Origin: Lysobacter auxotrophicus
Lineage (GTDB): Bacteria; Pseudomonadota; Gammaproteobacteria; Xanthomonadales; Xanthomonadaceae
Direction: 5' to 3'
Length of the DNA: 64,000 nucleotides
Assembly: GCF_027924565.1 (NCBI RefSeq)
Contig: NZ_AP027041.1
Location: 558,001 to 622,000 of the forward strand
The translations under genes were made by a program, and so were the position numbers. Under the pieces are notes generated by a model. That model made no database searches and had not been told where the DNA came from. It saw only the letters and a list, made by a program, of their open reading frames with translations. This document shows, one piece after another, positions 1 to 64,000 of the stretch (position 1 is the stretch's first letter; every line of letters begins with the position of its first letter).

Positions 1-659
1 CGATCGCCAATGGCGGAAACCTCGTGCGCCCGCACCTGGTGGCGGAGCGCCGCGACGGCTACAACACGCCGTGGCTGCCGCTGAAGCAACCCGAGGCGCC
101 GCGCATCACCGACAACCCGTCCAACCTGCGTGCCGTGCAGGAAGGCATGATGGCGACGATGGGCCCCGGCGGTACGGGCCGCGCGATGGCCGCAGGCGCG
201 CCGTACCTCATGGCCGGCAAGACCGGCACCGCGCAGAAGATCAGCCGAAAAGGCAGCCAGAGTTTCGATCCGCATTCGCTGCCGTACCACCTGCGCCACC
301 AGGCGCTGTTCGTCGGCTACGCGCCGGCGGACAACCCGACGATCGTGGTCGCGATTTCGGTCGAACACGGCGGCTTCGGCGGCAGCACCGCGGCGCCGAT
401 CGCGCGCAAGATCTTCGACGCCTGGCTGCTCGGCAAGATGCCCGAGCCGGTGCCGACCGATCCCAAGTACACCCGGCCGACGCAGCCGCGCGCGGCACCG
501 GTCGTCGCGGCCGCCGCGACGCAGGGCGCGCCGGTGGCGCCGATCCTGCCGACGGGCCGCGCCGGTGCGGCTGCGGTGAAGCCGGCGAGCGCCGCGCCGG
601 CAGCCGCCAACCCGCCGCCGCCGCCGGCGACGACCGCGCCGCAGGAGCCCACCCGATGA
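1..659 (+). CDS. mrdA: Penicillin-binding protein 2, C-terminal part (cut by window edge)
   Basis: This is the last 218 residues of the elongasome transpeptidase that cross-links side-wall peptidoglycan in the periplasm. The reading frame is open from base 3 to the window edge, so the start lies outside. It begins in the typical PBP2 segment IANGGNLVRPHL and carries the third active-site box KTGTAQK (bases about 219-239) followed by HQALFVGYAP. After the transpeptidase fold comes a tail of about 60 residues rich in Pro and Ala, probably disordered, which is common in Xanthomonadaceae PBP2. Its stop overlaps the rodA start in ATGA, so the two are translationally coupled. The SxxK and SxN boxes lie outside the window. 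The assignment is firm from the motif plus the rodA neighbour. Confidence 0.95.
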   Translation, partial: IANGGNLVRPHLVAERRDGYNTPWLPLKQPEAPRITDNPSNLRAVQEGMMATMGPGGTGRAMAAGAPYLMAGKTGTAQKISRKGSQSFDPHSLPYHLRHQALFVGYAPADNPTIVVAISVEHGGFGGSTAAPIARKIFDAWLLGKMPEPVPTDPKYTRPTQPRAAPVVAAAATQGAPVAPILPTGRAGAAAVKPASAAPAAANPPPPPATTAPQEPTR

Positions 660-1768
660 GGCAGATCCTGCGCTGGCTGTTCGACCTGCTGGTGCGCTTC
701 GCGCGCACGCTCGACCTGCCGCTGCTGGGCGCGTTGCTCGCGCTGATGGTGATCGGCCTTGCGGTGCTCTACAGCGCCGCCGATCACGCCATGGGGCTGG
801 TCGTGCGCCAGGGCGCGTTCTTCGTCGCCGGCCTGGGCGTGATGTGGGCGCTTTCGCGCGTGCCGCCCAACCAGCTGCGCAACTGGACGCCGTTCGTGTT
901 CGGCGCCTCGCTGCTGCCGCTGCTGCTGGTGCTGCTCATCGGCACCGGCAAGCACGGGCGGCACTGGATCAACCTTGGCGTGGTCTACGTGCAGCCCGCG
1001 GAGCTGCTCAAGCTCAGCCTGCCGATGATGGTGGCCTGGTACCTGGATCGCCAATCGTTGCCGCCGCGCTTCCGCACGGTGCTCGTCGCCGGACTGCTGA
1101 TCGCCGTCCCCACCGGGCTGATCCTGCTGCAGCCGGACTTCGGCACCGCGATGCTGGTGGCGACCAGCGGCGCCTTCGCGCTCTATCTGGCGGGATTGCC
1201 GTGGTGGTGGTTCGGCATGGCGTTCGGCGCGGTCGCCGCGATCGCCCCGGTCGCGTGGTTCTGGCTGCTGCGGCCGTACCAGAAGGACCGCATCCTCACC
1301 TTCCTCAACCCCGAATCCGATCCGCTCGGCACCGGCTGGAACATCATCCAGTCGAAGATCGCCATCGGCGCCGGCGGCCTCACCGGCAAGGGCTGGGGGC
1401 AGGGCTCGCAGTCGCACCTGAACTACCTGCCCGAACACACCACCGACTTCATCTTCGCGGTGCTGAGCGAGGAATTCGGCTGGATGGGCGTGGCCACCGT
1501 GCTGGCGCTGTACCTGTTCGTGATCGGGCGCTGCCTGTGGATCGCCTCGGAGGCGCGCGACGGCTATTCGCGCCTCATCGCCGGTGCACTGGGCCTGGCG
1601 TTCTGCGTGTACGTGATCGTCAACGGGGGGATGATTTCCGGCCTGCTGCCGGTAGTTGGCGTGCCGATGCCGCTGCTGAGCTACGGCGGTACCTCGGCGG
1701 TGTCGCTGCTCGCGGGGCTCGGCGTCGTCATGGCGGTGCGGGCGCATCGGCCGGTGTACGCGCGCTGA
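656..1768 (+). CDS. rodA: Rod shape-determining protein RodA (SEDS glycosyltransferase)
   Basis: A 370-residue SEDS-family polytopic inner-membrane protein that polymerises lipid II into glycan strands with PBP2 during cell elongation. About ten hydrophobic segments can be read, starting with LLGALLALMVIGLAVLYSA. The SEDS signatures are present: GTGKHGRHWINLG, QPAELLKLSLP, the loop YLPEHTTDFIFAVLSEEFGW, and the C-terminal PMPLLSYGGTS. Its length matches the family (about 370). The start is the ATG inside ATGA shared with the mrdA stop. The order mrdA-rodA-mltB-rlpA-dacC is the conserved proteobacterial shape cluster. It is distinguished from FtsW by its partner PBP2 and the absence of division genes nearby. 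Confidence 0.96.
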   Translation: MRQILRWLFDLLVRFARTLDLPLLGALLALMVIGLAVLYSAADHAMGLVVRQGAFFVAGLGVMWALSRVPPNQLRNWTPFVFGASLLPLLLVLLIGTGKHGRHWINLGVVYVQPAELLKLSLPMMVAWYLDRQSLPPRFRTVLVAGLLIAVPTGLILLQPDFGTAMLVATSGAFALYLAGLPWWWFGMAFGAVAAIAPVAWFWLLRPYQKDRILTFLNPESDPLGTGWNIIQSKIAIGAGGLTGKGWGQGSQSHLNYLPEHTTDFIFAVLSEEFGWMGVATVLALYLFVIGRCLWIASEARDGYSRLIAGALGLAFCVYVIVNGGMISGLLPVVGVPMPLLSYGGTSAVSLLAGLGVVMAVRAHRPVYAR

Positions 1769-1920
1769 GAAAACTTCGACGTCCAGGGCGTCGTCCGATG
1801 TCGACAGCAACGCGTCGGCAAGGCGTTGCGTAAGGCGGCCTCAAGCGAACCTGACTGATGCCCCTGGCGAGCCTGAACACGCGGTTTTTGGCTCGACAAT
1901 CGCGTGCTACCCTCGCCGCG

Positions 1921-3087
1921 ATGACCCGACGCCACCTCACTCGTAGCGCCGCGATCAGCGCGATTCTTGCCGCGTTGGCCGGTTGCGCCACCCAGACCCA
2001 GGCGCCCGCGCCGCAGACCCCCGCCGCATCCGCTCCCGCCGCCGCGCCCAAGCCGCGTCCGGTGCCGGGCACGCCGGCGCTGCCCGAGCCCGTCGTGCAG
2101 CAACCGCTGGAGCTCGCGCGTGCCGCGTTCGTGCGCGATACCGCGGCGCAGCACGGCATCGATCCGGCCTACATCGAATCGGTCCTCGCACGCGCGCAAA
2201 TCCGCGACAGCATCATCGCGGCGATGTCGAAGCCGGCCGAAGCCAAGCCGTGGCGCGATTACCGGCCGATCTTCATCACGCAGTCGCGCATCGACGGCGG
2301 CCGCGCGTTCCTTGCCGAGCATCGCGACGAACTCGCCCGCGCCGAAGCGAAGTACGGCGTCCCGGCCGAGGTGATCGTCTCGATCATCGGCGTGGAAACC
2401 AACTACGGCCGCAACACCGGTTCGTATCCGGTGCTCGATGCGCTGTACACGCTCGCCTTCGCCTATCCGCGCAGCGGCGATCCGGCCAAGCTCGATCGCG
2501 AGAACCGTCGCGAAGCCTTCTTCCGTGGCGAACTCGCGCAGCTGTTCGCGCTGGGCAAGGAAACCGGGCTGGACATCGCCGCGCTCAAGGGCAGTTACGC
2601 CGGGGCGATGGGCTGGGGCCAGTTCATGCCGTCGAGCTATCGCGAGTTCGCGGTGGACGGCAACGGCGACGGCAAGCGCGATCTGTTCAACAACCTCGAC
2701 GACGTCTTCGCCTCCATCGCCAACTACTTCGTGAAGAAGGGCGGCTGGGAGCGCGGCGGTCCGGTGACGGTGCGCGCCAACGCCGCGGCGAACGCACAGC
2801 CGATCGAACCCGAAAGCCTGGATCCGCTGTACACGATGGACGACCTGGCCTCGCGCGGGTTCCGTCCGCTCACGCCGGGGACGCCGGCAGGCGAGCACGC
2901 GACGGTGGTGATGCTCGACGGCACCAGCGGTCCGGAGTACTGGTTCGGCTTCCGCAATTTCTACGCGATCACCCGCTACAACATCTCCAAGCACTACGCG
3001 ATGGCGGTGTACCAGCTGAGCCAGGCGATCGCCGGCCGCGGCGATGCGCAGGTCGCGGCCGCGTCCAACGGGCAACCGTCCGCATGA
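1921..3087 (+). CDS. mltB: Membrane-bound lytic murein transglycosylase B
   Basis: A 388-residue lipoprotein that cleaves glycan strands to 1,6-anhydromuramic products. I chose ATG 1921 because it gives a compact lipoprotein signal with the lipobox LAALAGC (Cys near residue 22); the in-frame ATG at 1858 would add an unlikely 21-residue extension. A Pro/Ala linker follows the signal. The family 3 transglycosylase domain covers most of the rest, with the catalytic Glu in GVETNYGRNTGSYPVLDAL, the GWGQFMPSSYR motif and the DLFNNLDDVFASIANYF segment. Its stop overlaps the rlpA start (ATGA). The hydrolase sits beside synthases, as expected for coordinated wall growth. Confidence 0.93.
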   Translation: MTRRHLTRSAAISAILAALAGCATQTQAPAPQTPAASAPAAAPKPRPVPGTPALPEPVVQQPLELARAAFVRDTAAQHGIDPAYIESVLARAQIRDSIIAAMSKPAEAKPWRDYRPIFITQSRIDGGRAFLAEHRDELARAEAKYGVPAEVIVSIIGVETNYGRNTGSYPVLDALYTLAFAYPRSGDPAKLDRENRREAFFRGELAQLFALGKETGLDIAALKGSYAGAMGWGQFMPSSYREFAVDGNGDGKRDLFNNLDDVFASIANYFVKKGGWERGGPVTVRANAAANAQPIEPESLDPLYTMDDLASRGFRPLTPGTPAGEHATVVMLDGTSGPEYWFGFRNFYAITRYNISKHYAMAVYQLSQAIAGRGDAQVAAASNGQPSA

Positions 3088-4283
3088 TCCGCCTGGCTGC
3101 CCCGCGCGCCGTGGCCGCCCGGACGCTCCTGGCGGCCGCGGTGCTCACCCTCGCGGCCTGCGCGAGCTCGCCGAAGAAGTCCGCGTCGCAGCCGGTCGCC
3201 GCGCCCGATCGCGGCGGCGTGCACCACGCGCCGCTGCCCGGCGCGAAGAAGAAATCGCCGTACGCGCCCGCGAAGGAAGATCCGAGCACGCGCGGCCATT
3301 ACACCGCCGGCGGCCTCTACAAGCCGGGCGTGAAGGACAGCACGCCCGATTACATTCCCGACGTCGACGCCATTCCCGAACCGGACGTCACCAACGAGCC
3401 GCGATCGGCCATCGGCAATCGCCCGAGCTACGTCGTGCTCGGCAAGACCTACAAGGTGCTCGACAACCCGAAGGGCTACGTCGAGCGCGGCACCGCGTCG
3501 TATTACGGCCAGAAGTTCCACGGTCGCCGTACGTCGAACCTGGAGGTGTACGACATGTACGCCTTCACCGCCGCGCACAAGACGCTGCCGCTGCCGAGCT
3601 TCGCCCGCGTCACCAACCTCGACAACGGCAAGTCGGTCGTCGTGCGCGTCAACGACCGCGGCCCGTTCCACGACGGGCGCGTGATCGACCTGTCCTACGC
3701 CGCGGCGGTGAAGCTCGGCATCACCGGGCGCGGCACCGGCAACGTCGAAGTGCGCGCGCTGACGCCGGACGACGACGCGCCGGTGTACGCGGCCACGCCA
3801 GCTCCGGCTGCAGTGGCATCAGCACCGGCACCGGCACCGGCCAAGGCGCCCAGCGCGATGGACCGGCTGGTCGCGGCGATCCCCCTCGGCGCCGCCAACG
3901 CGGCGGAGCTTCCGCCCGGCGTGCGCATCGCCACCGGCAAGCCGGCCCCGGTCGCCAACCCGTCCGGCAAGTTCGCCCAGGCCGTCGTCGCGGCCAGCGC
4001 GGCGAAGCCGCCGGTCGTGCCGACGCCGCTGCCGACCGTCGAAATCGGCGGCGAAAACGTGGTTTTCCAGGTCGCCAGCTTCTCCGCCCGCGCCAATGCC
4101 GATCGCGCCCTGACGCGCCTTCGCGCCGCCGGGATCGACGGCGCACAGATCAGCGACGCGAGCTCCAACGGCCAGACCGTGTGGCGCCTGCGCGTCGGAC
4201 CGCTTCAGGCCACGCAGGCCACGGAACTTGCACAGCGCATCGCGGGTCTGGGATTCGGCCAGCCGCAGCGCGTCCGCGACTAG
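3084..4283 (+). CDS. rlpA: RlpA-like septal/rod lipoprotein with DPBB and SPOR domains
   Basis: A 399-residue outer-membrane lipoprotein. The signal ends in the lipobox LTLAAC (Cys near 21). A linker of about 110 residues precedes the double-psi beta-barrel: GTASYYGQKFHGRRTSNLE, with the Glu/Asp/His set of the RlpA lytic transglycosylases (E, then YDMYAFTAAH), and VRVNDRGPFHDGRVIDLS. A Pro/Ala linker leads to a C-terminal SPOR domain beginning VVFQVASFSARANADRAL, which binds denuded glycan strands. In Pseudomonas the homologue is a lytic transglycosylase for naked glycan; the conserved residues suggest the same here. The start overlaps the mltB stop (ATGA). TAGAAT overlaps its stop codon and may be a -10 box for dacC. 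Confidence 0.93.
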   Translation: MIRLAAPRAVAARTLLAAAVLTLAACASSPKKSASQPVAAPDRGGVHHAPLPGAKKKSPYAPAKEDPSTRGHYTAGGLYKPGVKDSTPDYIPDVDAIPEPDVTNEPRSAIGNRPSYVVLGKTYKVLDNPKGYVERGTASYYGQKFHGRRTSNLEVYDMYAFTAAHKTLPLPSFARVTNLDNGKSVVVRVNDRGPFHDGRVIDLSYAAAVKLGITGRGTGNVEVRALTPDDDAPVYAATPAPAAVASAPAPAPAKAPSAMDRLVAAIPLGAANAAELPPGVRIATGKPAPVANPSGKFAQAVVAASAAKPPVVPTPLPTVEIGGENVVFQVASFSARANADRALTRLRAAGIDGAQISDASSNGQTVWRLRVGPLQATQATELAQRIAGLGFGQPQRVRD

Positions 4284-4342
4284 AATTTGTCCCACCTTGC
4301 CAACCGCCGGTCCGCGCCGGCGCCCCGGAGCCGTCGTTGAAA

Positions 4343-5563
4343 ATGAAAGTCCCCGCTCTCGCCAGAGCAGCCGTCCTTGCGGCCACCACGACCCTCGTGG
4401 CCGGCCTCGCCATCGCCCAGACCACGCCGACCCCGACGCCGCGCACGCAGCTGCCGGCCGCCAGCGAGTCGCTGCCGGTCCCGCCGCCGCCGAAGATCAC
4501 CGGCACCGCATGGGTCCTGATGGACGCCGCCAGCGGCAACGTCCTGGCCGGCGAGAACTACGACCAGCGCCTTGAGCCGGCCAGCATCACCAAGGTGATG
4601 ACCAGCTACGTCATCGCGGCCGAAATGGCGGCCGGCAAGGTGAAGGGCGACGACCAGGTCATGATGACCGAGAACGCCTGGCGCGTTGGCGGCGCGGGCA
4701 CCGACGGCAGCTACTCCGGTTTCGAGGTCAACAAGACCGCGCCGCTGCTGGAAATGGAAAAGGGCATGGTCGTGCAGTCGGGCAACGACGCCGCCATCGC
4801 GCTGGCCGAACACGTCGCCGGCAGCACCGACGCCTTCGCCTCGCTGATGAACCAGTACGCGCAGCGCATCGGCCTGAAGAACACGCACTGGGTGAACCCG
4901 ACGGGCTTGTCCGCGCCGGAGCACTACTCGACCGCGCACGACCTGGCGCTGCTCGGCCGCGCGCTGGTGCACGACTACCCGGTCGCGTACTCGTACAACA
5001 AGATCAAGGAGTTCACGGTCGGCCCGATCACGCAGCCGAACCGCAACCTGCTGCTGTGGCGCGACGCATCGGTGGACGGCATCAAGACGGGCCACCATTC
5101 CGGCGCCGGTTACTGCCTGATGGCCTCGGCCAAGCGCGGCGACCAGCGCCTGATCTCGGTCGTCATGGGGTCCACCAGTGAAAACCAGCGGGCGGTGGAT
5201 TCGCAGGCGCTGCTCAACTGGGGCTTCCGTTTCTTCGAGACCCACAAGCTCTACGACGCGAGCAAGGCGATCGCCAAGCAGAAGGTGTGGAAGGGCGCCT
5301 CGGACGAAGTGCAGCTCGGCGTCGCCGAACCGCTGCTGGTGACCGTGCAGCGCGGCAAGTACGACCAGCTCAAGCCGACGATGGACGTGCCCAAGCAGCT
5401 CGTCGCGCCGATCGCGAAGGGCCAGAAGATCGGCACGGTGAAGGTCACCCTCGACGGCAAGGTCGTGTCCGAGCGCCCGCTGGTCGCGCTCAACGCGGTG
5501 GAGCAGGGCGGCTTCTTCAAGCGCCTGTGGGACGAGTTCTGGATGTGGTGGGAGTCGGAGTAA
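4343..5563 (+). CDS. dacC: Serine-type D-Ala-D-Ala carboxypeptidase (PBP5/6)
   Basis: A 406-residue low-molecular-mass PBP that removes the terminal D-Ala from pentapeptide stems and so limits cross-linking. The signal peptide ends near AGLAIAQ. The three penicillin-binding boxes are present: SITK (PASITKVMTSYV), SGN (VVQSGNDAAIALAEHVAGS) and KTG (VDGIKTGHHSGAGYCL). The PBP5 C-terminal beta domain follows, and the protein ends in an amphipathic, aromatic membrane-surface helix (FFKRLWDEFWMWWESE). The first ATG is used; an in-frame TTG two codons upstream is possible. A strong terminator follows directly, ending the cluster. dacA is an equally good symbol, because the two paralogues cannot be separated by motif alone. 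Confidence 0.93.
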   Translation: MKVPALARAAVLAATTTLVAGLAIAQTTPTPTPRTQLPAASESLPVPPPPKITGTAWVLMDAASGNVLAGENYDQRLEPASITKVMTSYVIAAEMAAGKVKGDDQVMMTENAWRVGGAGTDGSYSGFEVNKTAPLLEMEKGMVVQSGNDAAIALAEHVAGSTDAFASLMNQYAQRIGLKNTHWVNPTGLSAPEHYSTAHDLALLGRALVHDYPVAYSYNKIKEFTVGPITQPNRNLLLWRDASVDGIKTGHHSGAGYCLMASAKRGDQRLISVVMGSTSENQRAVDSQALLNWGFRFFETHKLYDASKAIAKQKVWKGASDEVQLGVAEPLLVTVQRGKYDQLKPTMDVPKQLVAPIAKGQKIGTVKVTLDGKVVSERPLVALNAVEQGGFFKRLWDEFWMWWESE

Positions 5564-5588
5564 TTCCGCTGCGATCCTGATCGCGAAG

Positions 5589-5611
5589 AGGCCGGCGCAA
5601 GCCGGCCTTTC
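5589..5611 (+). terminator. Rho-independent terminator after dacC
   Basis: An 8-bp perfect stem (AGGCCGGC/GCCGGCCT) with a GCAA tetraloop is followed by TTTCTC. It lies 25 bases after the dacC stop and can also serve the convergent small membrane gene on the minus strand. Confidence 0.85.
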
Positions 5612-5626
5612 TCGTTGGGCGGGAGA

Positions 5627-5893
5627 TCAGTACAGCAACGCCGCCATCATCGGCCACGGCAACACCGCGTAGCCGCACACGCAGGCGAGCGCGCGTTTCT
5701 CGCGGCCTTGGCGCAGCAGCCGCGCGGCGACCAGGTACGTTGCAAGTGCCAGCGCGCACAGCAGCAGGATGAAAGGAGCGCAGATCGACAGCGCATCGCC
5801 GGTGCCGGTGTCGCCGTAGCCGGCGATCATCAGCGCCAGGATCAGCATGAGGACCGCCATCGAGGCGGTGTAGACGACCAGCAGCAGCGTCAT
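5627..5893 (-). CDS. Small membrane protein, unrecognised
   Basis: An 88-residue protein (from ATG 5893) made almost only of three hydrophobic segments: LLLVVYTASMAVLMLILALM, FILLLCALALATYLVAARLL and CVCGYAVLPWPMMAALLY. A short basic loop RQGREKRA lies between the second and third. I do not recognise the family. The frame stays open upstream for 55 more codons, but that part is low in hydrophobicity and overlaps the ybeD promoter, so I used the internal ATG; a GTG or TTG slightly upstream cannot be excluded. It converges on dacC and diverges from ybeD. Membrane location is inferred from composition only. Confidence 0.55.
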   Translation of the reverse strand: MTLLLVVYTASMAVLMLILALMIAGYGDTGTGDALSICAPFILLLCALALATYLVAARLLRQGREKRALACVCGYAVLPWPMMAALLY

Positions 5894-6043
5894 GGTCCGA
5901 TGAGACAGCGGCGTGGGCACGAGGACGTCCGGCGGCAGGAGGGCCGCGAAGTCTGTTCGCCCCGCGCGTTCCGCCGAATAGGACGAATCCGAAAGCGCCC
6001 GCCGGCTCCGCGTGCCGCGAACCGCCGTGGACGGCCGTCCGCC

Positions 6044-6072
6044 TTGGGTTTGCCGCACCCCGGACCCATAAT
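6044..6072 (+). promoter_or_regulatory. Candidate sigma70 promoter of ybeD-lipB-lipA, possibly leaderless
   Basis: TTGGGT (6044-6049) and CATAAT (6067-6072) are separated by exactly 17 bases. Transcription would start about seven bases after the -10 box, that is at or next to the A of the ybeD ATG at 6079. No ribosome binding site precedes that ATG. Confidence 0.5.
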
Positions 6073-6078
6073 TCCGCC

Positions 6079-6357
6079 ATGGAAATCAAATCCGACAACC
6101 CCGAGCACGGCTTCCAGTTCCCGGGCACGTTCGAGCTGAGCGCCATGGGCTCGGCCGAAAAGGACCTGGAAACCGTCCTGCCGACGCTCCTGCTCGACGC
6201 GGGCATCGAAGTGGTGCAGGAAACCGTCAACTGGAAGCTCTCCAGCAACGGCCGCTACGTCTCGGTGCGCATCACCTTCCGCGCCCGGAGCCGCGAGCAG
6301 TACGACCTGGCGCACCAGGTGCTGCGCGAACACCCGGAAGTGAAGTGGACGCTCTGA
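6079..6357 (+). CDS. ybeD: YbeD/DUF493 family protein
   Basis: A 92-residue protein of the YbeD (DUF493) family, a small ferredoxin-like alpha/beta fold of the type seen in ACT-like regulatory domains. Characteristic stretches are [11 protein letters not shown] near the N-terminus, [18 protein letters not shown] in the middle and [18 protein letters not shown] at the end. Its length is that of E. coli YbeD (87). It overlaps lipB by 13 bases, the usual dacA-ybeD-lipB-lipA arrangement, which points to a modulatory role in lipoate metabolism; this is inferred from context, as no biochemical activity is established. The probable promoter ends so close to the ATG that the mRNA may be leaderless. 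Confidence 0.92.
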
Positions 6358-7034
6358 GCGAGCCCGTCGTCGCGCCGGAACCGCTTCGCGCCGCGCCGCC
6401 GGCGCAGCTGCGCGACCTCGGTCGTCGCGCCTACGAACCGGTCTGGCACGCCATGCAGGCCTTCACCGACGCGCGCACCGCCGACACGCCCGACGAGCTG
6501 TGGCTGGTCGAACACGACCCGGTGTTCACCCTCGGCCAGGCGGGCAAGGACGAGCACGTGCTGTTTCCCGGCGACATCCCGGTGATCCACGTCGACCGCG
6601 GCGGCCAGGTGACCTACCACGGCCCCGGCCAGATCGTGCTGTACCCGCTGCTCGACCTGAAGCGCCTGAAGGTCGGCGTCAAGGAATACGTGCACCGGAT
6701 CGAGCAGGCGATGATCGACACGCTCGGCGACTGGAACCTCCACGCCGAACGCCGCGACGGCGCCCCCGGCGTGTACGTGAACGGCGCCAAGATCGGCGCG
6801 CTCGGCATCCGCGTTCGCCGCGGCTGCACCTTCCATGGGCTGGCGTTCAACATCGCGATGGACCTGGAGCCGTTCCGCCGCATCAACCCCTGCGGCTACC
6901 AGGGGCTGCAGGTGACCTCGATGCTAGACTTGGGCGGCCCTTCCGGGCTGGAGCCGGTCAAACCCGTGCTCATCGGGCACGTCGCCCGCCAGTTCGGACT
7001 GACCGTCGAAACGGCGCCGCCGCCGACGTTCTGA
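6345..7034 (+). CDS. lipB: Octanoyl-[acyl carrier protein]:protein octanoyltransferase LipB
   Basis: A 229-residue cytoplasmic enzyme that moves octanoyl groups from ACP to the lipoyl domains of 2-oxoacid dehydrogenases and the glycine cleavage H protein. Family motifs are [57 protein letters not shown] (with the catalytic Lys in AKIG) and [12 protein letters not shown] (with the catalytic Cys). Its N-terminus is about 20 residues longer than E. coli LipB, and the ATG at 6345 overlaps the end of ybeD. It supplies the substrate for LipA, encoded 61 bases downstream. TAGACT at about 6924 inside lipB could be a -10 box for lipA, but no good -35 box precedes it. Confidence 0.96.
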
Positions 7035-7095
7035 ACCCTTCCGGCGCCGTCTTTTCCCAGCGCGTTCGCCGCCGACCCAGAGATACCCGCACGCC

Positions 7096-8109
7096 ATGTC
7101 CGAGACCGCCTCCAAGACCATCCCGCTTTCGGTCGTGAGCGGCGATGCCGCGCCGTCGCTGCAGCCTGGCGTGAAGCAGGTCGCCGGCGACAAGATCGCG
7201 CGCTCGCCCGTGCAGTTCGCCGACGCGCCGGTGCTGCGCAAGCCGTCGTGGATCCGCGTGCGGATTCCCTCGGGCAATTCGGTCCAGCAGCTGAAGTCGA
7301 AGCTGCGCGAGAACCGCCTGGTCACGGTGTGCGAGGAAGCCAGCTGCCCGAACATCCACGAGTGCTTCAGCCACGGCACGGCGACCTTCATGATCCTGGG
7401 CGAGGTCTGCACGCGTCGCTGCAGCTTCTGCGACGTCGCCCACGGCCGGCCGAAGCCGCCGGATGCGTCCGAGCCGCTGAGCCTGGCGACCACCGTGGCC
7501 GACATGGGCCTGAAGTACGTGGTCGTCACCAGCGTCGACCGCGACGACCTGCGCGACGGCGGCGCCCAGCATTTCGTCGACTGCATCGCGGCGATCCGCC
7601 AGCACAGCCCGCGCACGCGCATCGAGATCCTGACGCCCGACTTCCGCGGCAAGGGCCGCATGGAACGCGCGCTGGAGATCATGGCGGCCAACCCGCCGGA
7701 CGTGTTCAACCACAACGTCGAAACCGTGCCGGACCTGTATCGCAACGTCCGTCCGGGCGCCGACTACCAGTGGTCGCTGACGCTGCTGAAGAAGTTCAAG
7801 GCGCAGCACCCGGAGGTCGCGACCAAGAGCGGCATCATGCTTGGCCTGGGCGAGACGATGGAGCAGGTGCAGGGCACGCTGAGCGACCTGCGCGAGCACG
7901 ACGTCGACATGATCACCATCGGCCAGTACCTCCAGCCCAGCGCGCACCACCATCCGGTGCTGCGTTACTGGACGCCGGAGGAGTTCAAGGCGCTGGAGGA
8001 GTACGGCTACGCGCTGGGCTTCACCCACGTCGCCTCCGGCCCGCTGGTCCGTTCGTCCTACCACGCCGACCGTTCGGCCATCGAAGCCGGCGTCGTCGCC
8101 GCCGGCTGA
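7096..8109 (+). CDS. lipA: Lipoyl synthase (radical SAM)
   Basis: A 337-residue radical-SAM enzyme that inserts two sulfurs into protein-bound octanoyl chains. It has both iron-sulfur motifs: the auxiliary cluster [12 protein letters not shown] (CX4CX5C) and the SAM-binding [10 protein letters not shown] (CX3CX2C). The C-terminal RSSYHAD motif that ligates the auxiliary cluster with Ser is also present, as are [16 protein letters not shown] and HNVETVP. The N-terminus is about 20 residues longer than the E. coli enzyme. It follows lipB in the same direction and completes endogenous lipoate synthesis. The 260-base gap to prc holds a GGGGCGTAGGGGC stretch and short inverted repeats but no gene I can support. 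Confidence 0.97.
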
Positions 8110-8369
8110 CCGCCGCGATCGTCGCATTGCGCTCACGCCTCGTTGATCGGCAAAGGCCGAGTCTGAGTCGTGCCTGACCGCCGCCCGTCGCCCAGCTGAA
8201 CGCGCAGGGGCGTAGGGGCGAAGTGCGGCCCCTGGCACGCTAATTCCCACCCCCGGTGGGTGACAGGTGCTGCAACTTTCGGCACTGTGGGGTTGTCGAA
8301 ACGCCGTCCATTCTGCGTTCGTCTCCTCAGGACCCCCATTCGGCCGCTTGCGGTCGCGAAGCCTCCTCG

Positions 8370-10631
8370 ATGAAAGCCAAGACCAGTTCCGCCTCCGTCC
8401 TCGTCGCCCTCGCGCTGGCCTCGCCGCTGGCGCTGCTCGCGCAGTCCGACAGCGCCGCCGACAAGAAGACCTCGCAGGTCGAGCTTCCGCAGCACGAGAA
8501 GCCGAACCTGATCAAATCGATGGAGGTCACGCAGCTGCCGCGCGCGGCCACCGCCGACCAGACCACGGCCGCGAAGCTCGTCTACGGCCTGCTCTCCGAC
8601 AGCCGCTACGCGTACCGTCCGGTCGCGCTGGACGACACGCTCTCGGCCGACATCTACAAGCGCTACCTCGAGTCCCTCGACGGCGGCAAGCAGTTCTTCA
8701 CCGCGCAGGACATCGCGAAGTTCGATGCCTACAAGTTGAAGTTCGACGACGCGATCAAGAGCGGCGACCTCGCGCCGGCGTACGCGATCTTCGCGACATA
8801 CAAGCAGCGCGTGGACCAGCGCGTGGGCTACGCGCGCAACCTGCTCAAGCAGGACATGTTCGATTTCACCGGCACCGACCGCTACGAGTACGACCGCGAG
8901 GAAGCGCCGTGGGCGACCGACGACGCGGCGCTCGACGCGCTGTGGAAGGCGTCGGTGCGCAACGACTGGCTGCGCCTGAAGCTCGCCGGCAAGAAGCCCG
9001 ACGACATCCGCAAGACGCTCGACAAGCGCTACGCGAACATGGGCAAGTCCATCGCCGAGCTGAAGGGCGAGGACGTGTTCCAGACCTTCCTCAACAGCTA
9101 CGCCAACTCGGTCGATCCGCACACCGATTACTTCACGCCCAAGACCGCCGACAACTTCAACGTGTCGATGTCGCTCTCGCTGGAAGGCATCGGCGCGGTG
9201 CTGCAGAAGCAGGACGACGTGGTCGCGATCCGCGAGATCGTGCCCGGCGGTCCGGCCGGCAAGTCCGGCAAGCTCAAGCCCGGCGACCGCGTGGTCGGCG
9301 TGGGCCAGGGCGAAAGCGGCGCGATGGAGGACGTGATCGGCTGGCGCATCGACGACGTCGTCGCCAAGATCCGCGGCAACAAGGGCACGAAGGTGCGCCT
9401 TGACGTGATTCCCGCCGAAGCCGGCCTGGACAGCCAGCCGCAGCGCCTCGTTCTGGTGCGCGACAAGGTGCGCCTGGAAGACCAGGCCGCCAAGTCGAAG
9501 GTCATCACCATTCCCGGCACGAACGGCGCGCCCGAGCAGCGCATCGGCGTGATCGAACTGCCCGGTTTCTACCAGGACTTCGAAGGCCGGCGGAAGAACA
9601 GCAACGACTACGCCTCGGCCACGCGCGACGTCGCCAAGCTGCTGGAAGAACTGCGCGGCAAGAACGTCGACGGCGTCGTGCTCGACCTGCGCAACAACGG
9701 CGGCGGTTCGCTCAACGAAGCCATCGAGCTCACCGGTCTGTTCATCGACCGCGGCCCGGTCGTGCAGGTGCGCGAGTCCGGCGGCCGCGTGAGCGTGGAA
9801 GGCGACAGCGACACCGGCATCGCGTGGGAAGGCCCGCTCGCGGTGCTGATCAACCGCGGTTCGGCGTCGGCGTCCGAGATCTTCGCCGGCGCGATCCAGG
9901 ACTACGGTCGTGGCCTGGTCATCGGCGAGACGAGCTTCGGCAAGGGCACGGTGCAGAACCTGGTCGACCTCGACCGCTGGCCGGCCAACGAGGAAGCGCG
10001 CTTCGGCCAGGTGAAGCTGACCATCGCGCAGTTCTTCCGCGTCAGCGGCGGTTCGACGCAGAACAAGGGCGTCGTGCCGGACGTGGCCTTCCCGGTCTCG
10101 GTGGACGCGAGCGAGTACGGCGAAAGCACGTACGACAACGCGCTGCCGTGGACGCGCATCTCGGCCGTCCCGCACACGACCTACGGCAACTTCTCGCCGC
10201 TGCTGCCCAAGCTCGAGGCGCTGCACACCGCGCGCATCGCCGGCGACAAGGAGTTCCAGTGGTGGAGCGACGACGTCGCGCAGTTCCGCGAGGAGCGTGC
10301 GAAGAAGTGGGTCAGCCTCAACGAGGCCGATCGTCGCGCCGAGCGTGACCGCGAGGAAACCAAGCGCAAGTCGCGCCAGGAGCAGCGCAAGGCGCTGGGT
10401 CTGGACCTCGATCCGCTGGCCGACGACTACAACGACGATGGTCTGGCCGCGAACGAGCGCGACATCGCCAAGGACGCCGAACGCGAGAAGCTGGCCGACA
10501 AGCGCCCCGACCCGCTGCTTCGCGAATCGGCCGCGATCCTCGCCGACGCGGTGCGCCTGCTGAACAACGATCGCCAGCTGTCGGCACAGGTGCTCCCGAC
10601 GGCGACCACGGCGGGCCACTGGGCGGACTGA
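8370..10631 (+). CDS. prc: Tail-specific (C-terminal processing) periplasmic protease
   Basis: A 753-residue S41 protease that degrades periplasmic proteins and processes PBP3-like substrates. ATG 8370 gives a clean signal peptide (MKAKTSSASVLVALALASPL); the in-frame ATG at 8256 adds 38 unlikely residues. An N-terminal Tsp_N region (to about 250) leads to a PDZ domain starting at GIGAVLQKQDDVVAIREI and the S41 core with DLRNNGGGSLNEA. The catalytic Ser/Lys dyad lies in GSASASEIF (near 500) and FGKGTV (near 525). A C-terminal DUF3340-type helical region with many charged residues follows. Its length is slightly above E. coli Prc (682). It is monocistronic, with a terminator 50 bases downstream. 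Confidence 0.95.
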   Translation: MKAKTSSASVLVALALASPLALLAQSDSAADKKTSQVELPQHEKPNLIKSMEVTQLPRAATADQTTAAKLVYGLLSDSRYAYRPVALDDTLSADIYKRYLESLDGGKQFFTAQDIAKFDAYKLKFDDAIKSGDLAPAYAIFATYKQRVDQRVGYARNLLKQDMFDFTGTDRYEYDREEAPWATDDAALDALWKASVRNDWLRLKLAGKKPDDIRKTLDKRYANMGKSIAELKGEDVFQTFLNSYANSVDPHTDYFTPKTADNFNVSMSLSLEGIGAVLQKQDDVVAIREIVPGGPAGKSGKLKPGDRVVGVGQGESGAMEDVIGWRIDDVVAKIRGNKGTKVRLDVIPAEAGLDSQPQRLVLVRDKVRLEDQAAKSKVITIPGTNGAPEQRIGVIELPGFYQDFEGRRKNSNDYASATRDVAKLLEELRGKNVDGVVLDLRNNGGGSLNEAIELTGLFIDRGPVVQVRESGGRVSVEGDSDTGIAWEGPLAVLINRGSASASEIFAGAIQDYGRGLVIGETSFGKGTVQNLVDLDRWPANEEARFGQVKLTIAQFFRVSGGSTQNKGVVPDVAFPVSVDASEYGESTYDNALPWTRISAVPHTTYGNFSPLLPKLEALHTARIAGDKEFQWWSDDVAQFREERAKKWVSLNEADRRAERDREETKRKSRQEQRKALGLDLDPLADDYNDDGLAANERDIAKDAEREKLADKRPDPLLRESAAILADAVRLLNNDRQLSAQVLPTATTAGHWAD

Positions 10632-10680
10632 CGCCGCGACGGGGGAAATCCCCACGCCAGGCAACACAAGAATCGGATAG

Positions 10681-10700
10681 CGGGCGCCTTCGGGCGCCCG
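10681..10700 (+). terminator. Terminator after prc
   Basis: The perfect hairpin CGGGCGCC-TTCG-GGCGCCCG is followed by TTACTGTTT. It has the stable TTCG tetraloop. It separates prc from the methyltransferase gene that starts 15 bases later. Confidence 0.75.
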
Positions 10701-10714
10701 TTACTGTTTGGGCC

Positions 10715-11563
10715 ATGGACATCACCCGCCAACAGCGCGCTTCCCGCCAGCTACGCGACAAGCTCGATCACGCCCGTCGCCTGATGGACGAAGGCGAGCC
10801 CACGCTCGCCGATCTCGCGACCAGCGTCGGGCTGAGCGCGTCGCACCTCCAGCGCCGTTTCGCCGAGCGCTTCGGGCTCAGCCCGGCCGAATACCTCTCA
10901 CAGCGAAAGCTCGGCACGCTGAAAGGCGCGCTTCGCGACGGCAGCGACGTCAGCGCGGCGTTGTACGACGCCGGCTACGGTTCGCCGTCGCGCGTGTACG
11001 AAGCCGGCTCGGCCCGGCTCGGCATGACGCCCGCGCGGTATCGCGCCGGCGGCGCGGGCGAGCAGATCCGCTGGAGCATCGCCGACACGGCGCTCGGCCA
11101 GGCGCTCGTGGCCGCGACCGAACGCGGCATCTGCATGATCGAACTCGGCGAAGACGCCGCCGCGCTGGAAGCGAAACTTCATTACGAGTTCCCCAAGGCG
11201 CAACTCGACCGCGTCGATGCCGGCTGCGATGAGTTCCTCGCCCCGCGGCTGCGCGCTGTCGCCGATGCGCTCGCCGGCCGGCAGGCGCAGGTACCGGTCG
11301 ACCTCATCGGCACAGCGTTCCAGAAGCGCGTGTGGGACGCGCTGATGAAGATCCCGCACGGCGAAACGCGCAGCTATTCGCAGGTCGCCGAGCAGATCGG
11401 CCATCCAAAGGCCACGCGCGCGGTCGCGAATGCGTGCGCGAACAACCACCTCGCCATCGTCGTGCCGTGCCATCGCGTCGTCCGCGGTGACGGATCGCTG
11501 GGCGGTTATCGCTGGGGGCTGCCGATGAAGCAGCGCGTGCTGGAGCGTGAACGCGTGGCGTGA
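10715..11563 (+). CDS. AraC-type regulator fused to O6-methylguanine-DNA methyltransferase
   Basis: A 282-residue two-domain protein. Residues 1-105 form an AraC-type double helix-turn-helix (LADLATSVGLSASHLQRRF, then AALYDAGYGSPSRVYEA). Residues about 120-282 form the suicide methyltransferase domain that repairs O6-methylguanine, with the acceptor Cys252 in PCHRVVRGDGSLGGYRWG and the arginine-finger region GETRSYSQVAEQIG. This equals the central and C-terminal parts of E. coli Ada. The N-terminal metal-binding domain that senses methyl phosphotriesters is absent, so Ada-style autoactivation by that route is not possible. It probably both repairs DNA and regulates its own or linked genes; the regulatory part is inferred. 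It starts directly after the prc terminator. Confidence 0.88.
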   Translation: MDITRQQRASRQLRDKLDHARRLMDEGEPTLADLATSVGLSASHLQRRFAERFGLSPAEYLSQRKLGTLKGALRDGSDVSAALYDAGYGSPSRVYEAGSARLGMTPARYRAGGAGEQIRWSIADTALGQALVAATERGICMIELGEDAAALEAKLHYEFPKAQLDRVDAGCDEFLAPRLRAVADALAGRQAQVPVDLIGTAFQKRVWDALMKIPHGETRSYSQVAEQIGHPKATRAVANACANNHLAIVVPCHRVVRGDGSLGGYRWGLPMKQRVLERERVA

Positions 11564-11617
11564 TGCCCGCATCCATCGCGGAGGAAGTGCCTCGCGAGAG
11601 TGTCGGGGTCGCTGTTG

Positions 11618-11790
11618 TAGCCCGGGTAAGCGAAGCGCACCCGGGGCGTGCGCTGGATTTGTCGAGCTGGCCTGACGACAACCGCCGCACCCTCGCGCCG
11701 ACGTCATCGTTCGTACCGGATGGATCTCGCTGCGCTGCAAAGGTCAGACCTGCGAGACGAACCCCGGGTGCGCTTCGCTTACCCGGGCTA
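11618..11790. repeat. Inverted pair of REP palindromes in a 314-base gap
   Basis: TAGCCCGGGTAAGCGAAGCG followed by CACCCGGGG (11618-11646) returns in inverse orientation at 11762-11790. Each unit is itself an imperfect palindrome. They belong to the family found at 22.8, 33.1-33.9, 35.2 and 55.8 kb. The gap between the methyltransferase gene and lrp holds nothing else I can support. Confidence 0.9.
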
Positions 11791-11877
11791 CCAACGCAAG
11801 CGTCCTTACTGGCCTTTGATGCAGCGAGCCAGGCACTGCTCCGTACCGCAATGACAGCGAATAGCGCGGCTCCACGA

Positions 11878-12372
11878 CTACTTCCGCCGCTTCACCGGCA
11901 CGCGCGTCGGCACATGCAGGCCCGACTTGACCACATCGAACACCATTCGCGTCTCGTAGCGCTTGATGTTGCCTTCGTCCATGAACAACCGGTCGGCGAC
12001 CTCGCGGCAATGCGCGACGCCGGTGGTGCACAGGATCACCAGGTAATCCCATTCGCCGGCGAGCGTGTAGCACTGCTGCACCTCGGGCGCTGCGCGCATG
12101 CGCGCGTGGAAGGCGGCGTGCAGCTTGGCCGATTCGCGCTCCATCGCCACCAGCACCGTCGCCAGCGTAGTGGTGCCGAGCAGCGTGGAGTCGAGCACCG
12201 CGACTTCGCGCATCAGCCCGTGGTTGCGATAGCGCGTGATGCGTCGCTGCACCGCGCTGGCCGACAGGCCGACTGCCTCGCCCAGCGTGGTCAAGGTCGC
12301 GGCCGAGTCGCGCTGCAGCAGCTCCAGCAGGCGATGGTCGAATTCATCCAGCAGTAGCGGCGTCTTGGGCAT
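11878..12372 (-). CDS. Lrp/AsnC family transcriptional regulator
   Basis: A 164-residue regulator. An N-terminal winged helix (LLLDEFDHRLLELLQRDSAA, recognition helix GLSASAVQRRITRYRNHG) is joined to a RAM/Lrp ligand-binding domain (ATVLVAMERESAKLHAAF, VQQCYTLAGEWDYLVILCT). The family binds amino acids and forms octamers; the ligand here is unknown. It is transcribed away from the EamA transporter gene with a 242-base intergenic region, a layout typical of Lrp regulators that control a metabolite exporter. I used ATG 12372; an upstream GTG at 12411 is in frame, and neither has a clear ribosome binding site. An AT-rich palindrome sits directly before the ATG. Confidence 0.85.
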   Translation of the reverse strand: MPKTPLLLDEFDHRLLELLQRDSAATLTTLGEAVGLSASAVQRRITRYRNHGLMREVAVLDSTLLGTTTLATVLVAMERESAKLHAAFHARMRAAPEVQQCYTLAGEWDYLVILCTTGVAHCREVADRLFMDEGNIKRYETRMVFDVVKSGLHVPTRVPVKRRK

Positions 12373-12385
12373 GCAAAATTTTTGC
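12373..12385. promoter_or_regulatory. AT-rich palindrome at the lrp start codon
   Basis: GCAAAATTTTTGC is perfectly symmetric about a central T and lies immediately upstream of the lrp ATG. Such AT-rich sites suit Lrp-type proteins, so autoregulation is plausible, but only one copy is visible. Confidence 0.35.
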
Positions 12386-12614
12386 GTCAGGGCGCATGAT
12401 TTATCAAGCACGTCGCGGGGCGCGCGCGCTACGCTTCACGCATCCGAACGACTCATGGCACCGCGCGTGCGAGGCGTCCGCCCGAACCGGGCAGAACGCT
12501 CCGACCGCACGGTGCCTTGGTGTCGTCCGGGATCCGCGCCCGCCGCAACGCTGTGTTTCCGGCGGCCGCGTTCATTCAAGCAGTGCCGTACTCCACCCCA
12601 CGCATGGAATCCGC

Positions 12615-13565
12615 ATGAGCACCGCTACATCCACCCGCGACGGGGCCGCGCCCGGCGCGCTGGCCGTCGCCTTCGCCCTGGCCTCGGTCTACATCCTCTG
12701 GGGCTCCACGTACCTGGCGATCCGTTTCGCGCTGGAGAGCTATCCGCCGTTCCTGCTCGGCGCCGGCCGCATGTTCCTCGCCGGGCTCATCATGTACGTC
12801 GTGCTGCGCGCACGCGGCGTCGCCTCGCCGACCGGCAGGCAATGGCGCACGCTCTGGGTGCTTTCCATCTGGATGGTGCTGCTGTCCAACGGGCTGGTGA
12901 ACCTGGCCGAGACCGAAGTCGGCTCCGGCCTGGCCGCGATCGCGGTGGCCTCCATGCCACTGTTCGCCGGCGTCTTCGCGATGCTGCGCGGGCGGCATCC
13001 GTCGAAGATCGAGTGGGTCGGCCTGATCATCGGCTTCCTCGGCGTGCTCTGGCTCAACGCGGGCGGCGAGCTGTCGTCGTCGATGCTCGGCCTGATCTGC
13101 CTGGTGATCGCGCCGATCGCGTGGGCATGGGGCTCGATCTGGAGCCGCGACCAGGACCTGCCGCAGCCCTTCATGTCGGCCGCCGGCCAGATGCTCACCG
13201 GCAGCGTGTGGATGCTGATCGCCGCGGTGATCCACGGCGAGCGCATCACGCAGATGCCGTCGATGTCGGCCACCGCCGCGATGTTCTACCTCGTCGTCGC
13301 CGGTTCGATCTTCGGCTTCACCGCCTACATCTGGCTGCTGCACCACGTGCGCCCGGCGCTGGCGACCAGCTACGCCTACGTGAACCCGCCGATTGCGGTG
13401 CTGTTCGGCGCGCTCATCGGCGGCGAGCGCTTCACCGCGCACGACCTCGGCGCGATGGCGGTGATCCTGCTCGGCGTGGTGATCATCACGCTGTCGAAGG
13501 CGCGCGCTGCGAAGCCGGTCGCGCCCGCACCCTCGTCGGCGTCGTCCTCGGAGCCGGCGGCATGA
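12615..13565 (+). CDS. EamA/DMT-family transporter
   Basis: A 316-residue inner-membrane transporter with two EamA repeats and about ten membrane segments, starting ALAVAFALASVYILWGSTYLA. Typical stretches are YLAIRFALESYPPFLLGAGR in the first helix pair, LAETEVGSGLAAIAVASMPL, and AYVNPPIAVLFGALIGGERF in the last repeat. Family members export amino acids and other metabolites; the substrate is unknown. It diverges from an Lrp regulator that is its likely controller, which favours an amino-acid-like substrate. The start ATG 12615 places the first helix near the N-terminus. The stop overlaps the rarD start, so the two transporters are probably co-translated. Confidence 0.88.
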   Translation: MSTATSTRDGAAPGALAVAFALASVYILWGSTYLAIRFALESYPPFLLGAGRMFLAGLIMYVVLRARGVASPTGRQWRTLWVLSIWMVLLSNGLVNLAETEVGSGLAAIAVASMPLFAGVFAMLRGRHPSKIEWVGLIIGFLGVLWLNAGGELSSSMLGLICLVIAPIAWAWGSIWSRDQDLPQPFMSAAGQMLTGSVWMLIAAVIHGERITQMPSMSATAAMFYLVVAGSIFGFTAYIWLLHHVRPALATSYAYVNPPIAVLFGALIGGERFTAHDLGAMAVILLGVVIITLSKARAAKPVAPAPSSASSSEPAA

Positions 13566-14473
13566 GTGCCAACCACGAAACGCGCAACGGCCTGTGGATC
13601 GCCGCCGCATCCTTCGTGCTGTGGGGGCTGATGCCGCTGTACTGGCACCTGCTCAAGAACGTGCCGTCGCTGCAGATCGTGCTGCACCGGATCGTGTGGA
13701 GCGCGCTGCTGGTCGCCGCGTGGCTCGCCTGGAAGCAGGGCCGCGGCTGGTTGAAGGCGACGCTCGCCCGGCCGCGCGCGGCATGGATGCTCGCGTTGAG
13801 CGGCGTGCTCATCGCGTTCAACTGGGGCCTTTACATCTGGGCGGTGAACGCCGGCCACGTGGTCGAAAGCAGCTTGGGCTACTTCATCAACCCGCTGATC
13901 AGCGTGGTGATGGGCGTGGTGTTCCTGCACGAGCGGCTCAACCGCGTGCAATGGCTGTCGGTCGCCATCGCGGCCAGCGGCGTCGCGTGGCTCACGTGGC
14001 AGTACGGGCAGCCGCCGTGGATCGCCCTCGGCCTCGCGCTGTCGTTCGGCCTGTACGGGCTGATCCGCAAACTGGTCGCGGTGGATGCCGTGAGCGGCCT
14101 CGCGGTCGAAGGCGTCTACCTGTTCCTGCCCGCGCTCGCGCTGCTGCTGTGGAGCGAGACGCATGGCGCCGGTGGCTTCGGCGGCGGTTACGGGATCGTC
14201 GCCGACGGGTTGCTGATCTTCGCCGGCGTGCTGACCGCGCTGCCGCTGATCGGTTTCGCTTACGCGGTGCGTCGCGCGCCGCTGTCGGTCGTCGGGCTGA
14301 TGCAGTACATCGCGCCGACGATCCAGTTCCTGCTCGGCGTGCTGTTCTTCAACGAGGCGTTCGATCGCGATCGCGCGACGGGCTTCGTCTTCATCTGGAT
14401 TGCGTTGGCGATCTTCGCCGGCGAAGGATTGTGGCGGGCGCGACGCCAGGCGGCGCTTCCGGCCGCCGCTTGA
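13562..14473 (+). CDS. rarD: RarD family EamA transporter
   Basis: A 303-residue DMT permease with about ten membrane segments. It matches the RarD subgroup by its opening NGLWIAAASFVLWGLMPLYW, HRIVWSALLVAAWLAW, FNWGLYIWAVNAGHVVESSLGYF, NPLISVVMGVVFLHERLN and the C-terminal SVVGLMQYIAPTIQFLLGV. RarD is a chloramphenicol-sensitivity protein in E. coli with no firmly defined physiological substrate. The ATG overlaps the stop of the preceding EamA gene by four bases. The two neighbours belong to distinct subfamilies rather than forming a recent tandem duplication. Confidence 0.9.
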   Translation: MSANHETRNGLWIAAASFVLWGLMPLYWHLLKNVPSLQIVLHRIVWSALLVAAWLAWKQGRGWLKATLARPRAAWMLALSGVLIAFNWGLYIWAVNAGHVVESSLGYFINPLISVVMGVVFLHERLNRVQWLSVAIAASGVAWLTWQYGQPPWIALGLALSFGLYGLIRKLVAVDAVSGLAVEGVYLFLPALALLLWSETHGAGGFGGGYGIVADGLLIFAGVLTALPLIGFAYAVRRAPLSVVGLMQYIAPTIQFLLGVLFFNEAFDRDRATGFVFIWIALAIFAGEGLWRARRQAALPAAA

Positions 14474-14483
14474 GGGCAACGTC

Positions 14484-14999
14484 ATGGACAAGACCACGCT
14501 GAACGCGCTCGCGCTGTTTCCGCTGCAGCTGGAGGCGCACTACAAGGCGATTCCCGCCTCGCACCGCCATTGGACGCCGGCGAGCTGGGACGGCATCCCG
14601 AGCGAGCACTTCACCGCGATCGAGCAGCTGTGCCACGTGCGCGACATCGAGATCGAGGGGTACCAGGAACGCATCCGCCGCACGCTGGACGAAGCGCATC
14701 CGCTGCTGCCGTCGATCGACAGCGAACCGCTCGCGATCGAGCGCCGCTACGGCGACGCCGATGCCGACGCGGTGCTGCAGGCGTTTCGGGATGCGCGTGC
14801 GCGCACGGTGGAAACCATCGCGCGGCTGGACGACGCGCAGCTCGCGCGCACGGCGGAGTTCGAGGGTTACGGCCCGCTGACGTTGCGAAGCCTCGTGCAC
14901 TATCTGTGCAGCCACGACCAGCAGCATCTGGCGGGCTTGCAGTGGTTGTTGGGGAAGATCGAAGCGGAGCGGGTAGGGCAGCCGGGTGCCCGGCCCTAG
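14484..14999 (+). CDS. DinB-family metal-dependent protein
   Basis: A 171-residue four-helix protein of the DinB/YfiT superfamily, whose members bind a divalent metal through three histidines and are often thiol-dependent transferases or stress proteins. Possible ligands are the His in IEQLCHVRDIEIEGY and the pair in YLCSHDQQHLAG (HxxxH spacing). The reaction is unknown. It starts ten bases after the rarD stop on the same strand, so it probably belongs to the same operon. ATG 14484 follows AGGGCAACGTC, a weak ribosome binding site, and an upstream in-frame start would run into rarD. Confidence 0.78.
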   Translation: MDKTTLNALALFPLQLEAHYKAIPASHRHWTPASWDGIPSEHFTAIEQLCHVRDIEIEGYQERIRRTLDEAHPLLPSIDSEPLAIERRYGDADADAVLQAFRDARARTVETIARLDDAQLARTAEFEGYGPLTLRSLVHYLCSHDQQHLAGLQWLLGKIEAERVGQPGARP

Positions 15000-15113
15000 C
15001 GGGCGACGCGAGCGAAGGGCGCGCAGGCGTGGCGTTTGATGTCATGCGACGAAGGCATGAATGCGCTATCCGCCGCGAGCAGCCTTCCCTCGTGCGTGAT
15101 GCATCGGAAAGAT

Positions 15114-15140
15114 GGATTCACGCCTTCGCGGGAATGACGG
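15114..15140. repeat. Dispersed palindromic repeat, family 2 (partial)
   Basis: GATTCACGCCTTCGCGGGAA followed by TGACGG resembles one half of the short palindromes recurring at 20.4, 29.8, 41.3, 49.7, 54.2 and 62.3 kb. The rest of the 15000-15268 gap holds no gene I can support. Confidence 0.7.
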
Positions 15141-15217
15141 GATCCGGTGTACGTTCCTCGCCTTCCTCGCCTTCCTCGCCGCACGCGATACCGCGCGACG
15201 ACGAGTAACCAGAACAG

Positions 15218-15243
15218 AAAGGCCGCGATCGCTCGCGGCCTTT
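15218..15243. terminator. Bidirectional terminator at the end of the ABC exporter operon
   Basis: The perfect palindrome AAAGGCCGCGA-TCGC-TCGCGGCCTTT is followed on the minus strand by further T residues. It lies 25 bases beyond the last permease stop (15269) and also faces the dinB side. Confidence 0.85.
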
Positions 15244-15268
15244 CCACATTTCACCGGCAGCGAACCAA

Positions 15269-16600
15269 TCACGCCGCGCGCAATGCCTCCGTCACCGGCA
15301 AACGCGCCGCGCGCAGCGCCGGGAACAACCCGCCGACCAGGCCGATGCCCAGCGCCCACTTGATGCCGTTCCACAGCAGGTCCGGCGACACCTTGAACTG
15401 GAACATCACCTGGCTGAAGTTGTTGCCCAGCGTGGACACGCTGTAGCCGTTGAACACCAGCCACGCGATCAGGCCGCCGATCAAGCCGCCGATCAGCGCC
15501 AGCAGCATCGTTTCCAGCATCACCGCGACCACCACCGGCAAGCCGCGGAAGCCGATCGCGCGCATCGTTGCGATCTCCCGCGCGCGGCCGGCGACGGCGG
15601 CGTACATCGTGTTGAGCGCGCCGAACACCGCGCCCACGGCCATGATCGCGCCGATCACGATGCCCAGCACCCTCAGGAACCGGCTGAGGTTCTCCGACTG
15701 CTTGGCGTAGTAATGGCGCGTGGTGTCGACGTCGAGCTTCAGGCGCGGGTCGGCGGCCATCGAGGCCTTGAGCTTGTTGAAGCCGTCCTTGCCGTCGAGC
15801 TTCACGGTGATCGACTGGTACGCGGTGCGGCGGTACGTCGAGGCCAGCGTTTCCGCGTCGGCCCACAGTTCCGAGTCATGCGAGTCGCCCGACGCGAAGA
15901 AGCCGACCACGGTCCACACCTGGTTCGCCAGCTCGATCTGCGTGCCCGGCTTGAGGTCGTTGAACTGCTGGTCGACATACTGCTTGCGTGCGCCCTGGCC
16001 GATGATCAGCTCGCGCTTGCCCGATTCGAAACGACGGCCTTCGGTGATCTTCACCTGCGGACGCAGCGCGAACGCCGCCTCGCCGACACCGCGCAGCTGC
16101 GCATTGGCATCGGTGTGGTCCGCGCGCGTGACCATGTTGACCACCTGCGACAGCTCCGGCGACACCGCCGGGCGACCGTCGGCACCGCGTGCGATGCCCG
16201 CCAGCGCGCTGACCAGCGGCACCTGGTCGCGGGTGATGACCGAATTGGTCTCCGCCTGCGAACCGCCACGCAGGATGATCGCGGTACTGTCGTTGCCCGT
16301 CTGCTTGAGCGTGGACTCGAAGCCCGCGCCCATCGCCAGCATTGCGACCAGCACGCCGACCACGCCGGCGATGCCGACCACGATCACGCTCGATGCGCCC
16401 CAACGCTGCGGCAGGCTCGAGATGCCGATGCGCGCCGCTTCCAGCGTCAGGCGGCCGGAGCGCGTCAGCGCCAGCCACAACGCCAGGAACACCACCAGCG
16501 CGAGCACCGTGTACCACGGCAGCATCACCCACACGACCAGGCCCGCGATCAGCGCCAGCAGCACGCCGGCGTTGCTCAACCACTTCCTTGCACGGCTCAT
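15269..16600 (-). CDS. ABC exporter permease, FtsX/MacB type (second permease)
   Basis: A 443-residue permease. Two closely spaced N-terminal hydrophobic stretches (VLLALIAGLVVWVMLPWYTV, LALVVFLALWLALT) precede the MacB-type region, whose own anchor is SVIVVGIAGVVGVLVAMLAM. A periplasmic MacB_PCD domain of about 200 residues follows, and three C-terminal helices close the protein, beginning FLRVLGIVIGAIMAVGAVFG. The cytoplasmic coupling sequence REIATMRAIGFRG is typical of FtsX permeases. It is the last gene of an adaptor-ATPase-permease-permease operon, 13 bases after the first permease. The extra helices at the start are unusual for MacB-type permeases. The substrate is unknown, and a lipoprotein- or antibiotic-type cargo would be a guess. 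Confidence 0.85.
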   Translation of the reverse strand: MSRARKWLSNAGVLLALIAGLVVWVMLPWYTVLALVVFLALWLALTRSGRLTLEAARIGISSLPQRWGASSVIVVGIAGVVGVLVAMLAMGAGFESTLKQTGNDSTAIILRGGSQAETNSVITRDQVPLVSALAGIARGADGRPAVSPELSQVVNMVTRADHTDANAQLRGVGEAAFALRPQVKITEGRRFESGKRELIIGQGARKQYVDQQFNDLKPGTQIELANQVWTVVGFFASGDSHDSELWADAETLASTYRRTAYQSITVKLDGKDGFNKLKASMAADPRLKLDVDTTRHYYAKQSENLSRFLRVLGIVIGAIMAVGAVFGALNTMYAAVAGRAREIATMRAIGFRGLPVVVAVMLETMLLALIGGLIGGLIAWLVFNGYSVSTLGNNFSQVMFQFKVSPDLLWNGIKWALGIGLVGGLFPALRAARLPVTEALRAA

Positions 16601-16613
16601 GTCGAATCTCCTG

Positions 16614-17771
16614 TCAGCGGCCCGCGAGGGCATCGACGATGTTCAGGCGCATCGCACGCAGCGCCGGCAGCAGGCCGACGACCACGCCGATGATCAGCAT
16701 CAGCGCCAGCCCCAGGCCCCACGTCGCCGCCGGCACGCTCGGCAACTGGATCAGGCCGCGGCTGGCCGAACTGACGCCCGGCATGATCAGCGCCGCCAGC
16801 CCAAGCCCGATCAGCCCGCCCAGCACCACCAGCAGCGTCGCTTCGGCCAGCACCAGCCACAGCACGCTGCGGTTGGTGAAGCCGATGGTCTTGAGCACCG
16901 CCAGTTCCGGGATGCGCTCGCGCACCGCCTGCGCCATCGTGTTGCCGGTGAGCAGCAGCAGGGTGAAGAACACCGCGCCCATGATCGAGGTCACGATCAT
17001 CCCGATGTCGCCGATCTGCTTGAAGAACGCCTGGTTGAAGGCCGCTTCGGTCTGCGTCTTGGTTTCGTGGTCGGAGTTGTCCGACAGCTTGTCGATCGCC
17101 TGCGCCACCTGGTTGGACTGGTCGGCGTTCGCCACGTCGATCACGTACCAGTGCACCTGGCCCTTGATGTAGTCGTTGGCTTCGTCGAAGTACTTCCAGT
17201 TGAACATGAGCGAGTTCTCCTCGCCCTTGCGCTTGTTGTCGTTCACGCGATAGATCGCGACGAGCTTGAAGTTCCAGTTGTTGCTGCCCTTGGTCGGGAA
17301 GATCGTCGCCTGCAGCGGGATCGTGTCGCCGATCTTCCAGCCGTGCTTGCTGGCCAGCGCCTCGCCGACGATCGCGCCGTCCTGCGTGGCGTAGAACGCC
17401 TTGAGCTGCTCCGGCGGCACGACGTATTCCGGGTACAGCTCCATGTAGCCCGGGCCGACGGCGAAGTTGGGGAAGAAGTTCTTCGGATCCTGGTAGATGC
17501 CGCCGAACCACGTCGCGTAGGACGCCTTCTTCACGCCTGGCACGCTTTCGATCTGCGACTGCAGCCGATACGGCAGCGACGAGGTGATCGACAGCTTGGA
17601 GGTGGTGATGAGCCGGTTGGTGCCGGCCACGTTGGCGCTGGTGTTGAACGCCACGCGGACCGAGTCGAGCATGCCGAACAGCAGGAATGCCGTGACCACC
17701 GACAACAGCGTCAGGAAGGTGCGCGTCTTGCTTCGAAACAGCGCGGCCCAGATCAGGTGCAGGTATTTCAT
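16614..17771 (-). CDS. ABC exporter permease, FtsX/MacB type (first permease)
   Basis: A 385-residue permease with the standard MacB topology: N-terminal anchor TFLTLLSVVTAFLLFGML, a periplasmic domain of about 200 residues (FFPNFAVGPGYMELYPEYVV, IVGEALASKHGWKIGDTIPL) and three C-terminal helices including IVTSIMGAVFFTLLLLTGNT. The coupling segment RERIPELAVLKTIGFTNRSV is intact. ATG 17771 starts a short basic cytoplasmic end (MKYLHLIWAALFRSKTRT) as usual. Together with the neighbouring permease it probably forms a heterodimer, since the two share the fold but little sequence. A family 3 repeat separates it from the ATPase gene. Confidence 0.88.
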   Translation of the reverse strand: MKYLHLIWAALFRSKTRTFLTLLSVVTAFLLFGMLDSVRVAFNTSANVAGTNRLITTSKLSITSSLPYRLQSQIESVPGVKKASYATWFGGIYQDPKNFFPNFAVGPGYMELYPEYVVPPEQLKAFYATQDGAIVGEALASKHGWKIGDTIPLQATIFPTKGSNNWNFKLVAIYRVNDNKRKGEENSLMFNWKYFDEANDYIKGQVHWYVIDVANADQSNQVAQAIDKLSDNSDHETKTQTEAAFNQAFFKQIGDIGMIVTSIMGAVFFTLLLLTGNTMAQAVRERIPELAVLKTIGFTNRSVLWLVLAEATLLVVLGGLIGLGLAALIMPGVSSASRGLIQLPSVPAATWGLGLALMLIIGVVVGLLPALRAMRLNIVDALAGR

Positions 17772-17792
17772 CTCTGCGTCCTCAAGAATGTT

Positions 17793-17901
17793 CCCTTCGC
17801 CCGCGTGCGGGAGAAGGTGCCCGAAGGGCGGATGAGGGCGGCTCGGCGGCAACGCCGGACCGGCCTCACCCCAACCCCTCTCGCGCAGGTGGGAGAGGGG
17901 C
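17793..17901. repeat. Dispersed repeat, family 3, between ATPase and permease genes
   Basis: Two hairpin-forming units fill the 152-base gap inside the exporter operon: a GCCCGCGTGCGGG palindrome with flanks (17793-17838), and CCCCAACCCCTCTCGCGCAG with GTGGGAGAGGGG (17864-17901). The second recurs at 20277 and 20493. Hairpins here could reduce read-through from ATPase to permease. Confidence 0.8.
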
Positions 17902-17923
17902 TACGGGAAGGTGGGAGTGAGCG

Positions 17924-18619
<696 letters not shown>

Positions 18620-18677
18620 TGCGACGTCCTCGAAACGATGAAAGGGGGACTGCTTCCTGCTCGTAAGGCCTGGTGCG

Positions 18678-19928
18678 TTATTCGGCCGCGTCGCCGTCCT
18701 GCGCGCCGGCGACGCGCACGCGGTCGCCGTCGGACAGCGAGGCCGGAGGATCCAGCACGACCGTCTCACCGCCTGAGAGACCCTGCGTGATCTCGCGATC
18801 CTCGCCCAGGCTGCGGCCGACGGTGACTTCGCGCTGCGACGCCTTGTCCTCGGTCACCACGAAGGCGACCTGCTTGCCGTCGCGCGACACGATCGCCGCC
18901 GCGGGCGCGAGCGCCCCGGGCTTCTGCACGGGCGCGTCGTCCTTCTTCGGCTCCAGGAAGCTCACGCGCACGCCCATGTCGGGCACGATGCGCGGATCCT
19001 TCTGCTTGAGCGCGACGCGCACCTTCACCGTCGCCTTGCCGCGATCGGCTGCGGGGATGATCGCGATGACCTCGCCGGGGATCTTCCAGTCCTGGTATGC
19101 GTTGAGCGTGGCTTCCACCGGCATCTTCGGCTGCACGCGGCCGATGAAGGCCTCGCCGACCTCGACCTCGACTTCCAGCGAATCCATGTCGACGATGGTG
19201 CCGATGCCGGTGCGCGTGAAGCCGCCGGTCGCGAGCGGCGACACGATCTCGCCCGGCTGCGCGGCTTTCGCGGTAACCACGCCGGCGAACGGAGCGCGCA
19301 CGATGGTGTTGTCCACGCCGATGTCCGCGATGCGCAGGCGGTCGCTGGCGACCTTGGCGTTGCGCTCGGAGGTGGTCAGTTCGGCACGCAGCGAATCGCG
19401 CGCGGCGACGGCCTCGTCGTACTGCGCCTTCGACACCAGCTGCTGGTTCACCAGCGTGGAAAGCCGGCGTGCGTTGGCTTCGGCTTCCGACAGCTGCGCG
19501 CGCACGCTTTCGACCTGACTGCGCGCCGCGCTGTGCTGCGCGCTGGCGAGCGTGCGCTCGGCGTCGGCGTCGAGCGGATCGAGCGTGGCCATGACCTGGC
19601 CTTCCTCGACCTTCATGCCTTCCTCGATGAACACCTCGCGCACCTTTCCGGTGATCTTCGCCGAGACGGTCGCCATGCGACGCGCGACGATGTAGCCGGT
19701 CGCATCGAGCACCGAACCGCTGGCGCCGCCGTTGCCGATCGCGGTGACGGTGGCGGTCTGGACTTCGACGCCGCGCGCGCGGCCGAACACCGCCCATGCG
19801 ACGAGCGCGAGCACGATCAGCGCCGCGACGGCGGCCAGTACGATCCACAGGCCACGACGGTTCGCGGGCGGCGGCGGTGCCGAACGATCTATTCGCAGTT
19901 CCTTGAGCAGGTCGGCAGAGTTGTTCAT
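18678..19928 (-). CDS. Periplasmic adaptor (membrane fusion) protein, MacA/HlyD type
   Basis: A 416-residue adaptor anchored by one N-terminal helix (GLWIVLAAVAALIVLALVAW). Next come a barrel-sandwich/lipoyl half (TGYIVARRMATVSAKITGKV), an alpha-hairpin of about 90 residues rich in Ala, Glu and Gln (about 130-215, including ARSQVESVRAQLSEAEANAR), the second lipoyl half (TIVRAPFAGVVTAKAAQPGE) and a beta-barrel. The role is to bridge the inner-membrane exporter to an outer-membrane TolC-like channel. No outer-membrane factor is encoded nearby, so a TolC homologue elsewhere is needed. It is the first gene of the exporter operon. The repeat-rich 655-base region upstream must contain its promoter. 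Confidence 0.9.
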   Translation of the reverse strand: MNNSADLLKELRIDRSAPPPPANRRGLWIVLAAVAALIVLALVAWAVFGRARGVEVQTATVTAIGNGGASGSVLDATGYIVARRMATVSAKITGKVREVFIEEGMKVEEGQVMATLDPLDADAERTLASAQHSAARSQVESVRAQLSEAEANARRLSTLVNQQLVSKAQYDEAVAARDSLRAELTTSERNAKVASDRLRIADIGVDNTIVRAPFAGVVTAKAAQPGEIVSPLATGGFTRTGIGTIVDMDSLEVEVEVGEAFIGRVQPKMPVEATLNAYQDWKIPGEVIAIIPAADRGKATVKVRVALKQKDPRIVPDMGVRVSFLEPKKDDAPVQKPGALAPAAAIVSRDGKQVAFVVTEDKASQREVTVGRSLGEDREITQGLSGGETVVLDPPASLSDGDRVRVAGAQDGDAAE

Positions 19929-20125
19929 CGACGATCCGGACGATGGGAAGGGGGGCAGTGTGGGCAGCGGGCGGTGCCGCGCCAAGGGGCCGGAAGTAAC
20001 TTTCTACGGCTTGGGCGGCGCCAAGCGTATTCGATGCAGGGGCGCGGGGTCACCTTGGCGGCCGGCGTACGCGTGTGCACGGAGCGCCATTCGGTGGTCG
20101 ATAGCGCTATCAAGCGCATTGCGCC

Positions 20126-20527
20126 CTCATCCGGGCGCACGCCGGGACCCAGGCCGCGGCGCTTCCGCACTTCGGTCGTCATCCAGCGAAAGTTGTTTGG
20201 CTCTATGCGTGCGGTGCGGAAGCAACGGCGCAGCGCTATGCGGCGCCAACAGTTCACCGCAACAGCTTCGTTGCCCCTCACCCCAACCCCTCTCCCGGTG
20301 GGAGAGGGGCTTGAAGCGCCGTCACTTCCTGTAGCGTCGTCACCCATAAGGCGCCGTCATCCCGGCGAACGCCGGGACCCAGGCTGGCAGCGCTTCCGCA
20401 CTGGTCGTCATTCCAGCGGAAGCTGGAATCCACTCGGACTTGGCGTTCGATGCTGGAAACAACATCGCAGCGCGGTTCGGCAACGACGGTTCACCATCCC
20501 CAACCCCTCTCCCGGCGGGAGAGGGGC
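20126..20527. repeat. Repeat-filled 655-base intergenic region
   Basis: Between the adaptor gene and the aminopeptidase lie several dispersed units. Family 2 palindromes occur at 20126-20153, 20355-20383 and 20406-20432, each with CGCCGGGACCCAGG or a close variant. Family 3 units (CCCCAACCCCTCTCCC plus GGGAGAGGGG) occur at 20277-20310 and 20493-20527. The segment from 20126 to about 20170 is partly repeated at 20355-20410, so it looks like a local duplication. I see no gene here. Confidence 0.8.
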
Positions 20528-20583
20528 TTCACAGCTCGTCGGTCCAGGACAGCAATAACGACCCGGACCAGCTCAGCTGGACG

Positions 20584-21963
20584 TCAAACGCCCGCGTACT
20601 GCTTCAACAACGCATACGCGCCGCGCAGGCCCTGCGCTTCGCCGCCGGCCGGACGGCCCGGGCGGTCGTTGTCGTTCCAGCTGTACACGTCCAGGTGCGC
20701 CCACTTCTGCGTCGGCGGGACGAAGCGGTCCAGGTACACCGCGGCGGTGATCGAGCCGGCCATCTTCGACGGCCCGCCGTTGGCGATGTCGGCCACGTTG
20801 CTGACGAGATAACGCACGTACGGGCGCCACAGCGGCATGCGCCACAGTGGGTCGCGCAGCTGCATGCCGGCGTCGAGCCACTGCTGCGCCACGCCTTCGT
20901 CGTTGCTGTACAGCGCCGGCAGGTCCGGGCCCAGCGCGATGCGCGCCGCGCCGGTGAGCGTGGCGAAATCCAGCAGCAGCACCGGCTGCATCTCGGCGGC
21001 GTAGGTCAGCGCGTCGCAGAGGATCACGCGGCCTTCGGCGTCGGTGTTGTCGATCTCGACCGTGACGCCCTTGCGTGTGTCGACGACTTCGCCCGGACGG
21101 AACGCGTTCGGTCCCACCGCGTTCTCCACCGCCGGCACCAGCAGCGTGATGCGCAGCGGCAGCTTGCGCGACATCACCAGCTCGGCGAGCGCGACCGCGT
21201 GCGCCGCGCCGCCCATGTCCTTCTTCATGTTGCGCATGCCGTCGGCGGGCTTGAGGTCCAGACCGCCGGTGTCGAAGCACACGCCCTTGCCGACGATGAC
21301 CACGTGCGGGTGCGACTCATCGCCCCAGCGCAGCGTGATGAGCCGCGGCGCGCGATGGCTCGCGCGGCCGACGGCGTGGATCGCCGGGAAGTTCTGCGTG
21401 ATCAGGTCGTCGCCGCTGACGACTTCGATGCGCGCGCCGAAGCGCTCGGCGATCTCGCACGCCACCTGCTCCAGCTGGTCCGGACCCATGTGCTCGGTCG
21501 GCGTGTTCACCAGGTCGCGCACGCGCACGCACGCGGCGAGCTGCGCGAACGCGTCCGCATCGCCCTGCGCGATGGCGAGCTGCGCCGGCGCGCGCAGCGG
21601 CTGGCGGTAGCGGGTGAAGCGGTACGCGCCCAGACCCCAGCCCAGCTGCAACGCGTTGCGCGCGTCGGCCGGCAGCTCGCCCGCCAGCGCGAACGTGCGG
21701 GCCGGCAGCGCGTACGGCGCGTGGCCGTAGGCGAACGGATCGAGCGTGTCGCCCACGCCGATGACCGCGCCGGCGATGCCGCCGTCGCTGCCGGGCAGGG
21801 TGATCGCGGAGAACGGCGAGCCGTCGAAGCCCTGCGCGTCGAGCCATGCGCCGACGTTGGCCGGCTGCGCCGAACGCCAGGTGGCCAGGCCGTCGCGCGT
21901 GACGACGTGCAGCGGCAGCGCGTCGGAGGAGGAGGTGTCTGCGAATCCGGACGGCAGGCTCAT
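20584..21963 (-). CDS. M17 family leucyl aminopeptidase
   Basis: A 459-residue cytosolic zinc/manganese aminopeptidase that removes N-terminal residues from peptides. The C-terminal catalytic domain has all M17 metal and active-site elements: VIVGKGVCFDTGGLDLKP (Lys and Asp ligands), MKKDMGGAAHA (Asp ligand) and NTDAEGRVILCDAL (Asp and Glu ligands, Arg). The N-terminal domain (about 1-160) is divergent, as in the PepB-like subgroup. The start ATG 21963 overlaps the stop of the HAD gene, so the two are co-translated. The protein is shorter than E. coli PepA (503). Which physiological peptides it cleaves cannot be read from sequence. Confidence 0.92.
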   Translation of the reverse strand: MSLPSGFADTSSSDALPLHVVTRDGLATWRSAQPANVGAWLDAQGFDGSPFSAITLPGSDGGIAGAVIGVGDTLDPFAYGHAPYALPARTFALAGELPADARNALQLGWGLGAYRFTRYRQPLRAPAQLAIAQGDADAFAQLAACVRVRDLVNTPTEHMGPDQLEQVACEIAERFGARIEVVSGDDLITQNFPAIHAVGRASHRAPRLITLRWGDESHPHVVIVGKGVCFDTGGLDLKPADGMRNMKKDMGGAAHAVALAELVMSRKLPLRITLLVPAVENAVGPNAFRPGEVVDTRKGVTVEIDNTDAEGRVILCDALTYAAEMQPVLLLDFATLTGAARIALGPDLPALYSNDEGVAQQWLDAGMQLRDPLWRMPLWRPYVRYLVSNVADIANGGPSKMAGSITAAVYLDRFVPPTQKWAHLDVYSWNDNDRPGRPAGGEAQGLRGAYALLKQYAGV

Positions 21964-22676
21964 GCGGCGGCGGTTTCCATCGGTTGCGCCGCGTCCAGCC
22001 AGTCGGCCAGTTCGGCGAGGGTGGTGAATTCGAGATCGGGGCGCACGTCCTCGTGCGGCCATCGCGCGCCGATGCGGTTGATCCAGCAACTGCGCAGCCC
22101 CGCGCGGTGCGCGCCGACGACGTCCATCTCGATGTCGTCGCCCACGTGCAGCACTTCGTGCGGCGCGAACGGGAAGCGGCTGCACGCGGCGTGGAAGATG
22201 CTCGCGTCGGGCTTGGGCAGGCCGTGCTCGCGCGCGCCCAGCTGGAACGCGAAATGCGCGCCGATGCCGACGCGGATCAGGTCCGCGTTGCCGTTGCTGA
22301 TCGCCGCCAGCGGCACGCGAGCGGCCAGGCGCACGAGCGCGTCGAGCGTGTCCTCGTAGAACTCCACGCGGTTGCGCTCGTCGTAGAAGGCCTCGAACGC
22401 GGCATCGGCATGCAGCGGATCGTCGCCGGCTTCTTCCATCGCACGCACCAGGCTCAGCTTGCGCAGCTGGCTGAAGTCGTGGGCGAGGTCGGGGCGCTCG
22501 ACGTACATGCGTTCGCGCAGCTCGCGCATCGCCTCAATCGGGAAGCGCTGCGCGGTGAGGGGGCAATGCGTGGTGAGCCAGTCGTGCAGCACGCGTTCGA
22601 CCCGCGCACCGATCGGCGCGAAGGGCCATAGCGTGTCGTCGAGGTCGAGGGTGATCGCGCGGACGGGGAAAGCCAT
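21960..22676 (-). CDS. HAD-family hydrolase (YigB-like phosphatase)
   Basis: A 238-residue HAD hydrolase of subfamily IA. Motif I is ITLDLDDTLWP (nucleophile and acid Asp), motif II is the Ser in LAAISNGNADL, motif III is the Lys in GLPKPDASIF, and motif IV is VLHVGDDIEMDVVGAHRAG. A helical cap lies at about 25-100. The DLDDTLW start and the overall pattern match YigB-type phosphatases, which dephosphorylate FMN and several sugar phosphates. It is the upstream member of a two-gene operon with the M17 aminopeptidase (overlap CATGA on the plus strand). Confidence 0.88.
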   Translation of the reverse strand: MAFPVRAITLDLDDTLWPFAPIGARVERVLHDWLTTHCPLTAQRFPIEAMRELRERMYVERPDLAHDFSQLRKLSLVRAMEEAGDDPLHADAAFEAFYDERNRVEFYEDTLDALVRLAARVPLAAISNGNADLIRVGIGAHFAFQLGAREHGLPKPDASIFHAACSRFPFAPHEVLHVGDDIEMDVVGAHRAGLRSCWINRIGARWPHEDVRPDLEFTTLAELADWLDAAQPMETAAA

Positions 22677-22764
22677 CCGGCGATTTTAGCCCCAGCGGGC
22701 GGGGTGCTCGCGCGCGGATCCGGCGAGGCCGCGAGGCGGAGGTCGCCGCATGCGTTCGCTCTTG

Positions 22765-22833
22765 TAGCCCGGGTAAGCGCAGCGCACCCGGGGCCCCAGC
22801 GCCTTCCCGGGTGCGCTGCGCTTACCCGGGCTA
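22765..22833. repeat. Inverted pair of REP palindromes
   Basis: TAGCCCGGGTAAGCGCAGCG followed by CACCCGGGG (22765-22793), and its inverse copy at 22806-22833, are separated by 12 bases, so the pair can form one long hairpin. It sits between the convergent-side ends of the HAD and AI-2E transporter genes. Confidence 0.92.
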
Positions 22834-22856
22834 CCCACGCTCGCCGGCCACTGCCC

Positions 22857-23990
22857 TCACTCCAGCAACCGCGCCCACCCCGTCAGCCCTTCGACCCGCG
22901 CCAGCACCAGCTTCACGCACACCAGCAGCGGCACGGCGAGCAGCAGGCCGACGATGCCCCACAGCCAGCCGAACACCATCAGCGCCAGGATCAGCACCAG
23001 CGGCGACAGCCGCATGCTGTGGCCCAGGATGATCGGCGTGATGATCTGGCCTTCCAGCGTGTGCAGCGCGAGGTAGATGCCCGCCGGCAGCAGCGACGGC
23101 CACAGGTCGTCGAAGGCCACGAAGCCCATCAGCAGCATGATGATGATGCCGATCAGCGGCCCCACGTACGGGGCGAAATTGAGGATCGCCGCCATCGTGC
23201 CCCACAGCAGCGCCTCCTGCATCGGCACGCCCAGCCAGTACAGCGCGCCCGACAGCGCCAGGCCCAGGCAGGTGTTGATCACGGTGATCGTCAGCACGTA
23301 GCGCGAGATCGCGCCTTCGATCGAGGTCAGGATCTCCACCGTCAGCTTCTTCTGCTGGCGCGTGGGCAGCAGCGCGATCGCGTTTCGCTGCAGTTGCTGC
23401 CCGTACACCATGAAGAAGAACGTCAGCAGCACGACCGCCAGCACCGACGCCACGCGACGCGGCGTCGCGGTGAGGATCTTGAAGGGCTCGTTGGCTTCGG
23501 TACGGATGACCTGCACCGGCCGGCTCGTGCTTTCGCCGCCCGCGGCGCGCGCGATGTTCTGCGCCGCCTTGTTCGCATCGAGCATCGGCTTGTAGAGATC
23601 GCGCAGTTTCGGCGCGACCTGCTTCATCTCGCGCGGCACCTGGCGGATCCATTCGCCGGCCGGTTCGATCAGCTGGTTCCCCAGCGCGCCGGCGGCGAAC
23701 AGCCCGCCCAGCAGCACGATCAGCGCGCCGAGGAAGCGCGGCACGTAGAGCCGTTGGAAGCCGCGGATGATCGGGTTGCCGATCAGCGCGAAGAACATCG
23801 CCAGCAGGATGGGCAGCACCAGTTCCTGCGCGGCCCACAACGTGAACCCGACGGCGAGCGTCGCCAGTACCAGCGCCGCGCTGGACGAGCGCGGCCGCGG
23901 CGTGGGCGGCGGACTGGGAGGAAGCTCGCCGTCCTCGTCGAGCGCTGCGATGTCGTCGTTCGTGGCGGCAACCGGGGGACGTGCGCTCAC
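22857..23990 (-). CDS. AI-2E family transporter (PerM-like permease)
   Basis: A 377-residue polytopic membrane protein of the AI-2E/PerM family (UPF0118), with about eight hydrophobic segments. Typical features are LVLPILLAMFFALIGNPIIR, VVLLTFFFMVYGQQLQRNAI, and the C-terminal block FAPYVGPLIGIIIMLLMGF ... TLEGQIITPIILGHSMRLSP. I chose GTG 23990 because it overlaps the stop of the preceding gene as GTGA and gives a normal length; no ATG fits. Members have been linked to autoinducer export or Na+/H+ antiport, and which applies here is unknown. It is the last gene of a minus-strand run of envelope genes. Confidence 0.88.
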   Translation of the reverse strand: MSARPPVAATNDDIAALDEDGELPPSPPPTPRPRSSSAALVLATLAVGFTLWAAQELVLPILLAMFFALIGNPIIRGFQRLYVPRFLGALIVLLGGLFAAGALGNQLIEPAGEWIRQVPREMKQVAPKLRDLYKPMLDANKAAQNIARAAGGESTSRPVQVIRTEANEPFKILTATPRRVASVLAVVLLTFFFMVYGQQLQRNAIALLPTRQQKKLTVEILTSIEGAISRYVLTITVINTCLGLALSGALYWLGVPMQEALLWGTMAAILNFAPYVGPLIGIIIMLLMGFVAFDDLWPSLLPAGIYLALHTLEGQIITPIILGHSMRLSPLVLILALMVFGWLWGIVGLLLAVPLLVCVKLVLARVEGLTGWARLLE

Positions 23991-24502
23991 GGGCCCACCT
24001 GGTCGACGGTCGCCGTGCGCGCGGCACGTGCACGCGTTTCGGCCTGGGCGAGCGCGTAGGCCTCGTCCTCGAAGTCGTCTGCGACCGCATCCGGGTGCAC
24101 GCTGCCCACCGGCGCGACGCCCGCGCCCACCGCCCCGCGCGCGGCGAGCGCGTCGGCGACGGTCAGGTTCTCGCCGCTGGCGACCTGCTCGCTGACTTCG
24201 CTGGCTTCCTCGGCGGCGACCTTCGCGCTGCCGCTGGCCACCAGCGTGGACACCATCGAGATCATTTGCAGCAGCCCGCCGCTCTTGCCGACCGCCTTCA
24301 TCGGTTCGGCGCGTCCGACCAGGAAGCCGGCGGCCAGCCCGGCGGTGACGATGCGCCACGGCGTCCACGCGGCGAGCCACGAGGATTTGAGGTGGCGGAT
24401 GTCGGCCACGACTTCGCGCTCGCGCGTCTCCACCACGTCCTCGGCCTGGTGGACCTTGGCGATGAGCTGCTTGAAGGTCGGCTTTTTCTGCTTGATCGCC
24501 AT
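23987..24502 (-). CDS. Hypothetical membrane-associated protein (YqjK-position)
   Basis: A 171-residue protein I do not recognise. It starts with a basic, helical segment (MAIKQKKPTFKQLIAKVHQA) and has one possible membrane span near 45-65 (WRIVTAGLAAGFLVGRAEP). The rest is an Ala/Glu-rich acidic tail that is probably helical or disordered. It lies between the YqjE-like gene (16 bases upstream) and the AI-2E permease (GTGA overlap). In E. coli the third gene of yqjD-yqjE-yqjK occupies this place and is also a small charged protein, so equivalence is possible, but the sequences are not obviously alike. Confidence 0.7.
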   Translation of the reverse strand: MAIKQKKPTFKQLIAKVHQAEDVVETREREVVADIRHLKSSWLAAWTPWRIVTAGLAAGFLVGRAEPMKAVGKSGGLLQMISMVSTLVASGSAKVAAEEASEVSEQVASGENLTVADALAARGAVGAGVAPVGSVHPDAVADDFEDEAYALAQAETRARAARTATVDQVGP

Positions 24503-24518
24503 GTGACGTGCCTGCGGA

Positions 24519-25067
24519 TCAGGGCGGGGTGATGTCGATGTCGTTGCTCTGCTGCTTCGGCATCTGGTCGACGTTCTCGCGCAGGTCCTTTGCGGTTTCG
24601 CGTGCGGACTGCGGCGAGTCCGGCGTCGGCATCAGGTCGGACAATTCGCCGATGCCCAGGCGCGCCAGCTGCCGGCGCGTGGCCTGCAGGCGCGTGTGAT
24701 CGAAGTAGTGCATCGCGCGCCAGCCGGCGTAGGCGGTGACGACCAGGCTGATCCCGGCGGCGATCAGCATCGACATCAGCCACGACAACCCCATGTTGCG
24801 CAGCAGCGCGACCAGCGTGGCCATCAGGAACAGCCACGCCGATGCACCAAAGGCGACGGCGACGCCCGCGAAGGCGAGCGCGCGTCCCATCGCGACGCGC
24901 GCCAGCGACAGGTCGGCCGCCATCAGCGAGCGCAGGGCGCGCGCCGAATCGGCGGCCGCGCCCAGGCTGGCCTTCGCGGTGCTGCCGATATCGCGCAGCG
25001 ACTCGGCGAAATCCGGCGGCGGCTGGTCCGCCGGGTCGTGATCGCGGCGCTCGTCCCCTTCGCTCAC
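24519..25067 (-). CDS. Phage holin family / YqjE-like membrane protein
   Basis: A 182-residue protein with two long hydrophobic helices (ALAFAGVAVAFGASAWLFLM and MLIAAGISLVVTAYAGWRAM). They are flanked by an acidic N-terminus and a C-terminus rich in charged residues and Gln. The pattern is that of the Actinobacteriophage-holin-like/YqjE (DUF1469) family. The holin name is historical, since these are chromosomal inner-membrane proteins found beside YqjD-type proteins, as here. It lies nine bases after the DUF883-like gene. There is no phage gene nearby. Confidence 0.8.
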   Translation of the reverse strand: MSEGDERRDHDPADQPPPDFAESLRDIGSTAKASLGAAADSARALRSLMAADLSLARVAMGRALAFAGVAVAFGASAWLFLMATLVALLRNMGLSWLMSMLIAAGISLVVTAYAGWRAMHYFDHTRLQATRRQLARLGIGELSDLMPTPDSPQSARETAKDLRENVDQMPKQQSNDIDITPP

Positions 25068-25076
25068 GTTCGCGGC

Positions 25077-25541
25077 TTACTTGTCGCTGCTGCGGCCGAG
25101 CTTCGCGAGGATCCATCCCGCAGCGAAGGCGACGCCGAACGAGGCGAGCGGACGCTCGCGGATGAGCTCGGCGGCGCTGTCGACCAGGTCGCGGCCCTTG
25201 TCCATCAGCGCGTCCATCTGCTCGCGCGCGGCGCCACCGGCGTTCTCGGCGGCGGCCAGGCCGGCGAGCGCGCCATCGGCGAGGTCCGCCTTGACGTTCG
25301 CCTTGCCCACGCGCAGCTCCTCGCCCGCGGCCGAGGCCGCATCGCGCAGCGCGGCGCCGGCGTCGCTGGCGGCCTGCTTCACGTGGCCACCGGCCTGCGA
25401 CAGGTTGCTGCGCACGCCGTCGGTGTAGTTCGACGCTGCGCCGGTGCCCGTGCCAGAACCGGCATTGGTGCCCAGGCTGGCGCCCGGACCGGTGTTGATG
25501 GCGCTGCCGCCGGGGTTGGTCGGATCGATGGGGGTATTCAT
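25077..25541 (-). CDS. YqjD/ElaB-like (DUF883) membrane-anchored protein
   Basis: A 154-residue protein. The first 45 residues are Gly/Ser/Thr-rich and probably disordered. A long Ala-rich amphipathic helix follows (about 50-120), then a C-terminal membrane anchor (LASFGVAFAAGWILAKLG) after the family pattern IRERP. YqjD/ElaB proteins in E. coli bind ribosomes through the N-terminal part and sit at the inner membrane in stationary phase; the same is inferred here. ATG 25541 follows AGGAGC, a good ribosome binding site. It heads the operon with the YqjE-like gene and lies 71 bases after the protease stop. Confidence 0.78.
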   Translation of the reverse strand: MNTPIDPTNPGGSAINTGPGASLGTNAGSGTGTGAASNYTDGVRSNLSQAGGHVKQAASDAGAALRDAASAAGEELRVGKANVKADLADGALAGLAAAENAGGAAREQMDALMDKGRDLVDSAAELIRERPLASFGVAFAAGWILAKLGRSSDK

Positions 25542-25612
25542 TCGAGCGGCTCCTGACTGTCTAAGGGCGTGTTTCGAAGGCGTGCTTTGCGCGGCGCAGC
25601 GGACGCGCGGCC

Positions 25613-27043
25613 TCACTGCATCAGCAGGTCGGCCCGCCGGTTGCCGCGGAGAATGCGCAGGACCAACTGTGCCGGACGCTGCGTGAAGCTCGCGCGGAAG
25701 CCGGGCAGGTCTTCGAAGTTCCCCGCGCTCGATGCGATCACCACATCGTCCTTGCGCAGGCCGTTGGTTTCGGCGCGACTGCCGCGTGCCACCGACTCCA
25801 CCATCACGCCCGACAAGCCCGCCTGGCGCAGGCGTTCGGGCAGGTCGGCGAAGCTCGCGCCGGTGAGGCGCGCGTCGAGCTCGGTTCCCACGTACGCCTT
25901 GGGCTGTTCGCGCAGCGAGGTGGTCAGCGTCAGCGGCTTGCCGTCGCGACGCACGTCCAGCGTGATGCGGCTGCCCACCGCCTGCAGCCCTTCGAAGTTG
26001 CGCAGCGCGTCGCGATCGTCGATGCGCTCGCCGTTGGCCGCGAGGATCACGTCGCCCACCTTCACCCCGGCGCCCGCCGCGGCGCCGCCGGAGAACACCT
26101 GCGTCACCACCGCGCCGCGCGCTTCGTCCAGGCCCAGCGCCTGCGCGAGGCGCGCGTCGACGTCCTGCGATTCCAGCCCCAGCGTGCCGCGGATCACGAC
26201 GCCGTTGTTGGCGATCAACTGGCCCATGATGTTGCGCGCGAGGCTCGTGGGAATCGCGAAACCCAGGCCGATGTTGCCGGCCATCGAGCCGCGCGGGTTG
26301 AAGCTGGCGGTGTTGATGCCGACGAGCTCGCCGTTGAGGTTCACCAGCGCGCCGCCGGAATTGCCGGGATTGATCGACGCGTCGGTCTGGATGAAGTTCT
26401 GGAAACCCAGCCCGCGCAGGCCGCTGCGGCCCACCGCCGACACGATGCCCGAGGTCACCGTCTGGCCGATGCCGAACGGGTTGCCCACCGCGACGACGAA
26501 ATCGCCCACGCGCAGCGCGCTGGAATCGGCCAGCGGCAGCGCGGTGAGGTTCTGCGCGGGAATGCGCATCAGCGCCACGTCGGTGTCCGGATCGGAGCCG
26601 ACGAAATCGGCCTTCAGCGTGCGGCCGTCGGCGAGCGTCACCGACACCTCGTCGGCGCCTTCGATCACGTGGTGGTTGGTCAGCACGAAGCCCTGTTTGG
26701 CATCGACGATGACGCCCGAGCCGAGCGACTCGTTGATCCGCTCCTGGGTGAGCTCGGGGAACATGCGGCGGAACATCGGGTCGCCGCCGAACGGGCTGAC
26801 CCGCACGCGCTGCTTGGTGTGCACGCTGACCACCGCCGGCGTCACCTTCGCCAGCATCGGCGCGAGCGAGGGCAGCGGCTGGCCGCCGACCACCGCCGGC
26901 AGCGCGGCGACGGTCGGTGCCGTGACGGCCGAGGCGGGCGCGGCCTGAGCCGGCGCTTCCAGGCCGTCGCGGATGGCGGTGGCGGCGAAGCCGCCGAAGG
27001 CGGCGGCGAGGGAGAGGGTAAGCAGGGTCGGCAGCGGGCGCAT
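25613..27043 (-). CDS. degQ: DegQ/DegP-type periplasmic serine protease (Do family)
   Basis: A 476-residue HtrA protease for misfolded envelope proteins. A signal peptide (to about 35) leads to the trypsin-like domain with catalytic triad His125 (LTNHHVIEG), Asp155 (DTDVALMRI) and Ser229 (INPGNSGGALVNL). Two PDZ domains follow: the first from about 285 (with GDVILAANGERIDD), the second ending at the C-terminus (RKDDVVIASSAGNFEDLPG). ATG 27043 is chosen because it begins the signal peptide; an upstream in-frame ATG at 27142 lacks one. The N-terminal loop is shorter than in DegP, which favours DegQ, but the two cannot be separated safely. The 265 bases upstream face the nrdJa promoter divergently. 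Confidence 0.92.
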   Translation of the reverse strand: MRPLPTLLTLSLAAAFGGFAATAIRDGLEAPAQAAPASAVTAPTVAALPAVVGGQPLPSLAPMLAKVTPAVVSVHTKQRVRVSPFGGDPMFRRMFPELTQERINESLGSGVIVDAKQGFVLTNHHVIEGADEVSVTLADGRTLKADFVGSDPDTDVALMRIPAQNLTALPLADSSALRVGDFVVAVGNPFGIGQTVTSGIVSAVGRSGLRGLGFQNFIQTDASINPGNSGGALVNLNGELVGINTASFNPRGSMAGNIGLGFAIPTSLARNIMGQLIANNGVVIRGTLGLESQDVDARLAQALGLDEARGAVVTQVFSGGAAAGAGVKVGDVILAANGERIDDRDALRNFEGLQAVGSRITLDVRRDGKPLTLTTSLREQPKAYVGTELDARLTGASFADLPERLRQAGLSGVMVESVARGSRAETNGLRKDDVVIASSAGNFEDLPGFRASFTQRPAQLVLRILRGNRRADLLMQ

Positions 27044-27307
27044 CGCGTCGGTCGCAGGCAGGTGGATTGGGGTTGCGCGGGAGGCCGGATCGGCGCGGCG
27101 ATGGGCTTTCGCCGTGTCCGCCGCTCCCCGTCGCGGAGGCATTCAGTTTCCCTGAACGGCATTAAATACGCGATGAAGTTTTTCGCCGCGACAGCCCCGC
27201 GCAGGGCACTTCGGCGGGCTCCCGCGCACGTTCGCGCCAGCTTCGGCAAGCGTCTTCGTGACGCTGCTTGACCGCCATCACAGCTGTGACTGTCATCGAA
27301 AAATCCG

Positions 27308-27336
27308 TTGACACATCCCGGGGGCGGGGGTAGCTT
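27308..27336 (+). promoter_or_regulatory. Sigma70 promoter of nrdJa
   Basis: TTGACA (27308-27313) and TAGCTT (27331-27336) are 17 bases apart, making this the best promoter match in the window. A start near 27343 leaves a leader of about 285 bases. The palindrome TCACAGCTGTGA lies at 27278-27289, 18 bases before the -35 box. Confidence 0.75.
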
Positions 27337-27352
27337 GGGCCCTCGCCTCGCG

Positions 27353-27368
27353 CCACTACATCTAGTGG
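27353..27368. promoter_or_regulatory. NrdR box upstream of nrdJa
   Basis: CCACTACATCTAGTGG is a 16-base near-palindrome that fits the published NrdR consensus (ACACWATATATWGTGT) in most positions. NrdR represses ribonucleotide reductase genes in response to dATP/ATP. The box lies about ten bases downstream of the predicted transcription start, where binding would block initiation or early elongation. Confidence 0.7.
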
Positions 27369-27628
27369 TCGCGGTGGCGGCGGAAACCCAAACTTGGGGT
27401 TTTCGGCTTGATTTTTGCTGATCGTCGGCACCTTCGGGGGAAGGTCCGTGGCGGAGCAGGATGAGCGAGACGAATCTTCAAAACCCATGCCGTCGCGACC
27501 GCTGAAAACGCGGTCGTGGGCATAGCCGTCGGCGCCCTTCGTACGGACGCCAGCGGTGCGGTAGCCACTACATAAGAATCCACGGCGGCAAGGTTCAGGG
27601 CCCGGACCGCCATTGAAAGGAGACAGGC
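27369..27628 (+). promoter_or_regulatory. Long structured 5' leader of nrdJa
   Basis: Together with the sequence before it, this fills the 585-base gap between degQ and nrdJa. Hairpins can be drawn at about 27380-27408 (GAAACCC/GGGTTTTC) and 27496-27516 (CGACCGC/GCGGTCG, flanked by ATGCC/GGCAT). ACTACATAA at 27567-27575 repeats half of the NrdR box. A good ribosome binding site (GAAAGGAGA) precedes the ATG. I see no cobalamin riboswitch core. Confidence 0.5.
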
Positions 27629-29782
27629 ATGAGCACAGTGCGCCTCGAGGCGGTCAAGACAGCCGCGGCCGAGCGGGAAATCCCGATGCAGCCCGCCTCC
27701 CAGGACATCTGGGACAAGAAGTACCGGCTCAAGACCAAGAACGGCACTGCGGTGGACGCCGACATCGACGCCACCTACCAGCGCGTCGCCAAGGCGCTGG
27801 CCGAAGCCGAGCCGACGCCCGAGAAGCAGCAGTACTGGAACGAGCGTTTCGTGTGGGCGCTGCGCCGCGGGGCCATTCCCGCCGGCCGCATCACGTCCAA
27901 CGCCGGCGCGCTCGAGCACAAGCCTGCGACCTCGACGATCAACTGCACCGTGTCGGGCACCATCGAGGACTCGATGGACGGCATCCTGGAGAAGGTGCAT
28001 GAAGCCGGCCTCACGCTGAAGGCCGGTTGCGGCATCGGCTACGAGTTCTCGACGCTGCGCCCGCGCGGCGCGTTCGTCGCCGGCGCCGGCGCGTACACGT
28101 CGGGACCGATGTCCTTCATGGATATCTACGACAAGATGTGCTTCACCGTGTCCTCAGCCGGCGGTCGCCGCGGCGCGCAGATGGGCACGTTCGACGTCAG
28201 CCATCCGGACGTGAAGGACTTCATCCGCGCCAAGCGCGAGGACGGCCGCCTTCGCCAGTTCAACCTGTCGCTGCTGATCACCGACGGCTTCATGCAGGCG
28301 GTGGAGAACGACGCCGACTGGCCGCTGGTGTTCCCGGTGAACATCAAGGAGCGCGGCGACCTCGACGTCAACGACGCCAACCAGGTCGTGTGGCGCGACT
28401 GGCCGACGCACCGCAACTACATCGTGCGCGACGACGGCCTGGTGGCCTGCAAGATCTACGGCCACATCCGTGCGCGGCACCTGTGGGACATGATCATGGT
28501 CTCGACGTACGACTACGCCGAGCCGGGCTTCATCCTCATCGACCGCGTCAACGAGATGAACAACAACTGGTGGTGCGAGAACATCCGCGCCACCAACCCG
28601 TGCGGCGAACAGCCGCTGCCGGCGTACGGCGCGTGCCTGCTGGGCTCGGTCAACCTGACCAAGTTCGTGCGCGACCCGTTCACCGACAAGGCCTCCTTCG
28701 ACTGGGAGGAATATAAGGAAGTCGTGCGCGTGTTCACCCGCATGCTCGACAACGTGGTCGAAGTGAACGGCTTGCCGCTGCCGCAACAGCGCGACGAGAT
28801 CATGCGCAAGCGCCGCCACGGCATGGGCTTCCTCGGCCTGGGCAGCACGGTGACGATGCTGCGCATGAAGTACGGCAGCAAGGAATCGTGCGAGTTCACC
28901 GAGCGCATCGCCCAGGAAATGGCCGTGGCCGGCTGGGAAATGGGCCTGGCGTTGGCGAAGGAAAAGGGCGCCGCGCCGATCATGGAAGAGCGCTTCGAAG
29001 TCACGGCCGAAATGCTGCGCAAGCGTCCGGAAATGAAGAAGGACGGCTGGAAGGTCGGCCAGGAAATCCCGGGCCGCGTGCTGCACGCCAAGTACAGCCG
29101 TTACATGCAGCGCATCGCCACCGTCGCGCCGGAACTGGTCGACGAGCTCGCCGACACCGGCGCGCGCTTCACGCACCACAGCTCCATCGCGCCGACCGGC
29201 ACGATCTCGCTGTCGCTGGCCAACAACGCGTCCAACGGCATCGAGCCGTCGTTCGCGCACCACTACAGCCGCAACGTGATCCGCGAAGGCAAGAAGTCGA
29301 AGGAAAAGGTCGACGTCTATTCGTACGAGCTGCTCGCCTACCGCGAGCTGGTCAATGCGAAGGCGATGCCGTTCTCCGAGGAAGCCGACGCGCAGCTGCC
29401 GGACTACTTCATCGCCGCCGACGACATCACGCCGAAGGAACACGTCGACGTGCAGGCCGCCGCGCAGAAGTGGGTGGACAGCTCGATCTCCAAGACCGCG
29501 AACGTGCCCACGGATTACCCGTACGAGCAGTTCAAGGACATCTACCGCTACGCGCACCAGCAGGGCCTCAAGGGCTGCACCACCTTCCGCTTCAATCCCG
29601 CCGCCTTCCAGGGCGTGCTGGTGAAGGAAGCCGACCTTGAGAACACCACCTACCGCTTCGAACTGGAAGACGGCAGCGTGCTGGAAGTGAAGGGCAACGA
29701 GCAGATCGAATACGACGGCGAAATGCACACCGCCGCCAACCTGTTCGACGCACTCAAGGAAGGCTATTACGGCAAGTTCTGA
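27629..29782 (+). CDS. nrdJa: Adenosylcobalamin-dependent (class II) ribonucleotide reductase, large part
   Basis: A 717-residue catalytic alpha part of a split class II reductase that makes deoxyribonucleotides without oxygen, using coenzyme B12. Catalytic features are Cys106 in TSTINCTVSG, the N-C-E active-site set in ATNPCGEQPLPAYGACLLGS (Asn323, Cys325, Glu327), and SSIAPTGTISLSLANNASNG in the barrel. There is no N-terminal ATP-cone. The protein ends without the redox-active C-terminal cysteine tail; that tail is supplied by the separate nrdJb product, as in Pseudomonas aeruginosa. A sigma70 promoter and an NrdR box lie upstream. Unusually, a histone H1-like gene separates it from nrdJb. 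Confidence 0.93.
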   Translation: MSTVRLEAVKTAAAEREIPMQPASQDIWDKKYRLKTKNGTAVDADIDATYQRVAKALAEAEPTPEKQQYWNERFVWALRRGAIPAGRITSNAGALEHKPATSTINCTVSGTIEDSMDGILEKVHEAGLTLKAGCGIGYEFSTLRPRGAFVAGAGAYTSGPMSFMDIYDKMCFTVSSAGGRRGAQMGTFDVSHPDVKDFIRAKREDGRLRQFNLSLLITDGFMQAVENDADWPLVFPVNIKERGDLDVNDANQVVWRDWPTHRNYIVRDDGLVACKIYGHIRARHLWDMIMVSTYDYAEPGFILIDRVNEMNNNWWCENIRATNPCGEQPLPAYGACLLGSVNLTKFVRDPFTDKASFDWEEYKEVVRVFTRMLDNVVEVNGLPLPQQRDEIMRKRRHGMGFLGLGSTVTMLRMKYGSKESCEFTERIAQEMAVAGWEMGLALAKEKGAAPIMEERFEVTAEMLRKRPEMKKDGWKVGQEIPGRVLHAKYSRYMQRIATVAPELVDELADTGARFTHHSSIAPTGTISLSLANNASNGIEPSFAHHYSRNVIREGKKSKEKVDVYSYELLAYRELVNAKAMPFSEEADAQLPDYFIAADDITPKEHVDVQAAAQKWVDSSISKTANVPTDYPYEQFKDIYRYAHQQGLKGCTTFRFNPAAFQGVLVKEADLENTTYRFELEDGSVLEVKGNEQIEYDGEMHTAANLFDALKEGYYGKF

Positions 29783-29790
29783 GCCTTGGC

Positions 29791-29880
29791 CGTCATCCCC
29801 GCGAAAGCGGGGACCCAGCGACGTTGATCTTCAAGCTTCATCGCGGAGAACCCGGCCGGAAGCCCATTCACCTTCCGGCC
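29791..29880. repeat. Family 2 palindrome and a hairpin after nrdJa
   Basis: CGTCATCCCCGCGAAAGCGG followed by GGACCCAGCG (29791-29820) is a full family 2 unit. A separate 9-bp perfect stem GGCCGGAAG/CTTCCGGCC (29854-29862 with 29872-29880) follows and may terminate nrdJa, although it lacks a T-tract. Confidence 0.75.
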
Positions 29881-29987
29881 CGCAGCAGGTTTAGAGTCGC
29901 TTCGCAGCACCTGTTTTGAGCAAGCGTTTAGCAAGGCCCCGGTTACCGCAACGCCTTACGAATGAGACGCCCGTCAGGAGGGCATAC

Positions 29988-30596
29988 ATGAGCAATGGCA
30001 ACGGAGTGACGGCGACCCTGTCGCAGGCCGCCGACAACGTGAAAGAAACCGTGACCACCTTCAGCAGTGTCGTCATGCAGCGCGCCGATGAAGCGGTGGA
30101 AGCGGCGCGCAAGAACGTTCGCAAGGCCACCAAGGCCGCCAAGAAGGCCGTGGGCAGCGCGAAGAAGAAGCTGGAAAAGGCCTCCGCCGACGCGAAGAAG
30201 GAAGCCGCCACCCTGCGCCGCGAAGCGACCGCCGCGCGCAAGAAGGCCGCCAAGAAGGTCAAGGCCGCACGCAAGGCGGGCAAGACCGACGTCGCGCAGG
30301 CCAAGGGCACCGCCAAGCGCGATGTCGCCGCCGCCAAGCGCAAGGCCGCCAAGAAGACGACGAAGGCGAAGAAGACGCTGGCCGTCACCCGCGGCAAGAC
30401 CGCGGCCAAGACGACCGCGAAGAAAGCCGCCAAGAAGGCCGCGACCAAGCGCACCGCCACGCGCGGCGCCGCGGTTCGCAAGGCCGTGAAGAAATCCGCC
30501 GCAACGACGGCGAAAAAAGCGCCGGCCCGCAAGGCCGCCGCGAAGAAGGCAGTCAAGCGGCCCACCAAGAAGGCCGTGAAGAAAGCTGCCAGGTAA
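29988..30596 (+). CDS. Histone H1-like, Lys/Ala-rich DNA-binding protein
   Basis: A 202-residue, very basic protein. Residues 1-45 are of mixed composition and probably helical (TATLSQAADNVKETVTTFSS). From about 50 onward it consists of repeated Lys/Ala/Thr/Arg blocks such as KKAAKK, AAKKAVK and KTTAKKAAKKAATK, like eukaryotic H1 tails and the AlgP/Hc-type proteins of pseudomonads and xanthomonads. It should bind DNA or RNA non-specifically and help organise the nucleoid. ATG 29988 follows AGGAGG at ideal distance. The repeats make in-frame length changes by slippage likely. It lies between nrdJa and nrdJb, which is not a usual neighbour for it. Confidence 0.85.
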   Translation: MSNGNGVTATLSQAADNVKETVTTFSSVVMQRADEAVEAARKNVRKATKAAKKAVGSAKKKLEKASADAKKEAATLRREATAARKKAAKKVKAARKAGKTDVAQAKGTAKRDVAAAKRKAAKKTTKAKKTLAVTRGKTAAKTTAKKAAKKAATKRTATRGAAVRKAVKKSAATTAKKAPARKAAAKKAVKRPTKKAVKKAAR

Positions 30597-30613
30597 GTCA
30601 GCAAGCCCCGATT

Positions 30614-30642
30614 GGTCGCCGCGCCCACGCGGCGCGGCGACC
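30614..30642. other. Very stable 12-bp hairpin after the H1-like gene
   Basis: GGTCGCCGCGCC-CACGC-GGCGCGGCGACC is a perfect stem with a 5-base loop starting 17 bases after the stop. No T-tract follows, so it may be an mRNA-stabilising or Rho-type end rather than a classical terminator. Confidence 0.65.
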
Positions 30643-30647
30643 GCATT

Positions 30648-30656
30648 ACTACATAA
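30648..30656 (+). promoter_or_regulatory. NrdR-box-like half site before nrdJb
   Basis: ACTACATAA occurs 37 bases before the nrdJb ATG and identically at 27567-27575, 53 bases before the nrdJa ATG. It contains the ACTACAT core of the full box at 27353. The following ACTAG extends the resemblance. Confidence 0.4.
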
Positions 30657-30693
30657 CTAGACCGAAAGATTCACCGCACCAGGAGCGGGTCAC

Positions 30694-31485
30694 ATGGCCG
30701 TCAAGATCGACAAGAAAATCAAGGGTTACAGCGTCGTCACGCCGGAAGACAAGGCGAAAGAGGCCGCAAAGCCCGTCGCCGCGCCGGTCGCCGAGCTGCC
30801 CACGGCCGATGTCATCCAGATGCACGAGCGCATCGAGCGCCCGGAGATTCTGGTGGGCTCCACCTACAAGATCAAATCGCCGCTGTTCGAGCACGCGCTG
30901 TACGTGACCATCAATGACATCGTGCTCAACGCCGGCACCGAACACGAGCTGCGCCGTCCCTTCGAGATCTTCATCAACTCGAAGAACATGGACCACTTCC
31001 AGTGGATCGTCGCGCTCACCCGCATCATGTCCGCCGTGTTCCGCAAGGGCGGCGACGTCACCTTCCTGGTGGACGAAATGAAGGCCGTGTTCGACCCGCG
31101 CGGCGGCTACTGGAAGCCCGGCGGCGTCTACATGCCCTCGCTGGTCGCCGAACTCGGCGCCATCGTCGAGGACCACCTCAAGTCGATCGGCCTGATCCAC
31201 GATCCCGAGATGAGCGACGCCCAGCGCGCACTCATCGCCGAGAAGCGCGCGGCCTACGCGCAGCTCTCAAAAAAAAACGGTGAAGTGAGCGGGAACCCGG
31301 CGGGGGATCTGTTCCCGGAGCCGCGCGTTGCTGACGAACCGCGTTCGGAAGATGTGGAAGTCACGGGCGAGGGGGCTGCGTTTCCGCCTTCTGCCACCAT
31401 GTGCCATAAGTGCTCGACGAAGGCGGTCGTGATTATGGATGGGTGTGCTACTTGCTTGAATTGTGGCTACAGCAAGTGCGGTTGA
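30694..31485 (+). CDS. nrdJb: Class II ribonucleotide reductase, small C-terminal part
   Basis: A 263-residue partner of NrdJa. The N-terminal half (DKKIKGYSVVTPEDKAKEAA, LVGSTYKIKSPLFEHALYVT, HELRRPFEIFINSKNMDHFQ) is the conserved NrdJb domain with DUF3683-like character, followed by a low-complexity linker (about 190-232). The last 28 residues hold six cysteines (237, 240, 251, 254, 257, 262) in CHKC ... GCATCLNCGYSKCG, the zinc/redox tail that re-reduces the active site in class II enzymes. A run of nine A residues crosses codons 192-195, just before the linker; slippage there would give a 196-residue form without the cysteine tail. The start ATG follows CAGGAGCGG. An intrinsic terminator ends the unit. 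Confidence 0.87.
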   Translation: MAVKIDKKIKGYSVVTPEDKAKEAAKPVAAPVAELPTADVIQMHERIERPEILVGSTYKIKSPLFEHALYVTINDIVLNAGTEHELRRPFEIFINSKNMDHFQWIVALTRIMSAVFRKGGDVTFLVDEMKAVFDPRGGYWKPGGVYMPSLVAELGAIVEDHLKSIGLIHDPEMSDAQRALIAEKRAAYAQLSKKNGEVSGNPAGDLFPEPRVADEPRSEDVEVTGEGAAFPPSATMCHKCSTKAVVIMDGCATCLNCGYSKCG

Positions 31486-31504
31486 AGTTCTAAAATTTTC
31501 AGAC

Positions 31505-31534
31505 AGGCCGGGCACGTCTATGCCCGGCCTTTTT
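31505..31534 (+). terminator. Strong Rho-independent terminator after nrdJb
   Basis: The perfect 10-bp stem AGGCCGGGCA-CGTCTA-TGCCCGGCCT runs into TTTTT. It isolates nrdJb from the lower-GC accessory patch that begins right after it. Confidence 0.92.
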
Positions 31535-31557
31535 CGTTGAAGCGACAAGGAAAGGCC

Positions 31558-32943
31558 TTGAAGCGAGCATTCTCTAGTTTTAGGCGCCCCAGCGAAGAGC
31601 AGTTCGATGAACTGTGGAGGAAGGGCGTGCTAGTGGTCGACACAAACATCCTCCTTCAGCTGTATCGAGTTCCTGAGGCCACCCGAAAGGAAATTCTCGA
31701 CATTCTTAGGGCGCTAGGTGATCGGTTGTGGGTTCCTCATCACGTAGGGCTCGAGTTCGAACGAAATCGCCTTGGCGTCATCGCCTCCGCGAGGAAACAA
31801 GCTGACGAGATTCTCCAGGACTTTGCTGGCCTTGAAGGGCTATCAGACAAGATCCGCGCGCTTGAGCTGGATAAGCGCGCGATCGGCGTTGAAGAGGAGC
31901 CGCTACTGATCGCACTTCGTGCGGCGCGTGAGAAGGCCTGCGAAGTCATGCAAACAGTGCGCGAAAGCCACGTCCAGCTCTCTCATGATGATCCGATTCG
32001 AGACGCCATTCATGACCTCTACACGGGGCGCATTGGCGACGCCCCTGTGGACCAAGGAGCTGTTGACGATATGGAGCGCGACGGGCAGCGCCGCTTCGAC
32101 AATCTCGTTCCTCCGGGCTTTCGCGATGCGGGCAAGGACGCGGCTGCGTATGTCGCTAAGGGGCTGCGTTATCAAAGAAGGTTTGGCGATTACGTTGTCT
32201 GGCGACAAACTGTTGATTACGTGAAGGCTCATGGCGTTAGCCATCTGATGTACGCGACTTTAGACAACAAAGAGGACTGGTGGCACAGGCTTCAGGGGCA
32301 AACAGTCGGTCCGTTGCCTGAGCTAGTTCACGAGATGCAGTCTGCAGGGGTCGAAGTATTCTGGATGTACAACCTGCAGCAGCTTGTGGAGCAAAGTAAA
32401 CGCATGGGTGTCGCGGCGGTATCAGACACGACCTTGCAAGAAGTGCAAGAAGTTCAGATGCGTGCAGACCTGATGCCGGAAGGCGAAGGTGCTGACGAGT
32501 ATGTAAAACTCGAACGGCCGCTGTCGGAGTACTCGGAGCGGGAAGCAGCCGTTGCAGAGTGGCTCAAGCAACGAAATATCATCGCGCAGCCGTCTGGGCT
32601 GCTTGCGCCCGATCTAGTAGCCAAGACAGCCGTCGGGAGCGCCGGATACGAGGTGATCTCGTTACGTAGGCCGCAAGATGCGCTTGCTCATTTCGAAGGG
32701 CTCATCCAGGCGCAAGATTCGATCAAGGCGGAGGCCGATGTTAGCGAACTGCACGTCTTCTTCGTCGATGGCAACTACGCAACCAATGCTTGGGCTTTCT
32801 CCGAAAGACTGAGCGATCTAGCCACGAAGTACGTGAGGAATGGCCGCATCGCGTCGATTACCGTCGGCTATCTCCACAAAGGAAGACTGATCCTGAGCGA
32901 CTATGCGAGGCACCCTGATTCAAGACTTCATGGGGCCCGCTAA
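31558..32943 (+). CDS. PIN_8 (DUF4935-type) nuclease-like protein
   Basis: A 461-residue protein. Residues 1-285 match the PIN_8 family: the LW...GVLVVDTNILLQLYR start with acidic Asp28, HHVGLEFERNR (Glu66, Glu68), FGDYVVW (Asp211) and LDNKEDWW (Asp236/Asp240) followed by GQTVGPLPELVHEM. These are the acidic metal ligands of PIN RNases, so an intact nuclease is likely. Residues about 320-461 form an extra alpha/beta domain (PDLVAKTAVGSAGYEVISLR, ELHVFFVDGNYATNAW) I cannot name. No ATG fits. TTG 31558 follows AAGGAAAGG and starts the family pattern; TTG 31537 is the alternative. GC is clearly lower than in neighbours, so it was probably acquired. A defence role is inferred only. Confidence 0.75.
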   Translation: MKRAFSSFRRPSEEQFDELWRKGVLVVDTNILLQLYRVPEATRKEILDILRALGDRLWVPHHVGLEFERNRLGVIASARKQADEILQDFAGLEGLSDKIRALELDKRAIGVEEEPLLIALRAAREKACEVMQTVRESHVQLSHDDPIRDAIHDLYTGRIGDAPVDQGAVDDMERDGQRRFDNLVPPGFRDAGKDAAAYVAKGLRYQRRFGDYVVWRQTVDYVKAHGVSHLMYATLDNKEDWWHRLQGQTVGPLPELVHEMQSAGVEVFWMYNLQQLVEQSKRMGVAAVSDTTLQEVQEVQMRADLMPEGEGADEYVKLERPLSEYSEREAAVAEWLKQRNIIAQPSGLLAPDLVAKTAVGSAGYEVISLRRPQDALAHFEGLIQAQDSIKAEADVSELHVFFVDGNYATNAWAFSERLSDLATKYVRNGRIASITVGYLHKGRLILSDYARHPDSRLHGAR

Positions 32944-32987
32944 ATGCGCGACACTCAACCTAAATCCCATCTCTGAGCAAACAAGAA

Positions 32988-33114
32988 ATGGATCCGAAGC
33001 ATGAGGCGTGGCTCGATGATGCGCTGGTTAAGCATCGTAGACTTACGGACGTCGTGCGCCCGCTCGTGGAAGGCCACTTAAGGGATGCAAGAATTCCGTT
33101 CCTTGCAGCCAGCG
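32988..33114 (+). pseudogene. Truncated gene fragment, possibly RelA/SpoT-domain protein
   Basis: An ATG at 32988 opens about 42 residues of protein-like sequence (MDPKHEAWLDDALVKHRRLT, VVRPLVEGHLRDARIPFLA). They stop making sense exactly where a REP palindrome begins at 33115. The fragment resembles, from memory, the N-terminal helix region of small GTP pyrophosphokinase-type proteins that continue with a GRxK motif; that motif and the rest are missing. It follows the PIN_8 gene by 44 bases and shares its lower GC, so the two may have been one acquired unit. The family call is weak; the truncation is clearer. Confidence 0.35.
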
Positions 33115-33270
33115 TAGCCCGGGTGAGCGAAGCGCCCCCCCGGGGCCTTCCGCGCAACAGGACTTCATGCGCTCCCCGGGTGCGGCCTTCGGCCTTACCC
33201 GGGCTACAAGAGCTGGGTGCGTTGAGGTGATCGGGCGGTTGTAGCCCGGGTAAGCGAAGCGCACCCGGGG
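33115..33270. repeat. Three REP palindromes upstream of the RAYT gene
   Basis: Units lie at 33115-33144 (variant with a run of eight C), 33174-33206 (inverse, with the loop sequence GCGGCCTTCGGCC) and 33242-33270 (TAGCCCGGGTAAGCGAAGCG type). The first two form an inverted pair, and the third is paired across the transposase gene with the downstream copies. The segment fills the 425-base gap between the PIN_8 gene and the transposase apart from the gene fragment. Confidence 0.9.
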
Positions 33271-33368
33271 GCTTTGGCATTCCCTGACAACGCGACGCGG
33301 CATTTCCCGTGCGACTGTTGATCCTCGCCTGTCCACGATGATGGCCGGTGATTCGGCCGGGCGTTGGA

Positions 33369-33872
33369 ATGGTGCGGTATCGGCGGAACCGCGTTTGCGG
33401 CGGGAGGTACTTCTTCACGGTAACGCTTCGCGATCGACGAAGCGATCTGCTGGTCCGACACGTGAACGCGCTGCGAGCGTCATGGCGTGACGCGCACGCT
33501 CGCGTCGCACACGACGTGCTCGCGGCCGTGGTGATGCCGGACCACCTGCATGCCGTCATCCGCATGGACGACGGCGCCGACGATTACCCGCGGCTCTGGC
33601 AAGAGATCAAGAAGGGCTTCTCGCGACGTTTGCCGCGCGCGGGCCCTTCGCCATGGCAGGCGCGCTTCTGGGAACACACGATCCGCAACGAGGCGGATCT
33701 GCGCGCGCATGTGGATTACGTGCACTTCAATCCGGTGAAACACGGCTACGCGTCGAGCGTCGTCGACTGGCCGTTCTCGTCGTTTCACCGGTATGTGCGC
33801 AATGGTGCTCTGCCGCTCGATTGGGGTGGGGATGTTGCAACGCCTGGCATCAAGGTTGCGGGCGAGCCGTAG
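33369..33872 (+). mobile_element. rayT: REP-associated tyrosine transposase (RAYT)
   Basis: A 167-residue single-domain transposase of the Y1/HUH class related to IS200/IS605 TnpA. It has the family start VRYRRNRVCGGRYFFTVTLR, the metal-binding HUH motif His59-Leu-His61 in VVMPDHLHAVIRM, and the catalytic Tyr, probably Tyr118, in HVDYVHFNPVKHGY. WQARFWEHTIRN and DWPFSSFHRYV are also typical RAYT pieces. It is flanked by REP palindromes of the same sequence family on both sides, the hallmark of a resident REP/RAYT pair. Known RAYTs cut REP sequences in vitro and are domesticated single-copy genes. I used ATG 33369 over GTG 33348, because the family begins at this point. All catalytic residues look intact. 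Confidence 0.92.
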
Positions 33873-33879
33873 GCGTTTG

Positions 33880-33964
33880 TAGCCCGGGTAAGCGGAGCGC
33901 ACCCGGGGGCTTTTGTTGATGCGCCGGAAAGGTTGCCCCGGGTGCGCTTCGCTTACCCGGGCTA
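33880..33964. repeat. Inverted REP pair downstream of the RAYT gene
   Basis: TAGCCCGGGTAAGCGGAGCG plus CACCCGGGG (33880-33908) and its inverse (33936-33964) lie seven bases after the transposase stop, separated by 27 bases. With the upstream copies they bracket the transposase gene. Confidence 0.92.
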
Positions 33965-34061
33965 CAAGAGCGTCGCGATTTGCGACGTGGCTACCGCTCG
34001 CGAGTTCTTCGCATTGATGTGCGCTTACGCGGTGGCGAACACTCTCCCTCGGAGCTTAAGA

Positions 34062-34116
34062 ACTCCTGGAAGCGGCACCCACCTCCGTCAAATCGGTGGG
34101 TTTTTTGTGCCTGGAG
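34062..34116 (+). terminator. Intrinsic terminator with nested stems; possible end of a small RNA
   Basis: CCCACC (34078-34083) pairs with GGTGGG (34095-34100), directly followed by six T (34101-34106). Outer stems GGCAC/GTGCC (34074-34078 with 34107-34111) and CTCC/GGAG extend it. No gene ends just upstream, so it may close a short RNA starting after the REP pair, or act as an upstream attenuator for the gene at 34281. Confidence 0.6.
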
Positions 34117-34133
34117 AAGTGCCGGCGCAAACT

Positions 34134-34261
34134 CCGACGTAGTCGCTTTGCGTCGGGAAGGGGCAGCAATACAACACCCGCAAGGGGAAAGCTGCCCGGC
34201 CGTCCTTTCAGCGGTTTCTTAACTTCCCGACACCCTTGCGGCCAACCCGCAAGGCTTTCCC
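34134..34261 (+). ncRNA. Candidate two-state structured RNA in front of the gene at 34281
   Basis: Several perfect helices can be drawn: CCGACG/CGTCGG (34134-34139 with 34151-34156); TCGGGAAG/CTTCCCGA (34153-34160 with 34223-34230), which excludes the first; GGGCAGC/GCTGCCC (34161-34167 with 34191-34197) enclosing CCC-GCAA-GGG; and CCTTGCGG/CCGCAAGG (34234-34241 with 34247-34254). An identical CCGCAAGG at 34178-34185 is an alternative partner for the last helix. The ribosome binding site AAAGGAG lies 14 bases beyond. The layout is like a cis-regulatory RNA; no known class is recognised. Confidence 0.45.
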
Positions 34262-34280
34262 GTTGTCAAAGGAGCGACTC

Positions 34281-34541
34281 ATGCGAAAGCACCGCCGTCC
34301 GGCGCCATCCCGATCCACCTGTTACGTCATCAGCGATTCCGCGCGCGACACCGTCACGCGCACGCGCGATCAGTTGCTGCTCCTCGCGTGCCTGAGCGCC
34401 GCGCGCATCCGCCACGACGCTGCCGAACTGGAACTGTCCCCCGACGCGCTGGTCACCATTTTCCAGCGCCTGTGCAACGACCTGGACCACGCGTTGCGCG
34501 ACATGAAGATCGGGCTGCCGGCAGCGGGACAACCGGCGTAG
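34281..34541 (+). CDS. Small protein, possibly XAC0095 family
   Basis: An 86-residue protein with a basic start (MRKHRRPAPSRS) and a helical body (YVISDSARDTVTRTRDQLLL, LACLSAARIRHDA, LVTIFQRLCNDLDHALRDM). The spacing of the aromatic start, the RDQL-LLA motif and the C-terminal helix recalls the XAC0095-type small proteins that are numerous in Xanthomonadaceae and have no known function; this is from memory and not certain. The start ATG has a strong ribosome binding site (AAAGGAG, seven bases away). The 240 bases upstream contain a terminator and a complex RNA structure, so expression may be controlled at RNA level. The 250 bases after it hold nothing I recognise. Confidence 0.6.
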   Translation: MRKHRRPAPSRSTCYVISDSARDTVTRTRDQLLLLACLSAARIRHDAAELELSPDALVTIFQRLCNDLDHALRDMKIGLPAAGQPA

Positions 34542-34791
34542 CCGAGCCCGGAGCGCGGAGCGCCCAGCGGATCGCTCCGGACGCCGGGCATTGCGCTCGG
34601 CAAGCCGGGCAAATCGCTCGGCGCGCCAAGCTCAGAGGTCGGTACATCGAGCAGTTGCGTCCGCGCACCGAGCTTTCCGCGCCGTTGATGGATCGCGAGG
34701 CCCCTTGTGATCGACGCCTGCGAAGTCGTGCGCGCTCTAAGAGCGGCAACACTCCGTCGAGTAACCTCGCGAGCGACACCAGGGAGCGCAC

Positions 34792-35223
34792 ATGGAGTCT
34801 AATCCCTACCTGCCGCCGCGTTCGCCTGTGGACGCGGCGGCATCCGACACCGGCGTGCGGCTCAGTCGGGCGTATCGGGTGGCGAACATCGTCTACGTCG
34901 TGCTCAGTATCACGTTGACGGGGCTACTGCTCGCCACCGGGCCGGTCCCGTTGGATCGCCGAAGCGCAAGCGTTTTCCTCTACTTCTACGCGCCGGTGCT
35001 GTGCTTCCTCGTGTTGCGATGGGCCACGCCCGCGGTGGCGCGGTGGTGTGTCGGCGCTTACGGGCTCTATCTGGTGTATCTGGTCGGCGTGTTCGTGTGG
35101 AACATGAGTTCGCACAATCCGGATGTCGGCATCGGCGCGGTCATTGTCGGGATCAACGGCATCGCGCTGGTGGCGGCGTTGATGCAGCTTCGTCGCCGTG
35201 ACGAGGCGCCCGACGGGAAGTAG
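34792..35223 (+). CDS. Small integral membrane protein, unrecognised
   Basis: A 143-residue protein with a Pro-rich cytoplasmic start (MESNPYLPPRSPV) and four predicted membrane helices (ANIVYVVLSITLTGLLLATG, VFLYFYAPVLCFLVLRW, WCVGAYGLYLVYLVGVFVW, IGAVIVGINGIALVAALMQL). It ends in a basic tail. The NPYxPP start is shared by many unrelated small DUF membrane proteins. The ATG follows CAGGGAGCGCAC, a good ribosome binding site. It stands alone between small genes, and no function can be assigned. Confidence 0.72.
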   Translation: MESNPYLPPRSPVDAAASDTGVRLSRAYRVANIVYVVLSITLTGLLLATGPVPLDRRSASVFLYFYAPVLCFLVLRWATPAVARWCVGAYGLYLVYLVGVFVWNMSSHNPDVGIGAVIVGINGIALVAALMQLRRRDEAPDGK

Positions 35224-35241
35224 CGCGGATACACGCCTTCG

Positions 35242-35270
35242 TAGCCCGGGCAAGCGAAGCGTACCCCGGT
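35242..35270. repeat. Single divergent REP unit
   Basis: TAGCCCGGGCAAGCGAAGCG followed by TACCCCGG is a REP unit with two substitutions and no inverse partner nearby. It lies between two convergent small genes. Confidence 0.8.
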
Positions 35271-35312
35271 TGCGTGACGGCATGCAGGCGTTCCCCGTTG
35301 CGGCCTGCGACG

Positions 35313-35591
35313 CTACTCCGCCGTAATCAGATCCACCCACGTGATCCAGTCGTCGGTGCGCGAGTGGAACGGCTCGACGAGCGTGCGCGCGCTGTCGACG
35401 GGCAGGCCGTTCTCGAAGCCCGCATCGGCCAGGCGCTGCTCGAGTTCGGCGGCGATGCGCTGGAACGCCTCCTTCAGCGCGGCGCGGTTCGGATGCGTGA
35501 CGATCATCGCGCGCAGCAGGCATTCCATGGCCAGGATCTGCGCCGAATGCAGCACAACGGCGCTCTCCAGTGCAGTGATCTGTTTCTTCAC
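35313..35591 (-). CDS. Small helical protein, unrecognised
   Basis: A 92-residue protein. GTG 35591 is chosen because AAGGAG stands five bases before it; longer readings run into unrelated sequence. The N-terminal half is helical (VKKQITALESAVVLHSAQIL, then MECLLRAMIVTHPNRAALKE) and the C-terminus carries aromatic and acidic residues (TDDWITWVDLITAE). The pattern MECLLRAMI...HP suggests a helical-bundle protein, but I know no named family for it. The gene is flanked by a REP unit and by the divergent gene at 35783. Confidence 0.65.
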   Translation of the reverse strand: MKKQITALESAVVLHSAQILAMECLLRAMIVTHPNRAALKEAFQRIAAELEQRLADAGFENGLPVDSARTLVEPFHSRTDDWITWVDLITAE

Positions 35592-35782
35592 GAAGACTCC
35601 TTGGTCGTCAGGTCGAACGTAGCCTTCCGGATGTGAATGCATCGCGAGAGACACGATGGTTTTCCGCGTTCGCGGAAGAGGCCCTTTGCGTACTGTGGCG
35701 AATGTCGCCGCGTGCCGATACTCACCGCCGCGTGACGCGCCAGCGGCTATCGATTGCATCCGCGAATCGAAACCTGCACGCC

Positions 35783-36115
35783 ATGCCCGCATTGCTCACG
35801 CCCGATCAGCGCTACATCGTCGTGCGAGGCCGCCTGTGGCGCGCCGCCAACCCGGCGCTGGCGGCCACCGAGCGCGATGCGCTCACGCGCCGGCTGATGA
35901 ACGCGCGGCGTGAAGTCGCCGCTGCACAACGCGTTGGCGACGCTGAACGCCTTGCGCGGGCGCGGGGCGAAGTGGATGCGGCGAAGGTCGCGCTCGGTGA
36001 GCGTGGCGCCGTCTGGTGGACCGACGGCGCGCCGGACCTCAACCGCAAACTCGTGAAGAACACACCATACGCGACGTGGTTCGACCGCGCCGCCGCGTCC
36101 GGTCCGGCGCGCTGA
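35783..36115 (+). CDS. Conserved hypothetical protein
   Basis: A 110-residue cytoplasmic protein. It begins PALLTPDQRYIVVRGRLWRA, has a central Ala/Arg/Glu-rich helix that is probably coiled (about 30-75, with RARGEVDAAKVALGERG), and ends GAVWWTDGAPDLNRKLVKNT. I have seen this WWTDGAPD pattern in unnamed proteobacterial proteins, sometimes carrying a misleading dioxygenase-related label; nothing in the sequence supports an enzyme. It converges on the cupin gene with a 3-base gap. Confidence 0.7.
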   Translation: MPALLTPDQRYIVVRGRLWRAANPALAATERDALTRRLMNARREVAAAQRVGDAERLARARGEVDAAKVALGERGAVWWTDGAPDLNRKLVKNTPYATWFDRAAASGPAR

Positions 36116-36118
36116 CGC

Positions 36119-36670
36119 TCAGGGCTCGTCTTCCCACGCCGTCGCCGAGTCGAAGATTGTCGGCTTCAGCGGAATCTGATCGGCGAACTTGAGTTCCAGC
36201 CGCGTCGCGCGCGCCGCGATGTCCAGCGCGGTCGGCGCGGCAATCTGCGTCTGCGCCACCGGCGCGGGCGTCGCGGGCACGAGCAACGGCTTGCCCTTCT
36301 CGACCACGTACGTCGCCAGTTCCGCGCTGCGGCCGGTGCCGACGTTCACGACTTCGTGGTTCACGCCATACGGGATGAACAACGCGTCGCCCTGCTTCAG
36401 CGTCACCGGCGCGCGGCCTTCCAGCCGGTATTCGAGCGCGCCTTGCGTGACGTAGACGATCTCCTCGCCGTTGTGGTGATGGTTGCCCGCGACGACGCCG
36501 GGCTCGAACGCAACCAGCACCTGCACGACTTCGCGGCCGGGAATGGAGAGGTCCTCGCGCTGCAGATCGGTGCGGTGGATGCCCGGCGCCTGCGCATGCG
36601 TGACGACGGGCAGGGCGAGGGCGGCGATCGCGGCGAGCAGCGCGGCGGCAAGGGCGGGGGAGGGCTTCAT
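36119..36670 (-). CDS. Secreted cupin-domain protein
   Basis: A 183-residue protein with a signal peptide (cleavage near VVTHAQA) and one cupin barrel at about 45-125. The metal-binding motif is GNHHHNGEEIVYVTQG (two His plus Glu), with the second motif GDALFIPYGVNHEVVNVG supplying the last His. It should bind a metal in the periplasm. Cupins of this layout are often annotated as cupin domain-containing proteins of unknown substrate. It is transcribed away from the NlpD-like gene across a 234-base GC-rich region in which I see no clear promoter. Confidence 0.82.
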   Translation of the reverse strand: MKPSPALAAALLAAIAALALPVVTHAQAPGIHRTDLQREDLSIPGREVVQVLVAFEPGVVAGNHHHNGEEIVYVTQGALEYRLEGRAPVTLKQGDALFIPYGVNHEVVNVGTGRSAELATYVVEKGKPLLVPATPAPVAQTQIAAPTALDIAARATRLELKFADQIPLKPTIFDSATAWEDEP

Positions 36671-36904
36671 GGCGGATTCCTCGTTGGGGTGTGGCCATTC
36701 GAACGCCGCCGCGTATCGGCACTGTGTCCCCGCGCTGGGCGATTTGTATTGGCCTGTAGCGGCGAATCTGCGCGCGCCCAGCACCACGCGTGCAACGAGA
36801 ACTTTGCGCCTGCCGCAACCGGCGCGCGCCCGATAACCTCGCCGGCCCGCCCATGGGCGCTGCGCATCACGCCCGGCATGGGCGCTTCTCCGGCAGGTGT
36901 CCTC

Positions 36905-37768
36905 GTGCGTCGATCCGCAATCCTCGTGCTCTCCCTGTGCGTGTGCGCGTGCACGCCCGCGACGGTCAAGGTGTGGCCATCCAACGGCACGCCGGTGGCG
37001 TCGAACGGTGGCGACATCGTGGTGCAGCTGGGCGATTCGCTGTTCGCGCTCGCGCGGCGCCACGGCGTCAGCGCGATCGACCTCGCGCAGGCGAACGGCA
37101 TCGCCGAGCCGTACCTGATCCATCCGGGCGACCGCTTGCGATTGCCCTCCATCGCGTCGTCCGGCGCGGTACGCGCGCCGAGCGCACCGGTCGCGCAGGC
37201 GGTGCGCACGGAACCGCTGCCCGAAGCGCCCATCGCGAAACCACCCGTCGCCAAACCGGCCGTTGCGACGACGAAACCCGTCGCGAGCAGACCCGCCGCA
37301 GCGGCCGCGACCACGGCGAAACCCGCCGCGACGAAAGCGACGACGGCGAAGGCGACCGCATCGACGACCACCACGACGAAGCTCGACGGCGACGCGAAAT
37401 CCGCCTGGCACTGGCCCGCACAGGGAACGCTGGTGAACGTGCCGGCGCGCAACGATGCCTTCGCCTACGCGCTGGACATCGCCGGCACCGCGGGCAGCGC
37501 GGTGCGCGCGGCGTCGGCGGGCCGCGTGCTGTATTCGGGCGAAGGCTCGGCCGGTTACGAGCAACTGGTGGTGATCGAGCACCCCGGCGGTTGGGTGTCG
37601 AGCTATTCACACAACCGCAAGCGCCTGGTTCGCGAAGGGCAGGTGGTGGCCGGCGGCACGCAGATCGCCGAAATGGGCCGCGTCGGCGCGAACCGCGACA
37701 TGTTGCATTTCGAACTCCGGCGCGCCGGGCAACTGATCGATCCGCGCACCGTCCTTCCTCCGCGCTGA
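36905..37768 (+). CDS. NlpD-like lipoprotein: LysM plus degenerate LytM domain
   Basis: A 287-residue envelope protein. The signal peptide (RRSAILVLSLCVCACT) has cysteines that could be lipidated. A LysM domain follows at about 35-82 (VVQLGDSLFALARRHGVSAI, LIHPGDRLRLPS), then an Ala/Thr/Lys/Pro linker, and a C-terminal LytM/M23 fold (ALDIAGTAGSAVRAASAGRV ... RDMLHFELRRAGQLIDP). The zinc ligands are lost: the first His is replaced in YALDI and only one His remains in MLHFE. This degenerate form is that of E. coli NlpD, which activates amidase AmiC at the septum, so an activator role rather than hydrolysis is likely. The start is GTG 36905; ATG 36878 is in frame but has no ribosome binding site. 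Confidence 0.8.
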   Translation: MRRSAILVLSLCVCACTPATVKVWPSNGTPVASNGGDIVVQLGDSLFALARRHGVSAIDLAQANGIAEPYLIHPGDRLRLPSIASSGAVRAPSAPVAQAVRTEPLPEAPIAKPPVAKPAVATTKPVASRPAAAAATTAKPAATKATTAKATASTTTTTKLDGDAKSAWHWPAQGTLVNVPARNDAFAYALDIAGTAGSAVRAASAGRVLYSGEGSAGYEQLVVIEHPGGWVSSYSHNRKRLVREGQVVAGGTQIAEMGRVGANRDMLHFELRRAGQLIDPRTVLPPR

Positions 37769-37796
37769 CACGCGCCTTCTCCGAAAGGAACGCACG

Positions 37797-37967
37797 ATGG
37801 GCCTTACGCCTCCGAGTTTCCCGATGTTCTTCATCGCCACGCTGGCCGGCGGCGCCGGTATCGCGGCGTGGCTGGGCTTCCTGTCGTTGCCGGCGACGTT
37901 TGCGTTCGTGCTCGTGGCGATCGCCTTCGCGCTGCTGTGGGTGGCGTGCGTGTTCCGGGGTCTGTAA
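37797..37967 (+). CDS. 56-residue membrane protein
   Basis: A short gene with a good ribosome binding site (GAAAGGAACG) eight bases before the ATG. It encodes two hydrophobic helices (FFIATLAGGAGIAAWLGFLS and FAFVLVAIAFALLWVACVF) joined by LPAT, ending FRGL. It follows the NlpD-like gene by 28 bases, so it is probably co-transcribed and could act with it in the envelope. I do not recognise a family. Confidence 0.6.
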   Translation: MGLTPPSFPMFFIATLAGGAGIAAWLGFLSLPATFAFVLVAIAFALLWVACVFRGL

Positions 37968-37977
37968 CGGCGCCACT

Positions 37978-37989
37978 GGTAGCGCTACC
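37978..37989. promoter_or_regulatory. xyl-box-like palindrome, distal
   Basis: GGTAGCGCTACC is a perfect 12-bp palindrome, in context TGGTAGCGCTACCG. It matches the published Xanthomonas xyl-box TGGTAGCGCTAACA in 11 of 14 bases or better. It lies 318 bases before xylB and ten bases after the small membrane gene. Confidence 0.6.
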
Positions 37990-38263
37990 GGCGCGTCGGC
38001 TCGATCTCGAGCCGGCGGAGGCCGCCCGAGGGAACTGCGACGCCCGTCGCAACGGTGGGCCAGCACGGCGTCCGTCCCGCCTGAATAGCGCCGCCTCGCG
38101 GCGCCGCAGCATGGGCAAACCATTGTCGGTAAAGGATTTCCGCACTGCAGCAAGGCTTTTTTCTCATCGCTGGTAGAGTGCATGCCACCTACGGGATCCC
38201 TGCTTCAACGTCATGTCACAGCTGGTCGTCGTTTCCAGTGCGGATGTCTCCTGCCGCAAAATT

Positions 38264-38275
38264 GTTAGCGCTAAC
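38264..38275. promoter_or_regulatory. xyl-box operator of xylB
   Basis: GTTAGCGCTAAC is a perfect 12-bp palindrome of LacI-operator type, centred 26 bases before the xylB ATG. It matches the core of the Xanthomonas XylR xyl-box. With the distal site it could allow looping repression by the LacI-type regulator encoded at 42958. The 328-base region upstream of xylB otherwise shows no gene. Confidence 0.75.
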
Positions 38276-38295
38276 TTTTCTGGAGCCGGACGCGC

Positions 38296-39831
38296 ATGAG
38301 CGCAGCAGCACGCCCCGCGGAAGCGTTGTTCATCGGCCTGGACGTCGGCACCCAGAGCGTCAAGCTCGTCGCCTACCACGCCGCCTCGCGCCGCATCGTT
38401 GCCACGCACGGCCAGCCGCTGGAACTCATCGCCGGTAACGACGGCAGCCGCGAACAGGAAGCGCAGTGGTGGATCGACGCCATCCGCGCCTGCTTCGGCA
38501 AGCTCGATCCGGCCCAGCGCGCCGCCGTGGTGGCCATCGGCGTGTCGGGCCAGCAGCACGGTTTCGTCCCGCTGGACGCGCAGGGCAACGTGCTCGCGCC
38601 GGCCAAGCTGTGGTGCGACACCAGCACCAGCGGCGAGTGCGACGAGATCATGTCGGCCGCCGGCGGCGAAGCGACGTGCGTGACGCTCGCCGGCAATCCG
38701 ATCCTCGCCGGTTACACCGCGTCGAAGCTGCCGTGGACGCGCAAGCATCGCCCCGAGGTGTACGCCAGGCTCGCGACGATCCTGCTGCCGCACGACTACG
38801 TGAACTTCTGGCTCACCGGCCAGCGCTGGATGGAATACGGCGATGCGTCCGGCACGGGCTGGCTCGACGTGCGCACGCGCACGTGGTCGCGCGAGATGCT
38901 CGCCGCGACCGACAGCGATACGAACCTCGCCGACTTCCTTCCCCCGTTGGTCGAAGCCGATGCGAGCTTCGGCATCGCGTCGAATATCGCCGATGAACTC
39001 GGCCTGCCGCACGGCGTGATCGTCGCGGCCGGCGGCGGCGACAACATGATGGCCGCCATCGGCACCGGCAACGTCGCGCCCGGCGTGCTGACGATGAGCC
39101 TGGGCACGTCGGGCACGCTGTTCGCGTGCGCGGATTTCCCGGTCGTCGATGAAAACGCAGGCTGGGCCGCATTCTGCTCGTCCACCGGCGGCTGGCTGCC
39201 GCTGATCTGCACGATGAACTGCACCGTCGCGACCGAGAACGTCGCCAAAATGTTCGGTTTCTCGACCCGCGAAGGCGATACCGTGCTGGAAGGCACGAAG
39301 CCCGGCGCGGACGGCCTGGTGATGCTGCCGTTCTTCAACGGCGAGCGCACGCCGAACCTGCCCGATGCGCGCGCCAGCCTGCACGGCATGGACATGGCGA
39401 ACCTCACGCGCGGCAACGTCTATCGCGCGGCGATGGAAGGCGCGACCTACGCGCTGCGCAACGGTTTCGATGCGCTGCGCAGCGCCGGCATGACGTTCGA
39501 CTCGATCCGTCTCACCGGCGGCGGCAGCCACAGCGCGACGTGGCGGCAGATGGTCGCCGACGTGTTCGACCTGCCGGTGCAGGTGCCCCAGCAGGCCGAA
39601 GGCGCGGCGTTCGGCGGCGCGTTGCAGGCGCTGTGGGCGTTCGAACGCGCGAACGGCAACGGCACCTCGATCGCCGACATCGCGCGCGACCACGTGCAGG
39701 TCGATGCGTCTACGGCGGCGAAGCCCAACGCCGACGCCGTCGCCGCGTATGCCACGCATTACCAGGCCTTCCTGACATACCTCGACGCGGCGCAGACGCT
39801 GTACGCGCCGCATCCGAACACCGCGCGCTGA
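38296..39831 (+). CDS. xylB: Xylulokinase
   Basis: A 511-residue FGGY-family kinase that converts D-xylulose to xylulose 5-phosphate with ATP. The N-terminal phosphate-binding loop is [16 protein letters not shown]. The substrate region includes [10 protein letters not shown] and [13 protein letters not shown]. The second domain has the FGGY signature piece [17 protein letters not shown] and the adenosine-site segment [20 protein letters not shown]. Asp in [14 protein letters not shown] is the catalytic-base region. It is the first gene after two xyl-box palindromes and is followed by xylA at 46 bases, forming the xylose entry step. Confidence 0.95.
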
Positions 39832-39877
39832 GCAACCACGCGCGCCTCCATCCACGACCAGAGCGACTCCCACGAAC

Positions 39878-41209
39878 ATGAGCAACCACTTCATCGGCGC
39901 CAAGGAATACTTCCCCGGCATTGGCCGCATCCCGTTCGAGGGACGCGATTCGAACAACCCGCTGGCCTTCAAGGTCTACGACGCCAAGAAGAAGATCGGC
40001 GGCAAGACGATGGAGGAGCACCTGAAGTTCGCCGTGTGCTACTGGCACACGTTCACCAACGCCGGCCACGATCCATTCGGCCCGGGCACGCGCAAGTTCC
40101 CGTGGGAAGGCGCCACCGCGATGCAGACGGCCGAAAACAAGGTCGACGCCGCGTTCGAATTCATCACCAAGCTCGGCGTGCCGTACTACTGCTTCCACGA
40201 CGTGGACCTCGCGCCGGACGCGGAAGACATCGGCGAGTACGAAAAGAACCTCAAGCACATGGTCGCGCTCGCCAAGCAGCGCCAGAACGACACCGGCGTG
40301 AAGCTGCTGTGGGGCACGGCGAACCTGTTCTCGCACCCGCGCTACATGAATGGCGCGTCGACCAACCCCGACTTCAACGTCGTCGCGCGCGCCGCCGTGC
40401 AGGTAAAGGCCGCGCTGGATGCGACCGTCGAACTGGGCGGCGAGCACTACGTGTTCTGGGGCGGCCGCGAAGGCTACGCGAGCCTGGTGAACACCAACAT
40501 GAAGCGCGAGGTCGAACACTTCGCCCGCTTCCTGACGATGGCGCGCGACTACGGCCGCAGCATCGGCTTCAAGGGCTACTTCTTCATCGAGCCCAAGCCG
40601 ATGGAGCCGATGAAGCACCAGTACGATTTCGACAGCGCGACCGTCGCCGGCTTCCTGCGCCAGTACGGCCTGCACAACGACTTCAAGCTCAACATCGAGG
40701 CCAACCACGCCACGCTGTCGGGCCACACGTTCGAGCACGACCTGCAGGTCGCGTCCGACCACGACCTGCTCGGCTCGATCGACGCCAACCGCGGCAACGC
40801 GCAGAACGGCTGGGACACCGACCAGTTCCCGACCGACCTGTACGACACCGTCGGCGCGATGATGGTCGTGCTGCGCCAGGGCGGCCTCGTCGGCGGCCTG
40901 AACTTCGACGCGAAGGCGCGCCGCGAGTCGACCGACATGGAAGACCTGTTCATCGCGCACATCGGCGGCATGGACGCGTTCGCGCGCGGCCTGGAAGTGG
41001 CGCACGCGCTGCTCAACGACTCGCCCTGGGAAACCTGGCGCAAGGAGCGCTACGCCAGCTTCGACAACGGCGCGGGCGCGGATTTCGAACGCGGCAAGCT
41101 TGGCCTGGCCGACCTGCGCGAGCTGGCCGCGAAGAACGGCGAGCCCAGGCAGATCAGCGGCAAGCAGGAGCGCTACGAGAACCTGCTCAACCAGTACCTG
41201 CTGCGCTGA
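39878..41209 (+). CDS. xylA: Xylose isomerase
   Basis: A 443-residue TIM-barrel enzyme of the long (class II) type that interconverts D-xylose and D-xylulose. Key elements are His107 in [12 protein letters not shown] (catalytic His-Asp), [20 protein letters not shown], the metal-site Glu and Lys in [39 protein letters not shown] and [20 protein letters not shown]. Its length and segments equal E. coli XylA (440). It lies directly after xylB in the same operon. Family 2 repeats fill most of the 275 bases between it and the sugar transporter gene. Confidence 0.97.
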
Positions 41210-41270
41210 GGCGCGGGCGGGATCCGGGATGGAAGACCTGTCTTTCATCCCGGCGAGGAGTTAAAACAGC

Positions 41271-41374
41271 GTCATTCCCGCGAAGGCGGGAATCCAAGTG
41301 TCCGATGCGTCACCACCGCCCAAGCCGGTGACGCGTGTGAGAGATGGATCCCCGCCGGGTGCGCGGGGATGACG
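41271..41374. repeat. Two family 2 palindromes between xylA and xylE
   Basis: GTCATTCCCGCGAAGGCGGG followed by AATCCAA (41271-41297) and the inverse-type unit GATCCCCGCCGGGTGCGCGG followed by GGATGACG (41347-41374) face each other. A partial unit CATCCCGGCGAGGAG precedes them near 41246. The pair can form a long hairpin within the operon. Confidence 0.85.
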
Positions 41375-41484
41375 TGAAAGGCGGGGGCAGCGCGTGGGGG
41401 AAGCTCGCGCTGCCGGATCGACTGGACGCGCGGTGGCTTCACCTTCCCGAATCCAAACCCGACTCCTTCAAACGAGACACGCGA

Positions 41485-42915
41485 ATGAACAGCGCCACGC
41501 TCGAAGGTTCCAGATCCGCTAGCGCGGAAAACACCCGCTTCATCGTTCTTGTCAGTTGCGTCGCCACCATCGGCGGCTTCTTGTTCGGCTTCGACAGTGG
41601 CGTGATCAACGGCACCGTCGACGGCCTGCAGCAGGCGTTCCAGTCGACCAAGGCCGGTCTCGGCTTCGAGGTCGCCTCGATGCTGCTGGGTTGTGCGATC
41701 GGCGCGTTCTTCGCCGGACGCCTGGCCGACCGCTGGGGGCGCCGCTCGGTGCTCATCATCTCGGCCGTGCTGTTTCTGATCTCCGCGCTGGGTTCCGGCG
41801 CCGCCACGAGTTCGGCGATGTTCGTCGCCGCGCGCGTGATCGGCGGTTTCGCCGTCGGCGCGGCGAGCGTGATGTCGCCGGCGTACATCGCCGAAGTGGC
41901 GTCGGCGCGCTATCGCGGACGGCTCGCCACCGTGCAGCAGATCGCCATCATCGGCGGCCTGTTCTGCGCGTTCCTCAGCAACTTCCTGCTCGCGAAAACC
42001 GCGGGCGCCTCCACGCAGCCGCTCTGGCTGGGCCATGAGGCGTGGCGCTGGATGTTCTGGATGATGGCCTTTCCGTCGGCGCTGTTCCTGGTGCTGCTGC
42101 TGACCATCCCGGAAAGCCCCCGCTATCTGGTGGTGAAGAAGCGCAAGGACGACGCGCTGGCCGTGCTCACGCGCCTGTACGGTGCCGACGAAGCGCAGAC
42201 CAAGCTCGCCGAGATCGACGCCTCGCTGTCGGTCGACCACCATCGCCCGCAGCTGTCGGACCTGATCAACAAGACCACCGGCAAGATCCGTCCGATCGTG
42301 TGGATCGGCATTGGCCTGGCGACGTTCCAGCAGCTGGTCGGCATCAACGTCGTGTTCTATTACGGCGCGGTGCTGTGGCAGGCGGTGGGTTTCTCCGAAA
42401 GCGACGCGTTGCTGATCAACGTGCTGTCCGGCGCGCTGAGCATCGGCGCGTGCCTGGTCACCGTGCTGCTGATCGACCGCATCGGCCGCAAGCCGCTGCT
42501 GTGGATCGGTTCGGTCGGCATGGCGGTGTCGCTCGCCGCGATGACCGTCGCCTTCGCCAGCGCCTCGCTGGATGCGAACGGCAAGCTGATGCTGTCCGAT
42601 TCGATGGGCACGCTGGCGCTGATCGCGGCCAACGTCTACGTGATCTTCTTCAACGCCTCGTGGGGCCCGGTGATGTGGGTCATGCTCGGCGAGATGTTCC
42701 CGAACCAGATCCGCGGCTCGGGCCTGGCGGTCGCCGGCGCCGCGCAGTGGACCAGCAATTTCGCCATCACCGTGACCTTCCCGATCCTGCTGGCCGGCAT
42801 CGGCCTGGCCGGCGCCTACGGCATCTACACCGTGGCGGCGATCGTGTCGGTGTTCTTTGTCCTGAAGTACGTCTACGAGACCAAGGGCAAGGAACTGGAG
42901 CAGATGGAAGGCTGA
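41485..42915 (+). CDS. xylE: MFS sugar/H+ symporter, probable xylose transporter
   Basis: A 476-residue twelve-helix permease of the sugar porter family. It shows the first-helix motif GGFLFGFDSGVINGTVDGLQ, the loop motif AGRLADRWGRRSVLI, the second half-repeat LIDRIGRKPLLWIGS, PESPRYLVVKK after helix 6, and the C-terminal YETKGKELEQ (PETKG variant). The QQLVGINVVFYYG segment of helix 7 is the sugar-contacting stretch in XylE. Placement behind xylBA makes xylose the likely substrate, though glucose or arabinose transport cannot be excluded. ATG 41485 gives a normal short N-terminus. A hairpin separates it from the convergent regulator gene. Confidence 0.88.
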   Translation: MNSATLEGSRSASAENTRFIVLVSCVATIGGFLFGFDSGVINGTVDGLQQAFQSTKAGLGFEVASMLLGCAIGAFFAGRLADRWGRRSVLIISAVLFLISALGSGAATSSAMFVAARVIGGFAVGAASVMSPAYIAEVASARYRGRLATVQQIAIIGGLFCAFLSNFLLAKTAGASTQPLWLGHEAWRWMFWMMAFPSALFLVLLLTIPESPRYLVVKKRKDDALAVLTRLYGADEAQTKLAEIDASLSVDHHRPQLSDLINKTTGKIRPIVWIGIGLATFQQLVGINVVFYYGAVLWQAVGFSESDALLINVLSGALSIGACLVTVLLIDRIGRKPLLWIGSVGMAVSLAAMTVAFASASLDANGKLMLSDSMGTLALIAANVYVIFFNASWGPVMWVMLGEMFPNQIRGSGLAVAGAAQWTSNFAITVTFPILLAGIGLAGAYGIYTVAAIVSVFFVLKYVYETKGKELEQMEG

Positions 42916-42921
42916 CCCATG

Positions 42922-42957
42922 GCGCGCCCGGGTTCCGTCAAACCGACTCGGGCGCGC
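42922..42957. terminator. Hairpin between convergent xylE and lacI-type genes
   Basis: The perfect 9-bp stem GCGCGCCCG/CGGGCGCGC (42922-42930 with 42949-42957) with an 18-base loop fills the whole 42-base gap. There is no T-tract, so its terminator role is inferred from position. Confidence 0.6.
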
Positions 42958-44028
42958 TCAGCCGCCGCTGGTGTTTTTGGCCGGCGGCGCCACGGAATCG
43001 CGCTTGCACAGCTGGTGCGCGACGACGTGGTCGACCACCACGCGCGTGGTCTTGTCCTTGCGACGGATGCCGCGCAGCAGGATGTCGATGGCCGAATCGG
43101 CCATCGAAGCGATGGGCTGATGGATCGTGGTGAGTTCCGGCCACACCGTGGTCGCGGCGGACGTATCGTCGAATCCGACCACCGACAGGTCGCGCGGCAC
43201 GTCGAGCCCGCGCCGGTGCGCGACGGACACCACGGCGGCGGCCATGTCGTCGTTGCTGGCGAAGATCGCCGTCGGCGGCTTCTTGTGGGCGAGCAGCTTC
43301 TCGCCCGCTTCCAGGCCGGAGCGGTAGGTGAAGTAGCCCTGCTGGACCAGCGCGGCGTCGATCTCGAGCCCGGCCTGCGCGAACGCGGCCTGGAAACCTT
43401 CGAAGCGCCGCGCGCTCGCGGTCTGGTTCGGATGGCCCTTGATGTAGCCGATGCGCGTGTGGCCGAGCGAGATCAGGTGCGCGGTGATTTCCTGGCTGGC
43501 GCGGAAGTCGTCGATGCGCACGCAGGAGATTTCCTGGCTGAAGCGTCCCGACGCGATGGCCACCACCGGCACGCCGGCCGACAGGAATTCCGACACCACC
43601 GCCTTGGACTCGCACAGCGGCGGCGGCAGGATCACGCCGGCGACGGACTTGCTCATCTCGCGCGCGGCCGCGCGCTGCGCGTCGGCGTTGTAGGTGTCCC
43701 AGCTTTCGATCATCAGCTGCGCCGCGGTGCGCGCCGCGCCGCGAAGCGCACCCACCAGCAATTCGCGCAGGTACGCGGAGCTGGGGTTGGTGTAGATCAT
43801 CGCCACGCGCGTGTGCTGCGCCGCAGCGAGCGAACTGGCGGCGAGGTTGGGCGTGTAGCCCAGTTCCTTCACCGCGCGCATCACGCGTTCGCGCGTGCTG
43901 TCGCGCACCTTGCCCTGTCCGTTGACCACGCGCGAAACGGTCATCGGCGACACGCTCGCCAGCACCGCCACCTCGTCGATCGTCACGGCGGCGCCCTTGC
44001 GGCGCAGCGATTTCCTCGGCTTCTCCAA
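42958..44028 (-). CDS. xylR: LacI-family regulator, probable xylan/xylose repressor
   Basis: A 356-residue repressor. The N-terminal LacI helix-turn-helix is VTIDEVAVLASVSPMTVSRV, with the hinge helix LGYTPNLAASSLAAAQ. A periplasmic-binding-protein-like core follows (RVAMIYTNPSS, YIKGHPNQTASARRFEGF, AIFASNDDMAAAVVSVAHRR, SVVGFDDTSAATTVWPELTT). I chose TTG 44028 because AAGGAACGAACG precedes it and it leaves 83 bases for divergent promoters; the ATG at 44091 would leave only 20. It sits between the xylose genes and the xylan glycosidase operon, and the xyl-box palindromes before xylB are suitable operators. The symbol is by analogy with Xanthomonas XylR. The ligand is probably a xylose or xylo-oligosaccharide derivative. 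Confidence 0.82.
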   Translation of the reverse strand: MEKPRKSLRRKGAAVTIDEVAVLASVSPMTVSRVVNGQGKVRDSTRERVMRAVKELGYTPNLAASSLAAAQHTRVAMIYTNPSSAYLRELLVGALRGAARTAAQLMIESWDTYNADAQRAAAREMSKSVAGVILPPPLCESKAVVSEFLSAGVPVVAIASGRFSQEISCVRIDDFRASQEITAHLISLGHTRIGYIKGHPNQTASARRFEGFQAAFAQAGLEIDAALVQQGYFTYRSGLEAGEKLLAHKKPPTAIFASNDDMAAAVVSVAHRRGLDVPRDLSVVGFDDTSAATTVWPELTTIHQPIASMADSAIDILLRGIRRKDKTTRVVVDHVVAHQLCKRDSVAPPAKNTSGG

Positions 44029-44111
44029 CGTTCGTTCCTTTTGTCGGGCTGCGGTCGCGGATGCCGCACCGGGCGGCGAACGTTCTGTCATTCGTTCAAC
44101 CAGGACTGCGC

Positions 44112-46334
44112 ATGAGAGCTTTGCACATGGTACGGGCATCCCGCACGCCCGGCGACAGCGTACACGCCGCCCGGCAGCAATTCGGCGTCCTCGCCCTTGC
44201 GCTGCTCCTGCTCGCAGCCCTGCTGCTCCCACGCCCCGCACTGGCCGAAGACGGCTACGACCTGTGGCTGCGCTATCGCCCCATTCCCGAAGCCGATGCG
44301 GTTGCGTACCGGGCGCGCGTCGCGCAGCTGGTCGCCCCGGCCGCCACGCCCACGCAGCAGGCCACGCGCGATGAACTCGTCCGCGGCCTCGGCAGCCTGC
44401 TCGGCGCGGCGCCCGCGCTCGGCGACACCGCGAACGTCGACGGTGCGCTGATCGTCGGCACGCCGGCCTCGTCGAAGCAGATCGCGGGGCTCAAGCTCGC
44501 CACGAAGGACCTCGGCGACGAGGGCTATCGCATCCGCAGCGTGACGCTCGACGGCCGCAATGCGATCGCCATCGCCGCCAACACCGATGCCGGCGCGATG
44601 CATGGCGCCTTCCACTTCCTGCGCCTGCTGCAGACGCGCGAGCCGCTGGCCTCGCTCGACATCCGCGAAGCGCCGCGCACGCAGCTGCGCATGCTCAACC
44701 ACTGGGACAACCTCACGCGCCACGTCGAGCGCGGTTACGCCGGCGAATCGATCTGGGACTGGCACAAGCTCCCCGACTATCTCAGCCCGCGCTACACCGA
44801 TTACGCGCGCGCCAACGCGTCCATCGGCATCAACGCCACGGTGCTCAACAACGTCAACGCGAGCGCGCAGCAGCTCACGCCGATGTACATCGAAAAGGCC
44901 GCGGCGCTGGCGAACGTGTTCCGCCCGTACGGCATCCGCGTGTTCCTGAGCGCGCGATTCAGTGCGCCGGTGGAGATCGGCGGCCTGAAGACGGCCGATC
45001 CGCTCGACCCAAAGGTACGCGCGTGGTGGAAGGCGAAGGCCGACGAGATCTACAAGGCGATTCCCGACTTCGGCGGTTTCCTGGTGAAGGCCAATTCCGA
45101 AGGACAGCCCGGTCCACAGGATTACGGCCGCACGCATGCCGACGGCGCCAACATGATGGCCGACGCGGTGAAGCCGCACGGCGGCATCGTGATCTGGCGC
45201 GCGTTCGTGTACTCGCATGAAACGCCGGACGATCGCGCGAAGCAGGCGTACAACGAGTTCGTGCCGCTGGACGGCAAGTTCCGCGACAACGTCATGGTGC
45301 AGGTGAAGAATGGCGCCATCGACTTCCAGCCGCGCGAGCCGTTCCATCCGCTCTTCGGCGCGATGCCGAAGACGCCGCTGATGATGGAATTCCAGATCAC
45401 CAAGGAATACCTCGGCTTCGCCACCCACTTGGCGTACCTGGGCCCGCTGTTCGAAGAAACCCTGCGCGCCGACACCTACGCACGCGGCAAGGGATCGACC
45501 GTGGCGAAGGTCGTCGACGGCGAGCTGCACCGTTACAGGCTCACCGGCATGGCCGGCGTGGCGAACATCGGCAGCGACCGCAACTGGAGCGGCTCGCACT
45601 TCGACCAGGCCAACTGGTACGTGTTCGGCCGGCTCGCGTGGAATCCCGAACTCTCCTCGCGCGACATCGCGCAGGAATGGACGCGCATGACGTTCTCCAA
45701 CGACGACGACGTCGTGCAGCCGGTCGTGGCGATGATGATGGGCTCGCGCGAGGCGGTGGTCGATTACATGACGCCGCTCGGCCTGCACCACCTGATGGGC
45801 CGCAGCCATCACTACGGCCCGGGACCGTGGGTCGAAGGCGGCCCGCGCGCCGACTGGACCAGCGTGTACTACCACCGCGCGTCGAAGGACGGCATCGGCT
45901 TCGATCGCACGACACGCGGCAGCGATACGGTGTCGCAATACGCCAGGCCGGTCGCCGCGCAGTTCGACGATGCCGCGAAAACGCCGGAGGAATTCCTGCT
46001 GTGGTTCCACCACCTGCCGTGGGACTACACGACGAAATCCGGCCGCACGCTGTGGGATGAACTCGTCGTGCATTACTCGCGCGGCGTCGACAAGGTGCGC
46101 GACATGCGCCGCACCTGGGACGGCCTGCAAGGCAAGGTCGATCCGGAACGGCATGCGCAGGTCGCCACGTTCCTGTCGATCCAGGAAAAGGAAGCGCAGT
46201 GGTGGCGCGACGCCAGCATCGCGTACTTCCAGACGTTCTCGCAGCGCCCGCTGCCGGAAGGCCTGGCGCCGCCCGCGCATCCGCTGGACTACTACGAATC
46301 GCTCGAATTTCCGTTCGCCCCGGGGAATGGCTGA
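44112..46334 (+). CDS. agu67A: GH67 alpha-glucuronidase
   Basis: A 740-residue exported enzyme that releases (4-O-methyl-)glucuronic acid from the non-reducing end of aldouronic acids made from glucuronoxylan. After a signal sequence (LALALLLLAALLLPRPALA) comes an N-terminal domain, then the catalytic barrel with the GH67 signature SEGQPGPQDYGRTHADGAN, and the substrate block MMEFQITKEYLGFATHLAYL. The C-terminal helical domain contains LHHLMGRSHHYGPGPWV and WFHHLPWDYTTKSGRTLWDE. Its length is that of Cellvibrio and Xanthomonas enzymes (about 720-740). It heads the operon agu67A-esterase-manD-GH43-GH3. The two possible ATGs at 44112 and 44127 are both acceptable. Confidence 0.95.
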   Translation: MRALHMVRASRTPGDSVHAARQQFGVLALALLLLAALLLPRPALAEDGYDLWLRYRPIPEADAVAYRARVAQLVAPAATPTQQATRDELVRGLGSLLGAAPALGDTANVDGALIVGTPASSKQIAGLKLATKDLGDEGYRIRSVTLDGRNAIAIAANTDAGAMHGAFHFLRLLQTREPLASLDIREAPRTQLRMLNHWDNLTRHVERGYAGESIWDWHKLPDYLSPRYTDYARANASIGINATVLNNVNASAQQLTPMYIEKAAALANVFRPYGIRVFLSARFSAPVEIGGLKTADPLDPKVRAWWKAKADEIYKAIPDFGGFLVKANSEGQPGPQDYGRTHADGANMMADAVKPHGGIVIWRAFVYSHETPDDRAKQAYNEFVPLDGKFRDNVMVQVKNGAIDFQPREPFHPLFGAMPKTPLMMEFQITKEYLGFATHLAYLGPLFEETLRADTYARGKGSTVAKVVDGELHRYRLTGMAGVANIGSDRNWSGSHFDQANWYVFGRLAWNPELSSRDIAQEWTRMTFSNDDDVVQPVVAMMMGSREAVVDYMTPLGLHHLMGRSHHYGPGPWVEGGPRADWTSVYYHRASKDGIGFDRTTRGSDTVSQYARPVAAQFDDAAKTPEEFLLWFHHLPWDYTTKSGRTLWDELVVHYSRGVDKVRDMRRTWDGLQGKVDPERHAQVATFLSIQEKEAQWWRDASIAYFQTFSQRPLPEGLAPPAHPLDYYESLEFPFAPGNG

Positions 46335-46337
46335 ACC

Positions 46338-48344
46338 ATGTCGATCCGCAACATGCATCGCATCCGAAACCTCACGCGCGCGCTCTGCGGCATTGCGGCG
46401 CTGTCGGCGGCGTTCGTCGCCAATGCCGCCGACGGCACGCTGCTGCACACGATGTTCCAGGACCACGCCGTGCTCCAGCGCGAGCAGCCGATCCGCGTCT
46501 TCGGTCGCGCCAACGCCGGCGAGCAGGTGAAGCTCAGTTTCGCCGGCAAGCGCGCCACCGCGCGCGCCGACGCCGACGGCCACTGGAGCGCGACGTTGCC
46601 GGCGATGAAGGCCGGCGGCCCGTACGCGCTGAGCGCGACGTCCGGCGACATCACGCAGAACGTGGGCGACGTGATGGTCGGCGACGTCTGGCTGTGTTCG
46701 GGGCAGTCGAACATGGAGCTGCAGGTGTGGCGTTCGCTCGATGCACGCGCGGAGATCGCCGGCGCCAACAACGACCGCATCCGCCTGCTCACCGTGCCGC
46801 AGAACGGCGCGGTCACGCCCCAGGCGACGTTCGCCACGCCGGTGAAGTGGACGACGACCACGCCCGACACCATTCGCGACTTCTCCGCCGCCTGCTACTA
46901 CTTCGCACGTGAATTGCAGAAGACGGTCGACGTGCCAATGGGGCTCGTCAACGCGGCGTGGGGCGGATCGCGGATCCAGGCGTGGACCAGCGGCGACGCG
47001 CTGCGTGCGACGAAGCTCTACGACGCCGAACTCGACGTGCTCACGCAGTACGCGACCGATGAAGTCGGCGCGATCGCCCAGTGGGGCGACGTATGGGCGC
47101 GCTGGTGGAACGCACGAAGCGACGAGAAGGCCGGCGACGAGCCGTGGCGCCGCGATTACACGCCCGGCAAGGACTGGCGCACCGCGCCGCGCGACCTCGG
47201 CGCATGGGAGCGCTGGGGCGTGCCGGAGTTGGCGGCGTTCGACGGCATGCTCTGGTATCGCACGACGGTGAAGCTCACCGCGAAGCAGGCCGCGCAGGAC
47301 GCGACGCTCGCCCTCGCGCCGGCGGATGAAGTCGACATGACCTGGGTGAACGGCGTCGCGGTCGGCAGCACCTACGGCGCGGGCAGCGGTCGCGAATACA
47401 AACTGGGCAAGGGCCTGCTGAAGGAAGGCGAGAACGTCGTCGTCGTCAACGTGCTCGATACGTATCGCGACGGCGGACTGTCGGGTCCGGCGTCCGCGAA
47501 CGCGCTGCGCTTCCAGGACGGCTCGAGCGTCGTCCTGTCGAATCCATGGAAGTATCGCAAGGTGCCCGGTAGCGACACGCCGCCGCGTGCGCCGTGGCAG
47601 ACCGCGGCCGGCCTCTCGACGCTGTACAACGGCATGATCGCGCCGCTCGGCCGCTACAACGTGCGTGGCATGCTCTGGTACCAGGGCGAGTCGAACACGT
47701 TCGAAGCCGCGCGCTATCGCGACCTGCTGCGCACGCTGCGCAGCGACTGGCGTTCGCGTTTCGGTGAGAACACGCCGCTGCTGGTCGTGCAGCTCGCCAA
47801 TTACGGCATGCCGGCGACGAAGCCCACCGAAAGCGGCTGGGCGGAGTTGCGCGAATCGCAGCGCATCGTCGCCCATGACGATGCGAACAGCGGCCTGGCG
47901 GTGGCCATCGACATCGGCGACCACTACGACATCCATCCGTCCAACAAGCAGGAGCTCGGCCGCCGCCTCGCGCGCGTCGCGCGCCATGTCGTGTACGGCG
48001 AGAAGCTGCCGCCGTCCGGGCCGGTGCCCGTGTCCGCGCGACGCGTCGATGACGCCGTGGTCGTGACCTTCGGCGACAACACGGGCGATCTCGTCGGCGT
48101 CGGCGCCAACGGCCCCATCGGCTTCGAACTGTGCAGCGCGCAGAAGGACAGCTGCCGATACGCCGACGCGAAGGCGTGGAGCAACACCGTCACCCTGCGC
48201 GCGCCGAACGCGCACCAGGCCACGCGCGTGCGCTACTGCTGGGCCGACGGCCCGGTGTGCACGCTTTTCGACGGCGCGAACCTGCCGGCCGGTCCTTTCG
48301 AAATCGCCCTCCCCACCGCATCCACCGACGACCACGCACGATGA
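46338..48344 (+). CDS. Sialate O-acetylesterase-like xylan/oligosaccharide acetylesterase
   Basis: A 668-residue secreted SGNH-type esterase. The signal peptide ends [11 protein letters not shown] beta-sandwich ([20 protein letters not shown]) precedes the esterase domain with the nucleophile in [16 protein letters not shown], the oxyanion pieces [15 protein letters not shown] and [13 protein letters not shown], and the distal Asp-x-x-His in [20 protein letters not shown] jelly-roll-like insertion (about 300-400) interrupts the esterase domain. The family is usually named sialate O-acetylesterase, but in this locus it most likely deacetylates xylo-oligosaccharides, as shown for related Xanthomonas enzymes assigned to CE20. 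It starts three bases after the GH67 stop and overlaps manD by ATGA. Confidence 0.85.
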
Positions 48345-49609
48345 GCACCGCCACCACGAGCACCGCCACCACGCAAAACCGCCACGGCTCCACGCGCGAT
48401 CGCGAGATCGTCGACGCGAAGGTCATCGTGACCTGCCCGGGCCGCAACTTCGTCACGCTGAAGATCACCACGCGCTCGGGCATCACCGGCCTGGGCGATG
48501 CGACGCTCAACGGCCGCGAACTCGCCGTCGCGTCGTACCTGACCGACCACGTCGTGCCGAATCTCATCGGCCGCGATGCCGGCCGCATCGAGGACATGTG
48601 GCAGTTCCTGCATCGCGGCGCGTACTGGCGCCGCGGCCCGGTGACGATGACCGCCATCGCCGCGGTCGACGTCGCGCTGTGGGACATCCTGGGCAAGATG
48701 GCCGGGCTGCCGCTGTACCAGCTGCTCGGCGGCCGGTCGCGCGAGGGCGCGCTGGTGTACGGCCACGCGAACGGGCGCGACATCGAGGAAGCCACCGACG
48801 AGGTCGGCAAGTACATCGAGAAGGGTTTCCTCGCCGTGCGCGCGCAGTGCGGCGTGCCGGGCGTGAAGAAGGCCTACGGCATCTCCGTCGGCGGCAAGCC
48901 GTACGAACCGGCGGAAAGCGAGCTGCCCGCCGAAACCGTGTGGAACACGCCGAAGTACCTCAATGTTGCGCCGAAGCTGTTCGAGCGCCTGCGCGCCGAC
49001 CACGGCCCCGACGTCGAACTGCTGCACGACGTGCATCACCGCCTGACGCCGATCGAAGCGGCGCGCCTGGCGCGCGAGCTGGAACCGTTCCGCCTGTTCT
49101 GGCTGGAGGACGCGACGCCGGCGGAGAACCAGAAGGGTTTCGAACTGATCCGCAAGCATTCGGTCACCGCGCTCGCGGTGGGCGAGGTGTTCAACTCGAT
49201 CTGGGACTGCAAGCACCTCATCGAGAACCAGCTGATCGACTACATCCGCACCACCATCGTGCACGGCGGCGGCATCACGCACGTGCGCCGCATCGCCGAT
49301 TTCGCCGCATTGCACGCGGTGCGCACCGGCTTCCACGGCGCGACGGACCTGTCGCCGGTGTGCATGGGCGCGGCGCTGCACTTCGACACCTGGGTGCCGA
49401 ACTTCGGCATCCAGGAATGGATGTTCCATTCGGACGAAACCAACGAGGTGTTCCCGCATGACTACGAGTTCCGCGCCGGGCGGCTGCACGTCGGCGACAC
49501 GCCCGGACATGGCGTCGACATCGACGAGAAGCTCGCCGCCAAATTCCCCTACGCACCCAAGCAGCTGCCGATCGCGCGCCTGGAAGATGGCGCGATGTGG
49601 GATTGGTGA
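48341..49609 (+). CDS. manD: D-mannonate dehydratase, enolase superfamily
   Basis: A 422-residue dehydratase that turns D-mannonate into 2-keto-3-deoxygluconate. The enolase-superfamily capping domain (about 1-130: [17 protein letters not shown]-type start, [20 protein letters not shown]) leads to the barrel with metal ligands in [10 protein letters not shown] (Asp), [11 protein letters not shown] (Glu) and [11 protein letters not shown] (Glu). The C-terminal catalytic His-containing [18 protein letters not shown] and the aromatic tail LEDGAMWDW are typical of ManD. It replaces the unrelated UxuA in xanthomonads. It overlaps the esterase stop by four bases. With UxaC and UxuB encoded further along the locus it completes glucuronate breakdown. 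Confidence 0.93.
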
Positions 49610-49648
49610 TGGCATGAGGACGACCTGCCGCCGCGCCCTCGAGACGCT

Positions 49649-49747
49649 GTCATCCCCGCGCAGGCGGGGATCCAGCGTTGCCCACGTCGCGGCTTCCGAA
49701 CGACGCAGTGTCGTCGAACAGTCGGGTTACCGCCTTCGCGGGAACGA
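49649..49747. repeat. Family 2 palindromes between manD and the GH43 gene
   Basis: GTCATCCCCGCGCAGGCGGG followed by GATCCAGCG (49649-49677) and a divergent inverse unit ACCGCCTTCGCGGGAACGAC near 49728-49747 fill the gap of about 170 bases. They stay in frame with the following GH43 gene, so start choice there is affected. Confidence 0.8.
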
Positions 49748-49778
49748 CAGCCCGGGACGTCGCGGCGGCACGGGATGG

Positions 49779-51443
49779 ATGGTGGCGCTGCTGCTGGCCC
49801 TCGCCGGGGCGAGCAGCGCCCACGCCGCCGAGCCCGTCCTCTTCGACTGGTTCGAATACAAGGGCAACGACGCGACCTTCGAAGCGCCGCTGCAGCCCGG
49901 CCAGTACCGCAATCCGATCCTCGCCGGCTTCTATCCCGACCCGAGCATCGTGCGCGCGAACGACCGCTATTACCTGGTCAATTCGACGTTCACGTACTTC
50001 CCCGGCATCCCGGTGTTCGAAAGCCGCGACCTCGTGCACTGGACGCAGGTCGGAAACGTGATCGACCGGCCGACGCAGCTCGACTTCGACGGACTGAACA
50101 TGTCGCGAGGCGTGTTCGCGCCCACCATCGAGTACCACGACGGCACGTTCTACGTGCTCAACACGTCGGTGGATGCGGGCGGGAACTTCATCGCGACCGC
50201 GAAGAATCCTGCGGGCCCGTGGTCCGATCCGATCTGGTTGCCGACGATCGAGGGCATCGACCCGTCGCTGTTCTTCGACGTCGGCAAGGACGGCGCCAAA
50301 AGGGTATTCCTGATCAACAACGACGCGCCCGAAGGCACGCCGCTGTACGAAGGCCATCGCGCGATCTGGATGCAGCAGCTCGACCCGGAAACGCTCAAGC
50401 CTTTCGGTCCGCGCAAGGTGCTGCTCAACGGCGGCATGAACCTGGCCGAGAAGCCCATCTGGATCGAAGGCCCGCACATCTACAAGCGCGATGGCTGGTA
50501 TTACCTTGTGTGCGCGGAAGGCGGAACGAGCCTGCAGCACTCGCAGGTGGTGGCGCGCAGTCGCGACATCTGGGGGCCGTACAAACCGTACGAACACAAC
50601 CCGATCCTGACGCAACGCGATCTTCCTGAAGATCGCGCGGATGCCATCGGCAACGCCGGCCACGCCGATCTGGTGGAAGCCACCGATGGCACGTGGTGGG
50701 CGGTGTTCCTCGCCAGTCGCATGTACGGCCGCGTGCACTACAACACGGGCCGCGAGACCTTCCTGCTGCCGGTGGAATGGAAGGACGGCTGGCCGACGAT
50801 CCTCGCGCACGGCCAGCGCATCCCGCAGGTCGTCGACGGTCCATCGTTCATGGAGCGCGATGCCACGCAGGCGCCGCTGAGCGGCAACTTCACCTGGCGC
50901 GACGACTTCGACAAACCGCAACTCGATACGACGTGGCTGTTCGCGCGCGTACCGAAAACGCAGTGGGCCGACATGCGCTCGCATGCCGGCAAGCTCGCGA
51001 TCGCGCCGGGCGAAGGACTCGACACGCTGCGAAACCCGACCTTTCTCGCTCGTCGGCAGCAGCATCTGGCCTTCGAAGCGAGCACCGCGATGTCGGTGCC
51101 GGCCGATGCAACGACCGAAGCGGGGCTCGCCGCGTTCCAGAACGAGAACTACTGGTTCGCACTCGGCGTGCAGCGCGTGGGCGATGGCGTCGTGTTGACG
51201 CTGCGCAAGCGCATGAAGGACGCGACGCAGACGCTCGCCACCGCGACGCTGCCGGCGAAGACGAAGGATTTGAAGCTGAAGGTCCAGGCCAACGGCGGCG
51301 ATTACGCGTTCGCGTACGACGCCGGTCGCGGCTGGACGTGGTTGAAGCAGGACGTGGACGGGACGGTCCTGAGCACCGATGTCGCCGGCGGTTTCATCGG
51401 CGCGACGGTGGGGCCGTATGCGCGCATCGTGCAGGACAACTGA
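49779..51443 (+). CDS. GH43 beta-xylosidase/alpha-L-arabinofuranosidase
   Basis: A 554-residue exported glycosidase. A short signal peptide (MVALLLALAGASSAHAAEP) leads to a five-bladed propeller with the three GH43 acids: base Asp54 in FYPDPSIVRAND, pKa-modulating Asp161 in EGIDPSLFF, and acid Glu230 in IEGPHIYKRDGWYYLV. A C-terminal beta-sandwich (about 370-554, starting FTWRDDFDKPQLDTTWLF) of the GH43 C2 type completes the active site in beta-xylosidases of this group. It acts on xylo-oligosaccharides or arabinosyl branches. Upstream in-frame ATGs exist only within the dispersed repeats, so ATG 49779 is chosen. It is followed by the GH3 gene at 12 bases. Confidence 0.9.
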   Translation: MVALLLALAGASSAHAAEPVLFDWFEYKGNDATFEAPLQPGQYRNPILAGFYPDPSIVRANDRYYLVNSTFTYFPGIPVFESRDLVHWTQVGNVIDRPTQLDFDGLNMSRGVFAPTIEYHDGTFYVLNTSVDAGGNFIATAKNPAGPWSDPIWLPTIEGIDPSLFFDVGKDGAKRVFLINNDAPEGTPLYEGHRAIWMQQLDPETLKPFGPRKVLLNGGMNLAEKPIWIEGPHIYKRDGWYYLVCAEGGTSLQHSQVVARSRDIWGPYKPYEHNPILTQRDLPEDRADAIGNAGHADLVEATDGTWWAVFLASRMYGRVHYNTGRETFLLPVEWKDGWPTILAHGQRIPQVVDGPSFMERDATQAPLSGNFTWRDDFDKPQLDTTWLFARVPKTQWADMRSHAGKLAIAPGEGLDTLRNPTFLARRQQHLAFEASTAMSVPADATTEAGLAAFQNENYWFALGVQRVGDGVVLTLRKRMKDATQTLATATLPAKTKDLKLKVQANGGDYAFAYDAGRGWTWLKQDVDGTVLSTDVAGGFIGATVGPYARIVQDN

Positions 51444-51455
51444 GGAGCGATCGGG

Positions 51456-54164
51456 ATGGAACGCATGAACCAGCTGTCGGACGCAGACAGGACTTCGCGC
51501 ACGGGACTCGCGCTCGCGCTGTGGCTCGCGTTGTGTGCGCCGGCGGCTGGCGCATACGCGGCCGATACGAAGGCCGGCGACAGGCCGTGGCTCGACACCT
51601 CGCGCAGCTTCGAACAACGCGCGGCGGACCTGGTCTCGCGCATGACGCTGGACGAGAAGGCCGCGCAGATGCAGAACGCCGCGCCGGCGATCGATCGCCT
51701 CGGCGTGCCGGCGTACGACTGGTGGAACGAGGCGCTGCACGGCGTCGCGCGCGCGGGCGGGGCGACGGTGTTCCCGCAGGCCATCGGCATGGCGGCGACC
51801 TTCGACGTGCCGCTGATGGCGCAGATCAGCGAAGCGATCAGCGACGAGGCACGCGCCAAGCATCACGAATTCGCGCGCCAGGGCCAGCGCGGCCGCTACC
51901 AGGGCCTCACGTTCTGGTCGCCGAACATCAACATCTTCCGCGATCCGCGCTGGGGGCGAGGGCAGGAGACCTACGGCGAGGATCCCTACCTCACCGCGCG
52001 CATGGGCGTGACGTTCGTGAAGGGCCTGCAGGGCGACGATCCGAAGTACCGCAAGCTCGACGCGACGGCCAAGCACTTCGCCGTGCACAGCGGCCCCGAA
52101 GCCGATCGCCACACCTTCGACGCGAAGCCGACCGAGCGCGACCTGCGCGAAACCTACCTGCCCGCGTTCGAAGTGCTGGTGAAGGAAGGCGACGTCGATT
52201 CGGTGATGGGCGCCTACAACCGCGTCTACGGCGAATCGGCGAGTGCCAGCAGGTTCCTGCTGCAGGACGTGCTGCGCAAGGAATGGGGCTTCAAGGGATA
52301 CGTCGTCTCCGATTGCTGGGCGATCGTCGATATCTGGAAGCACCACAAGATCGTCGCGACGCCGGAAGAAGCGGCGGCGCTTGCGGTGAAGAACGGCACG
52401 CAGCTCGACTGCGGCGACACATACAAGCCCTCGCTCCCGGTGGCGGTGCGCAAAGGCCTGATTTCCGAGGCGGAGGTCGACGCCGCGCTGACGCAGCTGT
52501 TCACCGCACGCATGCGGCTTGGCATGTTCGATCCGCCGTCGCAGGTGCGCTGGGCGGGCATTCCTTATTCCGCGAACCAGTCGCCGGAACACGATGCGCT
52601 CTCGCGCAAGGTCGCGCAGGAATCCATCGTGCTGCTGAAGAACGACGGCGTGCTGCCGTTGTCGCGCGAGATCAAGCGCATCGCCGTGGTCGGCCCGACC
52701 GCGGACGACACGATGGCGCTGCTCGGCAACTACTACGGCACGCCGGCCGCGCCGGTGACGATCCTGCAGGGCATTCGCGATGCCGCGCCGAACGCGCAGG
52801 TCGTGCATGCGCGCGGTGTGGATCTGGTGGAAGGTCGCGACGATCCCGCGGCGAATCCGCTGATCGAACCGCAATACCTGCGCCCGGAAGCCGGTTCGAC
52901 CGAACGCGGCCTGCGCGGCGAGTATTTCCGCAATCGCGACCTTGCGGGCAAGCCGACCCTGGTGCGCGTGGATCCGCAGATCGGCTTCCGCTGGGATCGC
53001 GGTTCGCCGACCGACAACCTGATGGCGCGCGGCGAAGCGCAGGGCGGCCAGGACGTGCCGGCCGACGATTTCAGCATCCGCTGGAGCGGGCAGCTGCTGC
53101 CGCCGGTGAGCGGCACGTACCAGCTCGAGGCCGCCGGCAACGACGGCGTGCGGTTGTACATCGACGACAAGCCGGTGATCGACCACTGGCAGAACAGCGA
53201 CCGCCTGCACGCCGAACATGCCAACGTCGAACTGGAAGCGGGCCGCGCGTACAGGATCCGGCTCGAATACTACGAGCGCGAACGCGACGCCGGCGTGCGC
53301 CTCGCGTGGCGCATGCCGGGCGCGAAGCCGCCGTTCGAGGAAGCCGTGCAGGCTGCGCGCGACTCGGACGTGGTGGTCTTCGTCGGCGGCCTGACCGGCG
53401 ACGTGGAAGGCGAGGAGATGACGGTCAACTATCCGGGTTTCGCCGGTGGCGACCGCACCGACATCCGCCTGCCCGCGACGCAGCGCAAGCTGCTCGAAGC
53501 GCTGCACGCCACGGGCAAGCCGGTGGTGATGGTGCTGACCGCCGGGTCCGCAATCGGCGTGGACTGGGCGAAGCAGAACCTGCCCGCGATCGTGATGGCG
53601 TGGTACCCCGGCCAGCGCGGCGGCAACGCCGTGGCCGACGTGCTGTTCGGCGATGCCAACCCGGCCGGACGCCTGCCCGTCACCTTCTACAAGGCCGACG
53701 AAAAGCTGCCTGCGTTCGACGATTACGCGATGCGCAATCGCACGTACCGCTACTTCCAGGGCGAGCCGTTGTATCCGTTCGGCCACGGGCTCTCGTACAC
53801 CACATTCGCGTACTCGGGATTGAAGCTCGACCGCGCGAGCGCGTCGCCCACTCAGCCGGTGAAAGCGACCGTGCAGGTGAAGAACACCGGCAAGCGCGCG
53901 GGCGATGAAGTGGTGCAGCTGTACCTGCATCCGCTGGCCCCCAGGCGCGAGCGCGCGACGAAGGAGCTGCGCGGCTTCCAGCGCGTGCACCTGCAGCCGG
54001 GCGAATCGCGCGAGGTGAGCTTCACGATCACGCCGGCGAAGGATCTGCGGACGTGGGACGAAGCGCGCGATGCGTACGCGGTGGACCCCGGCGCGTATGA
54101 AGTGCAGGTCGGTGCGTCGAGCGCGGATGTGCGCGTGAAACAGGCCTTTGACGTCACCCCGTAA
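51456..54164 (+). CDS. xyl3A: GH3 beta-xylosidase/beta-glucosidase with inserted PA14 domain
   Basis: A 902-residue exported enzyme. The GH3 N-terminal barrel (about 45-330) includes RDPRWGRGQETYGEDPYL, KLDATAKHFAVHSGPEADRH and the nucleophile Asp286 in GYVVSDCWAIVD. The C-terminal alpha/beta sandwich starts at IVLLKNDGVLPLSREIKRIA. It is split by a PA14 domain at about 480-630 (GLRGEYFRNRDLAGKP, GNDGVRLYIDDKPVIDHW), which in related enzymes contacts the substrate rim. It resumes at VVVFVGGLTGDVEGEEM and ends in a fibronectin-type III-like domain (KATVQVKNTGKRAGDEVVQL). In this locus it most likely trims xylo-oligosaccharides. ATG 51456 or 51465 both work. Confidence 0.92.
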   Translation: MERMNQLSDADRTSRTGLALALWLALCAPAAGAYAADTKAGDRPWLDTSRSFEQRAADLVSRMTLDEKAAQMQNAAPAIDRLGVPAYDWWNEALHGVARAGGATVFPQAIGMAATFDVPLMAQISEAISDEARAKHHEFARQGQRGRYQGLTFWSPNINIFRDPRWGRGQETYGEDPYLTARMGVTFVKGLQGDDPKYRKLDATAKHFAVHSGPEADRHTFDAKPTERDLRETYLPAFEVLVKEGDVDSVMGAYNRVYGESASASRFLLQDVLRKEWGFKGYVVSDCWAIVDIWKHHKIVATPEEAAALAVKNGTQLDCGDTYKPSLPVAVRKGLISEAEVDAALTQLFTARMRLGMFDPPSQVRWAGIPYSANQSPEHDALSRKVAQESIVLLKNDGVLPLSREIKRIAVVGPTADDTMALLGNYYGTPAAPVTILQGIRDAAPNAQVVHARGVDLVEGRDDPAANPLIEPQYLRPEAGSTERGLRGEYFRNRDLAGKPTLVRVDPQIGFRWDRGSPTDNLMARGEAQGGQDVPADDFSIRWSGQLLPPVSGTYQLEAAGNDGVRLYIDDKPVIDHWQNSDRLHAEHANVELEAGRAYRIRLEYYERERDAGVRLAWRMPGAKPPFEEAVQAARDSDVVVFVGGLTGDVEGEEMTVNYPGFAGGDRTDIRLPATQRKLLEALHATGKPVVMVLTAGSAIGVDWAKQNLPAIVMAWYPGQRGGNAVADVLFGDANPAGRLPVTFYKADEKLPAFDDYAMRNRTYRYFQGEPLYPFGHGLSYTTFAYSGLKLDRASASPTQPVKATVQVKNTGKRAGDEVVQLYLHPLAPRRERATKELRGFQRVHLQPGESREVSFTITPAKDLRTWDEARDAYAVDPGAYEVQVGASSADVRVKQAFDVTP

Positions 54165-54180
54165 CGCAGACCCACCCACC

Positions 54181-54282
54181 CGTCGTTCCCGCGAAGGCGG
54201 GAACCCGACTGCCGCCGGCGTCACGCTCTGCGGAAGACGTGTCGCAGCGGCAAGCGGGATCCCCGCCTTCGCGGGGATGACG
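54181..54282. repeat. Facing family 2 palindromes between GH3 and uxuB genes
   Basis: CGTCGTTCCCGCGAAGGCGG followed by GAACCCG (54181-54207) and GGATCCCCGCCTTCGCGGGG followed by ATGACGG (54257-54282) lie in opposite orientation about 50 bases apart. No gene is present in this 189-base gap. Confidence 0.88.
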
Positions 54283-54353
54283 GCTCCTTCCATCACGGCG
54301 ACGCGTAACGCCGATCCGTCACGCCGATCCACCCCGGAACACAGCAGCACGAC

Positions 54354-55811
54354 ATGACCGAACGCCGACTCAACGCCGCCACGCTCGCCACGCTTCCCCC
54401 CGACATCCAGCGCCCCAACTACGACCGTGCCGCCACGAAGATCGGCATCGTCCACCTCGGCCTCGGCGCGTTCCATCGCGCGCACCAGGCGGTCTACGTC
54501 GACGACGTGCTCGCGCATGATCCCGACTGGGCGATCTGCGGCGTGTCGCTCAACAGCCTGGACGTGCGCGACGCGCTCGCGCCGCAGGACGGTCTGTACA
54601 CGCTGGCGTTGCTCGGCGAGCAGCCGACGCTGCGCGTGATCGGCGCCATCCGCGAAGTGTTCGCCGCGCGCGAGGAACGCGAGCGCGTGCTCGGTCGCAT
54701 GTCCGATGTCGACGTGCGCCTGGTCACGCTGACCGTGACCGAGAAGGGCTATTGCCTGTCCGGCGGCGAACTCGATTTCGATCATCCCGACATCGCGCAC
54801 GATCTGGCCAATCCGCGCACGCCGGTCAGCGCGATCGGCTATCTCGTCGAAGGCCTGCGTCGTCGCAAGGCGCAGCGGCTGCCGCCGTACACCGTGCTCA
54901 GCTGCGACAACCTGCCCGACAACGGCGGCAAGCTGCGGCGCGCGGTGGTCGCGTACGCGCAGCGGCTCGACCACGATCTCGCGTGCTGGATTGCCGAGAA
55001 CGGCGCGTTCCCGCGGTCGATGGTCGACAGCATCACGCCGGCGACCGACGACGCGCTGCGCGAGCGCGTTTGCGACGCGCTCGGCTGCGTCGACGCGTGG
55101 CCCGTGCAGCGCGAGGCGTACACGCAGTGGGTGGTCGAGGACGCGTTCTGCAACGGGCGACCGCCGCTGGAGCGCGCCGGCGTCACGATGAGCGACGACA
55201 TCGCCGGCTACGACCGCGCGAAGCTGCGCCTGCTCAACGCGCCGCATTCGGCGCTGGCGTACCTGGGTTCGCTGATGGGCATCGAAACCGTCGCGCAGGC
55301 GATGGGGACGCCGGTGCTCGCGGCGTTCGTCGAGCGCCTCATGCACGACGCCATCGTGCCGAACGTCGCCGCGCCGCGCGGCTTCGACGCGCCGCGCTAC
55401 GTCGATGCGATCCTGGAACGTTTCCGCAATCCGGCCATCCAGCACCGGCTGTCGCAGATCGCGTGGGACGGATCGCAGAAGATCCCCGTGCGGCTGCTCG
55501 GCACGATCGCCGACGCGCTCGCCGCGGGGCGTCCGATCGGCCGGCTCTGCCTGCCCATCGCGGGCTGGCTGCACTTCGTGCGTCGCCAGGCGCGCAACGG
55601 CGTCGCGCTTTCGGACCCGATGAACGACGTGCTGTCGCAGGTCGGCCGCCGCACGACGGGCGACGCGACGCACGACGTGGACGCGTTCCTCGCGATCGAT
55701 GCGGTGTTCGCGCCGCTGTCGGCCGACGCGCGCTTCGTCGCGGCAATGCGCTCGGCGTATGCGGCGCTGGGCGACGGTTCGCCGGACGCGGTGGGCGCGG
55801 CGCTCTTGTAG
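54354..55811 (+). CDS. uxuB: Fructuronate reductase / mannitol dehydrogenase family
   Basis: A 485-residue NAD-dependent long-chain polyol dehydrogenase. The Rossmann start is IGIVHLGLGAFHRAHQAVYVD. The catalytic region includes VTLTVTEKGYCLSGGELDFD, VLSCDNLPDNGG, DSITPATDD, the Lys/Asn/His active-site block KLRLLNAPHSALAYLGSLMG and MHDAIVPNV. In this locus reduction of D-fructuronate to D-mannonate is the expected reaction, linking UxaC to ManD; mannitol or arabinitol dehydrogenase activity cannot be excluded from sequence. Its stop codon TAG is the first triplet of a REP palindrome, so the native C-terminus may have been altered by REP insertion. Confidence 0.88.
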   Translation: MTERRLNAATLATLPPDIQRPNYDRAATKIGIVHLGLGAFHRAHQAVYVDDVLAHDPDWAICGVSLNSLDVRDALAPQDGLYTLALLGEQPTLRVIGAIREVFAAREERERVLGRMSDVDVRLVTLTVTEKGYCLSGGELDFDHPDIAHDLANPRTPVSAIGYLVEGLRRRKAQRLPPYTVLSCDNLPDNGGKLRRAVVAYAQRLDHDLACWIAENGAFPRSMVDSITPATDDALRERVCDALGCVDAWPVQREAYTQWVVEDAFCNGRPPLERAGVTMSDDIAGYDRAKLRLLNAPHSALAYLGSLMGIETVAQAMGTPVLAAFVERLMHDAIVPNVAAPRGFDAPRYVDAILERFRNPAIQHRLSQIAWDGSQKIPVRLLGTIADALAAGRPIGRLCLPIAGWLHFVRRQARNGVALSDPMNDVLSQVGRRTTGDATHDVDAFLAIDAVFAPLSADARFVAAMRSAYAALGDGSPDAVGAALL

Positions 55812-55882
55812 CCCGGGTAAGCGAAGCGCGCCCGGGGAACGAGTCGGCTGCCCGTCCCGGGTGCGCTTCGCTTACCCGGGCT
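55809..55882. repeat. Inverted REP pair overlapping the uxuB stop
   Basis: TAGCCCGGGTAAGCGAAGCG plus CGCCCGGGG (55809-55837) and its inverse (55856-55882) are separated by 18 bases. They sit between the convergent uxuB and SMP-30 genes, where the hairpin may also end transcription. Confidence 0.92.
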
Positions 55883-55903
55883 GCAGGAGCCTGTTCGGCT
55901 GTC

Positions 55904-56938
55904 TCAGCGCTCGAATCCCACGCCACGCGCCTCCACGCGAACCCGCGCGACGAAGGTGTGCGAGGTGATGTATAGGGTGCGCCCATCGTCGCCGAAGGTC
56001 GCATTCGACACGCGCGCCCCGGTCTCGATCATGCCGAGCCGCTTGCCGCTGGCATCCATCACCAGCAGCCCGCCGGGCGCGCTCGCGAACAGGTGTCCGT
56101 CCGCCGAGACCGTCAGCCCGTCGGGGGCGCCTTCGGCGTTCGCGGCGAGGTCGCTCGCATCGGCCAGCACGCGGCGGTCGGTCACGTTGCCGTGCGCGTC
56201 GAGCCGATAGACCATCCACACCGGATGCTCGCGATCGGAGTTCGCGACGTACAACGTGCGCTCGTCCGGCGACAACGCGACGCCGTTGGGAAACTTCAGG
56301 GCACCTTCGATCAGGTGCACCGAACCGTCCGGATCGAGCCGGTACACGCCGTTGACCGGCTGCTCCTTGAGCGGCGAGTCGTCGATGCCGTTCAACCCGT
56401 ACGGCGGATCGGTGAAGAACACCACGCCGTCGCGGCGGCGCGCGATGTCGTTGGGGCTGTTGAACCGCTTCCCCTCGTAGGTCGCCGCGAGCGTCGTGCG
56501 CTGCTTCGTTGCCGGATCGAACCGCGCGATGAGGCGCGAACCCGAATCGGCCAGCAGCACCGTGCCGGCGGGCTCGGCTTCCAGCCCGTTCGCACCCGCT
56601 TCGCGCAGTCCCGCCGTGTCGGTGCCGGCGTAACCGGACGGCGTGAGGAACACCGAGGCGCCCTCGCGCGCGGACCAGCGATGCATCGTGTTCGCGGGCA
56701 CGTCGTTGAACAGCAGGTAGTCGCCGCCGGAGATCCACGCCGGGCCTTCCGACCACGTGAAGCCTTCCGCGATCTTCTCGATGCGCGCGTCCTTGCGCAC
56801 GATCGCGTCGAACGACGGATCGAACGCGACGATGCGGCCGATGGACGCGCCATGCGTTTGCGGCGCTGGCGGCGACGCGCACGCGGCGAGCACGGCGCAC
56901 GACATCACGGCAGCGGCGATGCGAAATCCCTTCGGCAT
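55904..56938 (-). CDS. SMP-30/gluconolactonase-family lipoprotein
   Basis: A 344-residue beta-propeller lactonase exported as a lipoprotein (signal MPKGFRIAAAVMSCAVLAAC, lipobox LAAC). Family landmarks are the metal-binding Glu in AEGFTWSEGPAWIS, KRFNSPNDIARRRDGVVFFT (Asn ligand), GALKFPNGVALSPDERTLYV, and the Asp of GAPDGLTVSADGHLFASAP. It hydrolyses aldonolactones in the envelope; in a xylan locus a xylono- or glucarolactone is plausible but unproven. It starts 19 bases after the GH10 stop and is the last gene of the minus-strand operon. Confidence 0.87.
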   Translation of the reverse strand: MPKGFRIAAAVMSCAVLAACASPPAPQTHGASIGRIVAFDPSFDAIVRKDARIEKIAEGFTWSEGPAWISGGDYLLFNDVPANTMHRWSAREGASVFLTPSGYAGTDTAGLREAGANGLEAEPAGTVLLADSGSRLIARFDPATKQRTTLAATYEGKRFNSPNDIARRRDGVVFFTDPPYGLNGIDDSPLKEQPVNGVYRLDPDGSVHLIEGALKFPNGVALSPDERTLYVANSDREHPVWMVYRLDAHGNVTDRRVLADASDLAANAEGAPDGLTVSADGHLFASAPGGLLVMDASGKRLGMIETGARVSNATFGDDGRTLYITSHTFVARVRVEARGVGFER

Positions 56939-56957
56939 GACGATTCCCCAGTGAGGT

Positions 56958-58139
56958 TCAGCGGCCCGGTGCGGTGCACGCGTCGCCGCAGGGTACACGC
57001 AGCACCGCGTCCAGTGCGGGCCGCGGCTGGCGCTCGCGATCGAACAGCAGCGGATAGTTGATGCGCCCCGGCACCGGGTAGTCGTTCTTCCACGACATCC
57101 CGTCGTGCACGCCCCACAGGCTGACGCGATCGATCACATCGCGCTTGCGGTGGAACAGCGCGAACAGCTCGGCGTAGCGCGCGCTCAGCCGTTGCTGCAC
57201 CTCGGGCGGGAGGCCGTCGCGATACGGATCGAGGTAGCGCTTGAATTCCGGCAGCTGGAACTGCGGATGCGCCATCACCGTGCCGATGACCTGGCCTTCG
57301 CGCGTGAGCGGCAGCACGTCCACGTCGAGTTCGGTGATCATCACCTTCAGCCCGAGCGCGGCGTACGCATCGATGGCCGCTTCGATGTCGGCGAGCGACG
57401 GATAGTTCAGGCCCCAATGGCCCTGCATGCCGATGCCGTCGATGCGCACGCCCTGCGCCTGCAGCTTCTTCACCATGCGCACGATGCCGTCGCGCTTGGC
57501 GGGGCGCCAGGTGTTGAAGTCGTTGTAGTACAGCTGCGCGTCCGGTGCGTAACGATGCGCGAACTCGAACGCATGCTTCACCAGCTCGTCGCCATCGCCG
57601 ACGCCGCGCACCCACGTGGTGTCGCGATACCCGCCGTCCTCGTCGATCACTTCGTTGACGACGTCCCATGCATCGACGCGGCCCTTGTAGCGACCGGCAA
57701 CCTTCTCGATGTACGCGCGCATGCGCTCGATCTGCGCCTGCCGCGTGTTCGGCTTGCCGTTCGCGTCCTGGAAGAACCACTCCGGCGTCTGGTTGTGCCA
57801 CACCAGCGTGTGGCCGATCACGTACATGCCGTGCTTGCGGCCGAAGTCCACGAAGGCGTCCGCCGCGGCGAAGTCGTACACGCCGGGCTTCGGGTTCACG
57901 ACCTCGGCCTTCATGACGTTCTCGGCGGTGCTCGCGTTGAAGTGTTTGATGGCGATCGCCTGCGATGCGACATCGCGCCCGGACACGATGTCGTCGTTCA
58001 CGGCCACGCCGAGCCGGAAATCGTCGGCGTATGCGGCCTTCAGCGTCGTCGCGGGCTGCTTCGCCATTGCGCCCGATGCTGCGAGCACGCCGAGCAGCGT
58101 GGCGGCAAGCAGGTTGCGTGCGGTGTTGCGTGCGGTCAT
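56958..58139 (-). CDS. xyn10: GH10 endo-beta-1,4-xylanase
   Basis: A 393-residue secreted xylanase. The signal peptide ends ASGAMA. The barrel has the acid/base Glu163 in WDVVNEVIDEDG and the nucleophile Glu270 in VMITELDVDV. Other GH10 pieces are HFNASTAENVMKAEVVNP, GHTLVWHNQTPEWFF, LYYNDFN and WGVHDGMSWKNDYP. There is no carbohydrate-binding module. The intermediate length and lack of modules suggest it acts on soluble or already shortened glucuronoxylan. The start overlaps the GH2 stop (ATGA), so it belongs to the operon GH115-uxaC-GH2-xyn10-lactonase. Confidence 0.95.
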   Translation of the reverse strand: MTARNTARNLLAATLLGVLAASGAMAKQPATTLKAAYADDFRLGVAVNDDIVSGRDVASQAIAIKHFNASTAENVMKAEVVNPKPGVYDFAAADAFVDFGRKHGMYVIGHTLVWHNQTPEWFFQDANGKPNTRQAQIERMRAYIEKVAGRYKGRVDAWDVVNEVIDEDGGYRDTTWVRGVGDGDELVKHAFEFAHRYAPDAQLYYNDFNTWRPAKRDGIVRMVKKLQAQGVRIDGIGMQGHWGLNYPSLADIEAAIDAYAALGLKVMITELDVDVLPLTREGQVIGTVMAHPQFQLPEFKRYLDPYRDGLPPEVQQRLSARYAELFALFHRKRDVIDRVSLWGVHDGMSWKNDYPVPGRINYPLLFDRERQPRPALDAVLRVPCGDACTAPGR

Positions 58140-60877
58140 GGCTGTTCCTGTCGACTTTCGATGGTGAGGGTCGCGCCCTGCAGCGCGTCGCCGTCGGCGC
58201 GCAACGTGATGGCGCCGCTCGTACCCGGAACGCCGCGCACGATCGCGAGCGCCATCCCGCTGAACGCACGGCGTTCATGCGAGACGAACGCGTCCATGTC
58301 GGTCGGATCGCCGTTGTCGGTCGCGACGATCTCGCCTGGCCCCTCGAGGGTGAAGCGGATGCGGTTGGCGGCGTTCGGCACGGGAAGGCCGTTGCGGTCG
58401 AGCACGCGCACGGTGACGAACGAAAGATCGCGCCCGTCGTTGGCGATGACGGCGCGGTCGGCCTTCGCCTCGATGCGCGACGGCGCACCGGCGGTACGCG
58501 TGGACGCGCTCGCCCACGGCTTGCCGCCCTGGTACGCCTGCACGCGGATCTCGCCCGGGCGATACACCACCTCGTCCCAGCGCAGGCGGTACTCGAACGG
58601 TCCCTTCTTCTTCCGCCCCTGTGACACGCCGTTGACGAACAGTTCGGCTTCGTCGCCGGACGTGAACACGTGCACCGGCGTCACCTGGCCCTCGCGGCCC
58701 GGCCACGTCCAGTGCGGCAGCACGTGCACCATCGGCAGGTCGGGACGCCAGCGCGACTGATACAGGTAATAGCGATCCTTCGGAAAACCGGCCAGATCGA
58801 CGATGCCGGAATACGAACTGCGCGAGTCGTAATAGGGCGTCGGTTCGCCGAGGTAATCGAAGCCCGTCCAGACGAACTCGCCGGCGACGAACGGGTGGCG
58901 GTCGAGGCTCGCGAACACCTTGTCGGCGCTGGAGCCGAAATCCACCGCATGCAGTTCGTACGCGCTGACCTGGCGGATCGACGAATCGCCACCGCTGCCG
59001 TCGCGCACCGGCGCGCTGGTTTTGGGCGTGACCGGGAACAGGTACACGCCGCGGCTGCTGAGCGCCGATGCGGTTTCGGTGCTGACGATGGCCTTGCCCG
59101 GGAATGCCGCATGGAACGCGTCGTACTGCGGCGGCGTGCGGATGCGCTGCGTGCCTTCGAACTCCGGTTCCTGGCGGATGCCTTCGCCCTGGTAATTCAG
59201 GCCGATGACGTCCAGCTCGCGAGGCAGCGGCATGTCGGGCTTGGCCCAGTTCATCGCGTTGATCGTGGGACGCGTCGGGTCCTCCTCGCGCACGATCGCG
59301 TGCAGCTTCCGCGCGATGGCCGCGCCGTCCTCGCCGGTGTACTGCTCGCCGACTTCATTGCCGACGCCCCACAGCACGATGGAGGGATGGTTGCGGTCGC
59401 GGCGCAGCATCGCGCGCAGGTCGGGCTCGTGCCAGTCGGGGAAGGCGAGGTGGAAATCCAGCGGCGTCTTCTTGCGTTCCCACGAGTCGAACACCTCATC
59501 GACCACGAGAAGGCCCATGCGATCGGTGATTTCGAGCAGTTCCGGCGCCGGTGGGTTGTGCGCCATCCGCACGGCATTCGCGCCCATCTCGCGCAGGATC
59601 TCGAGCTGCCGCTCCGCGGCGCGCACGTTGAACGCAGCGCCGAGTGCGCCGAGGTCGTGATGGTTGTTCACGCCGCGGATCGCGATGCGTTCGCCGTTGA
59701 CGATGAGGCCTTCGTTCGCATCGAAGCGGATCGTGCGGATCCCGAATGGCGTTTCGACGCGATCGACGGCGCGGCCGTCCTCCGTCACCGTGGTGACGGC
59801 GACGTAGCGCTGCGGCTGCTGCGTCGGCGGCGGGCCCCACAGGCGCGGATTCGCCAGCGTCGTGGAGGCGGTGAGCGTCGTGCTCGACCGGGCGGGAATG
59901 CGCGCACGAGCGTGCGCGATGCGCGCGACGGCGCCGCCGCGCTTCACGCCGTGCGCGTCGAGTTCGAACACCTCCGTGGTTGCGACGACGTCCGCGACGC
60001 GCGCGGAATCGTTGTCGATCGACACGTCCAGCGCGATCGTTGCGGAATCCCTGGACACCTGCGGTGTCGTCACGCGCGTGCCCCACTGCGCGACGTGCAC
60101 GGGGTCGGTCGTCACCAGCCACACGTTGCGATACAGCCCCGCGCCGGGGTACCAGCGCGCCGAATCGGGCGGGTTGTCGAGGCGGATGGCGAGCTGGTTC
60201 GCGCGCCCGGGCGTCACGTACGGCGTGAGGTCCACTCGCCAGCCGTTGTAGCCGTACGGCCAGCCGCCGACGAGCTGGCCGTCGAGCCACACCGTCGCGT
60301 ACGACATCGCGCCGTCCACGTCGAGGAATACCTTGCGCCCCGCATCGCCCATCGGAATGTCGAGCGTGCGGCGATACCACGCCGGGCCCCACGTCTGCAG
60401 CCGTCCCATGCCGCCGTACGGACCGTCCTTGAGGAACGGCCCGGCGATGGCCCAATCGTGCGGCAAGGTCACCTTCGTCCATGCGCGATCGTCGAAGTCG
60501 CGCTGCACGAACGAGACGTCGCCACCGGGATGCCCGGCGGGGCGCACGTGGCGCTTCGCGGGGTCGCGGATCAGCGGATTGGCGGTGGGCAGGATCCACG
60601 CCTTGAGCACGCGTCGATCGGTCGCCTGCACCGTCGCGGCGGCATCGGGCCGGGCATCGGCGTCCTTGCCGTCGGCGCTCTGCGCGACCTCGGGGCGGAC
60701 GTCGTAGTCCAGGCCGCTCGCATCAGCGGGATCGCCCTTGTGGAAGCGCCATCCGGTGTCGAGGAGAACGCGCTCACGCGTTGCATCGCGATCGGCCGCC
60801 GCCACCGCGCCGCACAGCAGCGTCGCGGCGATGCACAGCGCATGCGCGACGCCACGGCAGCGCAGCCACGCGATCAC
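58136..60877 (-). CDS. GH2 beta-galactosidase/beta-glucuronidase-type glycosidase
   Basis: A 913-residue secreted GH2 enzyme. GTG 60877 is chosen: it overlaps the uxaC stop as GTGA and starts a signal peptide (VAHALCIAATLLCGAVAA). Domain order is a sugar-binding jelly roll (about 120-260, GWPYGYNGWRVDLTPYV), an immunoglobulin-like domain, and the barrel with acid/base Glu508 (WGVGNEVGEQ) and nucleophile Glu601 (STETASAL). Two C-terminal Ig-like domains follow (DUF4982-type, TPVHVFTSGDEAELFVNG). An insertion at about 60-120 is longer than in E. coli LacZ. Xylan loci of Xanthomonas carry this gene; it may remove galactosyl or other side groups. The exact substrate is not evident. Confidence 0.88.
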   Translation of the reverse strand: MIAWLRCRGVAHALCIAATLLCGAVAAADRDATRERVLLDTGWRFHKGDPADASGLDYDVRPEVAQSADGKDADARPDAAATVQATDRRVLKAWILPTANPLIRDPAKRHVRPAGHPGGDVSFVQRDFDDRAWTKVTLPHDWAIAGPFLKDGPYGGMGRLQTWGPAWYRRTLDIPMGDAGRKVFLDVDGAMSYATVWLDGQLVGGWPYGYNGWRVDLTPYVTPGRANQLAIRLDNPPDSARWYPGAGLYRNVWLVTTDPVHVAQWGTRVTTPQVSRDSATIALDVSIDNDSARVADVVATTEVFELDAHGVKRGGAVARIAHARARIPARSSTTLTASTTLANPRLWGPPPTQQPQRYVAVTTVTEDGRAVDRVETPFGIRTIRFDANEGLIVNGERIAIRGVNNHHDLGALGAAFNVRAAERQLEILREMGANAVRMAHNPPAPELLEITDRMGLLVVDEVFDSWERKKTPLDFHLAFPDWHEPDLRAMLRRDRNHPSIVLWGVGNEVGEQYTGEDGAAIARKLHAIVREEDPTRPTINAMNWAKPDMPLPRELDVIGLNYQGEGIRQEPEFEGTQRIRTPPQYDAFHAAFPGKAIVSTETASALSSRGVYLFPVTPKTSAPVRDGSGGDSSIRQVSAYELHAVDFGSSADKVFASLDRHPFVAGEFVWTGFDYLGEPTPYYDSRSSYSGIVDLAGFPKDRYYLYQSRWRPDLPMVHVLPHWTWPGREGQVTPVHVFTSGDEAELFVNGVSQGRKKKGPFEYRLRWDEVVYRPGEIRVQAYQGGKPWASASTRTAGAPSRIEAKADRAVIANDGRDLSFVTVRVLDRNGLPVPNAANRIRFTLEGPGEIVATDNGDPTDMDAFVSHERRAFSGMALAIVRGVPGTSGAITLRADGDALQGATLTIESRQEQP

Positions 60878-62289
60878 AGGCGGTACGCCTTCTTCGGCAG
60901 GCGATACGCAAGGTCGATCGCGACCTCGACGGCTTCGTCCTCGTCCACGCGGTGTTCGGCGACGAGCTTGCCGAGGAACGCGCAGTCGATGCGCCGCGCG
61001 ACGTCGTGGCGCGCGGGAATCGACAGGAACGCGCGCGTGTCGTCGTTGAAGCCGATGGTGTTGTAGAAACCGCCGCTGGCCAGCGTCTGCTCGCGGAAGC
61101 GCCACATGCCTTCGGGCGCATCGTGGAACCACCACGCCGGGCCGAGGAACAACGTCGGGTAGTGGCCGGCGAGCGGCGCGAGTTCGCGGCTGTAGGTGCT
61201 CTCGTCCAGCGTGAACAGGATGACGTTGAGGCGCGGATCGTTGCCGAAGCGGTCCAGCAGCGGCTTGAGCGCGTGCACGTACTCGGTGCGCAGCGGGATG
61301 TCGGCGCCCTTGTCGCGGCCGTAGCGATCGAACAGCCCCGCGTTGTGGTTGCGGAAGCAGCCCGGATGGATCTGCATGACCAGGTCGTCGTCCAGGCTCA
61401 TCGCCGCCATCTCGGTGAGGATCTGCGCTCGGAACAGCTCCGCCTGCGCCGGTGTGGCCGCGCCGCGCACGACGACGTCGAACAGCTTGCGGGCCTCGTC
61501 CGGCGGCAGGTTCGCGGTCGCGGCGGACGGATGGCCGTGATCGGTCGACGTCGCGCCCATGCGCTTGAAGAAATCGCGCCGCTGGCGATGCGCGCGCAGG
61601 TAGCCGTCCCAGGTGTATACGTTCTCGCCGGTGAGCTCGCCGAAGCGCTCCAGCGCGGACGGGAACTGCTCGTGCTCGGGATCGACCACCGGATCGGGCC
61701 GGTACGCGGTGATGACGCGGCCCTTCCAGCCGCTGCCCTGGATCGCCTGGTGGTGTTCGAGCGTTTCCAGCGGCGACTCGGTGGTCGCGATCACCTCGAT
61801 GTTGAAGCGCTCGAACAACGCGCGCGGCGTGCACGGCGGCGTCTGCAGCGCATCGGTGATGCGGTCGTAGTAATCGTCCGCGGTGCGCTCGTCCAGGCGC
61901 TCGCGCAGGCCGAACACCTCGTAAAAGACGTGGTTCAGCCACATCGACGAGGGCGTGCCGCGGAACAGGTGGAAATTGCGCGCGAACACGCGCCACGCCG
62001 CACGCGGATCGACCTGCGCACGCGAGCCGTCGGCGCGCGGGATGCCAAGTTCATCCAGCGACACGCCCTGGCTGTACAGCATGCGGAACACGTAGTGGTC
62101 CGGCACCAGCAGCAGTTCGGTGGCATTGGCGAACGGCGCGTTCGTGGCGAACCACGCCGGGTCGGTGTGACCGTGCGGGCTCACGATCGGCAGCGCGGCG
62201 ACTTCGCGATACAGGCGGCGCGCGATGTCGCGCGTGGCCGGATCGCTCGGGAAAAGGCGGTCTTCGTGCAGGTGCAGGGGCGTGGTCAT
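60874..62289 (-). CDS. uxaC: Glucuronate isomerase
   Basis: A 471-residue cytosolic isomerase of the amidohydrolase fold that converts D-glucuronate to D-fructuronate. Landmarks are the N-terminal metal motif IVSPHGHTDPAWF (HxH), the segment FNIEVIATTESPLETLEHHQ, VMQIHPGCFRNHN, GPAWWFHDAPEGMWRFREQT and GFNDDTRAFLSIPARHD. Its length is typical (about 470). It overlaps the GH2 gene by GTGA and lies 78 bases after the GH115 gene, so glucuronate release and metabolism are encoded together. The gap carries a family 2 repeat fragment. Confidence 0.95.
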   Translation of the reverse strand: MTTPLHLHEDRLFPSDPATRDIARRLYREVAALPIVSPHGHTDPAWFATNAPFANATELLLVPDHYVFRMLYSQGVSLDELGIPRADGSRAQVDPRAAWRVFARNFHLFRGTPSSMWLNHVFYEVFGLRERLDERTADDYYDRITDALQTPPCTPRALFERFNIEVIATTESPLETLEHHQAIQGSGWKGRVITAYRPDPVVDPEHEQFPSALERFGELTGENVYTWDGYLRAHRQRRDFFKRMGATSTDHGHPSAATANLPPDEARKLFDVVVRGAATPAQAELFRAQILTEMAAMSLDDDLVMQIHPGCFRNHNAGLFDRYGRDKGADIPLRTEYVHALKPLLDRFGNDPRLNVILFTLDESTYSRELAPLAGHYPTLFLGPAWWFHDAPEGMWRFREQTLASGGFYNTIGFNDDTRAFLSIPARHDVARRIDCAFLGKLVAEHRVDEDEAVEVAIDLAYRLPKKAYRL

Positions 62290-62322
62290 GGCGGGAAGCT
62301 CAAGGCAGGTGGTGCGGATGTT

Positions 62323-62347
62323 GGTTCCCGCCGACGCGGGAATCCGG
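62323..62347. repeat. Family 2 repeat fragment between GH115 and uxaC genes
   Basis: GGTTCCCGCCGACGCGGGAA followed by TCCGG is a family 2 palindrome variant inside the 78-base intergenic gap. Confidence 0.7.
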
Positions 62348-62367
62348 CATGCATTGCGGCGTCGTGC

Positions 62368-64000
62368 TCACAGTCGCGGGCTCTCGGGCGCGCCGAGGTA
62401 GCTGGTGCGTGCGCCATCGCGCGCGATCTCCACGCGTTGCAGCACGACGCCGGGGTCGACGCGCCAGATGCGCAGCGTGCGATTGCCCGCTGCCGCGCGA
62501 TGGCGCGACGTGCCGACGTACACACTGTCGCTCACCGCGCGTGTCCAAGCGTTGAAATCCGGATGATCGGGCGTCGGGTCGGACTTCACGGTGACGATCG
62601 TTGGCACCTCGCCGTCGATCGACACCGCGTAGCGGAGGCCGCCGCGATGCTGGAAATCCAGGGTCGGCGACATCACCACGCGCACGTCGAACGCGCCGTC
62701 GCGCGTCAGGTGGATGGGGTATTCGAGCCAGGCGCCGCGCTCGTCGAGGCGGCCTTCCGGCGCCGTCACCGGGAACGAGGCGACGCCCGACAGCGTGCGG
62801 CCGAGGTTGGGAATCGTGCGCCATTCGACCGGGCCGTTCGCCACCGCGCGTGCGTGGTGCGCCGCTTCGATCGCGATGCTGCCGTCGGTCTCGATGAATC
62901 CGCGCGCGTGGGCGACATCGACGCGCGCATCGATCGGAACGTCGACCACCACGCGCGTGCCGTCGTCGCCGCGCAGCGTGACGCGGCCGTTGCGTGCGTT
63001 CGCGGGCACGTGGTCCCAGTCGACATCAACCTGCACGGCGCGTTCGTCGGTCACCTCGCCGCGGGCGGGCGACACGCGCAGCCACGGTTGCGATGCAGCC
63101 GCCTCGAAGCGGAACGGCCCGGCGCCGCGATTGAACAGCGTGATGGTGCGCGAGCGGGCGGCGAGGGCATCCAGCGGCGGCAGCACGGCGGTGGACTTCG
63201 CGCCCGGCCACGCGGCGGTGTCGCCTTCGATCGCCACGCCCATCGATGCGCCGGGTTTAGGCACCACGCGTTCGAGCGCCGGCATGAGGTTGCGTTCCGG
63301 CTGCTGCCAGCTCGTGTAGCCGATGCGCGGCTGCGACATCATGTGGATCCACTTGCCGCCGGCGATGTCCTGTTCGTACACGCGCGCGAGTTCGGCATCG
63401 CGTTCGAACAGCGAGCGGGCGAGGTCGCCCTGCGCGTTCGCCGATGCGCGGCCCTGCTTTGCGTACAGGCGATTGCGCCCGGTGGCGACGTACATCGCGG
63501 TGAGGTTCGCGCTCGCCGTGATCGGGTATTCGACCAGCTGGTAGTACGCGTCGCGGTACTGCGGGCCGAGCGCGGCGCCGACGACGCGCGCGCGTTCGAC
63601 CAGCGCGTTCCATTCGCCGAGCACGCGATCGGCCTCGGCGTCGTTCACCAGGCTGAAGGTGTCCGGCGACAGCAACTCGGGTTTACGGCGCGCGTTGTAC
63701 TGCGTGTAGCGCGTGAGCAGCTCGCCGATCTCCCGCGCGTGCTGCGCGCCGAACTGTTCGGCGGCCCACCGCGCGGGATAGCGCTGCAGTTCGTCGATGC
63801 CGAAGGTTTCCGGCTTCCACGCATGGTCGAGGAAGAACGAGATCGGGAACTCCATCGGCTTGAGGTCGCCGACGTTGACGATCCACAGCTGCCGCGCGCC
63901 GTATTCGTACGCGAGGTGCATCTGCTCCCACGTGCGCTCGATCTGCGTCGTGTTGAGCCATTTGTAGTTGCGCGGGCCGCCGACGTAATCGAAGTGGTAA
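62368..64000 (-). CDS. GH115 xylan alpha-1,2-glucuronidase, C-terminal part (cut by window edge)
   Basis: The last 543 residues of a GH115 enzyme that removes (4-O-methyl-)glucuronic acid from internal xylose units of polymeric xylan. The frame is open to the window end, starting YHFDYVGGPRNYKWLNTTQI. Family pieces are QLWIVNVGDLKPMEFPISFF, AWKPETFGIDELQRY, RRKPELLSPDTFSLVN, AYYQLVEYPITASANLTAMY and GGKWIHMMSQPRIGYTSWQQ. The C-terminal Ig-like and GH115_C beta-sandwich region follows (from about residue 280 of the visible part, with FRFEAAASQPWLRVSPARGE). Full members are about 850-1000 residues, so roughly the N-terminal half is missing. It complements the GH67 enzyme encoded in the same locus. 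Confidence 0.93.
   Translation of the reverse strand, partial: YHFDYVGGPRNYKWLNTTQIERTWEQMHLAYEYGARQLWIVNVGDLKPMEFPISFFLDHAWKPETFGIDELQRYPARWAAEQFGAQHAREIGELLTRYTQYNARRKPELLSPDTFSLVNDAEADRVLGEWNALVERARVVGAALGPQYRDAYYQLVEYPITASANLTAMYVATGRNRLYAKQGRASANAQGDLARSLFERDAELARVYEQDIAGGKWIHMMSQPRIGYTSWQQPERNLMPALERVVPKPGASMGVAIEGDTAAWPGAKSTAVLPPLDALAARSRTITLFNRGAGPFRFEAAASQPWLRVSPARGEVTDERAVQVDVDWDHVPANARNGRVTLRGDDGTRVVVDVPIDARVDVAHARGFIETDGSIAIEAAHHARAVANGPVEWRTIPNLGRTLSGVASFPVTAPEGRLDERGAWLEYPIHLTRDGAFDVRVVMSPTLDFQHRGGLRYAVSIDGEVPTIVTVKSDPTPDHPDFNAWTRAVSDSVYVGTSRHRAAAGNRTLRIWRVDPGVVLQRVEIARDGARTSYLGAPESPRL

Follow-up and report, generated by a model that had tools for sequence, protein, structure and literature searches.

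The sRNA-Xcc1 locus and its surroundings

A structured RNA was detected upstream of a small protein gene in the window (the whole stretch of 64,000 nucleotides of Lysobacter auxotrophicus DNA that was analysed): positions 34152-34239 of the forward strand, on which all elements of the unit lie, matched sRNA-Xcc1 (Rfam RF02221) over model positions 1-87, with 73.9 bits against a gathering score of 53. The first-pass annotation had recognised no known class in this RNA, and was wrong in this respect given the RF02221 match. A gathering search of the whole window with Rfam returned sRNA-Xcc1 only, and no known riboswitch or thermometer class; two more copies of sRNA-Xcc1 were found in the window's own genome. 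Between 33300 and 34900, no match was obtained with C4 (RF01695; E up to 1) or isrK, and the permissive search of the same stretch (E up to 1) gave seven further sub-cut-off matches at 33837-33980, around the palindrome described below.

The strings from which two competing folds had been proposed were all in place: CCGACG at 34134, CGTCGG at 34151, TCGGGAAG at 34153, CTTCCCGA at 34223, CCTTGCGG at 34234, CCGCAAGG at both 34178 and 34247, and AAAGGAG at 34268. When 34134-34283 was folded, the free energy was -62.5 kcal/mol; dinucleotide shuffles averaged -47.4 ± 4.0 kcal/mol (n = 200; z = -3.8), and one of them was as stable. The proposed structured RNA, located 5' of a small xanthomonad protein gene and containing mutually exclusive helices, was supported, and the unit exceeded the interval first annotated, starting near 34051.

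We infer the following order of the unit: a promoter, the a1 hairpin and b1, an intrinsic terminator, the antisense sRNA-Xcc1, and the gene. The promoter is a candidate (TTGATG ... GAACAC; 34014-34043) at the start of the unit; a consensus scan for sigma-70 promoters found none at the window locus, and TTGAC was present within the upstream 142 nt in 54 of the 59 xanthomonad homologues of the pattern set (among the matches listed). The a1 hairpin (34051-34066) has a GGAG/CTCC stem, paired in the 55 aligned xanthomonad loci except for a single cell, and the loop TTAAGAA (34056-34062). The b1 site CTGGAAG (34066-34072) has its partner in the hairpin-2 loop, CTTTCAG (34205-34211), with six Watson-Crick pairs and one G-U as read from the sequence; relative to the register of the alignment, this match is offset by one base, and it is weaker. 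The terminator (34077-34106) consists of ACCCACC (34077-34083), GGTGGGT (34095-34101), and a T-run to 34106, and 96.3% of the cells of its helix were paired in the 55 loci; a terminator scan selected an overlapping stem (34084-34100) with the T-run in common, and shuffled sequences averaged 1.0 such sites. Most loci of the pattern set had this upstream layout, namely, an a1-loop hairpin, b1, and then an intrinsic terminator. Among the matches listed, a run of at least five T was found upstream of 57/59 xanthomonad, 36/42 other, and 64/79 viral loci, and was less general in the family set obtained with the covariance model (48/81).

The P0 hairpin, CCGACG/CGTCGG (34134-34156), competes for 34152-34156 with P1, the GTCGGGAAG/CTTCCCGAC helix (34152-34160/34223-34231) of sRNA-Xcc1. 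Within P1, the RNA contains the stem of hairpin 1 (34161-34167/34191-34197) enclosing a conserved core of 22 nt, AATACAACACCCGCAAGGGGAA (34168-34189), hairpin 2 with the antisense loop b' (34203-34211), and the antisense junction a' TTCTTAA (34216-34222), which pairs with a1; a 3' tail follows. A 3' hairpin, CCTTGCGG/CCGCAAGG (34234-34254), is located between the RNA and the ribosome binding site, with the Shine-Dalgarno sequence AAAGGAG at 34268-34274.

The gene (34281-34541) encodes an 86-residue protein of the XAC0095 family (NCBIfam NF047335; 52.1 bits, cut-off 34). An AlphaFold model of XAC0095 (pLDDT 76.8) had two helices, and neither a PDB nor a viral structure matched this fold at E 0.001; the window's protein matched no PHROG family (E up to 1) and no PADLOC family (E up to 0.1). 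In X. citri, XAC0095 appears among genes whose mutants showed altered virulence (PMC2653504).

Upstream, 31537-32943 encodes a 468-residue protein with a PIN_8 domain, for which no PADLOC family was found at E up to 0.1, and 33348-33968 contains the gene of a REP-associated tyrosine transposase (NF047646, 156 bits), followed by a long inverted repeat at 33876-33968, which we take to be REP-like. The RNA as a part of this REP/RAYT palindrome was rejected as a candidate, the palindrome being located at 33876-33968 and the RNA having its own genic context. The alternative raised earlier, a mobile element with palindromes, was likewise not supported: the RNA stands before particular genes, and the palindrome of the transposase is separate.

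Family range and neighbouring genes

The 22-base core pattern was found in at least 119 stretches of one-per-species genomes and at least 120 of viral contigs. The matches listed contained 243 motif instances and 182 distinct RNAs with enough flank, 156 of these with a called start; RNAs without a called start were left out of start-based tests, and the grouping into xanthomonads and others was assigned from record titles. The covariance model detected sRNA-Xcc1 in 43 of the 149 genomes sampled from the window's family (at most ten copies per genome) and in 20 of the 274 sampled from the window's class, 12 of the latter being above the cut-off. A plasmid search with 34040-34300 as a query returned one Xanthomonas record.

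Among the matches listed, 149 of 155 downstream proteins were scanned together with that of the window (150 in total). XAC0095 was matched by 48 and SymE by one of these 150; matches to antirepressor domains, counts of which can overlap within one protein, were to P22_AR_C (19), Bro-N (14), pRha (12), AntA (12), KilA-N (11), ORF6N (11), and P22_AR_N (9). Many of the genes downstream of the RNA outside xanthomonads were antirepressors (P22_AR, Bro-N, AntA, KilA-N, ORF6N, and Rha); the gene annotated as antirepressor ("ant") of Escherichia phage Rac-SA53 starts 5 nt beyond the matched stretch. Nine genomes from the family to which the window belongs, picked mostly for multiple copies, contained 55 sRNA-Xcc1 copies, 42 of which preceded an XAC0095 gene; of the 48 XAC0095 genes above the cut-off, 42 followed an sRNA-Xcc1 RNA. 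In the window's own genome, the association was 3/3 in both directions. Since 42/55 copies precede XAC0095 genes in these nine genomes, the xanthomonad version looks domesticated.

One prophage stretch (L166, 843-1672) contained isrK, C4, and then, approximately 560 nt on, an sRNA-Xcc1 unit; two antisense systems of equal layout are found together in this locus. In six viral loci (L126, L139, L156, L196, L199, and L229), the core was present with a different hairpin 2 (GCATGCGG), and the upstream a1/b1 site was not clear by eye; they are possibly a distinct subclass. One genus of the family (genomes G075 and G146; L313-L325) had many low-scoring copies, with an upstream T-run in 1 of the 13 fetched and a1-like matches present.

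Complementarity, covariation, and competing states

For each locus, the length of the longest exact match complementary to the hairpin-2 loop, or to the junction that follows it, was compared with that in shuffled sequences. In the 44 distinct xanthomonad types among the matches listed, the upstream complement was 7.84 nt for the loop (shuffled, 5.07) and 7.45 nt for the junction (shuffled, 5.76), each reached by 0 of 200 shuffles. Loop complementarity to the upstream region was also observed, among the matches listed, in other genomes (6.52 vs 5.18; n = 42) and viral contigs (6.85 vs 5.13; n = 71), and the control segments (the core and the 5' arm of hairpin 1) did not exceed their shuffled maxima. 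In xanthomonads, 40 of the 41 parsed a1/junction combinations were exact reverse complements, 3 of the 44 types, including the window, being unparsed in this count. The result was reproduced in 70 further family loci, the RNAs of which were distinct from the earlier set (8.19 vs 6.07; shuffled maximum 6.44, 0/500), and in 80 covariance-model loci plus the window (8.20 vs 6.12), although ten of these 80 overlap earlier RNAs.

The downstream site differed between the groups. In viral loci with a called start (n = 57, among the matches listed), the complement of the loop in the leader before the start was 6.96 nt, compared with 4.62 on average and at most 4.98 in shuffles. A loop complement of at least 6 nt within 25 nt of the start was found in 81 of 98 non-xanthomonad loci among the matches listed (shuffled maximum, 16); the corresponding match to the Shine-Dalgarno region in xanthomonads was found in 1 of 58, which is the window itself, and this equals chance (shuffled mean, 1.0). 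Without start calls, the values among the matches listed were 89/121 (shuffled mean 18.8, maximum 28) and 6/59 (shuffled mean 8.4), respectively; in 14 of the 58 xanthomonad loci, the start was called at a TTG or GTG codon, possibly in error. In the window, TCCTTT in the loop is an exact 6-nt complement of AAAGGA in the Shine-Dalgarno sequence. Since downstream complementarity in the 70 further loci, albeit small, was above all 500 shuffles (6.20 vs 5.80, maximum 6.16), these loci may retain a residual downstream target.

No signal of code insulation between paralogues was found: 0 of 237 within-genome pairs shared both codes, with 0.57 expected, and b alone was shared by 5 (2.1 expected). The window RNA was predicted to pair about equally well with the a1b1 of copy 2 (-23.0 kcal/mol) and with its own (-22.0 kcal/mol); copies 2 and 3 favoured their own a1b1 (-36.9 and -30.3 kcal/mol).

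Covariation was analysed in 55 xanthomonad loci among the matches listed, aligned by MAFFT without structure (L041, in which no upstream match was seen, was left out). Twelve of the 15 pairs formed by a1 and b1 had double compensatory changes: 6/7 between a1 and the junction (34216-34222; 93.5% of cells paired) and 6/8 between b1 and the loop (95.2% paired). One b1 pair was CG in 25 loci, AU in 18, GC in 5, UA in 5, and other in 1. P1 was paired in 100% of cells, with two covarying pairs. The covariation score of the whole structure was 0.165, compared with 0.049 in shuffles, which ignore relatedness (0/500). The structure was paired in 96.9% of cells and its slid versions in 35-54%, a comparison that favours the unslid structure because this was defined on a single row (L012). 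Compensatory changes and conservation beside the gene, the absence of which had been named in advance as evidence against a regulatory RNA, were both present. The covariation fits pairing in cis and in trans alike, and cannot tell between them.

A read-through transcript could adopt two states. In state A, a1/b1 would pair in cis with hairpin 2, with the junction, and with the 3' strand of P1, the 5' strand of which would be held by P0; in state B, the a1 hairpin and a C4-like fold would form, and an RNA of ~88 nt would be cut from it. The strongest competing partners, 34056-34072 with 34205-34222, are located partly beyond the interval first annotated. Of the two competitions proposed there, that between P0 and P1 stood, since both helices are kept in the 55 loci, whereas that involving CCTTGCGG had no family-wide support. 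P0 was paired in 95.8% of cells with 7 double-change cells, and one column common to P0 and P1 changed together with both partners (A-U-A to G-C-G); the evidence for P0 was thinner, at least as many doubly changed pairs being obtained in 38 of 500 shuffles. P0 was a xanthomonad feature: it was not above shuffled sequences in other genomes, and was slightly above in viral contigs, in which a control segment was also slightly up. In constrained folds, state A was below state B in 54 of the 55 loci, by a mean of 13.7 kcal/mol, as structure A is in the IsrK locus (PMC4825925). The window was the sole exception under the register of the alignment (state A, -75.7; state B, -76.5), and its unconstrained minimum, -81.3, was A-like. 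P1 is followed by ACC in the window; RCC, which is expected of an RNase P substrate, was found in 11 of the 55 loci.

CCTTGCGG had also been noted to have two identical partners. One of these recurred, the 3' hairpin: the longest stem after the RNA averaged 6.65 bp in 81 loci (shuffled maximum, 4.52), and was at least 6 bp in 50 of them. On the other hand, pairing with the core (34178) gave no family-wide signal, complementarity between the core and the downstream region not exceeding the shuffled maximum across loci. In three genomes of the window's genus, the core-to-tail complement was at least 6 in 10 of 14 loci and 4 in 4 of 14, as counted without a shuffle control. Pairing of the core with the leader, exact over 8 nt in the window, was also not above the shuffled maximum across loci and was rejected as incidental. 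The core of hairpin 1 (34168-34189) was strongly conserved, and no antisense partner above shuffled sequences was found for it. The antisense model does not account for this conserved core, which is the most promising lead to something new.

These observations bear on a purely cis-acting attenuator or riboswitch, in which pairing stays inside a single transcript and the state is selected by a ligand or protein bound to the hairpin-1 core. Reciprocal two-state helices and conservation of the 22-nt core across distant hosts are in line with such an element; however, the precedents C4 and IsrK act in trans (PMC5320573, PMC4825925), and the second match, at the Shine-Dalgarno sequence in phages, is more readily reconciled with an antisense RNA than with a riboswitch, and we regard this explanation as rather unlikely. 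No known aptamer class reached its gathering score in the window. The riboswitches and thermometers to which the RNA was originally likened are a poorer analogue. Because the loops are variable, covarying, and self-complementary, an antisense RNA of the C4/IsrK kind is preferred.

Likeness to C4 and IsrK and proposed mechanism

C4 (RF01695) and sRNA-Xcc1 have a common topology: an outer stem and two hairpins, with b' in the second loop and a' in the junction. Their layouts and numbers of model positions in Rfam are equal, and they share no clan. The upstream a1/b1 target of C4 constitutes a separate Rfam family, c4-a1b1 (RF03163), and a1 and b1 were also found in the window. The ribosome-binding-site match and downstream antirepressor of C4 from P1/P7 were also found in the phage relatives of sRNA-Xcc1. 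sRNA-Xcc1 differed from C4 in its larger hairpin 1 with the conserved 22-nt core; furthermore, the Shine-Dalgarno target was not kept by xanthomonads as a group, and C4 controls an antirepressor whereas the window gene is XAC0095. The unit in the window works like C4/IsrK by anatomy, and is not a C4 member by model.

C4 is cut by RNase P, its b' covers the ribosome site, and its a' gives specificity (PMC5320573). C4-type RNAs of phages have multiplied in the A. baumannii chromosome (PMC5320573), similar to sRNA-Xcc1; however, these Group 1 sRNAs are C4 by structure search, whereas sRNA-Xcc1 is another Rfam family and is found with one protein family. IsrK is a short terminated RNA accompanied by a read-through RNA that forms two structures from the same complementary stretches, and has been likened to the P4 CI RNA, with its upstream and downstream sites (PMC4825925). 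The window unit resembles IsrK-STnc1160 of Gifsy-1 (PMC4825925) in its predicted short upstream RNA and alternative structures A and B, but the Gifsy-1 target is the translation of orf45-anrP, not XAC0095. The P4 CI RNA with seqA/seqC, comparable by description, is an antisense RNA that is cut out of a leader and pairs with sites both upstream and downstream (PMC4825925); xanthomonads as a group keep the upstream site only.

By comparison of the loci, the predicted RNA was shown to be a three-way junction in which b' and a' are kept complementary to its own a1/b1 and P0 and P1 compete. In our view, the locus is probably an antisense-RNA unit that regulates itself in the manner of phage C4/IsrK and has been domesticated before a chromosomal XAC0095 gene. 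Most transcripts would end at the terminator and give a short, IsrK-like a1b1 RNA, and read-through transcripts would adopt states A and B. The free RNA cut from state B would pair with a1/b1 of new transcripts, the short a1b1 RNA could pair with the antisense part of the read-through RNA, and the balance of a1b1 and antisense RNA would set the amount of XAC0095 mRNA. From the precedents of P4 CI and C4, the 88-nt RNA is expected to be a negative autoregulator, this direction of regulation being drawn by analogy. Since xanthomonads as a group lack the Shine-Dalgarno target of phages, it would act mainly on read-through; a translational part is possible in the window because of the 6-nt match between b' and the Shine-Dalgarno sequence.

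The published view is that of an independent trans-acting sRNA on distant mRNAs, to which the neighbouring gene is incidental. A 2011 paper reportedly calls sRNA-Xcc1 trans-acting in its title, and is said to deal with HrpG/HrpX control. Such an sRNA would agree with the RNA of 88 nt with mapped ends in X. campestris (PMC2996969), and with the consensus scan finding no promoter of its own only poorly; the match of a'/b' to the upstream site of their own locus and the position of 42/55 copies before XAC0095 genes in nine genomes also speak against it, making it unlikely. A decayed phage relic, in which the leader has no present function, is very improbable: a Shine-Dalgarno match at chance in xanthomonads (1/58), RCC in 11/55 loci, and a T-run in 48/81 loci of the family set would suit it, but the compensatory changes at a1/b1 in the 55 and 70 further loci point to continuing selection.

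RF02221, in the descriptions available for it, is an sRNA of 88 nt, and these contain neither the upstream a1/b1-terminator element nor a C4-like logic. sRNA-Xcc1 has been located upstream of symE in integron cassettes (PMC12444791), and has been listed side by side with C4 in Xylella, with no link drawn in the text available (PMC12189769); C4 and IsrK, but not sRNA-Xcc1, are covered in a review of phage sRNAs (PMC12197685). In the literature searched, in which subscription papers are sparsely represented, no statement of sRNA-Xcc1 as C4-like was found. What is new here is what the sRNA-Xcc1 family is: the comparison of sequences indicates a C4-like antisense design with an upstream a1/b1.

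A wider proposal, which we make tentatively as a plausible rather than a probable one, is that sRNA-Xcc1 is a second widespread phage-immunity antisense superfamily at antirepressor loci of alpha- and gamma/betaproteobacteria. In xanthomonads, a device that controlled the translation of antirepressors would have become a locus-coded switch of transcription before XAC0095 genes, present as many copies per genome, each with its own self-complementary code, and the conserved hairpin core would be a sensor or a protein-binding handle. Should the antisense reading hold, an sRNA that has been studied as a virulence-linked regulator acting in trans would instead form the antisense portion of a self-regulating switch derived from a phage, and different partners would have to be looked for. 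It would also help explain the presence of sRNA-Xcc1 in prophages, integrons, and chromosomes, and would show how an RNA of phage immunity, once separated from its phage, can be put to use again as several coded copies per genome.
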